Position numbers and translations under genes: made by a program
Shown: one piece after another, positions 1-60,388 of the stretch
Numbering within the stretch: position 1 is the first letter of the stretch
Layout: each line of letters starts with the position of its first letter
NCBI RefSeq assembly: GCF_001280425.1
Contig: NZ_LIUF01000009.1
Span: 1-60,388, forward strand
From: Haloarcula rubripromontorii
Lineage (GTDB): Archaea; Halobacteriota; Halobacteria; Halobacteriales; Haloarculaceae
Length of the DNA stretch: 60,388 bases
Direction of reading: 5' to 3'
The notes under the pieces: generated by a model
What the model saw: only the letters and a program-made list of their open reading frames with translations
Databases searched by the model: none
Told to the model about the DNA's origin: nothing

Positions 1-2
1 AC

Positions 3-461
3 CAAGAGTCGCGCTCGCGTGCTCTCTCGAAACGCGGACGAGGAACGTATGAGGGAGACAAACCGCCAGTGTTCACGCTCGTTGATCGCGGCAGCGGTCA
101 GCGATACGTCGTCCCAGCGAAATCCACCGATGAAGCGACCGTGCGACTCCTTCTCGACAACCACGAGAAGGAGTCGCTGACCGTCTACACGGACGGATTT
201 CGGGCCTACGATCCACTCGACGATGACGAGAGCTTCCACCGAGAATCAGTAATTCACGGTGACGGCGAGTACGTTGATGAAGACGCACACGTGAACACGT
301 GCGAGAGCCACGCGTCGCTGGCGCGACGGTGGCTCTCGCCGCACCGAGGTGTCTCAAAAGACAAACTGACAGCGTATCTCAGACCGTTCCAACTTCGGCG
401 ACGAGTCCTCCGCAAACCGGGACGAGAAGCACTGAAACAGATTATCCGAGAAGTTCTCTGA
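3..461 (+). CDS. IS1595-family (ISXO2-like) transposase, C-terminal part, cut by window edge
   Basis: The frame is open from the first bases of the window to a TGA at 459-461, so the N-terminal part lies outside. The visible 152 residues match the second half of the ISXO2-like DDE transposase domain. They contain the stretch VYTDGFRAYDPL, then a GEYVDEDAHVNT segment, and end with a basic segment of the kind that follows the last catalytic acid in this family. An inverted pair CAACAAT/ATTGTTG (467-473 and 491-497) follows the stop and may be an element end or a hairpin. Whether the element is intact cannot be judged here. Its position directly beside the origin repeats fits the frequent insertion of IS elements near haloarchaeal origins (inference). 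Confidence 0.75.
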   Translation, partial: QESRSRALSKRGRGTYEGDKPPVFTLVDRGSGQRYVVPAKSTDEATVRLLLDNHEKESLTVYTDGFRAYDPLDDDESFHRESVIHGDGEYVDEDAHVNTCESHASLARRWLSPHRGVSKDKLTAYLRPFQLRRRVLRKPGREALKQIIREVL

Positions 462-506
462 CTCACCAACAATGTACTTCACAAGAGCGTATTGTTGATT
501 CTGGGT

Positions 507-532
507 ACACACACCACCGTGCAACTGTTCTG
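507..532 (+). repeat. ORB-like repeat 1 (downstream of cdc6)
   Basis: This copy contains the core ACACCACCGTGCAACTGTTC. It differs at one base from the copy at 573-595 and recurs in inverted orientation at 2397-2421. Repeats with this layout beside a cdc6 gene are expected to be origin recognition boxes. Confidence 0.65.
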
Positions 533-572
533 GGTGTCACAATATGGAGACTGCCGCTGAACACACACACAC

Positions 573-595
573 ACACACCACCGTGCAAGTGTTCT
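573..595 (+). repeat. ORB-like repeat 2 (downstream of cdc6)
   Basis: This copy contains ACACCACCGTGCAAGTGTTC, preceded by a short run of CA dinucleotides (561-576). A run of six G (611-616) follows about 16 bases later, resembling the G-string that accompanies haloarchaeal ORBs. The same core is present in inverted orientation at 2397-2421. Confidence 0.7.
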
Positions 596-632
596 GCCGC
601 GTGAGCCGGAGGGGGGTGTGCAAAAACGCGGG

Positions 633-1961
633 CTATGTGAACTGCCAGAGGTTCTGTTGCTCGTCGTCAGTAGTGTCCGGTGCCTCGAATTCAGTCGCCT
701 CGTCTTCCAGATAGTGTTCGAGAATCCCGTTGACGTTACTGGGTACGGCATCGCTGTAGGAGGACTGGAGCGCGGCGTTGATGATATCGGTCGGGTCGTC
801 GGTGACTTCGTAGATGTACTTGCGCCCGCCCTTGCGACCGAGGTTACGCTCGGCCGAGCGGACCAGCCCCTGCATCGAAAGCTGGTCAAGGAACTCGTAG
901 ATTTTCCGTTCGGACTTCACGCGGCGACCGCTCGACTCCGCGATAGAGGAGTAGAGGTTGTAGATCCGTTTCGTCGACGCTTCGTGTTTTGGTTCGATGA
1001 GTGCAAGCGTCGTCGCGAGATACGTTAGCGCCTGCTGTGAACTCAGGTCGTGCTCGAAGTAATCCAGCAGTTCGTCAGTCTCAATAGTGTCTGTCGCCCG
1101 TCGTGTATGCGCTTCCGTCACACCGTCTGCGCCTTCCATCCGCGCGTACTCTCCGGCCTTTTCCAGAATTCGAAGTCCCTGTCGAACGTCGCCCCGTTCC
1201 TGTGCCGAAAATGCCGCCGCAAGCGGGACGACGTCTTCGCCGAGAACGTCCTCCCGGAACGCGATGTCGGCGTAGTAGCCCAGAATGTCGCGGAGTTCGG
1301 TCGCGTCGTACGGGCCGAACTTGATCTCTCGCTCGCCCAGCGTCGATTTTACCTTGGGTTCCAGCACGTCGACGAACTTGAGGTCGTTCGAGATACCGAT
1401 GAGTCCGACCTTCGCATCGGTAATCGGCGTGTTCTCGTTCGCTTCAGCCCGCGGCAGTTCATACAGGAAATCGTTCCGCGCGTCCGCTGGAATGTTGTCG
1501 ATCTCGTCCAGAATGATGAGGACGTTCCCACCAACAGCCTCGATCTCTTCGTAAAGAAATTCGAAGACGCTGTCAGTGCTGTAGCCGCTCTCTGGGAGTT
1601 GATTCTCAGGATCCCGAAACTCGTTGACGAGCGTGTTCACCAGTGCATACGCTGACCGGTAGTTCCGGCAGTTGATCGGACCAACAACGGTAAGCGGGAT
1701 ATCTTCAGCCTCGGCTTTCTCCTCAAGTTTATCTCGTACCCATTTCGTAACAGCCGTCTTTCCGACGCCTGTTGGACCGTAGACGAAGACGTTGTTGGGG
1801 TCGTGGCCAACGATGACATCCTGCAGCGCGTTGATGTAGAACTCGATCTCCTCGTCGCGGTGAAAGATCGTATCCGGCGTGAACGTGTCTTTTTTCAGCG
1901 GTTGCTTTCGTTCGAAGATCGCATCAGTCCCATCGAACGGGTTCTCGTTCACGTCGACCAT
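633..1961 (-). CDS. cdc6: Orc1/Cdc6-family replication initiator
   Basis: This AAA+ ATPase recognises the origin and is expected to load the MCM helicase. In the 442-residue form, Walker A GPTGVGKT is at 62-69, Walker B LIILDEID at 148-155, sensor 1 GLIGISND at 186-193 and a sensor 2 segment GDVRQGLRIL at 257-266. A C-terminal winged-helix region (about 330-430) binds DNA. The ATG at 1961 is preferred over the in-frame GTG at 1970, because a TATA box (1985-1993) lies at the leaderless distance from 1961. Length is normal for the family. ORB-like repeats lie on both sides of the gene, so it is the cognate initiator of an adjacent origin. Haloarchaea carry several cdc6 paralogues, and which one this is cannot be settled from one window. 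Confidence 0.95.
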   Translation of the reverse strand: MVDVNENPFDGTDAIFERKQPLKKDTFTPDTIFHRDEEIEFYINALQDVIVGHDPNNVFVYGPTGVGKTAVTKWVRDKLEEKAEAEDIPLTVVGPINCRNYRSAYALVNTLVNEFRDPENQLPESGYSTDSVFEFLYEEIEAVGGNVLIILDEIDNIPADARNDFLYELPRAEANENTPITDAKVGLIGISNDLKFVDVLEPKVKSTLGEREIKFGPYDATELRDILGYYADIAFREDVLGEDVVPLAAAFSAQERGDVRQGLRILEKAGEYARMEGADGVTEAHTRRATDTIETDELLDYFEHDLSSQQALTYLATTLALIEPKHEASTKRIYNLYSSIAESSGRRVKSERKIYEFLDQLSMQGLVRSAERNLGRKGGRKYIYEVTDDPTDIINAALQSSYSDAVPSNVNGILEHYLEDEATEFEAPDTTDDEQQNLWQFT

Positions 1962-1984
1962 GTGTGCCACCTTTTGAGTGACCG

Positions 1985-1993
1985 TATATAAAA
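1985..1993 (-). promoter_or_regulatory. TATA box of cdc6
   Basis: Read on the minus strand this is TTTTATATA, centred about 28 bases upstream of the ATG at 1961. That matches the spacing of leaderless archaeal transcripts. Only about 6 bases separate it from the ORB-like repeat at 2000-2018, so initiator binding there could affect transcription of cdc6. Confidence 0.65.
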
Positions 1994-1999
1994 CCAGTG

Positions 2000-2018
2000 A
2001 CCACCGTTCAAGTGTTTC
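2000..2018 (+). repeat. Degenerate ORB-like repeat 3
   Basis: The sequence ACCACCGTTCAAGTGTTTC matches the repeat core except for the central base (GTTCAA for GTGCAA) and the last position. It has the same orientation as the copies at 507, 573 and 2041, and abuts the cdc6 TATA box. Confidence 0.55.
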
Positions 2019-2040
2019 AAGTGTTCATGCGACGAACAGT

Positions 2041-2064
2041 CACACACCACCCTGCAAGTGTTTC
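2041..2064 (+). repeat. ORB-like repeat 4, left of the unwinding region
   Basis: The copy CACACACCACCCTGCAAGTG continues into TTTC. It has a C in place of G in the central CCGTGC. It points towards the AT-rich segment and forms an inverted pair with 2397-2421. Confidence 0.7.
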
Positions 2065-2366
2065 TCCAATCCTTCTTGAAAACAGGCACTAACGATCCGC
2101 TATACGGAGAGCTGATCTAACACACTTGAGTCCTGCGATTCTTGCTTCTTTGATCAAAGATTGGATGTAGAACTAGAATACTATTTTATATCTTATGATA
2201 TATGAAACAATTTCTGGTTCATGGTGACTAGCGTATTCTATAGAATATACCGCCAGTAAGTCTTCTACCATACCTAAATCACCGCAGTGAGCTACTGATC
2301 TAATCACATAATCTTAACAGAGCAGAGCAATATCGGCCCCATTTAAATAAAATAAAGGGGGCACCA

Positions 2367-2386
2367 CCCCTCCCCACCCCACCCCC
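2367..2386 (-). other. G-quadruplex-capable G-string in the origin
   Basis: The minus strand carries four consecutive G runs (5, 4, 4 and 4 G) separated by the single bases T, T and A. That fits the strict G4 pattern with one-base loops. It starts about 10 bases beyond the inner end of the inverted ORB-like repeat. G-strings are a known companion of haloarchaeal ORBs; quadruplex formation is inference. Confidence 0.7.
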
Positions 2387-2396
2387 GCAAACGCCA

Positions 2397-2421
2397 AGAA
2401 CACTTGCACGGTGGTGTGTGT
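2397..2421 (-). repeat. ORB-like repeat 5, right of the unwinding region (inverted)
   Basis: The minus strand reads CACACACCACCGTGCAAGTG followed by TTCT, an exact match to the core of repeat 2. It is inverted relative to repeats 1-4 and points at the AT-rich segment from the other side. Confidence 0.75.
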
Positions 2422-2566
2422 GGGTCCCCCTCTGTGAGCGAGATTTTGTATAAAAATACCCCAGACATCTATCTGACGTGCAGTCTCACAACACAACGAC
2501 CCGCAGAATGCACCCACCCACTACACACGGCATCGTCTTTACTTTGTGACAGCCCGTAGACACCGT

Positions 2567-3364
2567 ATGGACGATCTCACAGTAACGTTCGTCGACCGGG
2601 GCCGCATACAGGCTGACCGAAACTTCGTCGTCGACGGGCACAGCGTTGCGACGGCCTCGGACCGCGACCCCGAACACGAGTACGAAACGTACGTCGTGTG
2701 GAATCTCGTCATCGAAACGCCCGAGCTGACCGTCCTCTGGGACACCGGCTCGCACCCGGAGGCTGGCGCGGGGTACTGGCCGACACCGCTGTACGAAGCG
2801 TTCGCACACGCCGATGCCGCCGAGCACACCCTATCAGCAGACCTTGAAGGTGCAGGCTACAGCCTCGACGAGATCGACGCTGTCGTGATGAGCCACCTGC
2901 ATCTGGACCACGCCGGTGGCCTGCACAACTTCGCGGGAACAGACGTGCCGATCTACGTCCACCGTGACGAACTCCCGTTCGCGTACTACAGCGCCAACAC
3001 GGACGATGGCTCTATCGCCTATCTCGCCAGCGACTTCGACCGCGACTTGAACTGGGAGATCGTCCACGGTGAGAGCTATCATCTCACCGATGGTGTCGAA
3101 CTGCTGCACCTCCCCGGACACACACCGGGACTCATGGGCGCGTTCATCGACCGGCCGGAACAGCCGCTGCTGGTCGTTGGCGACGAAGCGTACGTCGAGG
3201 CCAACTACGCGGGCCAGCCCATGGCGACGAGCCTCCTGTGGAACAACGGCGCGTGGAAGGAAAGCCTTGAGCGGTGCCGCGACCGCCAGCGGGCCACAGG
3301 GGCCGAAGTGTTGCTCGGCCACGACCTCGCGGTGTTTGAGGACGTATCCGAGACGATGGGCTGA
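2567..3364 (+). CDS. MBL-fold metallohydrolase, N-acyl-homoserine-lactonase-like
   Basis: The product has 265 residues from the ATG at 2567. An in-frame GTG at 2546 exists, but a TATA-like CTTTACT near 2538-2544 sits about 26 bases before the ATG. The metal-binding motif is HLHLDH at residues 110-115, followed by AGGLHNF. Downstream is LHLPGHTPG, which holds a further metal-ligand His, and then VVGDEA with the bridging Asp. Overall length and the early WDTGSHP segment resemble the lactonase (AiiA/AttM) branch of the superfamily. The true substrate is unknown; many haloarchaeal members are annotated only as hydrolases. It is the first gene to the right of the origin and diverges from cdc6. Confidence 0.8.
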   Translation: MDDLTVTFVDRGRIQADRNFVVDGHSVATASDRDPEHEYETYVVWNLVIETPELTVLWDTGSHPEAGAGYWPTPLYEAFAHADAAEHTLSADLEGAGYSLDEIDAVVMSHLHLDHAGGLHNFAGTDVPIYVHRDELPFAYYSANTDDGSIAYLASDFDRDLNWEIVHGESYHLTDGVELLHLPGHTPGLMGAFIDRPEQPLLVVGDEAYVEANYAGQPMATSLLWNNGAWKESLERCRDRQRATGAEVLLGHDLAVFEDVSETMG

Positions 3365-3382
3365 GACACAGTCAGCCTCAAG

Positions 3383-3565
3383 TCAGTCCGAGACAGCGAC
3401 AAGGGTTCGGCGTTCGCCGTCTTCAGTCGCTACGACCCACCGGTCATCGTGGCGCTCGACGACTGCCCACACGCCGAAAAACAGGTGTAACTCCAGTTCG
3501 AGACCGCTGACGCGTTCGCCGGTCTCCTCGTTCCAGAACTCTCGGGACTCATCGACGTTCGTCAT
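3383..3565 (-). CDS. Small conserved-type hypothetical protein (60 aa)
   Basis: This small acidic protein starts MTNVDESREFWNEETGE at the ATG 3565. A longer in-frame start at 3604 adds an atypical hydrophobic, Cys-containing stretch and is not preferred. No catalytic motif or membrane segment is visible. It ends with an alternating hydrophobic pattern suggestive of a small beta-rich fold. It is convergent with the MBL-fold gene (18 bases apart) and lies 69 bases downstream of the DICT gene on the same strand, so the two may be co-transcribed. Function not recognised. Confidence 0.55.
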   Translation of the reverse strand: MTNVDESREFWNEETGERVSGLELELHLFFGVWAVVERHDDRWVVATEDGERRTLVAVSD

Positions 3566-3634
3566 GTCACAGACGAGATGGCAGCCAGCGGCGGGCCATG
3601 GCAATGGCCGCGTTGGCCAGTTCGAGTGCGGCTG

Positions 3635-4354
3635 TCACTGTTCGAGGTAGCCGTAGGTCTCTTCCAGATAGTCGATGATCCAGTCGACCGTCGACTCGTC
3701 GTACGTCCAGAAGCCGTAGAACTCGCGTGGTTCGCGCTCCTCAGCCAGCAGGGCGCACTTCTGGGTTGGGTCACCGCCGCCGTCGAACACGACGAACCAC
3801 GAGTCGGCGATCTCGTCCGAGCGTTCCAGATGGAGCGTGAACGTGCTGTACTCGGGTGGGTCGACGTCAGGGACGGCATAAGCGTGAACGTCCACGTCGG
3901 TCTCGCCCAGCCGCTCGTAGAGGTCGAGTTCGCCCTGCAGGGTCGAGAGCGTCTGGAAGCCGGCGTGTAGGGTCCCCTGGCCCACCCGCCACGCGCGGTC
4001 CTCGATTTCGCGGGACGCGGCAGTCATCCGCTGGATAGACCACGAGGTGAACATCGTCTCGTCGAGATGGTCGAGAATCGACGCGTACGGGCTGTTATCC
4101 CGCGTGATGTACTGGCGGCCTTGTTCGAGCGAGTCGGTGAACGAAGTGAGACTCGCGGCTGCGATGACCTCTTCGTCCTCGCTGAGGGTGATAAACTCGC
4201 CCGGTCGCCCGCTCTCAGTCTGCTCGGTCTGAACCTGAACGTTACGGTCCGCGAAGCGCTCGCGCAGGTCTTCGGCGGCTGTCGGCCCGGCGTTGAAGAT
4301 AGTCAGCGTCTTCTGGTGGTCTTCGACGCCAGCGATGAGTTCCGTTAACGACAT
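3635..4354 (-). CDS. DICT sensory domain protein
   Basis: The product has 239 residues from the preferred ATG at 4354 (MSLTELIAGVEDHQKTLTIF); an upstream in-frame ATG at 4378 would add eight residues. The N-terminal two thirds resemble the DICT domain, a sensory module found with cyclic-dinucleotide and two-component proteins and often free-standing in haloarchaea. The segment around residues 85-120 (SPYASILDHLDETMFTSWS) fits that family. The C-terminal part is aromatic-rich and ends in a predicted helix (VDWIIDYLEETYGYLEQ). No output domain is present, so it may act by protein interaction. The ligand is unknown. Confidence 0.7.
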   Translation of the reverse strand: MSLTELIAGVEDHQKTLTIFNAGPTAAEDLRERFADRNVQVQTEQTESGRPGEFITLSEDEEVIAAASLTSFTDSLEQGRQYITRDNSPYASILDHLDETMFTSWSIQRMTAASREIEDRAWRVGQGTLHAGFQTLSTLQGELDLYERLGETDVDVHAYAVPDVDPPEYSTFTLHLERSDEIADSWFVVFDGGGDPTQKCALLAEEREPREFYGFWTYDESTVDWIIDYLEETYGYLEQ

Positions 4355-4620
4355 CCTCGACTGTACAACGGTACTCACTGTGTTAGTCGTTGCGGGAAGG
4401 AGTTCCGTGACGTACTGCTAGTGGGTACTAACTGTGTCTCGAACGGATGTGTTGCCCCTGTGACCCTCCCCACCAGTGACGAACCCTCATTTCGAAAACA
4501 GCAATCTGAGGTCCTGAGCCGAAAGATAACGATTAATGAGTGGTGATGTAGTGGAAAATCTTTAGTCATGGCCCCCCAACGGACTGATACGGCACCAGAG
4601 CTGGGGCCGAGGATTTCACC

Positions 4621-6519
4621 ATGACAGACAACGAACTAATCTGGCGAATCGCCGGTGGTTCCGGTGACGGAATCGACTCGACAAGCCAGAACTTCGCGAA
4701 GGCCTTGATGTGGTCGGGGCTGAACGTGTTCACACATCGTCATTACCCGTCGCGTATCCGCGGCGGCCACACGTACGTGGAAGTACGTGCGAAGGACGAA
4801 CCGGTACAGTCCCGCGGGGACGGCTACAACTTCCTGCTGGCCCTGGGTGACTCCTTCGCCCGGAACCCACAGGAAGAGGCCTACTACGGCAAAGAAGAGC
4901 TCAAACCGCTGTACGAGAACTTCGACGACCTCCGAGAAGGTGGCGTGCTCTTGTACGACGAGGGACTACTCGACGACGAGGACGTCGACGAGATCGGTCT
5001 CGAAGAGGCCGCCGAGGAGAACAACTGGCACGTCGTCCCGATGGACCTGCGTGGCATCGCCAAGGAACACGGCCGCGAGATCATGCGGAACACGGCCGGC
5101 ATCGGCGCGACCGCGGCCATCCTCGACATCAGCACCGACGAGTTCGAGAAGCTCATCACGCAGAACATGAGCGGCGACATGCAGGAGGCGAACCTCAACG
5201 TCCTGCACGACGCCTACGAAGCCGCCAGCGAACTCGACATCGACCACGACATCGAGGTCCCCGAAGGCTCCCACGACGAGGAGCAGGTCATCCTCTCAGG
5301 TTCGAACGCCATCTCCTACGGCGCAATCGACGAGGGCTGTCGCTTCATCTCGGGCTACCCGATGACCCCGTGGACCGACGTGTTCACCATCATGTCCCAA
5401 CACCTGCCCGAGTTCGGCGGCATCTCCGAGCAGGTCGAGGACGAAATCGCGGCCGCGGCGCTGGCGCTCGGTGCGTCCCACGCCGGCGTGAAAGCCATGT
5501 CCGGGTCCTCCGGCGGTGGCTTCGCGCTGATGTCCGAGCCGCTCGGACTCGCAGAGATGACCGAGACGCCGATCGTGCTGGTCGAAGCGATGCGAGCCGG
5601 CCCCTCGACAGGGATGCCGACCAAGCCCGAGCAGGCGGACCTCGAACACGTCCTGTACACCTCACAGGGCGACTCCGCCCGCGTCGTGTTCGCGCCGGCG
5701 AACATCCGCGAGTGTTACACGCAGACCCGCTCTGCGTTCCGCATCGCCTACGAGTACCAGATCCCGGCTATCGTCATCTACGACCAGAAGATACAGGGCG
5801 AACTCAGGAATCTCCCTGCCAGTCACTTCGACGAGGAACCGAACGCCGACCCCGGCTCGGTCCTCACCGAAGAGGAGATTCAGGACGCGGCACACCACTC
5901 CTCCGGGAAGTTCCAGCGGTTCCTCCACGAACCCGAGGACGGCTCGAACGTCAGCCCGCGCTCCGTGCCGGGCCAGAAGGACGGCCGCTTCCTCGCGACA
6001 GGGAACGAGCACAACCCATCGGGCCACATCAGCGAGGACCCAGAGAACCGCGTCGCCCAGATGAACCGTCGGCTCAACAAGCTCGACGACATCCGTGCTG
6101 ATCTGGACGAAAACACGTCCCATCAGACCTACCATGGACCCGACGAGGCCGACTACGGCATCCTCGTGTGGGGCAGTCAGCAGGGGACCGTCTTCGAGGC
6201 CGTCGACCGGCTCAACGAGAACGGTCACTCCGTGAAGGCGCTTGGCGTCTCCGACATGGCCCCGTACCCGAAAGAGGAAGTCTCCGAGTGGCTCAAATCA
6301 GTCGACGAGGCGCTCGTCGTCGAGATGAACGCTACGGCCCAGTTCCGCGGTCTGACCCAGAAGGAACTCGGCAAGTACGGCGACAAGATGTCGAGCCTCC
6401 TGAAGTACAACGGCAACCCCTTCGAGCCCGCCGAGATCGTCGACGGGTTCGAGTCCAGCATCGACGGCGAGGAACTCGCCGCGAGCAACATGAAGTACCT
6501 ACCCGCGGCAGGTGACTAA
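4621..6519 (+). CDS. porA: 2-oxoacid:ferredoxin oxidoreductase alpha subunit, fused gamma-alpha (probably pyruvate)
   Basis: This is the CoA-dependent oxidative decarboxylase of 2-oxoacids that reduces ferredoxin, replacing the pyruvate dehydrogenase complex in haloarchaea. The 632-residue chain begins with the gamma domain (GGSGDGIDSTSQNFAKAL at about 13-30, then YPSRIRGGHTYVEVR). From about residue 220 the alpha domain follows, containing GYPMTPWTDV and MSGSSGGGFALMSEPLG. The two-subunit organisation with a fused alpha is the haloarchaeal type. The size pair 632/312, together with a downstream Lrp gene, recalls porAB-lrpA1 of Halobacterium, so pyruvate is favoured. The 2-oxoglutarate paralogue (KorAB) cannot be fully excluded without a tree. 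It is followed after 3 bases by the beta subunit. Confidence 0.88.
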   Translation: MTDNELIWRIAGGSGDGIDSTSQNFAKALMWSGLNVFTHRHYPSRIRGGHTYVEVRAKDEPVQSRGDGYNFLLALGDSFARNPQEEAYYGKEELKPLYENFDDLREGGVLLYDEGLLDDEDVDEIGLEEAAEENNWHVVPMDLRGIAKEHGREIMRNTAGIGATAAILDISTDEFEKLITQNMSGDMQEANLNVLHDAYEAASELDIDHDIEVPEGSHDEEQVILSGSNAISYGAIDEGCRFISGYPMTPWTDVFTIMSQHLPEFGGISEQVEDEIAAAALALGASHAGVKAMSGSSGGGFALMSEPLGLAEMTETPIVLVEAMRAGPSTGMPTKPEQADLEHVLYTSQGDSARVVFAPANIRECYTQTRSAFRIAYEYQIPAIVIYDQKIQGELRNLPASHFDEEPNADPGSVLTEEEIQDAAHHSSGKFQRFLHEPEDGSNVSPRSVPGQKDGRFLATGNEHNPSGHISEDPENRVAQMNRRLNKLDDIRADLDENTSHQTYHGPDEADYGILVWGSQQGTVFEAVDRLNENGHSVKALGVSDMAPYPKEEVSEWLKSVDEALVVEMNATAQFRGLTQKELGKYGDKMSSLLKYNGNPFEPAEIVDGFESSIDGEELAASNMKYLPAAGD

Positions 6520-6522
6520 CCT

Positions 6523-7461
6523 ATGAGTGCATTCTCAGCAATCAACGAAGAACGCGAAATCGAGCGCGACGAGTTTACACCCGGCATCGAACCCCAGGCG
6601 ACCTGGTGTCCGGGCTGTGGCGACTTCGGCGTCCTCAAGGCGCTCAAGCAGGCCATGCCGGAAGTCGGCAAGAACCCCGACGAGGTCGCGCTGTTTACCG
6701 GTATCGGCTGTTCGGGTAAGCTCAACAGCTACTTCAACAGCTACGGCTTCCACACCATCCACGGCCGCTCGCTGCCCGTCGCCCGGGCCGCGAAGCTCGC
6801 CAACCCCAACCTCGAAGTCATCGCGGCTGGTGGGGACGGCGACGGCTACGGTATCGGTGGGAACCACACCATCCACACGGCTCGTGAGAACCACGATATG
6901 ACGTATATCGTGTTCAACAACGAGATCTTCGGGCTGACAAAGGGCCAGACATCGCCGACATCGCCCAAGGGCCACAAGTCCAAGACACAGCCCCACGGGT
7001 CGGCGAAGTCGCCGATCCGGCCGCTGTCCCAGCAGCTCAACGCCGGCGCGACCTACATCGCCCGGACCGCGGCTGTCAACCCGAACCAGGCCAAGGAGAT
7101 CATCGCCGAGGCCATCGAGCACGACGGCTTCGCGCACATCGACTTCCTGACCCAGTGCCCGACCTGGAACAAGGACGCGAAACACTACGTCCCGTACACG
7201 GACGTCCAGCAGTCCGACGAGTTCGACTTCGACGTCTCGGACCGCGCGGAAGCCGCCGAGATGATGCGAAAGACCGAGGAGCGCCTCTACGAGGGCGAAG
7301 TGCTGACCGGTCGGATGTACATCGAAGACGAGCGCCCCTCCTACGGCGAGGAGAAGCGCCAGATCGGCGAGATGCCCGAAGAGCCGCTCGCGGAGCGGTA
7401 CTTCGACGAGGACGCGGAGTGGGAGCGGACCTACGACAACCTCCTCGAACACCACAAATAA
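6523..7461 (+). CDS. porB: 2-oxoacid:ferredoxin oxidoreductase beta subunit (TPP-binding)
   Basis: This 312-residue subunit binds thiamine diphosphate. CPGCG (29-33) near the N-terminus contributes to cofactor and cluster binding. The GDGDG segment at 104-108, followed by an NN at about 131, is the Mg-TPP signature. A GGTGA Shine-Dalgarno-like element (about 6509-6513) precedes the ATG, as expected for the second gene of an operon with almost no intergenic gap. It pairs with the fused alpha subunit immediately upstream to form the active enzyme. The tract GQTSPTSPKGHKSKTQ is characteristic of the haloarchaeal beta subunits. Confidence 0.9.
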   Translation: MSAFSAINEEREIERDEFTPGIEPQATWCPGCGDFGVLKALKQAMPEVGKNPDEVALFTGIGCSGKLNSYFNSYGFHTIHGRSLPVARAAKLANPNLEVIAAGGDGDGYGIGGNHTIHTARENHDMTYIVFNNEIFGLTKGQTSPTSPKGHKSKTQPHGSAKSPIRPLSQQLNAGATYIARTAAVNPNQAKEIIAEAIEHDGFAHIDFLTQCPTWNKDAKHYVPYTDVQQSDEFDFDVSDRAEAAEMMRKTEERLYEGEVLTGRMYIEDERPSYGEEKRQIGEMPEEPLAERYFDEDAEWERTYDNLLEHHK

Positions 7462-7546
7462 GACTCGCTGCCGGACTGCAAATACCACCTCGAACGACGG
7501 TTTCCGGTTCGGAAGATATTTTTTCATGCACCGAAAAGATTAGTCC

Positions 7547-7975
7547 ATGAGTGCCGAGTCTACGGAGCGTCGAATCCTGTCGGTCCTTGAGGAGGACGCA
7601 CAGGCCTCGTACGCAGAAATCGCGGAGCGAGCCGACGTATCGAAACCGACAGTCCGAAAATACATCCAGAAGCTCGAAGAGGAGGGTGTCATCGTCGGGT
7701 ACTCCGCCGATGTTGACCCGAAGAAGCTAGCAGGCCAGTCAATTGCCCTGGTCGGCATCGATATCGCGAGCGATTGCTACGTTGAGGCGACGCGGAACCT
7801 CAAAGAGATTCCGGAGATGGAAGAACTGTACACGTCAAGCGGTGACCACATGCTGATGGCGGAGGTCCGAGCGATGGACGGCGATTCGCTGGCGGATGTC
7901 ATCGAAGACAAGATTCTCGCTCTCGACGGCGTTACCGCCGCACATCCGTCGTTTCTCCAGGAACGGCTGAAGTAA
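7547..7975 (+). CDS. lrpA1: Lrp/AsnC-family transcriptional regulator
   Basis: The product has 142 residues. It begins with an N-terminal helix-turn-helix (about 8-50; ADVSKPTVRKYIQKLEEEG is the recognition region) and continues with a RAM/ActR-type effector domain (about 66-140) ending in VTAAHPSFLQERLK. A TATA-like ATATTTTTTC (7515-7524) lies about 27 bases before the ATG, so it has its own leaderless promoter although it follows porB by only 85 bases. An Lrp gene next to porAB is conserved in Halobacterium, where it is called lrpA1; the symbol rests on that synteny. Amino-acid-responsive control of the oxidoreductase genes is an inference. Confidence 0.85.
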   Translation: MSAESTERRILSVLEEDAQASYAEIAERADVSKPTVRKYIQKLEEEGVIVGYSADVDPKKLAGQSIALVGIDIASDCYVEATRNLKEIPEMEELYTSSGDHMLMAEVRAMDGDSLADVIEDKILALDGVTAAHPSFLQERLK

Positions 7976-8010
7976 CGGGTTTTTAGACGCTCCAGCGCTG
8001 ACTGCACGGT

Positions 8011-9726
8011 ATGCCTTCTCGGCTGGTGCTCGGCCTCGGGCCAACGGCCGCGGACATTCTCGACGCGATTAGCGGCGACCGCGGCGATCTGGCAGTCGTG
8101 ACGCAGGACGAGCACCGTGCTGAAACGCTTCGAGCGGACGGAATCGATGTCCACGAAGCCGACCAGGCCGATCCGTCCGTTCTCGGCGGTCTTGACATCC
8201 AGCCCGAAAGCGTCATCGTCGCCAGCGAAGACCCAGCACAGAACGTCAACGCGGCGATGACCGCGCGTGACCGCTTTCCCGACGCGTTCCTCCTCGCCTA
8301 CGCCGGGCACGGCGCGACGGTCGACCAGCGCGACCGACTCGACAGCGTGGCGGATCGGCTGGTCACGCCGGAGACAGTCATCACCGACTACGTCACCCAA
8401 TCGGCCGGCGACGAAGGAACGCGAGCCAGACAGCTCCATCAGGTACTCCGGGACATCGACGACCATCTCGCCGTCGTCACGCACGATAATCCCGACCCTG
8501 ACGCGATTGCTAGCGCTGTCGCCCTCGGCGCGCTTGCTGAACGGGCCGATTGCGAGGTGACGATCTGCTATTACGGGGAGATCTCCCATCAGGAGAATCG
8601 GGCGTTCGTCAACCTCCTCGAATTCGACCTCCGGAACCTCGATGCTGAGTCGCCGGACGAGCTGGAAGCGTTCGACGGGTTCGCGCTCGTCGATCACTCC
8701 AGAGCCGGTGTCAACGACCAGCTCCCGCCGGAGACACCTATCGACATCGTCATCGATCACCACCCGCCGCGTGTCCCAATCGAAGCCCGCTTCGTCGATC
8801 TCCGCAGCGGCGTCGGGGCGACGAGCACGCTGCTGGTCGACTATCTCCGGCGGTTCAACGTCGACATTCCGACGCCTATCGCAACGGGCCTGCTCTTTGG
8901 CATTCAGGTCGACACCAAGGACTTCCGGCGTGAGGTCTCCGCCGCAGACTTCGAGGCCGCCGCACACCTCGTCACCGACGCCGACATGGCGACGCTCCAG
9001 CGTATCGAAGACCCGAGTGTGAGCCCGGAGACGCTGTCAGTCATCGGCCGCGCGATTTCGAACCGCGAACAGGAGGGGTCAGTGCTCTTGACCGGCGTCG
9101 GCGAGATCAGTGACCGCGACGCGCTCGCACAGGCGGCCGACAGGCTACTTGATCTGGAAGGCGTCCATGCGACGATGGTGTACGGCGTCGTCGACGAGAC
9201 AATATACGCCTCCGCTCGGGCGCGTGGGGCGGACATCGACCTCGGCGAGGCGCTCCGGGACGCCTTCGGGCAGATCGGGTCCGCAGGCGGTCACGCCGAT
9301 ATGGCGGGCGCACAGATCGACCTTGGGATGATTACCGTCGACGACCGCGAGGAGTCGCTGGCGGAAATCGTCCGTTCGATCGTCTCGGACCGGTTCCTCG
9401 ACGCTATCCAGTCACGGTCCCACCGGCTGCTCGGGCACGTCTACGCCCGCGCCGACTACGACGTGGCCGCGTTCACGGAGTCGACGGCGCTCAAACAGGA
9501 CAGCGAAGATACCCCCGCGACGGCTGAAGACGCATCTGGGGAAGTCGATGACGAGAGTACAACGGACTGGAACACCGATGTGATGTTTCTGGAAAACGGC
9601 GACGAAGGCGGCGGTGACGAGTCAGCGCAGGCAGCCGACGCGGCTGAACCGACAGACGACGAGTCAGAGCAGGGGGCGGACGGCCCGGAAACACTCATCG
9701 AACCAGACGACAGCGACCGGTCGTAG
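8011..9726 (+). CDS. RCK(TrkA-N)-DHH/DHHA1 phosphoesterase
   Basis: The 571-residue protein has three parts. Residues 1-130 form a Rossmann-like TrkA-N domain starting RLVLGLGPTAADIL. Residues 150-480 are a DHH phosphoesterase with HDNPDPDA at 158-165, VDHS at 227-230, DHHPP at 249-253 and the DHHA1 GGH motif at about 425-430. From about 495 the tail is very acidic and low-complexity. DHH enzymes of this subfamily hydrolyse cyclic dinucleotides, nano-RNA or pAp; RCK domains sense nucleotides. A nucleotide-controlled phosphodiesterase is therefore plausible, but the substrate is unknown. A TTTTTAG box (about 7981-7987) sits about 27 bases before the ATG. The next gene encodes a CBS-domain protein 38 bases downstream. 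Confidence 0.85.
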   Translation: MPSRLVLGLGPTAADILDAISGDRGDLAVVTQDEHRAETLRADGIDVHEADQADPSVLGGLDIQPESVIVASEDPAQNVNAAMTARDRFPDAFLLAYAGHGATVDQRDRLDSVADRLVTPETVITDYVTQSAGDEGTRARQLHQVLRDIDDHLAVVTHDNPDPDAIASAVALGALAERADCEVTICYYGEISHQENRAFVNLLEFDLRNLDAESPDELEAFDGFALVDHSRAGVNDQLPPETPIDIVIDHHPPRVPIEARFVDLRSGVGATSTLLVDYLRRFNVDIPTPIATGLLFGIQVDTKDFRREVSAADFEAAAHLVTDADMATLQRIEDPSVSPETLSVIGRAISNREQEGSVLLTGVGEISDRDALAQAADRLLDLEGVHATMVYGVVDETIYASARARGADIDLGEALRDAFGQIGSAGGHADMAGAQIDLGMITVDDREESLAEIVRSIVSDRFLDAIQSRSHRLLGHVYARADYDVAAFTESTALKQDSEDTPATAEDASGEVDDESTTDWNTDVMFLENGDEGGGDESAQAADAAEPTDDESEQGADGPETLIEPDDSDRS

Positions 9727-9764
9727 GCGAGCCTTTTTTATTGCCGGTCGAGAACTCTGTCCCG

Positions 9765-10556
9765 ATGGAGGACTCGAATCGGCCGACGGTCGGAGACTAC
9801 ATGACACGGGAGGTTGCCACCGTCGAACTCGACGATACCGTTGGCGAGGTCGCCCGACGGATCGCCGATAACGACCACTTCAGCGGGTTTCCGGTGACTG
9901 ACGGCCGCCGCGTCGAGGGGTTTGTCAGCGCACGTGACCTGCTGCTCGCGGAGGACCACGAGCCGATGTTCCGCGTGATGACCGACGATATCCTCGTGGC
10001 GCACCCGGACATGGCCGTCCAGGACGCCGCGCGCGTCATCCTGCGGTCGGGGATCCAGAAACTCCCGGTTGTCGACGACGCCGGCCACCTCGTCGGCATC
10101 ATCTCAAACGCCGACGTGATTCGCTCACAGATCGAGCGGGCGACACCGGGCAAGGTGGACAAGCTTGGCCGGACGCTCGAGAACATCCACGGCATCACGA
10201 CACACGAAGGCCGCCGCGAGGTAGAGCTTGACGACCTGACGCCGACACAGACGACGGTGTACGCCGACGAACTCGAAGGACGGGTGTACGAACTGGAACG
10301 AGGACTGGCGGAACCGCTCGTCGTCATCGACAACGGCGGCGACCTCCTGCTGGCGGACGGCCACCACCGCGTGAAAGCCGCCGCACGGCTCGACATCGAG
10401 GAGATGGACGCCTACGTCATTGTCCTCGATGAGACGGTCGAACTGGGGATGGCCGAGACGGCTGCGGACTCCGATCTGGAGTCAATCGACGATATCGAAG
10501 TCGTCGACTACGCTCACCACCCGCTCGTGCAGACGACGGAGCGACTCCAGGACTAG
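9765..10556 (+). CDS. CBS-domain pair fused to a ParB-like domain
   Basis: The product has 263 residues from the ATG at 9765. An upstream in-frame TTG at 9741 falls inside the T-rich TATA element (9732-9741) and is rejected. Residues 8-62 and 68-122 are two CBS domains (MTREVATVELDDT; SGIQKLPVVDDAGHLVGIIS). Residues about 150-235 resemble the ParB/sulfiredoxin N-terminal fold, with the signature ADGHHRVKAAA at 197-207, where family members use DGxHR for nucleotide or phosphate contacts. CBS pairs bind adenine nucleotides, so this looks like a nucleotide-gated ParB-fold enzyme or regulator. No chromosome-partition context is seen. Confidence 0.8.
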   Translation: MEDSNRPTVGDYMTREVATVELDDTVGEVARRIADNDHFSGFPVTDGRRVEGFVSARDLLLAEDHEPMFRVMTDDILVAHPDMAVQDAARVILRSGIQKLPVVDDAGHLVGIISNADVIRSQIERATPGKVDKLGRTLENIHGITTHEGRREVELDDLTPTQTTVYADELEGRVYELERGLAEPLVVIDNGGDLLLADGHHRVKAAARLDIEEMDAYVIVLDETVELGMAETAADSDLESIDDIEVVDYAHHPLVQTTERLQD

Positions 10557-10631
10557 TCCGTAGCGATGTGATTGACGCTAGCACCCCGCTTTCCCCGAAC
10601 CTTCTTACTAAATCATGACATACACCGGAGT

Positions 10632-12335
10632 ATGTTCGACGAGTCGGACCTCCAGCGCATCCGCGAGCGGAAAGACGAGTGGGAAGCCGAGACACTGGAC
10701 CCCGTACTGGACGCTTATGGCGAACGCAAAGAGCAGTTCGCAACGGTCTCAAACCTCGATGTAGACCGGCTGTACACGCCACTCGACGTGGACGACATCG
10801 ATTACGAGGCGGACATCGGCTTCCCCGGTGAGGAGCCGTTCACACGCGGCGTCTATCCGACGATGTACCGCGGTCGGCAGTGGACCATGCGGCAGTTCGC
10901 GGGCTTCGGGACCGCTGACGAGACCAACGAGCGCTTTCACTACCTCATCGACGAGGGCCAGACCGGACTGTCGACGGCCTTCGACATGCCGACGCTGATG
11001 GGGATCGACTCAGACGACGTGATGGCTGACGGCGAGGTGGGCAAGGAGGGCGTCGCCGTCGACACGCTGGCGGATATGGAGCGGCTGTTCGACGGCATCG
11101 ACCTCGGTGAGGTGTCGACCTCGTTCACGATCAACCCTAGCGCTCCCGTTATCTACGCGATGTACATCGCGCTGGCCGACCAGCAGGGCGTCCCGCGGGA
11201 GGAGATCCGTGGGACGCTCCAGAACGATATGTTCAAAGAGTTCATCGCCCAGAAAGAGTGGGTTATCCCACCGGAGCCGTCGCTGAAACTCGTCACCGAC
11301 ACCATCGAGTTCGCCAGTCAGGAGACCCCGAAGTTCAAGCCCATCTCGGTGTCGGGGTATCACATCCGTGAGGCCGGTTCGACGGCGGTACAGGAACTCG
11401 CGTTTACGCTCGCGGACGGCTTCGCCTACGTCGAGGACTGTCTGAACCGGGGTATGGACGTCGACGAGTTCGCCCCACAGCTCTCCTTTTTCTTCAATTC
11501 GCACAACTCTATCTTCGAGGAAATCGCGAAGTTTCGCGCGGCCCGGCGCATCTACGCCCGTGTGATGGACGACTGGTACGACGCGGAAGCCGACGCCAGC
11601 AAGCAACTGAAGTTCCACACCCAGACCGCCGGTCAGTCACTGACCGCTCAGCAACCGCTGAACAACATCGTCCGCGTGACGATTCAGGCCCTCGCGGGTG
11701 TGCTGGGCGGGACTCAGAGCCTCCACACCAACAGCTTCGACGAGGCCCTGGCACTCCCGTCCGAGCAGGCCGTTCGCGTCGCCCTCCGGACGCAGCAGAT
11801 CATCGCGGAGGAGTCGGGTGCCGCCGACATCGTCGACCCGATGGGCGGCAGTTTCGCCATCGAGTCACTGACCGACGAAGTCGAAGAAAAGGCGATGGCT
11901 TACATCAATCACATCAGGGACGAACTCGGCGACGGGTCGGTCCGCGACGGCGTTATTCAGGGGATTCAGGACGGCTACTTCCAGCGTGAGATTCAGGACG
12001 CCGCCTACGAGTACCAGCAGCGCGTCGAGAACGAGGACGAGGTCATGGTCGGCGTCAACAAGTACACCGTCGAGGAAGACACCGAACCCGAGATTCTCAC
12101 CGTCGACGAGGACGTACAGGAGCGCCAGCGGGACAAGCTCGCGACGGTCAAGGCAGACCGCGACGACGCGGCCGTGGAAGCAGCGCTCGACGAACTGCAG
12201 CACGTGATCACCGATGGCGGGAACGTCATGCCCGTCATCATCGACGCGGTGAAAGCCTACGCGACGATGGGCGAAATTATGGCCGTCTTCGAGGCAGAGT
12301 ACGGGAGCTATCAGGAGACAGCAAGCATTGCCTGA
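10632..12335 (+). CDS. mcmA: Methylmalonyl-CoA mutase, large (catalytic) subunit
   Basis: The B12-dependent mutase interconverts methylmalonyl-CoA and succinyl-CoA, linking propionate or acetate assimilation to the TCA cycle. The 567-residue chain carries the TIM-barrel catalytic domain (TRGVYPTMYRGRQWTMRQFA near 70-90; ISVSGYHIREAGSTAVQELA near 237-256; QTAGQSLTAQQPLNN). The C-terminal B12-binding domain is absent, as expected for the split archaeal enzyme, so a separate small subunit must be encoded outside this window. The ATG at 10632 is chosen because the preceding in-frame extension is basic and unlike the family. Confidence 0.93.
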   Translation: MFDESDLQRIRERKDEWEAETLDPVLDAYGERKEQFATVSNLDVDRLYTPLDVDDIDYEADIGFPGEEPFTRGVYPTMYRGRQWTMRQFAGFGTADETNERFHYLIDEGQTGLSTAFDMPTLMGIDSDDVMADGEVGKEGVAVDTLADMERLFDGIDLGEVSTSFTINPSAPVIYAMYIALADQQGVPREEIRGTLQNDMFKEFIAQKEWVIPPEPSLKLVTDTIEFASQETPKFKPISVSGYHIREAGSTAVQELAFTLADGFAYVEDCLNRGMDVDEFAPQLSFFFNSHNSIFEEIAKFRAARRIYARVMDDWYDAEADASKQLKFHTQTAGQSLTAQQPLNNIVRVTIQALAGVLGGTQSLHTNSFDEALALPSEQAVRVALRTQQIIAEESGAADIVDPMGGSFAIESLTDEVEEKAMAYINHIRDELGDGSVRDGVIQGIQDGYFQREIQDAAYEYQQRVENEDEVMVGVNKYTVEEDTEPEILTVDEDVQERQRDKLATVKADRDDAAVEAALDELQHVITDGGNVMPVIIDAVKAYATMGEIMAVFEAEYGSYQETASIA

Positions 12336-12403
12336 CTGCTAGACTATCCGTTCATTGTCGTCTTGCCCACTGTCTCCGATGTGGAGACCACCGCATCACC
12401 TGC

Positions 12404-13810
12404 TCATGCACACTGATACGACCCAAGCCGTTCCTGATCAACGGACTCAGGCCCGTTCAGGTTGGTCGGCTCTGTCAGGAGAACCAAATCCACGCGGTCG
12501 ATAGCGTCGTCGTGGCTTTGATTCCATTGCGAACACAGATACGTTGCGAGCGACCGTCGAAGACTGGATTTGTGACGGGCTGTGCCGAGGAACTTTTTCC
12601 AGCGCGGGTTTGGAATCCGGTCGGATACCTCCGCTGGCCGAGAGAGATTGACCGGCTCCCCGGTAAGCGCGTCAATCCGTTGTCCGGAGTCCAGGGTTGC
12701 CGGGGCCGCGTACCACCACGTTTCCTGTGGGGGGTCCGGCGCAAACATATTCCAGCTCCGGGCTTCGATTCTGTCCGGCGTTCCTGTCGGTGCGGGGACG
12801 AATCCGACCGCGATAGCGTTGAGAACGACAATCGCGACGACCCCGAGCGCCGCTAGCGAAGACGCCGTCGTGGGGAACCGGCTCTGCGAGGGACCTGCCG
12901 CAGACTCCGGCCGCCGCGGGCGCAACGCTTCAGTGGCGGCGGGCCAATGGTCCGCGAGCGCGTCCCAGAATGACGGCGGGAAAAACAGGACCAGTCCGAC
13001 AATAGAGACAAGCGGGAACACGCCAAGCTGAAACGAGAGCGCCATACAGATGTGCGCGGTGACGAACGCCGCGACCAGTCCAGTCCGATACCGTCCGGTC
13101 CAGATGAGCAACAGCGGGGACCCGACGAGCAAGGCGAGCCAGAGCCAGTTCCCCAGGACCAGCACCACGTCCCAGCCTGCAACCACATCACCAACGCGGA
13201 CAGTGAGGTGGTCGAGCTGGAACACGTATCGCACTGCAGTCCCCCGGTGCCAGTGTGTGCCGCGAACCTTCATGAGGCCGTTCGTCACGTACACCGCCAG
13301 CACTTGCAGGAGGATGCCTGCAGTACCGGCGGTGGCGACCCGTGTCGAGGCGGACTCCGGCGGCCCATCTTCCCAGCCACAGCCGAGCGGGAGCAGGAGG
13401 CTCCAGAACAGCAGCCGGCGAAACAGCGTATCGCCGGCGTTGAGGATGACAGGGTTCCGGAGCTGTATCGCTACGAGCAGGACGAACGCGATGCCCGCAC
13501 TCAGACGGGGACGGTAGCCGACCACCAGCGCGAGTGCTGCGAGTGCTGTCAGTCCGAAGACTACTACCGGCAGCCAGACCGTCCCCGAGAGAGCGAGCGG
13601 CGATGTGGTCCCCAGAACCGGATACAGTTCAGTCAGTGTCGAGCGCGGGAGCGCGCCACTGTCGGTGTAAAACGCACCGATGTCCGACCACCGCAGCGCG
13701 ATGTCGGTGAGGAGACATAGTCCGAGCAACACTCTAAACGCTGCAAGTGCGCGTCGGTCAATAGCGATACGGCGGACCAGCCGCTGACGGCGGGCAAACT
13801 CGGAGAGCAT
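12404..13810 (-). CDS. HTTM-domain membrane protein
   Basis: The 468-residue protein has multiple hydrophobic segments in the first ~330 residues, starting RRALAAFRVLLGLCLLTDIA. The pattern matches the HTTM domain (membrane part related to vitamin-K-dependent gamma-glutamyl carboxylase). An early RIxLG-like start, a periplasmic YTDSGALPR segment and a later SWNMFAPDPPQETWW motif are typical of this group. The C-terminal region from about 340 is soluble, and the last 60 residues are basic and less typical. Function in prokaryotes is unknown. It is convergent with mcmA and stands alone on its strand. Confidence 0.8.
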   Translation of the reverse strand: MLSEFARRQRLVRRIAIDRRALAAFRVLLGLCLLTDIALRWSDIGAFYTDSGALPRSTLTELYPVLGTTSPLALSGTVWLPVVVFGLTALAALALVVGYRPRLSAGIAFVLLVAIQLRNPVILNAGDTLFRRLLFWSLLLPLGCGWEDGPPESASTRVATAGTAGILLQVLAVYVTNGLMKVRGTHWHRGTAVRYVFQLDHLTVRVGDVVAGWDVVLVLGNWLWLALLVGSPLLLIWTGRYRTGLVAAFVTAHICMALSFQLGVFPLVSIVGLVLFFPPSFWDALADHWPAATEALRPRRPESAAGPSQSRFPTTASSLAALGVVAIVVLNAIAVGFVPAPTGTPDRIEARSWNMFAPDPPQETWWYAAPATLDSGQRIDALTGEPVNLSRPAEVSDRIPNPRWKKFLGTARHKSSLRRSLATYLCSQWNQSHDDAIDRVDLVLLTEPTNLNGPESVDQERLGSYQCA

Positions 13811-13961
13811 CTGTGGGGAGGGCGACGAGACACTGACTTAGTGTCACGTATGCGATTAGAACCCACTTTTCAGCCGGGTTGAATTAAAGTAACGGAATGT
13901 AGAGATCAGGCAACAGGAGACCGGACATCGCTATACGCAGAGTGTGATGCCACACCGCCTC

Positions 13962-14228
13962 TCAGGACCCGGCCGCGTCGTCGATTCGCTCAGAGACGTA
14001 TATCACGAGGCCAAGCAACACGCCGAGGACGATACCAATAGTGACGAATCCGTAGATAGCGACGCCAAACGGCGTCGGCGGCAGTGCGATCACACCGAAC
14101 AGTTCCGGTTCGAGGTCCTCCGGTCGGATGCTGCCGAGAACGAACCCCATCACTCCGGCAAGAACAACGATAGCAACGTACAGGCGAAGGACGATCTGCC
14201 GTCCAGACCTGGCCTCAACTTCGCTCAT
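13962..14228 (-). CDS. Small two-TM protein of the cox locus
   Basis: This 88-residue protein has two clear membrane helices (about 15-37 and 55-78) and a short polar C-terminus. It belongs to the kind of small conserved protein repeatedly found beside haloarchaeal cytochrome oxidase genes (DUF7520-like, from memory). It diverges from the 30-residue ORF at 14287. It is probably a minor subunit or assembly factor of the terminal oxidase; this rests on location only. Confidence 0.65.
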   Translation of the reverse strand: MSEVEARSGRQIVLRLYVAIVVLAGVMGFVLGSIRPEDLEPELFGVIALPPTPFGVAIYGFVTIGIVLGVLLGLVIYVSERIDDAAGS

Positions 14229-14286
14229 GTGGGACCAACGGCGCGAAGACGATTAGCCTTTTTCACTTCCACGCCGTAGCTATCCT

Positions 14287-14379
14287 ATGTCACAGAAGGA
14301 GCTACTGTTTCTCGTCCTGACCGGAATTGCACTCATGATGTTCGTGACGGCTATGGTGCTCGTTTCTGGCGCAAGCTAA
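14287..14379 (+). CDS. 30-residue single-TM microprotein near coxA
   Basis: A complete ORF runs from ATG at 14287 to TAA at 14377-14379. It encodes MSQKELLFLVLTGIALMMFV followed by ten more residues. Residues 5-27 form one membrane helix. A T-rich TATA-like element (about 14256-14265) lies about 26 bases before the ATG, the leaderless distance. The gene is divergent from 13962-14228 and convergent with coxA. Tiny single-helix subunits are common in haem-copper oxidases, so a structural role is plausible. Codon use is normal for the window. Confidence 0.55.
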   Translation: MSQKELLFLVLTGIALMMFVTAMVLVSGAS

Positions 14380-14441
14380 CGGGCACTGTCAGTTCGGTCG
14401 TGGCTACAGAGGAAGCAAAAGCAGCGAAAACAGCGGGACGC

Positions 14442-16226
14442 TTACGAGTCGTCTTGTTCTTCCTGACCGCCGTCGGCGAGTAGCGACGGGTCCTTCTCCG
14501 GGCTGTCAGCTTCGAGTTGCTCGTCGAACCACTGGAACTCGCGGTCCAGCATGCCGTCGCGCTCGAGGTTCCACGGGTCGCCGTCCTCGACCTTCGGGCC
14601 TTCGAGCCAGGACTGGACGATGTTCCAGACGAAGAACAGCTGGCCGATAAACAGGATGACTGCGCCCACCGTCGCCGCCTGGTGGAACGTCGACACCTGC
14701 GTCAGTGGCGCGATAGCGCCGTCGAACTGGTAGGTGGCGTAGCGCCGGGGCATCCCCAGATAGCCCAGCGCGAGCATCGCGAAGAACGTGATGTTGGTCC
14801 CGATCATCGAGAGCCAGAAGTGCGCCTTCCCGAGGGTGCGCTGGTACATCCGGCCGGTGAATATCGGGAACCAGTAGTAGATGCCGGCGAAGGCCGCGAA
14901 GCCGATGGCCCCCATCACGATGTAGTGGAAGTGGCCCACGACGTAGTAGGTGTCGTGGAGGATCAGGTCGACGGGGATGGAGGCGAGGAACACGCCCGTC
15001 ACGCCGCCGATGATGAAGTTCGAGACGAAGCCGATACAGAACAGCATCGGCGTCGTCAGGCGCAGACGGCCGTTCCACATCGTCGTTATCCAGTTGAACG
15101 TTTTAACGGCGCTCGGTATTGCGATAGCCAGCGAGACAGCCATGAACGACGCCCGGAGCCGTGGGTCCATGCCCGTCGAGAACATGTGGTGGGCCCAGAC
15201 GCCGAAGGAGAGGACTCCGATTGCGAGCGTCGAGTAGACGACGAACTTGAAGCCGAACAGTTTCCGGCCGGAGAACTTCGGCAGGATGAGGCTGACCAGT
15301 CCCATCGGCGGCAGGACGAGGATGTACACCTCAGGGTGGCCGAAGAACCAGAACAGGTGCTGCCACAGCAGCGGGCCACCGCCCTCAACGGCGAAGAACG
15401 TCGTCTGAAGGTTCCGGTCCAGCAGCAGCATCACGATGGCGCTGCCAAGCAGCGGGAACGCGAACAGGATCAGCGCGGACTGGGTGAGAATCGTCCACGA
15501 GAAGATGTCGAGGTTCGCCCAGTTGACCTCCTCGTTGCGCTCCGTGAAGATGGTCGCGATGAAGTTGATTGCGCCCATCGTCGCTGCGACGCCTGAAAGG
15601 TGTAGCCCGAGCAGCATCAGGTCGACACCGGGGTTCGCCTGCTCGACCGACAGCGGCGTGTACATCGTCCAGGCCGTGCGGGCCGGCTCGATCATGTTGT
15701 CGGTCACCGGCGCGAGGAAGAACCCCGCCCAGATCAGCAGTGCTGCCGGCGGGAGGAGCCAGAACGCGATGGCGTTGATACGTGGGAACGCCATGTCGTC
15801 CGCTCCGATGAGCAGCGGGATGAAGTAGTTCGCGAACGCCGCGATGATGGGCGTCCCGAACAGGAACAGCATCGTAATGCCGTGACTCGTCAGGATGGAG
15901 TTGTAGGCGTTGTTGCCAAGGATGGCCCCGGCGGGCGTGACAAGCTGGATACGAATGAGCATCGCCATAATCCCACCGACCGCCAGAGCGATGACCGCGT
16001 ACACCCCGTACAAGAGACCGATGTCCTTGTGATCGACAGTTGTTAGCCAGCGAATGATACCTGCGGGTTTCTCACGGTTGATGACCGTTGTCTCGTCACC
16101 CGTGACGGCCCCGCCACCCGCGAGCGGCGTATACGAACGCCAGTTCTCGACACGGGTGAGAAGCGCGGCGACGCCGACGAGGAGGACGGCCATCAGCCCC
16201 GTCAGCACAATATCTCCTGCTACCAT
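14442..16226 (-). CDS. coxA: Haem-copper terminal oxidase subunit I
   Basis: This is the catalytic subunit of the respiratory terminal oxidase, in the cytoplasmic membrane; it reduces O2 and pumps protons. It has 594 residues and about twelve or more membrane segments. A low-spin haem ligand His is at about 115 (TSHGITMLF). The Cu-B site has H297 and Y301 in GHPEVY, followed by an AHHMFSTGM motif. H432 and H434 in VVGHFHYIV are the high-spin and low-spin haem ligands. The C-terminus (from about 560) is acidic and soluble. Subunits II and III are not in this window. Neighbouring small membrane proteins (13962, 14287, 16384, 16699) look like locus-specific accessories. Confidence 0.95.
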   Translation of the reverse strand: MVAGDIVLTGLMAVLLVGVAALLTRVENWRSYTPLAGGGAVTGDETTVINREKPAGIIRWLTTVDHKDIGLLYGVYAVIALAVGGIMAMLIRIQLVTPAGAILGNNAYNSILTSHGITMLFLFGTPIIAAFANYFIPLLIGADDMAFPRINAIAFWLLPPAALLIWAGFFLAPVTDNMIEPARTAWTMYTPLSVEQANPGVDLMLLGLHLSGVAATMGAINFIATIFTERNEEVNWANLDIFSWTILTQSALILFAFPLLGSAIVMLLLDRNLQTTFFAVEGGGPLLWQHLFWFFGHPEVYILVLPPMGLVSLILPKFSGRKLFGFKFVVYSTLAIGVLSFGVWAHHMFSTGMDPRLRASFMAVSLAIAIPSAVKTFNWITTMWNGRLRLTTPMLFCIGFVSNFIIGGVTGVFLASIPVDLILHDTYYVVGHFHYIVMGAIGFAAFAGIYYWFPIFTGRMYQRTLGKAHFWLSMIGTNITFFAMLALGYLGMPRRYATYQFDGAIAPLTQVSTFHQAATVGAVILFIGQLFFVWNIVQSWLEGPKVEDGDPWNLERDGMLDREFQWFDEQLEADSPEKDPSLLADGGQEEQDDS

Positions 16227-16383
16227 AGTCGTCCTTCAGGACTGGGACATTATCAAAGGGTCGATTCCTGCAGCAACGACGATGCTCATCGGGCATTGAA
16301 ACCGCAGAAAGAAGGAACACCTCACACTGTTTCCCGGTGGTGGGCGCGGTCGGTTTCAGAAACGGTCTGTCCGCGCTATCCGC

Positions 16384-16635
16384 TCAGTCTTCGTGGCCCA
16401 GTTCGCCGTTCTCTTTCTCAGCGTTCTCGACGGCCTTCCCCGCGTAGTAGGTCAGGACGGCGAGCAACAGGAACATCGAGATGATCAGTGCGAACTGCAT
16501 CCCGGAGAAGACGGGATCGGTTCCGAACGCCGGGAACGCGGCGAACGCGACGATGAAGAAGAAGAGAATCCCGAGCGGGATGACGTTCACGGTGAGGTCG
16601 AGCAGGGTATCTTTTTCGAACCCGAACAGTGCCAT
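16384..16635 (-). CDS. Small two-TM cox-locus protein (DUF6684-like)
   Basis: The 83-residue protein begins MALFGFEKDTLLDLTVNVIP and has two hydrophobic helices (about 17-38 and 46-66) and a charged tail. It is a conserved neighbour of haloarchaeal cytochrome oxidase genes. Its stop lies 157 bases upstream of coxA on the same strand, so co-transcription is likely. No catalytic residue is evident; an assembly or minor-subunit role is inferred from location. Confidence 0.7.
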   Translation of the reverse strand: MALFGFEKDTLLDLTVNVIPLGILFFFIVAFAAFPAFGTDPVFSGMQFALIISMFLLLAVLTYYAGKAVENAEKENGELGHED

Positions 16636-16698
16636 GCTTTCTCGTTAGAACAGGCCAGTAAATAGAGTGTTGGTTTCCGAATCGGGCTGGTGCCCGCC

Positions 16699-17094
16699 TC
16701 AGGCTGCGGTCTGTTCCATAACCGAGGCGACGCCGCCCATCGCGATCATCACAGCACCCGCCACGGCGACGGCCACCAGCCGAGTGAACAGCGGCCCGGT
16801 CCCGACGTTCGACAGCGCGATATCGGCGACTGGGACTTGCCAGATGGTAAACGCGGCGGCGAGGACGATAAGAACGACTCCGACTCCAAGCAGGGTTGGC
16901 CAGGGTCGTTCCACGTACCCGGACTCGGTGAGGATACCGGCGATACTACCGCCAAACAGTATCAGGCCGAAGACAGCCACCGGAAAGAGTCCGACGAACA
17001 CGCCAATTTCTGACAGTGCTAATCCCAGTGCGACAAACAGCGGCCACGGACTCGCGGTCGGATACTGGTCGCTTAGTCCCGGCTCCTCTACCAT
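16699..17094 (-). CDS. Four-TM cox-locus membrane protein (DUF7541-like)
   Basis: The product has 131 residues from the ATG at 17094 (MVEEPGLSDQYPTASPWPLF). A longer frame from 17148 adds a polar, basic extension and is not favoured. Four hydrophobic segments are visible (about 18-38, 40-55, 68-88 and 103-125). It lies 63 bases upstream of the 83-residue protein on the same strand. Together with coxA the three genes form a probable transcription unit. Function unknown beyond its association with the terminal oxidase. Confidence 0.65.
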   Translation of the reverse strand: MVEEPGLSDQYPTASPWPLFVALGLALSEIGVFVGLFPVAVFGLILFGGSIAGILTESGYVERPWPTLLGVGVVLIVLAAAFTIWQVPVADIALSNVGTGPLFTRLVAVAVAGAVMIAMGGVASVMEQTAA

Positions 17095-17183
17095 ACCAGT
17101 TCTTGTGGCCGACTCGGCATATGTCCATCGGACTGCGCCCGTGGGCACAAACTATTTGTTCACCATCCGGCTTGGTGGGAGTA

Positions 17184-19718
17184 ATGAGTACACGCACGGT
17201 CGAACGGGTCGACGGCTGGGAGTCGGTTCCGTTCGACGGCGGGTTCGCGGGCCTGCAGGACCTCGCCGGACAGGAGTTCTCCGGCGCGGTCATCGCGGGT
17301 CCGACGCGCCTGTTCATGTTGAACGGGACCGTCGTCGGCGTCCTCGACGGCACCATCGAGGATTTCGAGGACGCGTCAGGAACAGCCAAACGGTCACCGC
17401 ACGAGGCGTTGCCACTGCTTGCAGTGATGCAGGAGCGCGCCGACGAGGTGAAAGCACAGTACTACACTGAAGATACAGCGCTTGCAGAAGTCGACCAGAC
17501 ACTGTCGAGCGGGAACTTTACCGGCTTTATCGAACTCTCCGAGAACGTCCTCTCGGGCGACTACTACACTGTTTACCATCAGGGCCGCTCTATGAGCGTC
17601 GCCTGGGTCGGCAACTCAGATACGCTGCTCACCGATGACGAGGCGTTCGAGACAGCCAACGACGAGGTCGGCATCTACGAGGTCATGCCGGTCGACATCG
17701 AGCCGATTGAGATTCCGGAACCGCCGGACGACGAAGCGGACGCGCAGTCAGCGGACCCAACGGCCGCCGGCGTCGACCCGCTTGACGCTGATGAGGCGGC
17801 TGTCGCCGACGAACCGGCCGACACTGGTGCCGCAGACGCCACGCCGGCAAGCGAGGCAGAACCCGACGGGGCAACGCAACACGACGATGTCAGCGACGAC
17901 CCTGTGGAACCATCCTCGAACCCGGACTCCGTCGAAGAGACTGTAGCCGATGGAACCGACGATGCTGGACAGGCCCAGACCGAAACAGAGTCGACACCGG
18001 ACCGTGGCCCCGCAAGCGGTGGCCCGCCGGGATCGAAAGCCGCCGGCGCGACTCCGGACCGGTCCCGCCGCAGTTCCGGGTCAGATGCGCAACCGAACGT
18101 TGACGAAAGCCCGAAAGCGGATACCCGGCCAGACAGTGGATCGACCGACCGGGAAACAGAAGTTCCCGACACCGCGACACAGACGGAACCCGACCGCGAC
18201 GCCACCGAACGGGAGACCGGAGTGCGTGAGAATAGCGGGGAAACCGAGCAGCAACGCCCGGCGACTGAGCCGTCACAGACACAGGGGGCCCAGCACGCCA
18301 GCGCACGAAGCGCCTCACCACGGAGCGACCAGGCGGATTCGACAGAACGTCGCGCCCAACCGGGAGACGCGAAACCGACCCAGAGCACCGAGTCACGACC
18401 CTCCCAGCCACAGTCCGGGACTGCTACTCCGACGCCAGAAGGCGCTACTGGCGGGTCAAGTGCGGATCTTGAGACGCGTTCGGTCCCGTCGCTGGACCCG
18501 AACAAGTCCGGCGGTGCGCAGGAAAGCACAGCCACCAGCGTATCACCCACGCAGACGCCACCGACGGGTGGGAAACAGGCGTCGACACCGCGACGTGACC
18601 AGCCGGCACAGGACGACTCGACGCCGTCGACCGAATCCAGCGTCCAGGGACCAGCACCGGCTCAGGAAAGCCGTGGGACAACCGAGAAGGACCCACAGCC
18701 GGCCGATGCGCCGCAGCCACAGCCGTCGACAGGGGAGCAACAACAGTCGACTGCCAGTGAGGAACCGAACCCACGCGACCAGGAACGCGTGAGGGAACTG
18801 GAATCTGAACTCGAGCAGCGAGCCGAGACGGTGTCGGAACTCGAATCGGAACTCACCGATCTGGAGGCGACGAATCAGGAACTCCGGGACGAGCGCGACC
18901 GACTGGAGTCAGAGCTAGCCGACGCGCGGGCCGAAATCGACCGGCTGGAGGAACAGCTCGACGAGCAAAACGATACCGCTGCAGGTGGGACCCGGCTCAG
19001 CGCCGGCGAGGCGATAAACGGGACGAACCTCTTCGTCAGATACGATTCGAAAGGCAAGGCGACGCTTGAGGAGGCCAAGGACGGCGAGGCGAGCCGCGAG
19101 GAGGTCGAGGCGAATCTCAGGCTGGAGTATCACACGCAGTTCGAGGCCGAGGGCGCAGCGGTCAACGGGACGCCCTTCGAGGAGTTCCTCGAAGACAGCA
19201 TCCAGTACCGCTTTGTTAACTGGCTCATCCGGAACCTCCTCTATGAGATTCGAGATACTGGCCACGCGGGGGCCATGAAAGACCTCTATGAGGGGCTTCC
19301 GGCTATCGACCGCGCCGAACTGAACGGCAACGTCACAGTGACCTACACGGAAGACGGGCAGGAGAACCGCTCGCAGGAACGGTTCGATGTGGTCGTCCGC
19401 GACCGGATGGGGAACCCGCTGGTCGTCGCAAACATCAACGACTCGCGCGAACCGGCCTCCGAGGGCCAGATGTCGGACCTCATCCGGAACGCCGAGCGGG
19501 TCGGTAACGCCTCCGGGTCGCTTGCGTCGGCGTTTCTCGTCACGAGCAGTTTCTTCGAGCCGGGCGCGCTCGAAACCGCCGAAGAAGCTACCTCCAGTGG
19601 ACTGTTCAACCGGGATAAGCGCAAGAGCTTCGTGAACATCTCACGGAAAAAGGGCTTTCACCTCTGTCTGTTAGAAGCGAGAAACCAGGAGTTCCACCTG
19701 GCAGTCCCGGAACTCTGA
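17184..19718 (+). CDS. 844-residue modular protein with disordered linker, coiled coil and nuclease-like C-terminal domain
   Basis: The start is the ATG at 17184; the frame is open further upstream, but that part overlaps the promoter. Residues 1-175 form a globular alpha/beta domain (FSGAVIAGPTRLFMLNGTVV; YYTVYHQGRSMSVAWVG). Residues about 180-530 are a low-complexity linker rich in D, E, T, P, S, Q and A, without hydrophobic core. Residues 535-630 are a heptad coiled coil (LESELEQRAETVSELESEL). Residues 640-844 are a second globular domain with RFDVVVRDRMGNPLVVANIN and AFLVTSSFFEPGALETA. The latter resembles a PD-(D/E)XK or Mrr-type fold, but the expected ExK is replaced by NIN. Function unknown. 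No signal peptide or membrane segment is seen. It is convergent with the HTH gene at 19728. Confidence 0.75.
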   Translation: MSTRTVERVDGWESVPFDGGFAGLQDLAGQEFSGAVIAGPTRLFMLNGTVVGVLDGTIEDFEDASGTAKRSPHEALPLLAVMQERADEVKAQYYTEDTALAEVDQTLSSGNFTGFIELSENVLSGDYYTVYHQGRSMSVAWVGNSDTLLTDDEAFETANDEVGIYEVMPVDIEPIEIPEPPDDEADAQSADPTAAGVDPLDADEAAVADEPADTGAADATPASEAEPDGATQHDDVSDDPVEPSSNPDSVEETVADGTDDAGQAQTETESTPDRGPASGGPPGSKAAGATPDRSRRSSGSDAQPNVDESPKADTRPDSGSTDRETEVPDTATQTEPDRDATERETGVRENSGETEQQRPATEPSQTQGAQHASARSASPRSDQADSTERRAQPGDAKPTQSTESRPSQPQSGTATPTPEGATGGSSADLETRSVPSLDPNKSGGAQESTATSVSPTQTPPTGGKQASTPRRDQPAQDDSTPSTESSVQGPAPAQESRGTTEKDPQPADAPQPQPSTGEQQQSTASEEPNPRDQERVRELESELEQRAETVSELESELTDLEATNQELRDERDRLESELADARAEIDRLEEQLDEQNDTAAGGTRLSAGEAINGTNLFVRYDSKGKATLEEAKDGEASREEVEANLRLEYHTQFEAEGAAVNGTPFEEFLEDSIQYRFVNWLIRNLLYEIRDTGHAGAMKDLYEGLPAIDRAELNGNVTVTYTEDGQENRSQERFDVVVRDRMGNPLVVANINDSREPASEGQMSDLIRNAERVGNASGSLASAFLVTSSFFEPGALETAEEATSSGLFNRDKRKSFVNISRKKGFHLCLLEARNQEFHLAVPEL

Positions 19719-19727
19719 GAAAGAAGC

Positions 19728-20033
19728 TTAGCCTTCGATTTCGGCCGCGTCTTCGATCTTCATACCTTCGAGCTTGTCGATGATTTCGTCGACCTTCTCG
19801 TCGAGATCGTCGACGAACTCACCGGTCTGTTCGGTCGTGATCGCACCCTGGCTGGAGGGCTCGATGAGGTTCTCCTCTTCGAGAACGCGCAGGGAGTACC
19901 GCACCTTGTGGTGCGGGTAGCCGGTTTCGTTGGACATCTTCACGATACCGATAGGCTCGTTCTCGATAACCATGCGGAGCACCTGCAAGTGGCGCTCTAG
20001 CATGTCAACTTCCTTTTCAAGCCTGTCTATCAT
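19728..20033 (-). CDS. Winged-helix DNA-binding protein (101 aa)
   Basis: The start is ATG 20033. The longer frame from 20156 would span a clear promoter: a minus-strand TTTAAAT element near 20061-20067, about 30 bases before this ATG. Residues 1-25 form a short coiled coil, followed by a winged helix (VKMSNETGYPHHKVRYSLRV) and an acidic C-terminal helix (VDDLDEKVDEIIDKLEG). The architecture is that of a small dimeric archaeal transcription factor. It diverges from purA with 178 bases between the starts, so it may influence purA. Targets are unknown. Confidence 0.75.
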   Translation of the reverse strand: MIDRLEKEVDMLERHLQVLRMVIENEPIGIVKMSNETGYPHHKVRYSLRVLEEENLIEPSSQGAITTEQTGEFVDDLDEKVDEIIDKLEGMKIEDAAEIEG

Positions 20034-20211
20034 GGCAATTGTTAACTTGTGTTTGCGGTATTTAAAGGTTCTCCCTCGGAGAATCGCTACAACGTTGATA
20101 CGTTCGAACAGGGGTGTCTTAAAACCGTCGTAACGGTTCACATGGGTACTGCTCACGAGCGTGAGTTCCGGACCGTAATCTGTTTATCACGGTGGCTGGA
20201 AGGTGCGTGCG

Positions 20212-21588
20212 ATGACCGTAACCATCGTCGGCTCACAGCTCGGCGACGAAGGGAAGGGCGGCATCGTCGACCTGTACGGTGACGACGTAGATGTCGTCGC
20301 GCGCTATCAGGGCGGCGACAACGCCGGCCACACCGTCGTCCACGAGGGCGAGGAGTACAAGCTCTCGCTGGTTCCGAGCGGAGCCATCCGCGGCAAGGTC
20401 GGCGTACTCGGCAACGGGTGTGTCGTCAATCCGCGAACGCTGTTCGACGAGATAGACACGCTTCAGGAACGCGGCCTCGACCCGGACGTTCGCATCGCCG
20501 AACGAGCACACGTCATTCTCCCGTTCCACCGCGTGCTCGACGGTATCGAGGAGGAAGTAAAGAGCGAAACCGATCAGGAAGTCGGGACGACGGGCCGCGG
20601 TATCGGCCCGACCTACGAGGACAAAGCCGGTCGGCGCGGCGTCCGCGTCGGCGACCTGCTCGACCCGGACGTACTCCGGGAACGCCTCGAATACGTCGTC
20701 CCGCAAAAGCGGGCTGTCGTCGAGGACGTGTACGACCTCGACATCGACGAGCTTGACGACCCGGACGCCTTCGACGTGGACGCCATCTTCGAGGAGTTCC
20801 GCGAGTTCGGCCGCCGCTTCGAGGCCGAAGATATGACCGTCAACGCCGGAGCGTTCCTCAGCGCGACCATCGACGAGGGGCAGAACGTCATGCTCGAGGG
20901 CGCACAGGGGACCATCATCGACATCGACCACGGGAACTATCCCTACGTCACCTCTTCGAACCCGACGGCCGGTGGCGCGGCGACCGGGACCGGACTCAGC
21001 CCCGGCGTCGTCGGTGACGGCGAGGTTATCGGTATCGTGAAGGCATACCTCACCCGAGTCGGCAGCGGCCCGCTCCCGACCGAACTCGGCGGCGTCGTCG
21101 GCGATACGCCCGGCTACGACGAACAGGGCGAAGGCGAAAACGAGGAACTGGCGAACTACATCCGTGAGGAGGGGGGCGAGTACGGCACTGTTACCGGTCG
21201 TCCGCGGCGAGTCGGCTGGCTCGACCTGCCGATGCTCCGCCACTCCACGCGGGTTTCCGGTTTTACCGGCCTCGCCATCAACCACCTCGATGTCCTCGCC
21301 GGCCTCGACGAAGTGAAGGTCGGCCACACCTACACGCTCGACGGCGAGGAGTTGGCGTCGATGCCCGCGACCACCGAGCAGTGGAAGCGCTGTGAAGCCA
21401 ATTTCAAGTCCTTCGACGGGTGGCCCGAGGTCGACTGGGCGGACGCCGCCGACGAGGGGTACGAGGCGCTGCCGGAGAACGCGAAAACCTACGTCGAATA
21501 CATCGAGTCCGAACTCGACACCCCGGCCTACGCCATCGGCGTCGGCCCCGGCCGCGGCGAAACTATCGTCCGCGAGCAGCCGTTCTAG
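20212..21588 (+). CDS. purA: Adenylosuccinate synthase
   Basis: This enzyme catalyses the GTP-dependent conversion of IMP and aspartate to adenylosuccinate, the first step from IMP to AMP. The 458-residue product starts with the P-loop GSQLGDEGKGG (7-17) and the nearby GNAGHT-type motif appears as DNAGHTVV. Further signatures are GTTGRGIGPTYEDKAGRRG and the C-terminal GVGPGRGETI. The ATG at 20212 is chosen over GTG 20203, because a TTTATC TATA element (20183-20188) lies 26 bases upstream of the ATG, consistent with a leaderless mRNA. Length is normal for the family. Confidence 0.97.
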   Translation: MTVTIVGSQLGDEGKGGIVDLYGDDVDVVARYQGGDNAGHTVVHEGEEYKLSLVPSGAIRGKVGVLGNGCVVNPRTLFDEIDTLQERGLDPDVRIAERAHVILPFHRVLDGIEEEVKSETDQEVGTTGRGIGPTYEDKAGRRGVRVGDLLDPDVLRERLEYVVPQKRAVVEDVYDLDIDELDDPDAFDVDAIFEEFREFGRRFEAEDMTVNAGAFLSATIDEGQNVMLEGAQGTIIDIDHGNYPYVTSSNPTAGGAATGTGLSPGVVGDGEVIGIVKAYLTRVGSGPLPTELGGVVGDTPGYDEQGEGENEELANYIREEGGEYGTVTGRPRRVGWLDLPMLRHSTRVSGFTGLAINHLDVLAGLDEVKVGHTYTLDGEELASMPATTEQWKRCEANFKSFDGWPEVDWADAADEGYEALPENAKTYVEYIESELDTPAYAIGVGPGRGETIVREQPF

Positions 21589-21699
21589 CAGGCGCTCCGT
21601 TCTGACTCGACGGTCGAGTTCACACACGATTACCCGGCGACGGGGCGATACCACTGGGAGAGCGGCAGACTTTTGCGACCGCCGGTCTTGGTCGAATGT

Positions 21700-21894
21700 A
21701 TGAAAGAGGACCTGATGGAAATTATCTGCTGCCCTCTGGACAAGCACGACCTCGACCTCGAAGTGACGGAGCGCGACGACGGCGAGATTCTGTCGGGCGA
21801 ACTCGTCTGCACCGAGTGCGGTGAGACGTTCCCCATCGAGGACGGCATCCCGAACCTGCTCCCGCCGGACATGCGCGACGAGGCACCGGCCTGA
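21700..21894 (+). CDS. Trm112-family methyltransferase activator
   Basis: This 64-residue zinc-binding protein has cysteines in ICCPLDKHDL at the N-terminus and LVCTECGETFPIEDGIPNLL at the C-terminus. This is the classic Trm112/YcaR arrangement. Trm112 proteins bind and activate several SAM-dependent methyltransferases acting on tRNA, rRNA and translation factors; haloarchaeal Trm112 is known to serve many partners. The ATG at 21700 gives the standard length. It lies 111 bases downstream of purA and 33 bases before the next gene. Confidence 0.85.
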   Translation: MKEDLMEIICCPLDKHDLDLEVTERDDGEILSGELVCTECGETFPIEDGIPNLLPPDMRDEAPA

Positions 21895-21927
21895 ACCTTT
21901 TTTTCCTCGCCACGCGGAGTCACGTCC

Positions 21928-22491
21928 GTGCCTGACTCCCTGCCCGTGCACCTCAACCGGACGGACATCCACAGTCTGGAAGTTCCAAACGAGTTCGACG
22001 CGACAGGGAGTTTCGACGTTCGATTAGTCAACCACGGCGAGGCCCTGCACGTCCATCTTCATCTCGACGACTCGCTCTCTTCTGTCGCGTCGCTCGACGC
22101 CACAAACCACCACGTACGGACCGAAACCGATCGATTAGTCAGAGTGACTGTCGACGGTGACGGGCCAGTCCGTGGCAAGCTAAAGGTCGTGACCGGATAC
22201 GGCGCCGAGACCCGATACATCGACATCTATATTCCGGAAGGTGGGACCGAGAACGAGCCAGTCATCGTCGACGACGAGCTGTCGAAACCACAGCCGAAAC
22301 CGGCGGCAGAATCAGAATCCAGCCTCGAAGACCTGTCTGCGGGACCGATACTGGCGGCTGGCGGTTTCACGGTCCTGGTTGCGGGACTCATCACGCTGGT
22401 GCTCACCGAGAGCGTGCTGTTGACCGTCGTCGCCGTACTCGCGGTCGCAATCGTCATAGGGCTCCTGTCCATCGCCGTTCGCTCCTCCTGA
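21928..22491 (+). CDS. Conserved-type membrane-anchored protein
   Basis: The 187-residue protein has a GTG start. Residues 1-110 look like a beta-sandwich (alternating hydrophobics, GSFDVRLVNHGEALHVHLHL). A Pro/Glu/Lys linker follows (about 110-130). Two C-terminal membrane helices occupy about 138-160 and 163-185. The soluble part resembles small Ig-like domains of haloarchaeal hypothetical proteins; no enzyme motif is seen. It is 33 bases downstream of the Trm112 gene and convergent with 22499-23575, with only 7 bases between stops. Confidence 0.6.
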   Translation: MPDSLPVHLNRTDIHSLEVPNEFDATGSFDVRLVNHGEALHVHLHLDDSLSSVASLDATNHHVRTETDRLVRVTVDGDGPVRGKLKVVTGYGAETRYIDIYIPEGGTENEPVIVDDELSKPQPKPAAESESSLEDLSAGPILAAGGFTVLVAGLITLVLTESVLLTVVAVLAVAIVIGLLSIAVRSS

Positions 22492-22498
22492 CGCCCCG

Positions 22499-23575
22499 CT
22501 ACTGTTCCGTCTCGACACCGCCGAGGTTCCCCTCGTCGTCAAACAGCTTTGCTCGCAGAAACCGTGTCCGGTACCGATTAGCTCCCTCGTAGATATCGGC
22601 TTCACGGATGTCGTCTGCCTCGCCGTCTGCGACGGCGTCGATGATCTCCTCGATCTGTTCTTTCTCGCTGGGCGTGAGTTCGAACTCGTAGGTCTGGGCC
22701 TGCTCGCCTTCGAGCTTCGTCCACTTGCGCGCGCCAGCGATGACAAGCGAGCAGGGTTCGCGGCAGGGGAACGCTCCAGACCCGCCGTCGACATCAAGCT
22801 CCGTTTCCTCGTCGTACTGCCACTCCCGGCGTTTGAGACACTGCGAGTCGTCACAGCAGGCCTCGGCGACCCAGTTGACGTGTTCGTAGCCGTCACCGCG
22901 GTCCCAGGTCTTGACGACGCCGTAAATCCCGGTCTGTCGGTCGACGGTGTCCCGCCAGTGAGTCACGTCAAGTTTGCCCTCCCGTTCGCGGTGCCAGTTC
23001 GAAATCGTGGCCGGATAGAACGCATCGACCGTCGTGACGAACTCACCCGCCGATAGCTCGTGGAATGTCCAGCCGGTCTGGAGCGACGGCGCTGTCTTGA
23101 GCGGTCGGTAGCCGTCGTCGTCGTCGTGTTTCGCGATTTCGCGCGCGTTGAGCGGGTCGTCGTACTCGTCAAGCGCGCTGGTGCCGACATCCGCGTCGGC
23201 GCGGTGCCGGACGCCGTAGGTTCGCTCCCCGTTGGAGAGGGAGACGGTGAGGTGAAGTTCGCCCCAGTTCGCGGCAACCCCATCGGCGAGGGCATCGTAG
23301 CGCTCGGCCACGTCCCGCTGCTCAGCACCTTCGAGCCAGCGGAGGAACGCCCAGCGGTCCGCCTTCTGGGGCGCTGTGGCGTGCCAGAAATACCAGTTTC
23401 GGACGTGCGGTGACTCCGCTGCCACCGTCCGAAGCGTTTCCTCGTCGATGCCGCTGTGGTTCACATCCGGTGTGCGGAACGTGTACCCGTCACTCTCGTG
23501 GGTCACGTGGAGGTCATCGAAGGTGATGCCATCGGGGGCAGTTGCCACCAGCGCGTCCACGTACTCGCCGTCCAT
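22499..23575 (-). CDS. DR2241-family protein, probable Fe-S protein linked to CbiX
   Basis: The 358-residue protein belongs to the DR2241 family, which is commonly found next to the sirohydrochlorin chelatase gene. A cysteine cluster is visible around 240-285: ACCDDSQCLKRREW, then AFPCREPCSLVIAGARKW. This is suited to a 4Fe-4S centre or zinc. The N-terminal half contains WYFWHATAPQKADRWAFLRW, typical of the family. The upstream cbiX gene is on the same strand 101 bases away, supporting a joint role in cobalamin or siroheme metabolism. The reaction is unknown. Confidence 0.8.
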   Translation of the reverse strand: MDGEYVDALVATAPDGITFDDLHVTHESDGYTFRTPDVNHSGIDEETLRTVAAESPHVRNWYFWHATAPQKADRWAFLRWLEGAEQRDVAERYDALADGVAANWGELHLTVSLSNGERTYGVRHRADADVGTSALDEYDDPLNAREIAKHDDDDGYRPLKTAPSLQTGWTFHELSAGEFVTTVDAFYPATISNWHREREGKLDVTHWRDTVDRQTGIYGVVKTWDRGDGYEHVNWVAEACCDDSQCLKRREWQYDEETELDVDGGSGAFPCREPCSLVIAGARKWTKLEGEQAQTYEFELTPSEKEQIEEIIDAVADGEADDIREADIYEGANRYRTRFLRAKLFDDEGNLGGVETEQ

Positions 23576-23676
23576 ACTGGAAAACAGTACTCAGTCGGCA
23601 AAAGTCGGCTGGTTCCGGCCAACCACCGGAAGAATCAGGTCCGGTCTCTGGCCCGGTAGCGGCAGTCGGCGACCCG

Positions 23677-24558
23677 TCAGTCGCCAGTCGCGGGCTTTGC
23701 GCCGCCGGTCTCCTCGCGCACCTGCTCGATGGCGCTGCGCACGTCTGCCCCCGCGTCAGCGGCCCGTTCGAGTACCACGTCAGCCATCAGTGGCTCCGTT
23801 CCGACCGCGCCGGCGTACCAGATATCGTGGCCCTCGACAGTGGTCGGCACGTCGTAGCCCGTCCGGTAGTCGTCGGTCAGGCCCATGTCCTCGGGGATGT
23901 CCTCCTGCGTGTGGAAGCCGTCGGCGATAAACAGCGGCACGACGACGATGTCGTCGCTCTCGAAGTAGTCCGCGACATCGTCGACCTCGGGGTCCTCGTC
24001 CATGAACAGCGACTGCACCTCGTCGAAGCGGTCCCGCTCGCGGATGCGGTCGGCGTGGTACTGGATGGCCTTCGCAGAGTTTTCGTTGCGCTCCGTCCCG
24101 TGGCCGACGACGGCGAGGCCGAACCCTTCGCCAACATCGGGATCGCCGGTGACAGACTCGGCTCGCTGGACGATGACATCGCTCATCGAATCGTGCGTTC
24201 CGACCGGGCCACAGTAGTGGACCGTTTGGCCCGTGTCCTCGGCGGCAAGCGTCGCGTTGGTCGCGCTTGTCCCGTCGGAGTCCCACAGCTCGGGGTCCCA
24301 GTCCTCCAGCCGGAACTCCCGGGGAATGACCTGTTCGGTGAAGTACCCCTCCGAGATGAACAGCGGGACCAGATACACCTCCTCGGCGTCAACGGTCCGC
24401 AACGCCTCTCGGAACGACGGTTCCTCCTTCCAGAAGGACTCACGGACTTCGCCGAACGCGCCGGTCGCCCTGATGGTGTCCGCGTGGTCGTACGTGGGCG
24501 TACTCGACTCGGCGTTTAGATGGGAGCCGTGGGCCGCGATAACGAGTGCTTCGTCCAT
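23677..24558 (-). CDS. cbiX: Sirohydrochlorin cobaltochelatase, tandem CbiX domains
   Basis: The enzyme inserts Co2+ (or Ni/Fe in relatives) into sirohydrochlorin on the anaerobic cobalamin route. The 293-residue product holds two CbiX domains. The first begins ALVIAAHGSH with VYLVPLFISEGYFTE; the second has LAVVGHGTERNENS with IVVVPLFIADGFHT. The catalytic His lies in AHGSH and GHGTE. ATG 24558 is chosen over 24606 because the family starts directly at the first beta strand. Its product feeds B12 synthesis, which the methylmalonyl-CoA mutase at 10632 requires. Confidence 0.9.
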   Translation of the reverse strand: MDEALVIAAHGSHLNAESSTPTYDHADTIRATGAFGEVRESFWKEEPSFREALRTVDAEEVYLVPLFISEGYFTEQVIPREFRLEDWDPELWDSDGTSATNATLAAEDTGQTVHYCGPVGTHDSMSDVIVQRAESVTGDPDVGEGFGLAVVGHGTERNENSAKAIQYHADRIRERDRFDEVQSLFMDEDPEVDDVADYFESDDIVVVPLFIADGFHTQEDIPEDMGLTDDYRTGYDVPTTVEGHDIWYAGAVGTEPLMADVVLERAADAGADVRSAIEQVREETGGAKPATGD

Positions 24559-24672
24559 ACCCTTCGATTGGAGCGAGTCGTCCTTAGGGCCTTCGTTGAC
24601 CTGCACAGATAGCCGGCGGGCTGTGCAACGTTGCGCGCCGAAAGTGTGTATTTGTCGACCGCTTCCGCCAGG

Positions 24673-24831
24673 TCACAGCCCGAACAGGAGGATGTAGAAC
24701 AGTAGTCCAGCGGCCGCAAGCAGTGCCGCGTGTCCCAGCGCGCCGGCAGCGACGACGATACCGCCGAGGACCCGCTCCGCTGCTCCCAGGGGCTGTCCGA
24801 ACGCCTTCCGCTCTCGTTGTGCAATCGCCAT
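24673..24831 (-). CDS. 52-residue membrane protein upstream of cbiX
   Basis: A complete ORF runs from ATG 24831 to TGA at 24673-24675. It starts MAIAQRERKAFGQPLGAAER and continues into a long Ala/Gly/Leu-rich hydrophobic stretch (about 21-52) that can form one or two short helices. It lies 114 bases upstream of cbiX on the same strand. A small helical membrane protein next to cobalt chelatase could be a minor transporter-associated protein, but nothing in the sequence proves that. Confidence 0.5.
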   Translation of the reverse strand: MAIAQRERKAFGQPLGAAERVLGGIVVAAGALGHAALLAAAGLLFYILLFGL

Positions 24832-25028
24832 TGGTGTTCCCTCATGTAGAGAGTGGACGCCGAGGGGGACAAACCCACAGGTCTGTTCTCACTCGCTGGG
24901 AGTGGGGCCGCAGTTCTGAGGGGGCAGCGCGCCCGTGTGGCGATTATAGCTCGACGCCGCCTCCGCTCCCCGCGGTCGCCCGCCGCCGATAGAACGACTT
25001 TTGCCCGCGCCGGGCGTGGCCGCCATCA

Positions 25029-25514
25029 ATGTCACTCGCCGCCGCGACCAGGGACGCCGTCCGCGAGCGCCCGTTTCTCTACGACGCACTTCGAGCGGGC
25101 GTCGTCAACTACACAGCTGCTGCACGGTCGCTCGACGTCGATGGCGAGGAGGAGGCGATTGCCACTGCGCTCCGTCGGTTCGCCGAGGAACTGGACGACG
25201 ACCCGGCCCACGAGAGCGACGCCCGCGTGTCGATGAAGAGTGGGCTTGGGCGGGTCGAATCGCTCGACGCTGAGTCGGCTATCGCCCTCCAGGTTGGAGA
25301 CGCTGCCTACGCCGAGGACGCCGGCTCACTGACGGGTATCGTCGCCACCGGCGACCTCTCGCCCCCGGCGCTGGCCGAGGTGCTGGGCCGCCTGCGGGCG
25401 GCGGACATTTCGGTCGACGCCGCCGGCGTCACCGAGGACGCGCTCGTCGTGGTCGTGAGTCGCCGCTCGGGGCCGGACGCGCTCCGTGTCGTCGAGGCGG
25501 TGGTGCAGGGATGA
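25029..25514 (+). CDS. Conserved-type haloarchaeal protein with possible ACT-like fold
   Basis: The 161-residue protein has an N-terminal helical part starting MSLAAATRDAVRERPFLYDA. Residues about 85-160 form a beta-alpha-beta pattern (TGIVATGDLSPPALAEVLG; ALVVVVSRRSGPDALRVVEA) reminiscent of ACT-type regulatory domains. A T-rich CTTTTGC element (about 24999-25005) lies about 27 bases before the ATG. It ends 47 bases before cysS and may be co-transcribed, although cysS has its own TATA-like element. Function not recognised. Confidence 0.65.
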   Translation: MSLAAATRDAVRERPFLYDALRAGVVNYTAAARSLDVDGEEEAIATALRRFAEELDDDPAHESDARVSMKSGLGRVESLDAESAIALQVGDAAYAEDAGSLTGIVATGDLSPPALAEVLGRLRAADISVDAAGVTEDALVVVVSRRSGPDALRVVEAVVQG

Positions 25515-25561
25515 GTCGCCTTCCGACGGCTTAAAGCGGGCGGACGCAGTTCCACCCGATA

Positions 25562-27040
25562 ATGACGCTTCGCGTGACGAACACGTTGACCGGTGAGAAA
25601 GAGCCCTTCGAGCCGCGCGACCCCGATTCCGTGTTGCTGTACTACTGCGGGCTGACGACCTCCGACCCGCCCCATCTCGGCCACGCGCGCGGCTGGGTCC
25701 ACGTCGACGTGATGGCCCGCTGGCTCGACCACCTGGGCTATGATGTCCACCACGTGGAGAACTTCACCGATGTCAACGAGAAAATTGTCGCCCGCGTCGG
25801 CGAAGACGGCGACAGCGAGGAGAGCGTGGCCCGCCACTACGTCCAGCAGGTCATCGAGGATATGCGGTCGCTCAACCTCGGCCGCGCGGAGGTGTACCCA
25901 CGGGTCTCCGAGCACGTCCCCGAAATCGTCGATCTCGTCGAGCGCCTCGTCGAGAGCGGCCACGCTTACGAGGCCAACGGCTCGGTCTACTTCGACGTGA
26001 CGAGCTTCGAGGACTACGGCAAGCTCTCGAACCAGTCCGTCGAGGACATCGAGTCCCAGGGCGCGGACACCGAAGGCGAGAAGCGCCACCCCGCCGACTT
26101 CGCGCTCTGGAAGGCCGGCGGCGTCGACCCCGAGGACATCGCCGACCACCAACATCCCGAGGCCGCCCCGGCCGAGGATGCCTGCCAGACCGCTCAGACC
26201 TGGGACTCCCCGTGGGGTGAAGGCCGACCCGGCTGGCACATCGAGTGCTCGGCGATGTCGATGGCCCACTTGGACGAGTCCATCGACATCCACGTCGGCG
26301 GGCAGGACCTCGTGTTCCCCCACCACGAGAACGAGGTGGCCCAGAGCGAGGCGGCGACCGGCCAGCAGTTCGCGAAGTACTGGCTCCACGTCCGCCTGCT
26401 GGAGACCGAGGAGGAGAAGATGTCCTCCTCGCTTGGCAACTACTTCACGGTCGCTGACGCCGTTGAGGAGTTCGGTCCCGACGTGCTCCGGACCTTCCTG
26501 CTGTCGACGGCCTACACCTCGCGGGCGACCTACAGCGACGAAACCGTCTCGGAGGCCGAGGAGCGCTGGGACCGCCTCTCGCGGGGCTACGAGCGCGCGG
26601 TGGAAGCCTGCGACGACGTGGACGCCTACGCGAAGGTGACCGACGAGGAACTCCGAAGTGCCGTCGAGGACGCCCGGGACGACTTCGGGGCCGCGATGAA
26701 CGACGACTTCAACACGCGAGAGGCGATGACCGCACTGCTAGACCTGACTGCCGCGGTCAACACGCACGTCGATAGCCACGACGAGTACGATTCCCAGGGG
26801 CTCCGGCGCGCCGTCGAGACGTTCGAGGAACTGGGCGGCGATATTCTGGGGCTTTCCTTCGGCGACGACGACAGCGGCGACGTGTCGCTGGCCGGCGACG
26901 TGGTCGACCTGGTCCTGCGCGTCCGCGAGCAGGAGCGCGAGGCCGGTAACTACGAGCGAGCCGACGAACTCCGGGACGAACTCGAAGCCCTCGGCGTCGA
27001 GGTCCAGGACACCGACGACGGACCGACCTATCGAATCTAA
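25562..27040 (+). CDS. cysS: Cysteinyl-tRNA synthetase
   Basis: This class I aminoacyl-tRNA synthetase charges tRNA-Cys. It has 492 residues. The HIGH-type motif is HLGH at 38-41, the KMSKS loop is KMSSS at 286-290, and C29 in YYCG plus GWHIECSAM and FPHHENE supply the zinc site that selects cysteine. The N-terminal motif reads CGLTTSDPP where most bacterial enzymes have CGPTVYD. A CTTAAAG box (25530-25536) lies about 28 bases before the ATG, indicating a leaderless mRNA. The C-terminal DALR-type helical domain begins near 355. Confidence 0.96.
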   Translation: MTLRVTNTLTGEKEPFEPRDPDSVLLYYCGLTTSDPPHLGHARGWVHVDVMARWLDHLGYDVHHVENFTDVNEKIVARVGEDGDSEESVARHYVQQVIEDMRSLNLGRAEVYPRVSEHVPEIVDLVERLVESGHAYEANGSVYFDVTSFEDYGKLSNQSVEDIESQGADTEGEKRHPADFALWKAGGVDPEDIADHQHPEAAPAEDACQTAQTWDSPWGEGRPGWHIECSAMSMAHLDESIDIHVGGQDLVFPHHENEVAQSEAATGQQFAKYWLHVRLLETEEEKMSSSLGNYFTVADAVEEFGPDVLRTFLLSTAYTSRATYSDETVSEAEERWDRLSRGYERAVEACDDVDAYAKVTDEELRSAVEDARDDFGAAMNDDFNTREAMTALLDLTAAVNTHVDSHDEYDSQGLRRAVETFEELGGDILGLSFGDDDSGDVSLAGDVVDLVLRVREQEREAGNYERADELRDELEALGVEVQDTDDGPTYRI

Positions 27041-27126
27041 CAGTTCAAACCTAGATTCTGGACTTCAGCCAGCCTAACACGCCTCACTACGTCTTTATAT
27101 ACTATTCGTGCATTTATATATTTGTT

Positions 27127-27648
27127 ATGAAATACGTACCAACTACTGTCGATTTCGCGCGGATGGTCGTCTCTCTCATGCTCGTCGTCGCCGCGGCCGG
27201 CGCAGTCGCAACCCCCGTGGCCGCACAAAGCGACCAACCCGCTTGGGCCGTCGATATGTTCGACCGGATGGGCCCGATGGTCGAGACGTACAACGCGGAG
27301 GTCGACGCGAGTGATTTCGGGCTCATGGCCGGCCAACTGCAAGGCGAGAAGGTGAACCTCGTCGTGGACGACCCCGCTAACGGAACGGAGGCGTCCGTGT
27401 CGTTCACCCTCGACGACAACCTCCGGATGCAGGACCTGGCGCTTGGGACCCGTGACGACGCGACGATTCAGATGAGCACGACCACGGAGACGATGGATGG
27501 CATCATTGCGTCCACGACCCCCTCGACGGCGTTCAAGGACGCCGTCGTCGCCGAGGAAATCACCATCTCCGGACTCGGGACCGTCAGTCAGGTGAAGTGG
27601 GCCGTCATCAACGTCATCGGGGGCGTCCTCCAGGGCATCTTCGGCTGA
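27127..27648 (+). CDS. Exported protein of unknown function
   Basis: The 173-residue protein has a Sec-type signal: basic start, hydrophobic core at about 12-29 and a likely cleavage after TPVAAQ (about 34). The mature part contains VNLVVDDPANGTEASVSFTL and ALGTRDDATIQMSTTTETMD. This resembles the SCP-2-type lipid-binding fold seen in small haloarchaeal secreted proteins, though the similarity is weak. The C-terminus has a hydrophobic stretch (VKWAVINVIGGVLQGIFG). Two strong TATA elements, TTTATATA at 27093-27100 and TTTATATATT near 27113-27122, precede the ATG. The first is at the expected distance. Confidence 0.65.
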   Translation: MKYVPTTVDFARMVVSLMLVVAAAGAVATPVAAQSDQPAWAVDMFDRMGPMVETYNAEVDASDFGLMAGQLQGEKVNLVVDDPANGTEASVSFTLDDNLRMQDLALGTRDDATIQMSTTTETMDGIIASTTPSTAFKDAVVAEEITISGLGTVSQVKWAVINVIGGVLQGIFG

Positions 27649-27714
27649 GGCGTCCAACGGAGCCACCCAGCGGCCACGAAACGTTTTTCCGTACCAGACA
27701 GTTCTTGGGAGTAG

Positions 27715-28350
27715 ATGGTACGCCGCTTGCTCCCTATCGCCGTGGCACTCCTTCTCGTGACCTCCGGCTGTGTCGGACTCATAACCGGCGAGACGGTCAC
27801 GTTCGAGGCCTCGCCTGCGACTGTCTCGGACAGCACGCTGGACTCGACCGGATACGAACTCCAGAACGCGACGCAGACGAACGTCACCCGCGACGTGACC
27901 GTCGCCGGGCAAGACCGGACGGTGCGGCTCGTGACCGAGCGCAGACAGTACACCCGGAGCGGCACTATACTCGGCGTCGAGGTGGTGGAACTGTCTCGGT
28001 TCATCGTGGTCTCGATTCCGAGCGCGAACGTCGCCGGGCAGACGCTCAACCCCGCCGCCGACTGGGCGAACCGGCGGGTCCTCGAAGCGGTCCAGGGACA
28101 GACCGGGGGCGTCGACGATGTCGAACCGGCCGGGAACCGGACAGTCCAAGCACTTGGCGCGGACCGCCGGGTCAGCGAGTACACCGGCACGACCGAGGTG
28201 GCGGGCCAGTCAGTCGATGTCCGGCTTCACCTCGTTAGCTTCCAGCACGAAGGCGACATCGTCATCGGCGTCGCCGTCCACCCCGAGAACGTCGACGAGA
28301 CCGACGCCGTCGACGACCTGCTATCCGGCCTCCAGCACAGCGGCGACTGA
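27715..28350 (+). CDS. Lipoprotein, DUF6517-like
   Basis: The 211-residue protein has a classic lipobox: the hydrophobic signal ends LLVTSGC with the lipidated Cys at 19. The mature part is beta-rich (VTRDVTVAGQDRTVRLVTER; EYTGTTEVAGQSVDVRLHLV) and ends with an acidic helix. This pattern matches the haloarchaeal DUF6517 family of surface lipoproteins, of unknown role. It is 66 bases downstream of the exported protein at 27127 on the same strand, with its own T-rich element (about 27683-27689). Confidence 0.75.
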   Translation: MVRRLLPIAVALLLVTSGCVGLITGETVTFEASPATVSDSTLDSTGYELQNATQTNVTRDVTVAGQDRTVRLVTERRQYTRSGTILGVEVVELSRFIVVSIPSANVAGQTLNPAADWANRRVLEAVQGQTGGVDDVEPAGNRTVQALGADRRVSEYTGTTEVAGQSVDVRLHLVSFQHEGDIVIGVAVHPENVDETDAVDDLLSGLQHSGD

Positions 28351-28436
28351 CTGGCTGTCGCTTCGCTCCGCGATGCCGCGGGGCGACTCCCAGCTCCGGG
28401 CATACGCTTTTTATCGGGCGCAGTGATGGCTGGGCC

Positions 28437-28607
28437 ATGAACACCGTCCTGGCGCTGGGCCTGGGCCTCACCGCCGTCGGTCTGGCGGGCTACGTCGCAG
28501 GGGTCGCGGTGCCGTACCCCGGCCGCGCGTTCTCGGTGACCGCGCTGCTCGCCGGGATGACGCTGCTGGCCGTCAGCCGCTCGGACGAGACGGAGGGCGG
28601 AGCGTGA
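28437..28607 (+). CDS. 56-residue membrane protein translationally coupled to corA
   Basis: A complete ORF runs from ATG 28437 to TGA at 28605-28607. It starts MNTVLALGLGLTAVGLAGYV and has two hydrophobic stretches (3-25 and 31-47) and a short acidic tail. A GCTTTTTATC TATA element (about 28406-28415) is centred about 26 bases before its ATG. The transcript therefore starts at this ORF, and corA follows with a 4-base GTGA overlap. That arrangement strongly supports translation. A regulatory or accessory subunit of the CorA transporter is a reasonable guess only. Confidence 0.65.
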   Translation: MNTVLALGLGLTAVGLAGYVAGVAVPYPGRAFSVTALLAGMTLLAVSRSDETEGGA

Positions 28608-29581
28608 TATCTGCGCTCGTGTACGCCGACGATGTGGCTGAGTCCTACGATGATCTTGAAGCGGCTCGCACAGCAGCGGGCACGACGTGGGTTCACGCCG
28701 CCGAGGCGACCGACGAGGAGATACGCGCCGTCCAGTCGGCCTTCGACCTCCATCCGCTCGCCATCGACGACCTCCGTGGTGATGTCCGGGCCAAGACCGA
28801 GGAGTACCGCGACTACACCTTCGTCCTGCTGAAGACGATGCGGCTCACTCCTGGCGAGACCACCTTCGAGAAGGAGGTGGCAACCAGTCCGGTCGGCGTG
28901 TTCGTCGGCCGCGACTGGGTCGTCTCGCTGGGGCTGGACGAGGCCCGCCCGGTCCAGCGCGTGATGGACGCTGCCCGTAGAGGGGACGAGCGACTGCTCC
29001 AGCACGGCCCGGACTTCACCGCCTACCGCGTCGTCGACGTCATCGTCGACGCCTACTTCGACCTGCTCGATGGCATCGAGACGGACATCGAGGAGATAGA
29101 GGAGGAGGTCACCGTTTCGACTGACAGCGAGACTATCGAGAAAATAAACGACGTCCGGCGGGACCTGCTGTCGTTCCGCAAGCAGGCCTGGCCCGCACGC
29201 GAGGCCGTCGGCAGCCTCGCTCGCGGGGACCCCAAGCAGGTACAGCCCCAGACGGAGAAGTACTTCCGGGACGTGTATGACCACCTCGTCCAGATTGTGG
29301 ACTTGACCGAGACCTACCGTGACCTGGTTTCGGGCGCGCGGGACATCTACCTGAACACGGTGTCCCAGTCGACAAACGAGGTGATGAAAGTGCTGACCGT
29401 CGTCGCAACGATTTTCATCCCGCTAACATTCGTCGTCGGCGTCTACGGCATGAACTTCGCTGACAGCCCGTACAACATGCCGGAACTGGGCTGGACGTTC
29501 GGCTATCCCGCGGTGATGATCGGCATGGGGCTTATCGTTGCAATACTGCTCGCACATTTCCGCCAGCGGGGCTACCTATAA
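28604..29581 (+). CDS. corA: CorA-family Mg2+/Co2+ transporter
   Basis: The 325-residue homopentameric cation channel has a soluble N-terminal funnel (1-260, with a long helix around VDVIVDAYFDLLDGIETDIE) and two C-terminal membrane helices. The pore signature YGMNF is at 281-285, and the second helix (about 300-318) is followed by a basic tail HFRQRGYL. The GTG start overlaps the stop of the 56-residue ORF, implying coupled translation. Its 3' end overlaps the stop of the convergent TctA-like gene by 6 bases. Confidence 0.93.
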   Translation: MISALVYADDVAESYDDLEAARTAAGTTWVHAAEATDEEIRAVQSAFDLHPLAIDDLRGDVRAKTEEYRDYTFVLLKTMRLTPGETTFEKEVATSPVGVFVGRDWVVSLGLDEARPVQRVMDAARRGDERLLQHGPDFTAYRVVDVIVDAYFDLLDGIETDIEEIEEEVTVSTDSETIEKINDVRRDLLSFRKQAWPAREAVGSLARGDPKQVQPQTEKYFRDVYDHLVQIVDLTETYRDLVSGARDIYLNTVSQSTNEVMKVLTVVATIFIPLTFVVGVYGMNFADSPYNMPELGWTFGYPAVMIGMGLIVAILLAHFRQRGYL

Positions 29582-30802
29582 CGCCAGCGGAACGAGCAAC
29601 ACCCCCATCAGGGTCGCCCGGCGAGACCCGAACCGCGGCGGGAGATGGCCGACCAGCGTGGCGGCCCCGAACGCGCCCACGCCGACGAGGCCGGCAAAAA
29701 GTGCGGAGAGACAGACCAGTACCAGAATCACCGTCAGCGAGAGATGTGTCGGGTCCAGTTGACCGATAGTTCGGAGGTAGCGGTCACCCAGTGTCGGGAC
29801 GAGTATCGCGCCGGCGACAGCCGCGATGGCGACCGCAGCGAGCAGCGCCGGGAGAACGAGCGGGACCGCGGCCCGGTTGAGCGCGACGAGCACACCGGTT
29901 CGGGGCGTCCCGAGCGAGATGAGCGCGAACAGCGCAAACACAGCTGTCGCCGTGTTGACGCCACTCGTCGTCACAATGAACGCACGCGGCCCACGCTCGG
30001 CGACCAGCCCCAGTGCCAGCGTGGCCGCGATAGCGCTGGAGACGCCCGGAATGTAGCCGACAGCGCCACCACAGAGCGTCCCGACGCCTGCGAGAACGCC
30101 GACCGTTCGCCGCGGCGTCGTCACCGTCGCGTCGGCCTGTGGCGGGACGCCTTCTCCGTCGATGGCGGCAAGAAGCACCGGCGCGCCGAACAGCCCCGAA
30201 AACAGCGGGACCAGCACGTCCGAGACAGGCAGCGCGCCGGTCACCGGCGCGTCGAGGAGGGCGATGCCGAGCAGCCCGCTCCCGGCGAGAGAACACGCCG
30301 CGCCGACTCGCTGTCGGCGGCCGTGTTCCGTCCCCACGAGCAGGACAGCGACTCCTGCGAGAAGCACCGACAGCCACGGCTGGAGCAGGGGGTACGCCCG
30401 CTCCATCACCAGCGTGAGCGGAACCGCGAGAGGGACGGCGAACACCACGGCCAGCCCGCTTCCCAGCGCTGATAGGCGAAGCGCCTCCCGGCCGCGACCC
30501 TCGATGACCAGCTGGTGACTCGGCAAGGCGCTAGCCGCCATCGCGGGGTCGGGCACGCCCAGCGCCAGCGCCGGGACCACGTCGAGAAAGGTGTGTGTCA
30601 CCCCGGCCGCCAGCATCGCCACGCCGACGTAGAGTCGTGGCCCGGGCAGACTGCTCGCCGCCGCGGCGAGCAAAAGTGCGAACGTGTTGGCGTGGAGCCC
30701 CGGAACGAGCCCGCTGAGCGTGCCCAGCCCAACTCCAGCCCCGACCGCAACGAGGAGCGCGAGCGTCGCTGTCGGATCGACGGCGGGCGTCCCCGGTACC
30801 AT
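29576..30802 (-). CDS. TctA-like permease (tripartite tricarboxylate transporter family)
   Basis: This 408-residue integral membrane protein has about ten hydrophobic segments. The early GTLSGLVPGLHANTFALLL and the later GYIPGVSSAIAATLALGL are the duplicated G-x-x-P-G signatures of the TctA/DUF112 family. The partner TctB and the solute-binding TctC are not present nearby, as is usual for archaeal stand-alone members, so the transported substrate is unknown. The N-terminal MVPGTPAVDP is short and the ATG at 30802 fits. It is convergent with corA. Confidence 0.85.
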   Translation of the reverse strand: MVPGTPAVDPTATLALLVAVGAGVGLGTLSGLVPGLHANTFALLLAAAASSLPGPRLYVGVAMLAAGVTHTFLDVVPALALGVPDPAMAASALPSHQLVIEGRGREALRLSALGSGLAVVFAVPLAVPLTLVMERAYPLLQPWLSVLLAGVAVLLVGTEHGRRQRVGAACSLAGSGLLGIALLDAPVTGALPVSDVLVPLFSGLFGAPVLLAAIDGEGVPPQADATVTTPRRTVGVLAGVGTLCGGAVGYIPGVSSAIAATLALGLVAERGPRAFIVTTSGVNTATAVFALFALISLGTPRTGVLVALNRAAVPLVLPALLAAVAIAAVAGAILVPTLGDRYLRTIGQLDPTHLSLTVILVLVCLSALFAGLVGVGAFGAATLVGHLPPRFGSRRATLMGVLLVPLAL

Positions 30803-30852
30803 ATCGGGCGTGGTCCCGTTCTCGTACTTGAACCTCCGCGACGCTCACCTGA

Positions 30853-31011
30853 CTAGTCCTCTACAGCGTGGTGTGGCCCCACCGGCCCGTGTTCGGGACA
30901 GGTGCCGGCGATGGGCGTGGCGTTGAGACAGCAGTGCCGACTGTCGGTCGCGACCAGGCCCGTCGAGAGCGCCCGGCCACAGAGGCGACAGCGCAGGTCC
31001 GACTCGGCCAT
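30853..31011 (-). CDS. 52-residue Cys-rich, probable zinc-binding protein
   Basis: The start is ATG 31011 (MAESDLRCRLCGRAL). Cysteines at 8, 11, 28, 29 and 38, and histidines at 27 and 41, give C-x2-C and CC...C-x2-H groups suited to one zinc ion. The longer frame to 31077 adds a basic segment with no similarity to a fold. The gene lies 50 bases upstream of the TctA-like gene on the same strand and diverges from moeA1 with 68 bases between starts. Haloarchaea encode many such small zinc proteins. Function unknown. Confidence 0.6.
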   Translation of the reverse strand: MAESDLRCRLCGRALSTGLVATDSRHCCLNATPIAGTCPEHGPVGPHHAVED

Positions 31012-31079
31012 ACGGTCCCTTCCGGCCGGAACCCCCTGAACCTGGCGAGCTTTTTGGTGTGCCGGCCATTCGTACACAC

Positions 31080-32300
31080 ATGAGCAACGAGTCCCGAAAG
31101 TCGGCCGGGTTCAAGGACCGAACGCCGGTGACGACAGCCAGGGAGACGCTACTCGACGCAGTGTCCCCACACGACCGGACCGAGCGCGTTCCGCTCCGCG
31201 ACGCCGACGAGCGCGTCGTCGCGGGGGACATCACCGCCGAACGAGCGGTGCCCCACTACCGGCGCGCGGCGATGGACGGCTTCGCCGTCAGGGCCGAGGA
31301 CACGTTCGGCGCGAGCCAGCGGTCACCGGCGTCGCTCCGCGTCGACGAGACGGTGACCACGGGCACAGCGGCCCGCGTCCACACGGGCAGTGAACTCCCG
31401 GCCGGGGCCGACGCTGTCGTGATGGTCGAGGAGACCGAGGTGGCCGGCGACAGCGTCACGGTGTTCGACGCGGTCGCTGGCGGGGAGAACGTCGCCCCAA
31501 TCGGCGAGGACGTGGCGGAAGGGCAGACCCTCTACGAGGACGGCCACAGGCTCCGCCCGTCAGACCTCGGGCTGTTGAAGTCGGTCGGCAACGACACTGT
31601 CGAGGTGTACGAGCGGCCAACTGTCAGCGTGATACCGACCGGTGAGGAGTTAGTCCAAGATGACCCCGATCCGGGGGAGGTCATCGAGACGAACGGCCAG
31701 ACCGTCACGCAGTACGTCGAGCGCTGGGGGGGTGACGCGACCTACCGCGACATCGTTACCGACGACGTGGACGCGCTCCGTGCGGCCATCAGCGACGACG
31801 TAGACCACGATATCGTGGTGACGACCGGCGGTTCCTCCGTCGGCGAGCGGGACCTGCTCCCGGAGGTCGTCGACGACCTCGGCGAGGTGCTGGTCCACGG
31901 CGTCGCGCTGAAGCCGGGCCATCCGGTCGCGCTCGGTGTGGTCGAGGAGACGCCGATTCTCATGCTACCGGGGTATCCGGTCGCCTGCATCGTCAACGCC
32001 GTCCAGTTCCTCCGGCCGGCGCTCCGGCGGGCCGGCCACCTCCCGGCGACAGAACCGCCGACCACCGAGGCCGAACTCACGCGGAAGATAGCCAGCGAAC
32101 CGGGGACCAGGACCTACGCCCGGGTGGAACTGCACGACGAGGACGGCGACGGCAAGACCGCGACGCCGACGCGGGCCAGCGGTTCGGGTGTCCTCTCCAG
32201 CGTCGCGCTCGCCGACGGCTGGGTCGTCGTGCCGGAGTCGGTCGAGGGGTACGACGCCGGCGACACCGTGACCGTCGAGGACTGGGAGTGGTCACAGTGA
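31080..32300 (+). CDS. moeA1: Molybdopterin molybdenumtransferase MoeA, paralogue 1
   Basis: The enzyme ligates molybdate (or tungstate) to adenylylated molybdopterin. The 406-residue chain holds the MoeA domains: RRAAMDGFAV near 60-70, GTAARVHTGSELPAGADAVV, the MoCF-type core ISDDVDHDIVVTTGGSSVGE, and the C-terminal barrel. ATG 31080 is preferred over 31059 because a TTTTT element (31050-31055) lies about 28 bases before it. Its TGA overlaps the GTG of the second MoeA gene. Two MoeA paralogues in tandem are common in archaea and may separate Mo from W insertion (established for some organisms, not shown here). Confidence 0.92.
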   Translation: MSNESRKSAGFKDRTPVTTARETLLDAVSPHDRTERVPLRDADERVVAGDITAERAVPHYRRAAMDGFAVRAEDTFGASQRSPASLRVDETVTTGTAARVHTGSELPAGADAVVMVEETEVAGDSVTVFDAVAGGENVAPIGEDVAEGQTLYEDGHRLRPSDLGLLKSVGNDTVEVYERPTVSVIPTGEELVQDDPDPGEVIETNGQTVTQYVERWGGDATYRDIVTDDVDALRAAISDDVDHDIVVTTGGSSVGERDLLPEVVDDLGEVLVHGVALKPGHPVALGVVEETPILMLPGYPVACIVNAVQFLRPALRRAGHLPATEPPTTEAELTRKIASEPGTRTYARVELHDEDGDGKTATPTRASGSGVLSSVALADGWVVVPESVEGYDAGDTVTVEDWEWSQ

Positions 32301-34177
32301 GTGACCGCCGCGAGTTCCGCGACCTGGCCTCGCCCGAGGAGGCCCACGAGGTCGTCGCGGGCCTCGACGTCGACCCCGAACCCGAGACGGTCCCGCTGGC
32401 CGACGCCCGGGACCGCGTCCTCGCCGAGCGGGTCGACGCCGACATCGACGTGCCCGGCTTCGACCGCGCGAGTATGGATGGCTACGCCGTCCACGCCAGA
32501 GACACCTTCGGCGCTGACGAGGCCGACCCGGTGACCCTGTCGGTCGCCGGCGAGGTCCACGCGGGCGAGGAACCGGATGTGACCGTCGATTCGGGCTCCG
32601 TCGCCGAAATCTCGACCGGCGCGGTGATGCCGCCCGGTGCCGACGCCGTCGTGATGGTCGAGCGAACGACCGAGACGGACGACGGCGTCGAGATACGCAC
32701 CTCCGTCGCGCCCGGCGACAACGTGATGCTCGCCGGCGCGGACATCGCGGCCGGGGCGCGCGCGCTCGGTCCCGGAACGCGCATCACGCCGCGGGAGATC
32801 GGCCTCCTGTCGGCGCTGGGCGTCGACGAGGTCCCGGTGCGTGGCCGGCCCCGAGTCGGTATCCTCTCGACCGGCGACGAACTCGTCCGGCCAGGAGACC
32901 CCCTCGACAGCGCCGCCGGCCAGATTTACGACGTGAACAGCTACACGCTGGCCGGCGCGGTCGCGGAGGCCGGCGGCGAGCCGGTGATGTACCCCCACGC
33001 TGGCGACGACTACGAAGAGATGGAGCGACTGCTCCACGAGGCGGCCGACGAGTGCGACCTCGTCCTCTCCTCGGGGTCGACCAGCGCCAGCGCGGTCGAC
33101 GTCATCTACCGCGTCATCGAGGAGCGGGGCGAACTCCGCCTCCACGGCGTCGCCGTCAAGCCCGGGAAGCCGATGCTCGTCGGGACCATCGGCGACTCGG
33201 CGTACGTCGGCCTGCCGGGGTATCCGGTGTCGGCGCTGACTATTTTCCAGACGTTCGTCGCGCCGGCAGTTCGGAACGCTGCTGGACTGGAGCAGCCACA
33301 GACAGCTACGGCCTCCGGCACAATGGCTGTCCAGGAACGCTACGGCGAGGGGCGCAGACGCCTCATGCCGGCCGGCTTAGTCGAGGACGAAGCGGGGTCG
33401 CTGTTGGTCTACCCGGTCGACAAGGGCAGCGGCGCGACGACGAGCCTCGTCGACGCCGACGGCTTCGTCGACGTGCCGCCGGGGACCGACTACCTCGCCG
33501 AGGGGGAGACGGTCGACGTGACGCTGTTCTCCCCGGCCGTCAGGCCGCCGACGCTTCTGGGGATGGGCGAGGACGACCCGCTGCTCTCGCGCCTGCTCGA
33601 CACCATCGACCGTCCGCGGTACCTCCCGCTCGGGTCGACCGAGGGCCTCCGCCGTCTCGGTAACGGCGTGCCCGACGTCGCCGTCGTCGCGGGACCGGCC
33701 GCCGATGACCACGACGCGGCCGACATCGGCGGCTGGCAGCGCGAGTGGGGACTCGTCGTCGGCCCGGAGAGCGACGTGGCCGGCCTTGGTGACCTCGTCG
33801 ACGGAGAGTACCGCTTCGTCAACCGCGACAGCGCCTCCGGACTGCGCCGGAGCTTCGACGACGAACTCGACGCCGTCGGCGAGGACCGTGGCGTCGGCCG
33901 CGCAGAGATCGTCGACGCGATAGACGGCTACGAACTCACGACGAAGGCCCACGAGAGCCCCGCCCGGAAGGTCCTGGCGGGCGATGCGGACGCGGGCCTC
34001 GGGCTCCGCGCCACGGCGGCGAAACTCGACCTCGGCTTCGTCTCGCTGGGGACCCAGCCGGTTCGGGTCCTCGCGAACCCGGACCGCCGGGGGAAAGCCA
34101 GCGTCGGCGCGCTCGCCGAGGCTCTCGACGACCTCGACTCGCTGACCGACGGGATGGCCGGAATGGAGTCGCAGTGA
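32297..34177 (+). CDS. moeA2: MoeA paralogue 2 fused to a PBP-like C-terminal domain
   Basis: The 626-residue product starts at GTG 32297, overlapping the moeA1 stop by 4 bases (GTGA); another GTG at 32288 is possible. Residues 1-400 are MoeA (ASMDGYAVHARDTFGADEAD; ISTGAVMPPGADAVVMVER; VLSSGSTSASAVDVIYRVIE). Residues 410-626 are a periplasmic-binding-protein-like domain (PLGSTEGLRRLGNGVPDVAV; YRFVNRDSASGLRRSFDDEL; AKLDLGFVSLGTQPVRVLAN), as in archaeal MoeA-LysR-substrate-domain fusions. The domain might bind molybdate, tungstate or another oxyanion (inference). It lacks a DNA-binding region. Expressed with moeA1. Confidence 0.92.
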   Translation: MSDRREFRDLASPEEAHEVVAGLDVDPEPETVPLADARDRVLAERVDADIDVPGFDRASMDGYAVHARDTFGADEADPVTLSVAGEVHAGEEPDVTVDSGSVAEISTGAVMPPGADAVVMVERTTETDDGVEIRTSVAPGDNVMLAGADIAAGARALGPGTRITPREIGLLSALGVDEVPVRGRPRVGILSTGDELVRPGDPLDSAAGQIYDVNSYTLAGAVAEAGGEPVMYPHAGDDYEEMERLLHEAADECDLVLSSGSTSASAVDVIYRVIEERGELRLHGVAVKPGKPMLVGTIGDSAYVGLPGYPVSALTIFQTFVAPAVRNAAGLEQPQTATASGTMAVQERYGEGRRRLMPAGLVEDEAGSLLVYPVDKGSGATTSLVDADGFVDVPPGTDYLAEGETVDVTLFSPAVRPPTLLGMGEDDPLLSRLLDTIDRPRYLPLGSTEGLRRLGNGVPDVAVVAGPAADDHDAADIGGWQREWGLVVGPESDVAGLGDLVDGEYRFVNRDSASGLRRSFDDELDAVGEDRGVGRAEIVDAIDGYELTTKAHESPARKVLAGDADAGLGLRATAAKLDLGFVSLGTQPVRVLANPDRRGKASVGALAEALDDLDSLTDGMAGMESQ

Positions 34178-34193
34178 GCCGGAGTGGTTCACG

Positions 34194-35420
34194 GTGACGC
34201 TCGACCCACCGGTCGCCGGCGACCTCGCTGCCCCGTTCCGGTTCGAGTACGACCCCGCGACGCTCCGGTACGCTCCCGACGCCGCCCGAGACCTGGGTGC
34301 GGAGTTGGACGCACAGGGCTGTGACCGGGCGCTGGTCGTCTGCGGGGCGACCGTCGGTGCGACGCCGGCCGTGATGGACCCCGTCCGGGAGGGGCTCGGT
34401 GACCGACTCGCCGGCGTCTTCGCGGAGACGACGCCGGCCAAGCGGCTCGGCACCGCTTACGACGGACTCGACCGCTTCCGCGAGGTCGACGCCGACTGCC
34501 TCGTCGCCGTCGGCGGCGGGAGCAGCCTCGACGTGGCGAAGGTAATCAGTGTCCTCGCGGCCACCGACCGCGACCCCGACGCTGTCGGCCGGGCGCTCGT
34601 AGACTCGGGAACGATACCCGTCCCCGAAGCGGAACTGCCGCCGATTATCGCCGTCCCGACGACGCTGGCGGGCGCTGACCTCTCTATCGTCGCCGGCGTC
34701 ACGGCCCACCCCGACACCTGTCCCGTGGACGGGCCGGCCAGCGGCGGCGTCGGCGACCCGGACCTGATGCCCGCAGCGGTCTGTTACGACCCCGAACTGA
34801 TTGCGACGACGCCCCGGTCGGTCCTCGCCGCGTCGGCGATGAACGGCTTCGACAAGGGCATCGAGACGCTGTACGCGGCCACCGCGACGCCGATAACCGA
34901 CGCGACGGCGTCACACGGCCTCGGCCTGTTCACCGAGGCACTGCGCGCGTTCGGCGACGGCGACGACGACCAGTGGGTGTATCAGTCGCTCGCGCAGGGG
35001 GTCATGCTCGTCCAGTACGGCATCGCCCGGGCCGATGGGACGACGCTCTCCCTACTCCACGCGTTCGGTCACGGGCTGACCCGGACCTACGAGGTCCAGC
35101 AGGGCGCGGCCCACGCGGTCGTCGCCCCGCACGCGCTCTCGTACCTCTTCGAACAGGTCGACGGTCGGCGCTCGCTGCTTGCCGAATCACTCGGCGTCGG
35201 TGACGAGGCCGACCCCGCCGCTGCGGTCGTCGACCGGGTGGACGACGTGGTGGCGGCGCTGGGACTCCCAACGCGGCTCCGGGACGTCGCCGGCCCCGAC
35301 CGCGAGGAGTTCCCCGACGTCGCCGACGCCGTCCTCGAAGACTCGTTCATGGCGAACGCCCCGCCGGGGCTGGAGCCAACCCAGGACGACATCGTCGGCG
35401 TGTTAGAGGCCGCCTGGTAG
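34194..35420 (+). CDS. Iron-containing alcohol dehydrogenase homologue lacking three metal ligands
   Basis: The 408-residue protein has the group III dehydrogenase fold. Residues 1-180 form the nucleotide domain with the GGGSSLDVAKV signature; the C-terminal half is helical. Against the canonical metal site DALxHAIE...H...H, residues 217-224 read NGFDKGIE, so Asp becomes Asn217 and the first His becomes Lys221. His289 (LLHAFGH) is kept, but the last ligand position is Gln303 (VQQG). Classic Fe/Zn chemistry is therefore unlikely. A GTG start 16 bases after moeA2 suggests one operon with the MoeA genes. It could be a reductase or lyase of a different kind, or a regulatory pseudo-enzyme. Confidence 0.85.
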   Translation: MTLDPPVAGDLAAPFRFEYDPATLRYAPDAARDLGAELDAQGCDRALVVCGATVGATPAVMDPVREGLGDRLAGVFAETTPAKRLGTAYDGLDRFREVDADCLVAVGGGSSLDVAKVISVLAATDRDPDAVGRALVDSGTIPVPEAELPPIIAVPTTLAGADLSIVAGVTAHPDTCPVDGPASGGVGDPDLMPAAVCYDPELIATTPRSVLAASAMNGFDKGIETLYAATATPITDATASHGLGLFTEALRAFGDGDDDQWVYQSLAQGVMLVQYGIARADGTTLSLLHAFGHGLTRTYEVQQGAAHAVVAPHALSYLFEQVDGRRSLLAESLGVGDEADPAAAVVDRVDDVVAALGLPTRLRDVAGPDREEFPDVADAVLEDSFMANAPPGLEPTQDDIVGVLEAAW

Positions 35421-35460
35421 GGCGGGCGCTGTTCAGTCACGGCGTAGTAGCAACAGCATA

Positions 35461-35523
35461 CCGCGCGAGCGGAGCGAGCGCGGTTTCCCCGGACGCGAAC
35501 GGAGTGAGCGTCCGGCCTTTTTT
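35461..35523 (+). terminator. Tandem hairpins with T-run after the ADH homologue
   Basis: The first hairpin is CCGCGC...GCGCGG (35461-35483). The second is GGACGC...GCGTCC (35491-35513), followed by GGCC and TTTTTT (35518-35523). Loops have the GAACGGAGTGA type seen often in haloarchaeal 3' ends. It should end plus-strand transcription. Opposing T-rich sequence near 35591-35586, read on the minus strand, may serve the convergent gene at 35601. Confidence 0.65.
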
Positions 35524-35600
35524 GCCCACGTTTTTCGAGGAGCCTTCCCGCAGCGCGCTCTACAAGCGCGCGAGGAAAGGTGACGCTGAAAAAGGTGGTC

Positions 35601-36770
35601 TCACATGTCGGGCCAGGCCTTGGCGGCCCGACCGACACCGGTCATATCGTTGATCCAGCGGGCGGCAATCGCCTTTTTCAGCAGTTTTGCGGGTAGCCCA
35701 CCAAAGGTTTCCACAGGGACGTTCACGACGTCGTGGGCGACGGCTTTCTCACCGACGGAGACGACCGTCCCCTTGTCCTTGTGGGTCCACGTCTTCAGCG
35801 GCTGCCCTCGGACGGCGCGAGCCAGGTTCTCGCCGGCCACCTCGGCGGCCTGCCAGGCGGCCTGCGCGGTCGGTGGCGCGGGCTGGTCGCCCGGCTGGTC
35901 GATCAGCGCCGAGTCACCGATAGCGAAGACCCGCTCGTCCTCGGTCTGGAAGTTCCCTTCTGCGTGGACACGGTGGTTGCGCTCGTCCTTGTCCAGATCC
36001 ACGTCCTGCATGCAATCCCGACCGGTGATACCGCCCGTCCAGACCAGCACGTCGTAGTCCAGTTCGTCCTCGTCGCCGATGTACACCGTCGCCTCGTCGA
36101 CCTCGCCGATGAACTCCCCGCACTTGATGTTCACGTCGGCGGCCTCGAGGCGCTTGCGCAGGGCACCCTGAAGTTCCGGGTCGCTGTTGGGCAGGACCTG
36201 ATCGAGGCCTTCGACCAGGTGGATGTCGATTGGCGCGTTGTGTTCGTCGCGGAACTCGGCGACCTCGCCGGCGGTCTGAATCCCAGAGAGGCCAGCGCCG
36301 CCGATGACGACCTGCGCGGGGTCGTTCGTCGAGGCTTCGCGGGCCGCCTGCTGAATCTTGTCGTGGATGTCGAGGGCGTCGTCGAGGCTCTTGAGCGTCA
36401 GGGCGTACTCTTCGAGTCCGTCGATGCCGAAGAAGGCCGTCTGCGAGCCCAGGCCCACGAGCAGGTAGTCGTACTCGACGGCATCGGAGTCGGCGAGGTC
36501 GACTTCCTGGGCGTCGGTGTCGATGCCGACGACCTCGTCCTGAATGAATTCGGTCGAGGGCTGTTTGATCTCGTGAACGGGAATAGCGATGTTCTCCTGG
36601 ACGCTTGGGTCCCGAATGCAGCGGTGGGACTCGTGCAAGACCAGATGATAATCCGTCTCAGAAATCCACGTGATATCGACATCCGTCTCTCCGTCTACCT
36701 CGTCCTCGAAACTCTTTATTGCCCCCGCGCCGGCATATCCCGACCCGAGCACGACCACGTTCTCTGTCAT
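35601..36770 (-). CDS. FAD-dependent pyridine nucleotide oxidoreductase, type II NADH dehydrogenase-like
   Basis: This 389-residue flavoprotein begins VVVLGSGYAGAGAIKSF, an FAD-binding GxGxxG. A second nucleotide fold starts near 153 (VVIGGAGLSGIQTAGEVAEF), and the FAD-closing motif VFAIGDSALI is near 285. The C-terminal segment contains a hydrophobic-basic membrane-association region (LLKKAIAARWINDMTG). It fits NDH-2 enzymes, which pass electrons from NADH to menaquinone without pumping protons and serve haloarchaea that have an incomplete complex I. A sulfide:quinone reductase-like role cannot be excluded, but the Cys pattern does not favour it. Confidence 0.85.
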   Translation of the reverse strand: MTENVVVLGSGYAGAGAIKSFEDEVDGETDVDITWISETDYHLVLHESHRCIRDPSVQENIAIPVHEIKQPSTEFIQDEVVGIDTDAQEVDLADSDAVEYDYLLVGLGSQTAFFGIDGLEEYALTLKSLDDALDIHDKIQQAAREASTNDPAQVVIGGAGLSGIQTAGEVAEFRDEHNAPIDIHLVEGLDQVLPNSDPELQGALRKRLEAADVNIKCGEFIGEVDEATVYIGDEDELDYDVLVWTGGITGRDCMQDVDLDKDERNHRVHAEGNFQTEDERVFAIGDSALIDQPGDQPAPPTAQAAWQAAEVAGENLARAVRGQPLKTWTHKDKGTVVSVGEKAVAHDVVNVPVETFGGLPAKLLKKAIAARWINDMTGVGRAAKAWPDM

Positions 36771-36914
36771 ACCGGAGACTCCGAAACCAACTGATACAAA
36801 CCCTTTGAAATCCCTTTCAGCGAGGACAGGATTCTCCGGTGAGACTCGTCGCCATGCAGAATGATGCGGTCCCGGTGACCGCAGGAAAACAATTTAAAAG
36901 AGCAGTGACACCGA

Positions 36915-37448
36915 CTAGTGTTCCGGTTCGCCCGCCGGTGCCCGCATATCGTCGATAGCGAGGATGAGTTTGTTGTTGGTGTCGTCCTTCCCTTCGAGGG
37001 TCCCGATAATCTGGAGCTTCGACAGGGGTGTCGGACCGACTGTCACTGAGTCTCCCTCGTGGAATTCGGACATCGTGCCCTGCAGCTGAATCTCCGCACG
37101 GCACTCCTCGGGGTGGTGGACGCTGGTCAGGTCGATCTCCTCGACGTTCGAATGTTCGACGAGCTCGCCGTTGTGCCGAAGCGGGACCTCCGCGGCCTGG
37201 TCCATGTCCTGGATCTGGAGCGCGTCGTAGGCGTTAGCGGTAGGCTTGTACCCACCTTTTGGGCCGGGGACGCCCTCGACAAGCTGCAGGGCTTTGAGAC
37301 TCTGCATCTGGTTGCGAATCGTACCGGGGTTTCGGTCGACCTTCTCGGCAATGTCCTCGCCTTTGACAGCGCTTTCACTTTCCCGATAGAGATTTACCAG
37401 TTCCTGCAGAATGTTCTTTTGACTGGGTGTCAGTTCGATAGATGACAT
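36915..37448 (-). CDS. Winged-helix transcriptional regulator (Rrf2-like annotation group)
   Basis: The 177-residue protein has an N-terminal HTH at about 5-75 (TPSQKNILQELVNLYRESES; GEDIAEKVDRNPGTIRNQMQ). Residues about 115-170 form a beta-barrel-like C-terminal domain (AEIQLQGTMSEFHEGDSVTV; PLSKLQIIGTLEGKDDTNNK). No iron-sulfur cysteines typical of true Rrf2 regulators are visible beyond one Cys near 116. It lies 144 bases upstream of the NADH dehydrogenase-like gene on the same strand and diverges from the epimerase gene at 37559. Either could be its target. Confidence 0.75.
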   Translation of the reverse strand: MSSIELTPSQKNILQELVNLYRESESAVKGEDIAEKVDRNPGTIRNQMQSLKALQLVEGVPGPKGGYKPTANAYDALQIQDMDQAAEVPLRHNGELVEHSNVEEIDLTSVHHPEECRAEIQLQGTMSEFHEGDSVTVGPTPLSKLQIIGTLEGKDDTNNKLILAIDDMRAPAGEPEH

Positions 37449-37558
37449 AATGCCCTGTTCGGTACAGCCGTCCTTAAATGCGACGGTAAACCGTCTGGAA
37501 CCGTCTTAGAATCGCGGAAAACGTTAGTACTTTATTGCATCGCTGACCTGACATAGAT

Positions 37559-38476
37559 ATGGAAGATAATCGAATTTTGGTGACCGGCGGTGGGGGGTTT
37601 ATCGGGGCGAACCTCGCGAACAAACTGGCCGAGAACAACGACGTTGTCGCCCTAGATGACGGCTACCTCGGAACGCCGGAAAACGTATCAGAAGACGTAG
37701 AATACGTCGAGCAGAGTGTCCTCGACGACGACCTGCCGACCGACGTGGACGTGGTGTTTCACCTCGCGGCGCTCTCCTCCTACGCGATGCATGAGGACAA
37801 CCCGACCCACGGCGCTCGCGTGAACGTCGAGGGGTTCGTCAACACCGTCGAGCAGGCCCGGGATGACGGCTGTGACACCGTCGTCTACGCCTCGACGTCC
37901 TCCATCTACGGCAGCCGAACGGAGCCGTCGCCGGAGGATATGGACGTGACGGTCAACACCGGCTACGAGGCCTCGAAGATGGCCCGGGAGACGTACGCGG
38001 AGTACTTCCAGAACCACTACGACCTGACGCTGGCCGGGATGCGCTTTTTTTCGGTGTATCAGGGCTACGGCGGCGCGGAGGAACACAAAGGTGAGTACGC
38101 CAATGTCATCGCCCAGTTCGCCGATGACCTGGCAAGCGGCGACGCACCGAAGCTGTACGGCGACGGCGAGCAGACCCGGGATTTCACCCACGTCGACGAC
38201 ATCGTCCGCGGGCTCGTTCTGGCCGCCGAACACGAACTAAACGGCGTGTACAACCTCGGTACCGGCGAAGCCTACGACTTCAACACAGTCGTCGAGATGC
38301 TGAACGATGAGCTGGGAACGGACATCGAACCGGAGTACGTCGAGAATCCGATTCCCGAAGACGTGTACGTCCACGACACCTGTGCTGACTTCTCGAAGAT
38401 GCACGAGGCGACAGGCTGGGAGCCGGAGATCAGTTTCGAGGAAGGCATCGAACTGGTCTGTGCGCCCTACACGTAG
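37559..38476 (+). CDS. NAD-dependent epimerase/dehydratase (SDR, UDP-glucose 4-epimerase-like)
   Basis: The 305-residue extended SDR has the NAD-binding motif TGGGGFIGANLA (9-20), the catalytic serine segment YASTSSIYGS and YxxxK as YEASK (about 139-143). Substrate-end signatures are RFFSVYQGYGG and LYGDGEQTRDFTHVDDIVRG. It likely acts on UDP-sugars for cell-surface glycoprotein N-glycosylation or exopolysaccharide, but the exact sugar cannot be told. A CTTTATTG TATA element (about 37529-37536) lies 25 bases upstream of the ATG, indicating a leaderless mRNA. Confidence 0.88.
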   Translation: MEDNRILVTGGGGFIGANLANKLAENNDVVALDDGYLGTPENVSEDVEYVEQSVLDDDLPTDVDVVFHLAALSSYAMHEDNPTHGARVNVEGFVNTVEQARDDGCDTVVYASTSSIYGSRTEPSPEDMDVTVNTGYEASKMARETYAEYFQNHYDLTLAGMRFFSVYQGYGGAEEHKGEYANVIAQFADDLASGDAPKLYGDGEQTRDFTHVDDIVRGLVLAAEHELNGVYNLGTGEAYDFNTVVEMLNDELGTDIEPEYVENPIPEDVYVHDTCADFSKMHEATGWEPEISFEEGIELVCAPYT

Positions 38477-38538
38477 GGACCGCTGACTATCGCTTGCCCA
38501 ACGCTGGGTCTTTATTCGCCGGCCGTGGAGGCGACGGT

Positions 38539-39453
38539 ATGCAACAACAGGTTCGCGTCCTCGGCGTCCCGATGGACCTCGGGGCTGACCGACGTGGCGT
38601 CGACATGGGGCCGTCAGCGATACGGTACGGCGGCCTCGCTGACCAGCTTACAGGTATCGGGATCGATTGCGTCGACGGCGGCGACATCGCCGTGCCGCGG
38701 CCGGAGGAATCGGACCCGGATGCCGGCGGCCTGAAAAGCGGTCACGCGAAGTTCTTCAGGGAGACGAAGGAGGTCTGTGAGGACGTGACAACGGCGGTCG
38801 ACGGGACCCTCCGGGAAGGACGGTTTCCGCTCGTTCTGGGCGGCGACCACTCTATCGGCATCGGAACCATCGCCGGCGCAGCCCGCGACGACGAGGAACT
38901 GGGCGTCATCTGGTTCGACGCCCACGGCGATTTCAACACACCGGAGACGACGCCGAGCGGGAACATCCACGGGATGTCGCTGGCGGCCGTTCTCGGGCTG
39001 GGCCCGTTCGCCGACCACGAATGGGCGCACACGCCAGCCGTGAGCGAAGAAAACGTCGTCATCGTCGGGCTGCGAGACGTGGACGACAGGGAACGTCAGC
39101 TGATCGAAGACAGCGATATCACGGCGTACACGATGTCGGATATCGACGCCCGGAGCGCGCCGGAGGTCGTCGACGAGGCACTGGATATCGCGACTGACGG
39201 AACAGATGGCATTCACGTCTCGCTCGACCTCGACTGGCTCGACCCGACGGAGGCCCCCGGCGTCGGGACACCGGTCCGTGGCGGCGTCTCCTACCGCGAG
39301 GCCCACATTGCGATGGAATACGTCGCCGAACAGCACGACCAGCTGCGGTCGATGGAACTGGTCGAGGTGAACCCGATTCTCGACGAACACAACCGCACTG
39401 CCGAACTGGCCTGTGAACTCGTCGCCAGTGCCTTCGGCAAGCGCGTGTTGTAA
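38539..39453 (+). CDS. rocF: Arginase (ureohydrolase family)
   Basis: The enzyme hydrolyses arginine to ornithine and urea at a dinuclear Mn centre. The 304-residue chain has GGDHSIGIG with one Mn-ligand His, WFDAHGDFNTPETTPSGNIH carrying the D-x-H-x-D ligands and the arginase-type SGNIHGM, and SLDLDWLDP with the last Asp pair. The SGNxHGM stretch favours arginase over agmatinase. ATG 38539 is chosen because a CTTTATTC element (about 38510-38517) lies 25 bases upstream; an earlier in-frame start at 38494 would precede the promoter. Confidence 0.88.
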   Translation: MQQQVRVLGVPMDLGADRRGVDMGPSAIRYGGLADQLTGIGIDCVDGGDIAVPRPEESDPDAGGLKSGHAKFFRETKEVCEDVTTAVDGTLREGRFPLVLGGDHSIGIGTIAGAARDDEELGVIWFDAHGDFNTPETTPSGNIHGMSLAAVLGLGPFADHEWAHTPAVSEENVVIVGLRDVDDRERQLIEDSDITAYTMSDIDARSAPEVVDEALDIATDGTDGIHVSLDLDWLDPTEAPGVGTPVRGGVSYREAHIAMEYVAEQHDQLRSMELVEVNPILDEHNRTAELACELVASAFGKRVL

Positions 39454-39499
39454 CAGGCGACGAGAAGGGATCCGGACCGCGCGACCGGGAATCGGGCCG

Positions 39500-39575
39500 T
39501 ATTCTTCGGTGGTGGCGGGGACCACAGCGACGCTCGCCACACAGTCGTCGTCTTCGGGTCCCATAATCGTCACCC
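39500..39575 (-). pseudogene. Decayed second copy of the gyrA 3' end
   Basis: Read on the minus strand this stretch encodes GVTIMGPEDDDCVASVAVVP and then ATTEEY. The C-terminus of GyrA (39711-39785) encodes [20 protein letters not shown] and TKTE. The alignment runs about 75 bases at roughly three quarters identity and in the same orientation, 210 bases beyond the true gyrA end. No start codon or upstream gyrA part precedes it and no stop follows at the matching place. It is a remnant of a tandem duplication or old recombination event. Confidence 0.7.
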
Positions 39576-39680
39576 CGCTCCACTTTTTTTGGCTCGGGTG
39601 GCTGTAGGCCACCACTCGCAGCAAAAACGCGGTCTTGCTGAGCGAAGCAAGGCTCGAAAGACAAGCGAAGCGGGGGTAGC

Positions 39681-39710
39681 GAAAAAGGCCGCTCGCTTCG
39701 CTCGCGGCTA
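39681..39710 (-). terminator. gyrA terminator hairpin
   Basis: Directly after the gyrA stop, the minus strand reads GCCGC GAGCGAAGCGA GCGGC (39708-39688), followed by CTTTTTC. A second hairpin with the same kind of loop (CTTGCTTCGCTCAGCAAG, 39651-39634) lies about 40 bases further on and is followed by GTTTTTG. The pair should end the gyrBA transcript. Confidence 0.6.
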
Positions 39711-44086
<4,376 letters not shown>

Positions 44087-44218
44087 TTACCCGTTCTAAT
44101 AGAGGGGCACGTATAAAGCTCCCGCACGCGCGCGGGGCCGCAGTTTCGGGGACAGCGTTCACTTTCACTCCGGTGGCGATTACCTTTTAACCCCGACGCG
44201 GGTACGTACCGCACGACA

Positions 44219-46606
44219 ATGACCTCGTATCAGTCGCGACTCGGCGAGGGCGAGGGGATCGCCGAGGAGTTGGCCGAATCCCAGCGGGCCATCTCCATCG
44301 CCGAGTTCTTCGAGAAGAACAAACACATGCTGGGCTTCGACTCGGAGGCCCGGGCGCTCGTCACGGCCGTCAAGGAGGCCGTCGACAACGCGCTCGACGC
44401 CTGCGAGGAGGCCGGTATTCTCCCCGATATCTACGTCGAGATTCAGGAGGCCGGCGACTACTACCGGCTGGTCGTCGAGGACAACGGCCCCGGCATCACG
44501 AAAGAGCAGGCTCCGAAGATATTCGGAAAGCTCCTCTATGGCTCCCGGTTCCACGCCAGAGAGCAGAACCGCGGCCAGCAGGGGATCGGGATTTCCGCGG
44601 CCGTGCTCTACTCGCAGTTGACCTCCGGCAAGCCCGCGAAGATAACCTCGCGGCCCAAGGGCCAGGACGAGGCCCAGTACTTCGAACTCATCGTCGACAC
44701 GGACACCAACGAACCGGAAATCAGCGTCGACGAGACGACGACCTGGGAGCGCCCTCACGGGACCCGCATCGAGCTGGAGATGGAGGCCAACATGCGGGCT
44801 CGCTCGACGCTGCGGGACTACATTCAGGACACCGCCGTCGTCAACCCCCACGCACGCATCGAGTTCGACGAGCCGGGGCTGGAGGAGTCCCTGAAGTTCG
44901 AGCGCGCGGAGGGCGCTGACCTCCCCGACGAGACCGAGGAGATTCGACCCCACCCCCACGGCGTCGAACTGGGGACCCTGCTGAAGATGCTCGAAGCGAC
45001 CGATTCCTACTCCGTCTCGGGGTTCATGCAGGAGGAGTTCACCCGCGTCGGCGGCAAGACGGCCGACAGCGTCATCGCGAACTTCAACGACCGCCACTAC
45101 GGCCGGGGCATGGCCTGGCAGCCGCCGAAGGTCAACGAGGACGCCGACGTCGAGGCCGCCGTCGAGGACGCCGTTGCCAACAAGGGCGCGGAGACGACCG
45201 CGACCTTCGCCGCCGCGGTCTCCGACGCTATCCACGACCGCGACCGGGTCGCGTACCACGAGGTCGAAGCCATCGTCGACGAAGCCGCAGACGAGGCCGA
45301 GGCTGACAGCGATACCACGTTCGGCGCGACGGTGCGGGAAAACGCCGTCGAGGCCGCGTGGGGCGCGGTCACCGCCGAGCTGACCACCGACCTCTACGCC
45401 CTCATCGACGACGTGACGACGAAACGCAAAGACGACGCCGCAATCGAGGGACTGGCGAGTCGGCTGGCCGATAAATTCGACGACGGCCGCCACCGGCTGA
45501 CCCGCGACGAACTTCGGGGCTACATCGACCGCGCTGCCGACATGACCGAGGAGCAGGACGACGCTACTTACGGCGAGACCGCCCGTGAGAACGTCCTCGA
45601 AGCGCTCTGGACGACTGCCGAGGGCGTCCCGGAGGAGCCGCCGAAGGTCACCGACATCGCCGACGACCGCGACATTGCGAGCCAGCTGCTGTCGGCGATG
45701 CGCGAGACGGACATCATCGCGCCGCCGACGGACTGCCTCTCGCCTATCAGCGCCGAACTCGTCGAAGAAGGGCTTCGAAAGGAGTTCGACGCGGACTTCT
45801 ACGCCGCCTCGACGCGGGACGCCTCGGTCCACGGCGGCGACCCGTTCATCGTCGAGGCCGGTATCGCCTACGGCGGTGAACTGGAAGCCGAAGGGACAGT
45901 CGACGTGATGCGCTTCGCCAACCGGGTCCCGCTGGTCTACCAGCGCGGGGCCTGTGCCACGACGGACGTGGTCAAGTCCATCCGCTGGCGCAACTACAAC
46001 CTCGACCAGCCCGGCGGCTCCGGCATCCCGAAGGGGCCGGCCGTCATCATGGTCCACGTCGCCTCGACGAACGTGCCCTTCACCAGCGAATCGAAAGACG
46101 CCATCGCGAACGTCCCCGAGATGGAAGACGAGATAGAACTCGCCATCCGGGAGGCGGCCCGCGAACTCAAGAGCTACCTGAACAAGCGCCAGTCGATGCA
46201 ACAGCGCCGCGAGAAGCAGGACAAACTGGCGACCATCCTGCCGGAGATGGCCGAGAAACTCACCGAGGTGACCGGCAACGACGACCTGCACATCGACGAC
46301 TCGCTGGCTCGCATCATGAACAACGTCCTCGTCGAGCGGGAGGTCGAGGGCGACACGGTCCGGGTCCGCATCGAGAACAACGACGACACGAACGCGGACG
46401 TGGACCTGACCGACATCGTCACCGCTGAACCGCAGGTCGCCAACGGCGCGACGGTCGTCGAGATGGACGGCGAGTGGTTCGTCAAGTGGTCGCCAACAGT
46501 GGCAGCCGGCGAGACCGCTGTTCTCGAATACAGCGTGACTGACGAGGCCGAGTTCACCGTCTCGGTCGACGGCGTCGAAGAGGAGAAACTCACGGTGAAC
46601 GCCTGA
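44219..46606 (+). CDS. top6B: DNA topoisomerase VI subunit B, with expanded central insert
   Basis: Top6B is the ATPase half of the type IIB topoisomerase that relaxes and decatenates DNA. The GHKL domain (about 25-235) has [24 protein letters not shown] and the lid [15 protein letters not shown]. An H2TH region follows ([20 protein letters not shown]), then a transducer domain from about 500. At 795 residues it is longer than the ~530 of crenarchaeal enzymes. The extra length is a central insert (about 300-480) with two related segments (about 343-384 and 426-467), plus an Ig-like C-terminus (about 695-795). TTTTAA (44184-44189) precedes the ATG by about 32 bases. Confidence 0.95.
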
Positions 46607-46607
46607 T

Positions 46608-47714
46608 ATGAGTACCGACTCAGACACCACACCCGACACCGAGGAAGCGCGCGAGCAACTCATCGACCTCGCGGCGGACTTCTACGACCAGTTCGCCGAC
46701 GGCGAGGTGCCGACGATGACCATCCCCACCCGGACCAAGTCCAACATCGTCTTCGACGAGGACGAGCAGGTCTGGGTGTACGGCGACCGGAACTCCACCC
46801 GGTCGGCGAAGACGATATCCGGGGCCGAGAAGATTCTGAAGGCGGTCTACACCATCGACTTCCTCTCCCAGCAACTGGAGGAGGACCGCTCTTCGACCCT
46901 GCGTGAACTGTACTACCTCTCGGAGTCCTGGGACCTCGACGAGGCACAGTTCAACACGCAGGACGAGTCGAACAACCTCATCGAGGACCTGGAGATTGTC
47001 TCCGATGTCAAGCGCGAGGACTTCCACATGCGCCCGGAGGAGTCCGGCGCGAAGGTGATGGGGCCGTTGCTCCTCCGCGAGCAGACCAACCGCGGCGACC
47101 GCGAAATCCACTGCCAGGACGACGTGGGACAGGGCGGCTACCAGATTCCGAACAACCCCGACACCATCGAGTTCCTCGACAACGACGCGAAGTTCGTCCT
47201 CTGTGTCGAGACCGGCGGTATGCGCGACCGCCTCGTCGAGAACGGCTTCGACGACGAGTACGACGCGCTGGTCGTCCACCTCGGCGGCCAGCCAGCGCGG
47301 GCGACCCGGCGGCTCATCAAGCGGCTCCACGACGAACTCGACCTCCCGGTCACGGTATTCACTGACGGTGACCCGTGGTCGTACCGCATCTTCGGGTCGG
47401 TCTCCTACGGCTCCATCAAGAGCGCGCACCTCTCGGAGTACCTTGCGACCCCCGAGGCACAGTTCATCGGCATCCGCCCGGAGGACATCGTCGAGTACGA
47501 ACTCCCGACGGACCCGCTGTCGGACTCCGACATCAACGCCCTGGAGAGCGAACTGGAGGACCCGCGGTTCCAGACGGAGTTCTGGAAAGAACAGATCGAA
47601 CTCCAGCTCGATATCAACAAGAAGGCCGAACAGCAGGCGCTCGCTTCGCGGGGGCTTGACTTCGTGACCGAAACCTACCTGCCCGAGCGGCTGGACGAGA
47701 TGGGTATCCTCTAA
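46608..47714 (+). CDS. top6A: DNA topoisomerase VI subunit A (Spo11-like)
   Basis: This is the DNA-cleaving half of topoisomerase VI, homologous to eukaryotic Spo11. Of 368 residues, the winged-helix (CAP) domain includes the catalytic tyrosine in LRELYYLSE (Y102/Y103; the second is the likely nucleophile). The TOPRIM domain holds the Mg2+ ligands in CVETGGM and FTDGDPW. The start follows the top6B stop by one base, so the subunits are made from one mRNA. Its stop codon directly abuts the stop of the convergent MBL-fold gene. Confidence 0.96.
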
Positions 47715-48461
47715 CTAGTTCTCGTCCAAAACGACCGGGACGCCGCGTTTTGCGACATCCTCAGCGAACGCACCGGAATCCCCTTCCAGCGACTCGAACG
47801 TGTTGTAGTGCATCGGGAGGACGAGGTCCGGGTCCATCGCTTCAGCGAGGTCGGCGGCCTCGTGGCGGTTCATCGTGTAGTTCTGGGCGATAGAGGGGAC
47901 GAACAGCGAGACGTCGAGTTCGGCGTGGCCGTCCAGCACGTCGGTGTCGCCGGGCCAGAACACGCGGGTGTCGTCCAGCGAGACGAGGAAGCCACAGCCG
48001 ATGCCCTTCGGGTGGATGGGGCTGCCGTCGTCTTTCACGTTCCGGCCGTCCTCGTGGTTGTAGGCCGGCATCGTCCAGATGGGGACGTCGTCGACCAGCA
48101 CGTCGGCCTCCATCGACACCTTGCGGACCTCGTAGTCGAGGTCGGCGAGGCGGTCGAGATCGCGGTCGGTGGCGTGGACATTGATACCCTCGAACGCGAC
48201 GACGGTGGCGTCCTCGGCGGCGACCCGCCGGATGCCGTCGGGGTCGTAGTGGTGGATGTGGGTCACGCAGACGATGTCCCCATCTTTGGGAGCATAGTCC
48301 TGCGTCGGCGGGTGGCCGACGCCGGGCGTGTCCGGCTCCCACTCGCCGGTAAGGACGCCGTAGCGGCCGGGGTCGAAGTAGACCACGGTGTCGTCGCCCT
48401 CCAGCCGCAGGGTCGCGTAGCCGAGCCACTCGGCGGTGATGCCGTCGTGTCTGACTGTCAT
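47715..48461 (-). CDS. MBL-fold protein, UlaG-like, with altered metal motif
   Basis: The product has 248 residues from the ATG at 48461; the frame is open further upstream, but that part is Arg/Ser-rich and overlaps the ligase 3' end. The fold signatures include VVYFDPGRYG, CVTHIHHYDPDG (68-74), FWPGDTDV and LVLPMHYNTF, the last typical of UlaG-like hydrolases. The first metal motif reads H-I-H-H-Y-D-P instead of HxHxDH, so metal binding may differ. It follows the DNA ligase gene by 64 bases on the same strand; a functional link is unproven. Confidence 0.8.
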   Translation of the reverse strand: MTVRHDGITAEWLGYATLRLEGDDTVVYFDPGRYGVLTGEWEPDTPGVGHPPTQDYAPKDGDIVCVTHIHHYDPDGIRRVAAEDATVVAFEGINVHATDRDLDRLADLDYEVRKVSMEADVLVDDVPIWTMPAYNHEDGRNVKDDGSPIHPKGIGCGFLVSLDDTRVFWPGDTDVLDGHAELDVSLFVPSIAQNYTMNRHEAADLAEAMDPDLVLPMHYNTFESLEGDSGAFAEDVAKRGVPVVLDEN

Positions 48462-48525
48462 AGACGGGCGTTCTCGGAGCGGCCCATTACGCGTGTCGGT
48501 CCACCTCGGACCAGCATCGGCGGTG

Positions 48526-50187
48526 TTACTGTGATGCCGCCAACCGCTCGACACGCTCCAGCGAGTCGGCGTCGTCAGGCGTCTTGTCCTCGCGGACCGA
48601 GATGAATCGGGGGAACCGAAGCGCGTAGCCCGAATCGTAGGACTGGGACGCCTGAATCTCCTCGTAGCCGGCCTCGAAGACGATGGCTGGGTCAACGGTC
48701 ACGTCGCGGCCGTCCTCACTGCGGATGTGCGCCTCGAAGCGCTCGGTCAGGTCGTCGAGTTCCGCGTCGGTGATGCCCGTCGCGACGTTGCCGACGGTGG
48801 CGTAGCCGTCGTCGGTTCGGACCGAGAGTTCGAACGACCCCAGCACGTTCGCCCGGCGGCCCTCGCCCCACTCCGCGCCGGTGACGACACAGTCCAGCGT
48901 CTCCACGTCGGGCTTGCGCTTGCGCCAGTGCTTGCCCCGCTTCCCGGGCGAGTACGTCGCCGTCGGGTCCTTCAGCATGATGCCCTCCTGCCCGGCGTCG
49001 AGGGCCGCCGCTTCCAGGTCCTCGATCTCCTCGGAGTCGCCGGACAGCCACATCTCCGAGACGGCGTCGCTCCCGTCTGGGAACAGCGATTCGAGGCGGT
49101 CGTGGCGCGTCTCCAGCGGGGCGTCGAGTAGATCCTCGCCGTCAGCGTGCAGGCAGTCGAAGGCGTGCAGGCGGACCGCCACGTCCTCGCGGGCCGCGGC
49201 CACGTCGTGTTTCCGGCGGAAGCGCCGCAGCACTTCTTGGAACGGGAGCGGGTCGCCGTCGCCGTCGACCGCGACCACCTCGCCGTCGAGGATTGCCGGT
49301 ACGTCGAGCGCCGATTCGACGGCCTCGACCACCTCCGGGAGCGGGTCGGTGACCTCCTCCATGTTCCGGGAGAACAGCCGGGCGTCCGCGCCGTCGAAGT
49401 GGACCTGCACGCGAGCGCCGTCGTACTTCCACTCGACCGCGGCGCGGTCCCAGTCTTCGAGCGCGCCGGCCACCGTCCCCGCCTGGGCTAGCATCGCCTG
49501 GACCGGGCGGCCGACTTCGAGCGTGATTGTGTCCAGTCCCGCCTCGCCCTCCTCACGGGCCACCTCGGCGACCGTGCCGTAGTCGTTCGACACCTGTACG
49601 GCCTGTTCCACTGCCTCGACCGGCACGTCGAAGGCGGCCGCGACGGCGTCCCGGACGGTCCCCTCACCGACGCCGATGCGCATCTCCGAGAGGACGAGCC
49701 GGGCGAGGTAGCCGGCTTCGGTCGGGGAGCACCGCGAGAACAGGCCAAAGAGGATGTCGACTTTCGTCCCCTGGCTCCCGCTGCCGTCGACAGCGGCCAA
49801 CTCTCGTAGCTCTGCGTCGAGTTCTGCCACCGTGAGGGCGTCGCTCCCGCCGCCAGCGCCGAACGCGGCGAGGCCCTGCTGGCCGCCGAGGTCGTAGCTG
49901 GCCGCGACGGCCCCGATCTCGCCCATGTCGGCGAGGCGCTCCTCAACATCGTCAGCACTGATATTCTGGCCTGCTGCTCGGGCAATCGCCTCGTAGCAGA
50001 GCCGCGGCCCGATATCGAGCGTGCGGGACTCGTAGGCCGGGAACACCCGGCCCTGGACGAAGCGAGCGAGCGTCGAGAGGTCCGACCCCGCGTCGGCGAA
50101 CAGGTCGGTGACCGCCTCGGTGATCGCGGTGTCGGCGCTCTCGGCCTCGATTTCCTCGGCCCGGTCGGCGAAGGCGGCGAACTCCAT
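48526..50187 (-). CDS. ligA: ATP-dependent DNA ligase
   Basis: This is the replicative ligase that seals Okazaki fragments. It has 553 residues. The N-terminal DNA-binding domain (1-210) precedes the nucleotidyltransferase motif I KYDGAR with the adenylated Lys at 254. Later motifs include DGEVVAVDGDG, EGIMLKDPTATYSPGKRGKHWRKRK split across motifs IV and V, and the OB-fold C-terminus. The C-terminus has a Phe-rich FPRFISVREDKTPDDADS segment, typical of archaeal ligases. Haloarchaea usually also hold a NAD+-dependent ligase, which is not seen in this window. Confidence 0.95.
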   Translation of the reverse strand: MEFAAFADRAEEIEAESADTAITEAVTDLFADAGSDLSTLARFVQGRVFPAYESRTLDIGPRLCYEAIARAAGQNISADDVEERLADMGEIGAVAASYDLGGQQGLAAFGAGGGSDALTVAELDAELRELAAVDGSGSQGTKVDILFGLFSRCSPTEAGYLARLVLSEMRIGVGEGTVRDAVAAAFDVPVEAVEQAVQVSNDYGTVAEVAREEGEAGLDTITLEVGRPVQAMLAQAGTVAGALEDWDRAAVEWKYDGARVQVHFDGADARLFSRNMEEVTDPLPEVVEAVESALDVPAILDGEVVAVDGDGDPLPFQEVLRRFRRKHDVAAAREDVAVRLHAFDCLHADGEDLLDAPLETRHDRLESLFPDGSDAVSEMWLSGDSEEIEDLEAAALDAGQEGIMLKDPTATYSPGKRGKHWRKRKPDVETLDCVVTGAEWGEGRRANVLGSFELSVRTDDGYATVGNVATGITDAELDDLTERFEAHIRSEDGRDVTVDPAIVFEAGYEEIQASQSYDSGYALRFPRFISVREDKTPDDADSLERVERLAASQ

Positions 50188-50225
50188 CAGCGCACCCTAC
50201 CCGACTGGGCACCGTAAATCCAGCG

Positions 50226-52673
50226 TCACTCGACCGTGTACTCGACGGTGACGTTCTCGCCGGCCGTCGACGACGCATACGGTTGGTCCGGTGACCCCGA
50301 CGTGTCGCTGAAGGGGTAGTCGAGTTGCTGGTTCCCGTTGGTGTCCTGATGCGCGACGAGCACGAGCGACCGGCCGGTCGACGGCGGCCTGTCCAGCGTT
50401 ATCTGGACATCGCTGTGGGATCCTGACGAGAGATACTCGGAAGTCCCGAGTACTCGTCCGTCCGCTTCGAACTCCCGAACAACGATGAACCCGCCCTCTG
50501 ACAGCGATGCTGATTCGACCGTTATCTGGTCGCCGGAGACGGCGGGGCTGGTGACCGTCATCGACGCGACCGGCGAGGACAGCAGGATGAACGCGACGTA
50601 GGCGACGCCCAGCAGAATTGCGGCGTGTTTCGCGCCGTCCTTGAGCGTTCCCTCGCCGAGCTGGCCGCCGATGAAGCCGGTGAGAACTGCCTGAATGAGG
50701 GCGGTGTGGAAGAATACGAGCGTGTACGCGGCCTTGTCGACGCGGCCAAAGCGGGCGAACTGGTCGACGCCGACACCGAGGCGGTTCGACTCCCCGGCCG
50801 GCATCGGAACGCTCGATGGGAGACTCGGGACGAGCACTTCCTGTACAGCGACGATGATGACGAGAAACACCAGGAAGGCGACGTAGATGACGACAAGATA
50901 GGTGAGCATCTGCTGGCGTCGCCGCCGTTTCAGTCGGAGATCGGCCCGCGACTGGGTCGCCGCGATGCGGAACACCGGCCCGAGCTGGCCCGAGGCGTGC
51001 ATCGCGTGGGTCAGCAGCGTCACGATGCGCGTTATCGCCGTGGTCTGGACACGGCGGCCGAACCGGACGAACGCGTCGTCGACGTTCGCGCCCATCCGGA
51101 TGTCGGCCCAGATGCGGTGCATCTCCTGGGTGAGCACGCCGATGTCGCTGCCGCGGACCCGTCGGATGCTCTCGACGACGGTCATCCCGGCCTCGTTCAG
51201 GCTCGCCAGCCGTTCGAGCAGGTCCGGCGTCGCGTCCTCGATTCGGGACAGCCGCTGGGTGTAGACGAACCGCACCAGCGCAAATGGCCCCAGAACCAGC
51301 AGGACGGACTGGATGACGAAGTCGTCGAGGATGCGGACGTTGACGGACGAGGTCTGGAACGCCGCGGGGGCACGGAGGAGCAGTAGCACCACAGCGACTG
51401 GGACAGCGAGGTAGAGGACGTACACCGGGTTCCAGACCAGCGACTGGACCGGGGCACTGAGGAGGTCCCGCACCGACTTGATGCGGTCATAGAACCGCAG
51501 CCGGAGCCAGTTCGCCTCGTCTGCCGGGGCGACGCCGCCGTCGGTCAGACCGAGGCGGCCGGTCCCCAGGCCGGGCTTGCCCAGCGTCGCCGTCTCGTAG
51601 CGCTCTAGAACGTCCGTCGTGCCGGCACTCCCGATGCCGAGCGACTGGAGCTTGATGTCCAGGTACACCATGAACCCGACGTTGGCCAGCGGGATGACGA
51701 GATACGCCATCATCTGCAACAGCCAGAGCGTGTCCGTCGTCGTCAGGCCGAACACGAGCAGAATCGTCATCAGGAAGAGTACGGCGGCGACGAACACGGT
51801 GACGTACGCCTCGGCGACCGTCGCCAGCCGTTCGAGCAGGTCCTCCTGGCGCTCGGCGGCCTCCTCCTGATGACGCTCGTACTGCTCGCGGAGGAACGGG
51901 GCCAGCGACTGGCCGCTCTGGAGGACGCTGGAGAGGTTCTCGGTGAACGTCTTGAACTGCTCGCTGGGGGTCCGCCGGGAGACGTGTTCGAGCGCCGTGA
52001 TCATGTCCCGGCCGAACAGGTCCATCTCCCTGACGGCGACGCCGACTTCCCTCGCCGTGTCGCCGTAGATTTCCTGATTTCGGGCCAGTACGCGCATCAC
52101 ATCCGGGAAGGACATCCCACCGCGGGAAAGCGCATACATGAAAGCGATAGTCCGGGCCATCCCCTCGTCGATGTTCCGGCTCCGCACGTCCGCCTGGTTT
52201 TTCAGTCGCTCCCAGCGGTAGAGATACGTGAGTCCGGCCGTCACCGCGCCGGAAAGCACGCCGCCGCCGATGAGGATGTACAGCGTCTGTGTCGGCGTCA
52301 ACACGAGTTCGAACGTCCGCAGGCCGAACGCAGTCACCATCGTCGAGGGAAGCCCCTGTGCAAGCTCCACCAGCGCCGGCAAAATCAACAGCAGGCCGCC
52401 GATAGCGTACGCACCGGTTATCGCCCCCGAAACAGCACCAGCGCAGGCGTACACCAGCGTTCTGGCGGCGTAGCCGCGGTAGGTCTCGTCGACGTATGCG
52501 GCTTCGAGCTGGCGTTCCCGCTCGGGCGACTGTCCCACGTACCGACCGAAAAGCCGTCGGGACAGCCGCGTGACGTTGCGGTCGAAGCGCTCGTTGACGG
52601 TGCTGTAGCCGACAAGTCCGAGAATCCCGACGACGACGGCGAGCGGTGCCAGGCCGAGCGGGTTCAGCGCCAT
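50226..52673 (-). CDS. pilC: Type IV pilus/secretion platform protein PilC (GspF/TadC type) with extra C-terminal domain
   Basis: The 815-residue polytopic protein contains two T2SF modules. The first is near 170-320 (MARTIAFMYALSRGGMSFPD; EQFKTFTENLSSVLQSGQSL). The second is near 475-640 (LLERLASLNEAGMTVVESIR; MHRIWADIRMGANVDDAFVR). Each is followed by membrane helices, as in archaeal pilus and archaellum platform proteins. The last membrane helix ends near 704. Residues 705-815 then form a soluble, extracytoplasmic-looking beta domain (SLSEGGFIVVREFEADGRVL; VLVAHQDTNGNQQLDYPFSD) resembling the haloarchaeal DUF7282 domain. The matching ATPase gene ends one base upstream. No pilin gene is visible nearby. 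Confidence 0.88.
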   Translation of the reverse strand: MALNPLGLAPLAVVVGILGLVGYSTVNERFDRNVTRLSRRLFGRYVGQSPERERQLEAAYVDETYRGYAARTLVYACAGAVSGAITGAYAIGGLLLILPALVELAQGLPSTMVTAFGLRTFELVLTPTQTLYILIGGGVLSGAVTAGLTYLYRWERLKNQADVRSRNIDEGMARTIAFMYALSRGGMSFPDVMRVLARNQEIYGDTAREVGVAVREMDLFGRDMITALEHVSRRTPSEQFKTFTENLSSVLQSGQSLAPFLREQYERHQEEAAERQEDLLERLATVAEAYVTVFVAAVLFLMTILLVFGLTTTDTLWLLQMMAYLVIPLANVGFMVYLDIKLQSLGIGSAGTTDVLERYETATLGKPGLGTGRLGLTDGGVAPADEANWLRLRFYDRIKSVRDLLSAPVQSLVWNPVYVLYLAVPVAVVLLLLRAPAAFQTSSVNVRILDDFVIQSVLLVLGPFALVRFVYTQRLSRIEDATPDLLERLASLNEAGMTVVESIRRVRGSDIGVLTQEMHRIWADIRMGANVDDAFVRFGRRVQTTAITRIVTLLTHAMHASGQLGPVFRIAATQSRADLRLKRRRRQQMLTYLVVIYVAFLVFLVIIVAVQEVLVPSLPSSVPMPAGESNRLGVGVDQFARFGRVDKAAYTLVFFHTALIQAVLTGFIGGQLGEGTLKDGAKHAAILLGVAYVAFILLSSPVASMTVTSPAVSGDQITVESASLSEGGFIVVREFEADGRVLGTSEYLSSGSHSDVQITLDRPPSTGRSLVLVAHQDTNGNQQLDYPFSDTSGSPDQPYASSTAGENVTVEYTVE

Positions 52674-52674
52674 G

Positions 52675-54297
52675 TCAGGCTATCGCGCCGTCGTCGATGT
52701 TTTCGAGGACCTGCGCTTTGTCCGCGTAGTACTTGTTGACCATCGCCGTGAACTTGCGGTAGTCGGTGATGCCCTCGGACTGGAGATAGCGGAGGAACCG
52801 CTGACGGTTGCGGAGTTCGGTGAGCAGTTCCGATTGCGTCCAGCCGCGTTCCTCGCGGATCTCGTCCAGTAGCTCGCTGTTGTTCTCGGAGAAGCGGTCC
52901 TCCGTGGCCCGCCAATTATATGTCGTTGAGTAGTCCAGTTCGCCTGTCCGCTGGTCGATACCCTCGATCTCGGCGAGCGTCTTCGCACGGCGGACGCGCT
53001 CGTCGCCCGAGCGGGCCAGCACCTGCACACAGAGGATGTCGAGGCTCTGGACCATCGGCCGCGGGACGTTGATAGGTTCGTTCTCCAGTCGGTTGATGAC
53101 CGTCTGTACGGAGTCCGCGTGCATCGTCGAGAACGTCGTGTGGCCGGTGTTCATCGCCTGGAACAGCGTAATTGCCTCTTCGCCCCGAACCTCGCCGACG
53201 ATGATGTACTCGGGGCGGTGCCGGAGCGCGGACCGCAGCAAATCGTACATCGTGATGTCCGAATCATCCAGCCGCTCGCGGGTGACCGATGAAAGCCAGT
53301 TATCGTGATACAGGGACAGCTCGCGGGTGTCCTCTATTGAGAGTACCTTCGACCGGGGCGGGAGGAACATCGCCAGCGCGTTCATCGACGTGGTCTTACC
53401 GGCCGCCGTCCCGCCGGCGAAGATGAGCGACTTGTTGGATTCGATTGCGAGCCAGAGGTAGGCCAGCATCTCGACGGAAAACGTGCCGTACTCCAGCAGT
53501 TCGATGGGCGTGAACGGCTCGTCGGCGTACTTCCGGATGGTGAACGCGGAGCCGCGCGGGGTCACTTCTTCGCCAAGCGCCAGTTCGATACGCGAGCCGT
53601 CCGGGAGCGTCGTGGAGACGACAGGGTCCGAAACGGAGACGTGCCGGCCCGAGCGCTGGGCCAGCTGGATGACGAAGTCGTTCAGTTCGTCGGCGTCGTA
53701 GGTGATGTTCGTCTCGATATCCGTGTAGCCGTCGTGGTAGACGAAGATGGGGAGGTTCGCCCCGTCACAGGAGATGTCCTCGATATCCGGGTCGTGCATC
53801 AGGGGGTCGATGTGGCCGTAGCCCTGGAAGGAGCGGTGCAGGTAGTAAAACAGCCGGTAGAACGTCTCCGGCTCGATGACGACGCCGTACTCCTCCAGCC
53901 TAGCTTCGAGTTCTTCTTTGAGGACGCGCTCTGGGTCAGTGTCGACGTCGTCGCGGTAGATGAGCGGGATGCGGATGTCTTCAAACAGGCGGTCGAGCAG
54001 TTCCCGCTCAAAATCGGTCAGCGACGGCTCGACGACCTGATACAGGTGCTCATCGCGGCCCGGGTCGTGATTGATAGAGGCGAATGCAAACGGCGCGTTC
54101 AGCCAGTAGCGTTCGACCTCGGTATAGCCGTCGAGGCCGTCGAAATCGACCAGTGTCCCGTGGCGGCTGGGGTCGTAGTTCGCCGTCGGAACCGCCGCCC
54201 CGCTCAACACCGTCGCAGTCCGTGAGAGCCACGACTGGATGTGGCCGAGCGGGTCCGAAACGATGTCACCGGGTTTGGGAGATTCTGGGTTCGACAT
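52675..54297 (-). CDS. pilB: Type IV pilus/secretion ATPase PilB (GspE/VirB11 type)
   Basis: This 540-residue cytoplasmic ATPase powers pilin assembly. Residues 1-250 form the N-terminal domain. The Walker A sequence is GGTAAGKTT, with K301. The Asp box appears as VLSIEDTRELSL, Walker B as IIVGEVRGEEAI and the His box as HTTFSTMHADSV. ATG 54297 is preferred; the frame extends to 54357 but the added 20 residues are atypical. One base separates its stop from the pilC ATG. An adaptor-like helical C-terminus (ITDYRKFTAMVNKYYADKAQ) is typical of haloarchaeal PilB paralogues. Confidence 0.92.
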   Translation of the reverse strand: MSNPESPKPGDIVSDPLGHIQSWLSRTATVLSGAAVPTANYDPSRHGTLVDFDGLDGYTEVERYWLNAPFAFASINHDPGRDEHLYQVVEPSLTDFERELLDRLFEDIRIPLIYRDDVDTDPERVLKEELEARLEEYGVVIEPETFYRLFYYLHRSFQGYGHIDPLMHDPDIEDISCDGANLPIFVYHDGYTDIETNITYDADELNDFVIQLAQRSGRHVSVSDPVVSTTLPDGSRIELALGEEVTPRGSAFTIRKYADEPFTPIELLEYGTFSVEMLAYLWLAIESNKSLIFAGGTAAGKTTSMNALAMFLPPRSKVLSIEDTRELSLYHDNWLSSVTRERLDDSDITMYDLLRSALRHRPEYIIVGEVRGEEAITLFQAMNTGHTTFSTMHADSVQTVINRLENEPINVPRPMVQSLDILCVQVLARSGDERVRRAKTLAEIEGIDQRTGELDYSTTYNWRATEDRFSENNSELLDEIREERGWTQSELLTELRNRQRFLRYLQSEGITDYRKFTAMVNKYYADKAQVLENIDDGAIA

Positions 54298-54429
54298 CGG
54301 TAGTGTAGTGGGGAGCGGCCGGCGCTCCGCGGAATATACCTCCCCTATCGTATCCACCTACTTAAATTCGCTCGCCAAATTATCAGGAGTATAATCGCCA
54401 GCGGTCGGACGGACCGCGCGGCGTGGCTG

Positions 54430-54930
54430 TCACGCCCGGTCGACGGTCAAAAGGAGGTAGGCGAACACGAGGGCGACGAGCGTTCCGATGGGGACGGTGA
54501 TGCCGGGAAACGACGTGATGAACAGCCCGCTGGCCGCGAGCGTCAGAACGCCCACAAGGCCGAGCAGTCCGCCGAACAGTCGGACAGGGTCCACAGGGAG
54601 CGCCGCCTCAACGCGCTCCTCAGCGGCGTAGTAATAGAGGCTGAGGGCGAGCGGCAACAGGAAAACAGCGAGGGCTGCGACCCCAAGTGTCCCGGCGAGC
54701 GCAAGCGGGTCCGACTCCTGAAACGCGGCGACCTGCCAGGCCCAGAGAAACGGTCGCTCTCCGGGGAGCGTCGCACCGAAGATGAACTGGAACCGGAACG
54801 GGAGAAACCGAAGCCCGACGACAGTCACCCCTTCAATCTCGAACAGCGACACCGACCACGGGGCCAGTCCCACGAGCCACGTCGCAAGCACCGCGAACTC
54901 GCCCGCGTACTCTGATTTCACCCAGGCCAT
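54430..54930 (-). CDS. Four-TM membrane protein of unknown function
   Basis: The product has 166 residues from the ATG at 54930 (MAWVKSEYAGEFAVLATWLV). The longer frame to 55065 overlaps the divergent gene and is rejected. Hydrophobic segments lie at about 10-28, 76-98, 117-135 and 142-162. The SEYAGE-x-A-V-L start followed by LAPWSVS is a pattern recalled from conserved haloarchaeal membrane proteins, but no function is known. It is 132 bases upstream of pilB on the same strand and diverges from 55033. Confidence 0.65.
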   Translation of the reverse strand: MAWVKSEYAGEFAVLATWLVGLAPWSVSLFEIEGVTVVGLRFLPFRFQFIFGATLPGERPFLWAWQVAAFQESDPLALAGTLGVAALAVFLLPLALSLYYYAAEERVEAALPVDPVRLFGGLLGLVGVLTLAASGLFITSFPGITVPIGTLVALVFAYLLLTVDRA

Positions 54931-55032
54931 ACTACTGTCAGAGGGTAGGCCGGTCCGGTAAAAGCTACCGATACCAACAGTCGGTGCGCCGTTACGTTCA
55001 TTTGGCCGGGCCACGTACCGGTAAACACCGGA

Positions 55033-55458
55033 ATGAGGCGTGATTACTTCACTGTCGACATCCAAGCTTCGGCCACCGACAACGACGACCCGACGATCGC
55101 GATCGTATACGATGGGCCGACAGGAGAGCTTCGCGAGCGCCTCACCAAAGTAGACGGTGGCACACTCGATGGCGAGGACATTGACGTGACCTTCCGCCGC
55201 CAGCCCGAAAGCGATGGCGTGCTCTCGCTAACGAACCGACTCACCGGTGAGTACGTCTTCGAGGCGACAGCACCGACGGCAGACGTGGACGCGCTCGTTT
55301 CCGCGGCGGACGCGCAAGAAGACCCACAGTTTAGGGTCCGTCTCACTGACGGCGACGGCGAATCTCGGACCTACGAGTTGCGGACGCTGCTCGTCTACGA
55401 CCCCGACGGGAGCCTCCTGCGCGGACAGAGCCTCATCCCCGGCGGCGTCGAGCTTTAG
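55033..55458 (+). CDS. Conserved-type protein, DUF5793-like
   Basis: This 141-residue soluble, acidic, beta-rich protein starts MRRDYFTVDIQASATDNDDP. It has strands VYDGPTGELRERL, DIDVTFRRQPESDGVLSLTN and FRVRLTDGDGESRTYELRTL, with no Cys and no membrane segment. The pattern matches the haloarchaeal DUF5793 family, of unknown role. It is convergent with the sirtuin gene, with 16 bases between stops. Confidence 0.7.
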   Translation: MRRDYFTVDIQASATDNDDPTIAIVYDGPTGELRERLTKVDGGTLDGEDIDVTFRRQPESDGVLSLTNRLTGEYVFEATAPTADVDALVSAADAQEDPQFRVRLTDGDGESRTYELRTLLVYDPDGSLLRGQSLIPGGVEL

Positions 55459-55474
55459 ATCCGTCTCCGCGCTG

Positions 55475-56257
55475 TCACACCCGCTCGACAATCGCCGGAA
55501 GCACCTGCGTGACATCGGCTCGGAGCACGTGCGCCGCAGCCGCGTCACGCGGCGTCTCCTCGTAGTTTATCACGACCAGTGTACTCCCCGCCTCAGCAGC
55601 TATCTTCGGCAGGAGCGACGCCGGCTGGACCGACAGCGACGACCCAGCCGCCAGAAACACGTTGCTGTCCCGTGCGAGACGCTGGGCCTCGTTCATCGCT
55701 ACGTCGGGCATCGGTTCGCCGAACAGCACCACGTCGGGCCGGTAGACACCACCGCAGTCACATCGCGGGGGCAAGTCGCCGGCCTCGGCGGCCGCCTCGA
55801 ACACCGGCTCGGCGTCCAGCCGGTGGCCACAGTCGTCACAGACCACGCGCCGATGGGTCCCGTGGAGTTCGACGACCCGGTCCGTTCCGGCGTCGTCGTG
55901 GAGTCCGTCGACGTTTTGCGTGAGTACAGCGTCGAGGTGGCCTGCTGATTCGAGCGCCGTCAATGCCTCGTGAGCAGCGTTAGGGTCGGGGTCTACGTCG
56001 CCGTAGATGGCCTCCCGGAGCGAGAGTCGGTCGTCCCAGAAGCCCGCCGGGTCGGCGTCGAGCCGGCGGCGGTGGAAGTCGGCCGGGTCGTGGCGCTCCC
56101 AGACGCCGTCCTCGCCGCGAAAGGAGGGGATACCCGACGCCGTCGAGACGCCTGCACCGGTGAGCGCGACGGCGGTCCCGGCGGTACGAAGCGCCTCTGC
56201 CACGGCGTCGAGCGTCTCGTCGGCGACACCCTCGGGTCCGTCTCTGTCGTCGGCCAT
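55475..56257 (-). CDS. sir2: NAD-dependent protein deacylase (sirtuin)
   Basis: The 260-residue enzyme removes acyl groups from lysine using NAD+. The NAD-binding start is ALTGAGVSTASGIPSFRG (about 32-49). TQNVDGLH is near 113-120, the catalytic His is in ELHGTH (about 130), and the zinc site uses CDDC and a later CDCGG. GSSLSVQPASLL completes the Rossmann fold. In haloarchaea sirtuins can act on acetyl-CoA synthetase or chromatin proteins; its target here is unknown. It lies 211 bases from the divergent sucC gene. Confidence 0.92.
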   Translation of the reverse strand: MADDRDGPEGVADETLDAVAEALRTAGTAVALTGAGVSTASGIPSFRGEDGVWERHDPADFHRRRLDADPAGFWDDRLSLREAIYGDVDPDPNAAHEALTALESAGHLDAVLTQNVDGLHDDAGTDRVVELHGTHRRVVCDDCGHRLDAEPVFEAAAEAGDLPPRCDCGGVYRPDVVLFGEPMPDVAMNEAQRLARDSNVFLAAGSSLSVQPASLLPKIAAEAGSTLVVINYEETPRDAAAAHVLRADVTQVLPAIVERV

Positions 56258-56434
56258 GCGCCCGCTTCGCAGTGCGACGCTGTGGGTCTATCGGATCGAA
56301 CCCGACGACCGTGGACGTGCCCGCACATCCTGAGTTGCCATCTCGTACCACGCACAACGTCCTTCGGGCTCGTTCGCGGTGCCCACATGAACTGGGACGC
56401 TCCCCGCTTGGTCGCAAGAAGAGAAACGGACGGA

Positions 56435-56441
56435 TTTAAAT
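56435..56441 (+). promoter_or_regulatory. TATA box of sucCD
   Basis: TTTAAAT is centred about 30 bases upstream of the sucC ATG (56468), so the mRNA has at most a few leader bases. This fixes the sucC start, because the frame is open far upstream. Confidence 0.65.
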
Positions 56442-56467
56442 CGCCACCGCTCGCCTTTCTGCATGAC

Positions 56468-57616
56468 ATGCGCTTGCACGAATACCAGGCGAAGCAAGTC
56501 TTCGCTGACGCGGGCATCCCGACGCCCGCCTCGCAGCTGGCCGAGACAGTAGATGAGGCCGTGGACGCGGCCGAGGAAATCGGATATCCGGTCGCCATCA
56601 AGGCACAGGTCCACGTGGGCGGCCGCGGCAAGGCCGGCGGCATCAAGCTCGTCGAGTCCAAGGACGAGGCCGAGGCGGCCGCCGAGGACATCCTCGGGAT
56701 GGACCTCAAGGGTTACCACGTCTCGAAGGTGCTCGTCGAGGAGGCCGTCGACTTCGTCAACGAGCTGTACGTCGGCGTGACGATGGACCGCGGCGAGGGC
56801 CGTCCGGTCGCAATGGTTTCCACCAAAGGTGGCGTCAACATCGAGGAGGTCGCCGAGGAGGACCCCGACGCCATCGCTCGCGAACACATCGACCCGGCCT
56901 TCGGGATGCACCCGTTCCAGGCCCGGAAAGTCGTCTACGAGGCCGGCGTCGACCGCGAGGTCGCAAACGACGTTGCGAGCGTCCTCACGACGCTGTACCA
57001 GCTCTGGGACGACCGCGACGGCGCTGACACAGAGATCAACCCGCTGATGATTACCAGCGACGACGAGGTCATCGCGGCCGACGCCGTCATGAACATCGAC
57101 GGCGACGCCCTGTTCCGTCAGCCCGAAATCGCGGAAATGGGCGAGGAAGCCGCAGAGGGCGACGAACTCGAACAGAAGGCCGACGAGTACGGCTTCGACT
57201 ACGTCCGACTCGACGGTAACGTCGGCATCATCGGCAACGGCGCGGGCCTCGTGATGACGACGCTGGACCTCGTCGACTACTACGGCGGCGAGCCGGCTAA
57301 CTTCCTCGACGTGGGCGGCGGCGCGAAGGCCGACCGCATCGCGAACGCCCTCGACATGGTGTTCTCCGACGACAACGTCGATTCGGTCGTGTTCAACATC
57401 TTCGGCGGTATCACCCGCGGTGACGAGGTCGCCAACGGCATCAATCAGGCCCTAGAACAGTTCGACGAGATTCCGAAGCCGGTCACCGTCCGACTCGCAG
57501 GGACCAACGCCGAGGAAGGGATGGAAATCCTGAACGAAGATCTGGTCACGGTCGAGCACACGCTGGAGGACGCCGTCCAGCGTGCAGTCGAGTACGCAAA
57601 GGAGGTGGAAGCATGA
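56468..57616 (+). CDS. sucC: Succinyl-CoA synthetase (ADP-forming) beta subunit
   Basis: The TCA-cycle enzyme couples succinyl-CoA cleavage to NTP formation. The 382-residue subunit starts [20 protein letters not shown] and has the ATP-grasp region ([20 protein letters not shown]) and INPLMI for nucleotide binding. The C-terminal flavodoxin-like domain contains [17 protein letters not shown] and [17 protein letters not shown]. The frame stays open for about 500 bases upstream, but those codons overlap the sir2 gene and precede the promoter. It overlaps sucD by 4 bases. Confidence 0.96.
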
Positions 57617-58485
57617 GTGTTCTAGTCGATGAAGACACACGCGTCGTTGTACAGGGAATTACCGGCGGTGAAGGGAAGTTCCACACCGAACAGATGCTGG
57701 AGTACGGGACGAACGTCGTCGCCGGCGCAGTGCCCGGCCGCGGTGGGCAGGAAGTCGCCGGCGTGCCGGTGTTCGACACCGTCCAGGGCGCGGCCCGCGA
57801 AGCCGACGCGAACGCCGCCGTCGTGTTCGTCCCGCCGGCCTTCGCCGGCGATGCGTGCTTCGAGGCCCTCGACGCGAAGGGCATCGACCTCGTCGTCGCC
57901 ATCACCGAGGGCATCCCGACCCAGGACATGGCCCGGGTCTACCGCAAACTGCAGGAGACCGACACGCACCTCGTCGGCCCGAACTGCCCCGGCGTCATCA
58001 CGCCCGGCGTCGCCAAACTCGGCATCCTTCCGGGGAACATCTTCTCGTCGGGGAACGTCGGCCTCGTCTCCCGCTCGGGGACGCTGACCTACCAGGTCGT
58101 CGACAACCTCACCAACCGCGGCATCGGCCAGTCGACGGCCATCGGCATCGGCGGCGACCCGATCATCGGGACGGACTTCATCGGCGCGCTCGAACAGTTC
58201 GAAGCGGACCCCGACACCCACGCCGTCGTCATGTGCGGCGAAATCGGCGGCGAGGACGAGGAGGAGGCCGCCCGCTACATCGGCGAGCACATGGACACGC
58301 CGGTCGCCGGCTTCATCGCTGGTCGGACTGCGCCGCCCGGAAAGCGGATGGGTCACGCCGGCGCTATTGTCTCCGGCTCTGGCACCGGGACCGCACAGTC
58401 GAAGATCACCGCCCTAGAAGACAACGGCGTCCCGGTCGGTGACACACCCGAGGAAGTCGCCGATCACGTCGAGGACCTGCTGTAG
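57613..58485 (+). CDS. sucD: Succinyl-CoA synthetase alpha subunit
   Basis: The 290-residue subunit binds CoA and carries the phosphohistidine. The N-terminal CoA-binding region includes [20 protein letters not shown], and the active-site His is H248 in [11 protein letters not shown] full Shine-Dalgarno sequence GGAGGT (57601-57606) sits 6 bases before the ATG, which overlaps the sucC stop (ATGA). The operon therefore pairs a leaderless first gene with an SD-led second gene. Confidence 0.96.
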
Positions 58486-58528
58486 GGCACCGTCGGTTTC
58501 TTATCATCCGTTTTCGTAACATCATGGG

Positions 58529-59521
58529 ATGACGCCTGCTCGTGGGACCGTCTATCTCGTCGCCGGTCGCGAAGTGACTGCTCTAGCTGGAGCACTTTCC
58601 GAAGCGCTGACCACGGACGGGGCAACGGCCGAGGCGGTCCCAGACACGAGCGACGTACCGGACCGGCTGACTGACGAGAACATCAGAGGAGTCGTCATCA
58701 GTGATGACGGCGATTGTGACGGGGTTGCGGTATTCGAGGAACTGCGGGCAGCGGGGACCGATATCCCGATTGTACTCGTCGGGACCGACCCCGACCCGGA
58801 CCGGGTCACCGAAGCGCTCCGGGCCGGCGTCACTGATTACGTGACCGCAGCGACGCCGGCAGCCCTGCTGGCCGCGAAACTCGAAGCGTACGCGACCCGG
58901 TGGCCGACTGACTGGTGGGTCGGTGCCAGCCAGTGGGACGATATTTCCAGCGGCGTCTCCCACGACGCGAAGAACCCGCTGAACGTCGTCATGGGCCGGC
59001 TGGAACTGCTTGACATCGGCGAGCCACACGAGGAACCGTTGCTTCGGTCCGTCACCCGAGTCGAGTCGCTGCTCACCGACCTTTCGCGTATCGGGAGCAT
59101 CGCGTGCCCGGTCTCGAAGACCGAGACGTTTTCGCTGGCTGACGTAGCGAGAGAAATCTGGGCCGCAGCGAGCTACGAAGACGCGACGCTCGAAGTGACG
59201 ACAGACGCGGCTATCGACGCCGAAAACGACCGACTGCAGTTGCTGCTTCGCGAACTGTTCGACAATGCCGTCGCTCACACTGAGGGACCGGTGACCGTCA
59301 CCGTCGGCGACACTGAGTCGGGATTCTACGTGGCCGACGACGGCCCGGGGATTCCCGAATCAGACCGCGACAACGTGTTCGAACAGGGCTTCGGGACGAC
59401 GCGGGAAGGGGAAGGATACGGACTGTTCCTCGTCGACACTGCGGCGCGGGCACACGGATGGACGGTGTCAGTCAGAGATAGCGAATCCGGCGGCACACGG
59501 ATCGACGTGACGACAGTATAG
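58529..59521 (+). CDS. Histidine kinase with receiver-like N-terminal domain
   Basis: The 330-residue soluble protein has no membrane segment. Residues 1-120 form a response-regulator-like fold, but the usual acidic pair after strand 1 is absent (VYLVAGREVT) and the conserved Lys near strand 5 is replaced (DYVTAATP). A central Asp region (VVISDDGDCDG) remains. HisKA spans about 138-190 with the phospho-acceptor H145 in VSHDAKNPLN. The HATPase domain (about 205-330) has LLRELFDNAVAHTEG, VADDGPGIPESD and GEGYGLFLVDTAAR. A cytoplasmic sensor kinase with unknown signal and partner. Confidence 0.88.
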   Translation: MTPARGTVYLVAGREVTALAGALSEALTTDGATAEAVPDTSDVPDRLTDENIRGVVISDDGDCDGVAVFEELRAAGTDIPIVLVGTDPDPDRVTEALRAGVTDYVTAATPAALLAAKLEAYATRWPTDWWVGASQWDDISSGVSHDAKNPLNVVMGRLELLDIGEPHEEPLLRSVTRVESLLTDLSRIGSIACPVSKTETFSLADVAREIWAAASYEDATLEVTTDAAIDAENDRLQLLLRELFDNAVAHTEGPVTVTVGDTESGFYVADDGPGIPESDRDNVFEQGFGTTREGEGYGLFLVDTAARAHGWTVSVRDSESGGTRIDVTTV

Positions 59522-59765
59522 CGGCGTTGTGACATACGATATACGTGGAGCGCTTGGAAGGGTGTCTTGTGTGTCTGCTCTCGAACTGGGTTGCCGAGAT
59601 GTGTACATTGGTAGTCAGCGTTGGCACCCATTACTGTCCAAGATATGAGGTGTATGAACTATCGAAAATCGACAGACGGCGGGCGGCCCGAATCCTCCGT
59701 CAACGGAAAGAAGCGGCCGTGAACGTTCCGGTATCGCTATAAGGGATGAATCTGTATCTTCGAAT

Positions 59766-60002
59766 ATGCCTCATATTTGTCGGAACTGCAAGCGGACCTT
59801 CGGCACAGAACTCGAACTCGAACTCCACCGCGACACGTGTTCGGACGGGCAGCTCTACTGTGACGAATGTGGTGACCGGTTTACCGAGCGAGCGGCGACA
59901 GAGGACGGCTGGCACTATCGATGTCCGAATGACGACTGTGACGGCACCGGGATCGACGACGACATCCACAAGGTATCGGACGCACGCGTCACCAAACAGT
60001 AA
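59766..60002 (+). CDS. Small zinc-finger protein
   Basis: The 78-residue protein has three metal-binding groups. CRNCKRTFGTELELELHRDTC resembles a C2H2/C2HC finger, though it is acidic. YCDECGDRF and HYRCPNDDC form a second zinc site. A CTATAAG element (about 59737-59743) lies about 27 bases before the ATG. The double-finger layout is typical of short haloarchaeal zinc proteins, which may bind nucleic acid or protein. Function unknown. Confidence 0.7.
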   Translation: MPHICRNCKRTFGTELELELHRDTCSDGQLYCDECGDRFTERAATEDGWHYRCPNDDCDGTGIDDDIHKVSDARVTKQ

Positions 60003-60119
60003 CTCTCGGGAAGCACAGACCACGTTAGCAGTTCGGTGGACGGCAGCGCGTGGGACTCGACACACGCCTGTTCCGTTGGCCAGTAACAGTAAATTCCCAC
60101 CCAACAAATCGATGCGGAA

Positions 60120-60388
60120 GTGACAGACCCAGATCGTCGCTCAGATCGCCTGCCAGCCATTATTCAGGCAGTTGGATGGGGCCTCCTGCTTGGAATCGTC
60201 GGCAATTACTTTTATTTTTCTGACGCTGGGCTTCCAGCCGTTCTCACGGCCGATTTCGTAGTCAGTATGCTGGCAGTCGTCCCGTTTGCCGCGGTGATTA
60301 TCGTCGGGGGGTTCTGGCTGGGGAACTCAGAACTCACCTTGTCACGGTATCAACGGATCGGGGTTTGGTTTGCCGGTGGGCTTAGCAG
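60120..60388 (+). CDS. N-terminal part of a membrane sensor-like protein (cut by window edge)
   Basis: An open frame from GTG 60120 continues to the last base: 89 codons are visible. After a short charged start (TDPDRRSDRLPAIIQAV), two membrane helices appear (about 17-36 and 45-68). The AVGWGLLLGIVGNYFYFSD and FAAVIIVGGFWLGNSELT pattern is reminiscent of the N-terminal membrane region of haloarchaeal sensory histidine kinases. The downstream domains lie outside, so that assignment is tentative. A nearby ATG at 60112 leads to an immediate stop. Confidence 0.5.
   Translation, partial: MTDPDRRSDRLPAIIQAVGWGLLLGIVGNYFYFSDAGLPAVLTADFVVSMLAVVPFAAVIIVGGFWLGNSELTLSRYQRIGVWFAGGLS

Follow-up and report, generated by a model that had tools for sequence, protein, structure and literature searches.

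A haloarchaeal subfamily of the iron-containing alcohol dehydrogenase fold with an Asn-Lys-His-His-Gln-His set at the former metal site

Maleylacetate reductases (MARs) have the fold of the iron-containing alcohol dehydrogenases (Fe-ADHs) but have been reported to be active without metal, and the change of an aspartate ligand to Asn or Arg has been proposed as the cause (PMC5125639). During the breakdown of pentachlorophenol, reduction of 2-chloromaleylacetate and then of maleylacetate by the MAR PcpE yields 3-oxoadipate; mutagenesis of this enzyme identified His172 and Lys238, the latter within the signature LHHKLCHTLGG, as essential (PMC5741723). Bacterial MAR genes occur beside those of ring-cleaving dioxygenases, in Agrobacterium beside a MhqO-like one (PMC12673573).

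The window, a stretch of 60,388 nucleotides from Haloarcula rubripromontorii, encodes a protein of this fold. The gene and the residues of concern are as follows.

34194..35420, + strand: ORF with GTG start, encoding a 408-aa Fe-ADH-fold protein of the Asn-Lys-His-His-Gln-His subfamily
34344..34346, + strand: Gly51, at the coenzyme-selecting position, FucO Asp39
34440..34442, + strand: Lys83, near-invariant in the subfamily, Pro in metal-type Fe-ADHs
34512..34526, + strand: GGGSS dinucleotide-binding sequence motif, residues 107-111, intact
34842..34844, + strand: Asn217, at FucO metal ligand Asp196; Asn in MARs too
34854..34856, + strand: Lys221, at FucO metal ligand His200 and the essential His172 of the MAR PcpE (PMC5741723)
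35058..35060, + strand: His289, at FucO metal ligand His263 and PcpE His237; invariant
35061..35063, + strand: Ala290, at the essential Lys238 of the MAR PcpE
35070..35072, + strand: His293, at FucO His267, GraC His243 and PcpE His241, on the substrate side (PMC5125639)
35100..35102, + strand: Gln303, at FucO metal ligand His277 and PcpE His251
35112..35114, + strand: His307, at FucO Asn281; His in MARs; invariant

A profile search with the 408-residue protein matched the Fe-ADH families PF00465 (E 3.9e-25; 88.8 bits, cut-off 31.3) and PF25137 (E 7.6e-21; 75.1 bits, cut-off 27), which places it in the superfamily; none of the 15 NCBIfam Fe-ADH equivalog models listed scored above its curated cut-off, the best giving 119 bits against 500. 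Current genome annotation calls the proteins of this subfamily iron-containing alcohol dehydrogenases; they probably contain no iron, and probably are not simple alcohol dehydrogenases.

A first-pass annotation, made from the sequence alone, had paired Asp196, His200 and His277 of FucO with Asn217, Lys221 and Gln303, and His263 with His289, on the strength of an exact 14-residue spacing between the last two positions, and had described the GGGSS motif at residues 107-111 as intact. All of this is borne out. Comparisons by hhalign with MARs (E 4.8e-37) and with FucO-type enzymes (E 2.4e-35) give identical ligand pairings, with which a MAFFT alignment of more than 110 homologues agrees; with numbering recomputed, D196, H200, H263, H267, H277 and N281 of FucO correspond to N217, K221, H289, H293, Q303 and H307, and the ligand spacings of 4 and 14 residues are preserved. 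Unmentioned there were the replacement of FucO N281 by His307 and the nature of the Asp-to-Asn change, both as in MARs. The Asp-His-His-His site of metal-dependent FucO-type enzymes is thus represented by N217, K221, H289 and Q303, and because Asn, Lys and Gln replace Asp, His and His, a classical Fe or Zn site cannot form; going by these residues, it is very probably absent. The earlier expectation that neither iron nor zinc is bound stands as regards that site, while the absence of bound metal itself is something we infer. The three alignment routes exclude a misalignment masking a classical site; Asp220, beside Lys221, can be excluded as a substitute ligand, being Asn or Ser in some members rather than invariant.

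The survey of ligand positions that the annotation had proposed shows the whole set recurring, down to about 42% identity, among 77 haloarchaeal members. Asn217, Lys221, His289 and His307 are present in every one, though N217 and K221 served to define the group sampled, so that the 100% for these two is partly by definition. Gln303 and Gln274 are each found in 76 of the 77, Glu224 and Tyr227 in all; His293 is kept in 73, with Gln or Asn in the other four, and Lys83 in 76, with Arg in one. Within the tree clade the sole exception at K221 is L119 (42% identity), whose set is Asn-His-His-Ala-His-Gln-His. Across 295 genomes of the phylum the subfamily is confined to the window's order, with a gap in identity from about 37% to 30%; the plasmid-borne bacterial homologues sampled have other sets, namely Asp-His-His, Arg-His-His or that of the MARs. 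The window gene is under purifying selection, with dN/dS of 0.14 against its nearest relative, the 91% identical orthologue of Haloarcula vallismortis, and of 0.14-0.17 against close Haloarcula relatives. Broken copies were also seen: at G024:C2:4968-5088 the gene seems to have lost its interior, since just its two ends (query residues 10-35 and 388-408) are left, next to each other, and in L058 the gene is in two separate pieces.

In an IQ-TREE phylogeny of 81 sequences, built after removal of the metal-site columns, a single branch (100/99) parts all rows bearing Asp196 from all those without it. The Asp-less side holds the MARs and a bacterial Arg group (each 100/100), together with a haloarchaeal Asn-His-His group and the present subfamily (88/93, and 100/100 when joined with L119). 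Since the rows lacking Asp196 all fall on one side of this branch, the subfamily and the MARs have lost this ligand in common; with Asn217 and this position, the window protein has the Asp-to-Asn/Arg change of the MARs and lies in their metal-free superclade. Metal loss in the Fe-ADH fold is already known through the MARs, and this explains much of the finding. The bacterial group (RHHGHHS; L083-L085, L140 and L141, from Azospirillum, Cupriavidus, Sphingomonas and Rhodococcus) has R-H-H-H with Ser at FucO 281 and is annotated just as iron-containing alcohol dehydrogenase, with acyl-CoA and CoA-transferase type genes adjoining in L083. In the second haloarchaeal group (NHHGHHN; L067, L111 and L118), which the tree likewise puts with the MARs, Asp alone is replaced. 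Both groups resemble the present subfamily in the replacement of Asp196 and, for those sampled, in their side of the branch, but they keep His200 and His277 and have no lysine in the site. The haloarchaea thus hold a graded series -- Asp-His-His, Asn-His-His, Asn-His-Gln (L119) and Asn-Lys-Gln -- which lets one ask how a metalloenzyme sheds its metal while retaining a catalytic role.

An AlphaFold2 model built with 18 homologues (mean pLDDT 86.7, pTM 0.86) aligns over residues 16-408 with the full-length, two-domain Fe-ADH fold, with Z up to 47.9. Against FucO-type dehydrogenases Z is 45-48 and against MARs 39-42 (rmsd 2.4-2.6 over 341-344 residues), differences that are partly an effect of chain length and on which the subfamily assignment does not rest. 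Gly51 is Gly in 72 of the 77 members; Gly at this position indicates NADP(H), by a rule with known exceptions (PMC5125639), and the coenzyme of the subfamily is on this ground probably NADP(H).

In many Haloarcula species the next gene upstream, co-directional and at a distance of 0-12 bp in the four gene-called loci L037-L040, is one for a dioxygenase. Its product is homologous to MhqO (3oaj, E 5e-80) and PcpA (4huz, E 1e-44) and keeps the His-His-Glu motif, and beyond it in the Haloarcula loci is a divergent gene for a beta-keto acid cleavage enzyme (BKACE; PF05853, E 7e-84), which at 206.7 bits is below the curated 3-oxoadipate cut-off of 350. A dioxygenase with 65% or more identity to the query used occurs in 12 relative genomes, and in 10 of them its gene directly adjoins the Fe-ADH-fold gene. 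Linkage extends outside the genus, to an adjacent dioxygenase in L056, L091 and L093, which belong to other haloarchaeal families, to BKACE in L043 and L088 and to both in L042; both are annotated within 7 kb of the gene in Halomontanus, and dioxygenases are nearby in Haladaptatus. Below about 56% identity the neighbours of subfamily members are unrelated or other catabolic genes. Haloarcula japonica has a second member, 48% identical (L046 / L051, 13138-14361), adjoining LLM-type flavin enzyme, ribB-like, riboflavin-kinase-like and amidohydrolase genes, which may together form a catabolic island with a two-component monooxygenase.

PcpA makes the substrate of PcpE, and this chemistry together with the operon linkage makes a route from dioxygenase through the present enzyme to BKACE (3-oxoadipate plus acetyl-CoA) chemically coherent. 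The reading that we favour, with modest confidence, is that the window protein is a functional oxidoreductase which has the Fe-ADH fold but works without metal, is probably NADP(H)-linked and reduces a ring-cleavage product resembling maleylacetate; Lys221 would act as acid/base or bind an anion. Both this role and the substrate are what we infer. NAD(P)H, probably NADPH, would be bound at GGGSS, and the emptied metal site would be made up of Asn217, Lys221, His289, His293, Gln303 and His307. Of these, Lys221 and the three histidines may grip a carboxylate or the enolate of an oxo-enedioate substrate and, together, give the proton no longer organised by a Lewis-acid metal, while hydride from the coenzyme would reduce the C=C (or C=O) bond. 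In hydroxyacid dehydrogenases that work without metal, the proton donor is a lysine. In the ancestral setting a MhqO/PcpA-type dioxygenase would cleave a hydroquinone-type ring before the Fe-ADH-fold enzyme acts, and the product, a 3-oxoadipate-like beta-keto acid, would be passed to BKACE. A haloarchaeal route for hydroquinone-type compounds, with BKACE as its last step, is thereby suggested and can be put to the test.

The window's own surroundings are different, in that the gene follows closely upon a tandem pair:

31059-32300, + strand: moeA-type gene, overlapping the next
32288-34177, + strand: second moeA-type gene, ending 16 bp upstream of position 34194

The product of the second has 629 aa and is much extended at its C-terminus, where a PBP-like domain may be present. 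Neither BKACE nor a pcaJ-type CoA-transferase was found in the window's genome, and there is no adjacent dioxygenase in the window, only a 51% homologue elsewhere in the genome. In H. salina (L037) the order is moeA, moeA, BKACE, dioxygenase, Fe-ADH-fold gene; between moeA and the Fe-ADH-fold gene L033 has just BKACE and L022 just the dioxygenase. Because relatives carry one or both of these genes in between, the window is best seen as a derived case and its 16-bp spacing is most simply explained by deletion, and for the same reason a functional link to moeA is disfavoured. In Halobellus and Natronorubrum (L081, L079) the gene has further cofactor genes no more than a few kb away (MobA-like and YqeC; a molybdopterin-binding protein), and their proximity, like that of moeA in the window, may be coincidence. 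The gene is nevertheless kept under purifying selection without its pathway partners, so that it may have another role in this genome.

This persistence is one of the points in favour of a broader alternative, in which the protein is a metal-free reductase acting at the C=O of some other substrate (a ketone, an aldehyde or another oxo-acid), with Lys221 as proton donor as in the lysine-dependent hydroxyacid dehydrogenases and the ring-cleavage link as the use made of it by one lineage. The missing MAR-essential Lys238 and the distant members' neighbours (TRAP transporters, LLM-type flavin enzymes, ribB, hydroxyacid dehydrogenase or TPP enzymes) agree with it; against it are the tight linkage of the window's subclade to dioxygenase and BKACE, and the want of a pointer to any specific alternative substrate, and we regard it as rather unlikely. 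That a metal is held at a shifted site, by His289, His293 and His307 rather than by the four classical ligands, is quite improbable: His289 and His307 are invariant and His293 nearly so, but four members have Gln or Asn at position 293, the presence of Lys221 and Asn217 makes the old site unfavourable to a cation, and MARs, which have the same three histidines and two more, are reported metal-free (PMC5125639). A pseudo-enzyme, as the first-pass annotation had also proposed, or a regulatory or structural dinucleotide-binding protein, might be suggested by the loss of three of four metal ligands and of the pathway partners in this species, but is very unlikely: the invariant polar replacement residues are common to 77 members, dN/dS is low, the operon is shared with catabolic enzymes and the same superclade includes known metal-free catalysis. 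The first two of these points also lead us to reject a degenerate gene.

With the MARs (cd08177; GraC 3w5s, PcpE, 3hl0, 3jzd and 3iv7) the subfamily has in common the Fe-ADH fold and the superclade, Asn for Asp at the metal site, His at FucO 263, 267 and 281, and the motif SA(L/M)N...LYA. It differs in having Gly for Thr at the coenzyme position and Gln303 for PcpE His251, and in place of the MAR signature the window protein has LLHAFGHGLTR. A plain MAR identity is excluded, since both residues essential in PcpE, His172 and Lys238, are replaced, by Lys221 and Ala290; the former is found in all sampled clade members but L119. The haloarchaeal Asn-Lys-His-His-Gln-His proteins are therefore a distinct subfamily. 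The earlier suggestion of a new functional class goes too far, since metal-free MARs are already known in the same superclade (PMC5125639); the departure of this conserved group from the MARs at both essential positions (PMC5741723) makes it a novel variant. A literature search on haloarchaeal MARs, hydroquinone ring cleavage and Fe-ADHs without metal ligands, with subscription journals mostly outside its coverage, did not find the subfamily; within the literature searched it is so far undescribed, placed inside the metal-free MAR superclade with an active-site solution of its own.

From the FucO-type enzymes (E. coli FucO, Z. mobilis ADH2 and 1,3-propanediol dehydrogenase), with which it shares the whole fold, the GGGS motif and equivalents of His263 and His267, the subfamily differs in the replacement of Asp196, His200 and His277. 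Lys238 is confined to the MARs and Lys221 to the present group; because L119 has a lysine at neither place, two separate gains are the simpler account, and a "hop" from Lys238 to Lys221 is disfavoured, L119 being early-branching. The active-site lysines were thus probably gained separately. It is plausible, if somewhat short of probable, that the Fe-ADH fold has arrived at a second, independent metal-free solution, with the haloarchaeal lysine at the former ligand position FucO 200 where the MARs have theirs at 264, serving an archaeal hydroquinone ring-cleavage route of MhqO-type dioxygenase, this enzyme and BKACE.
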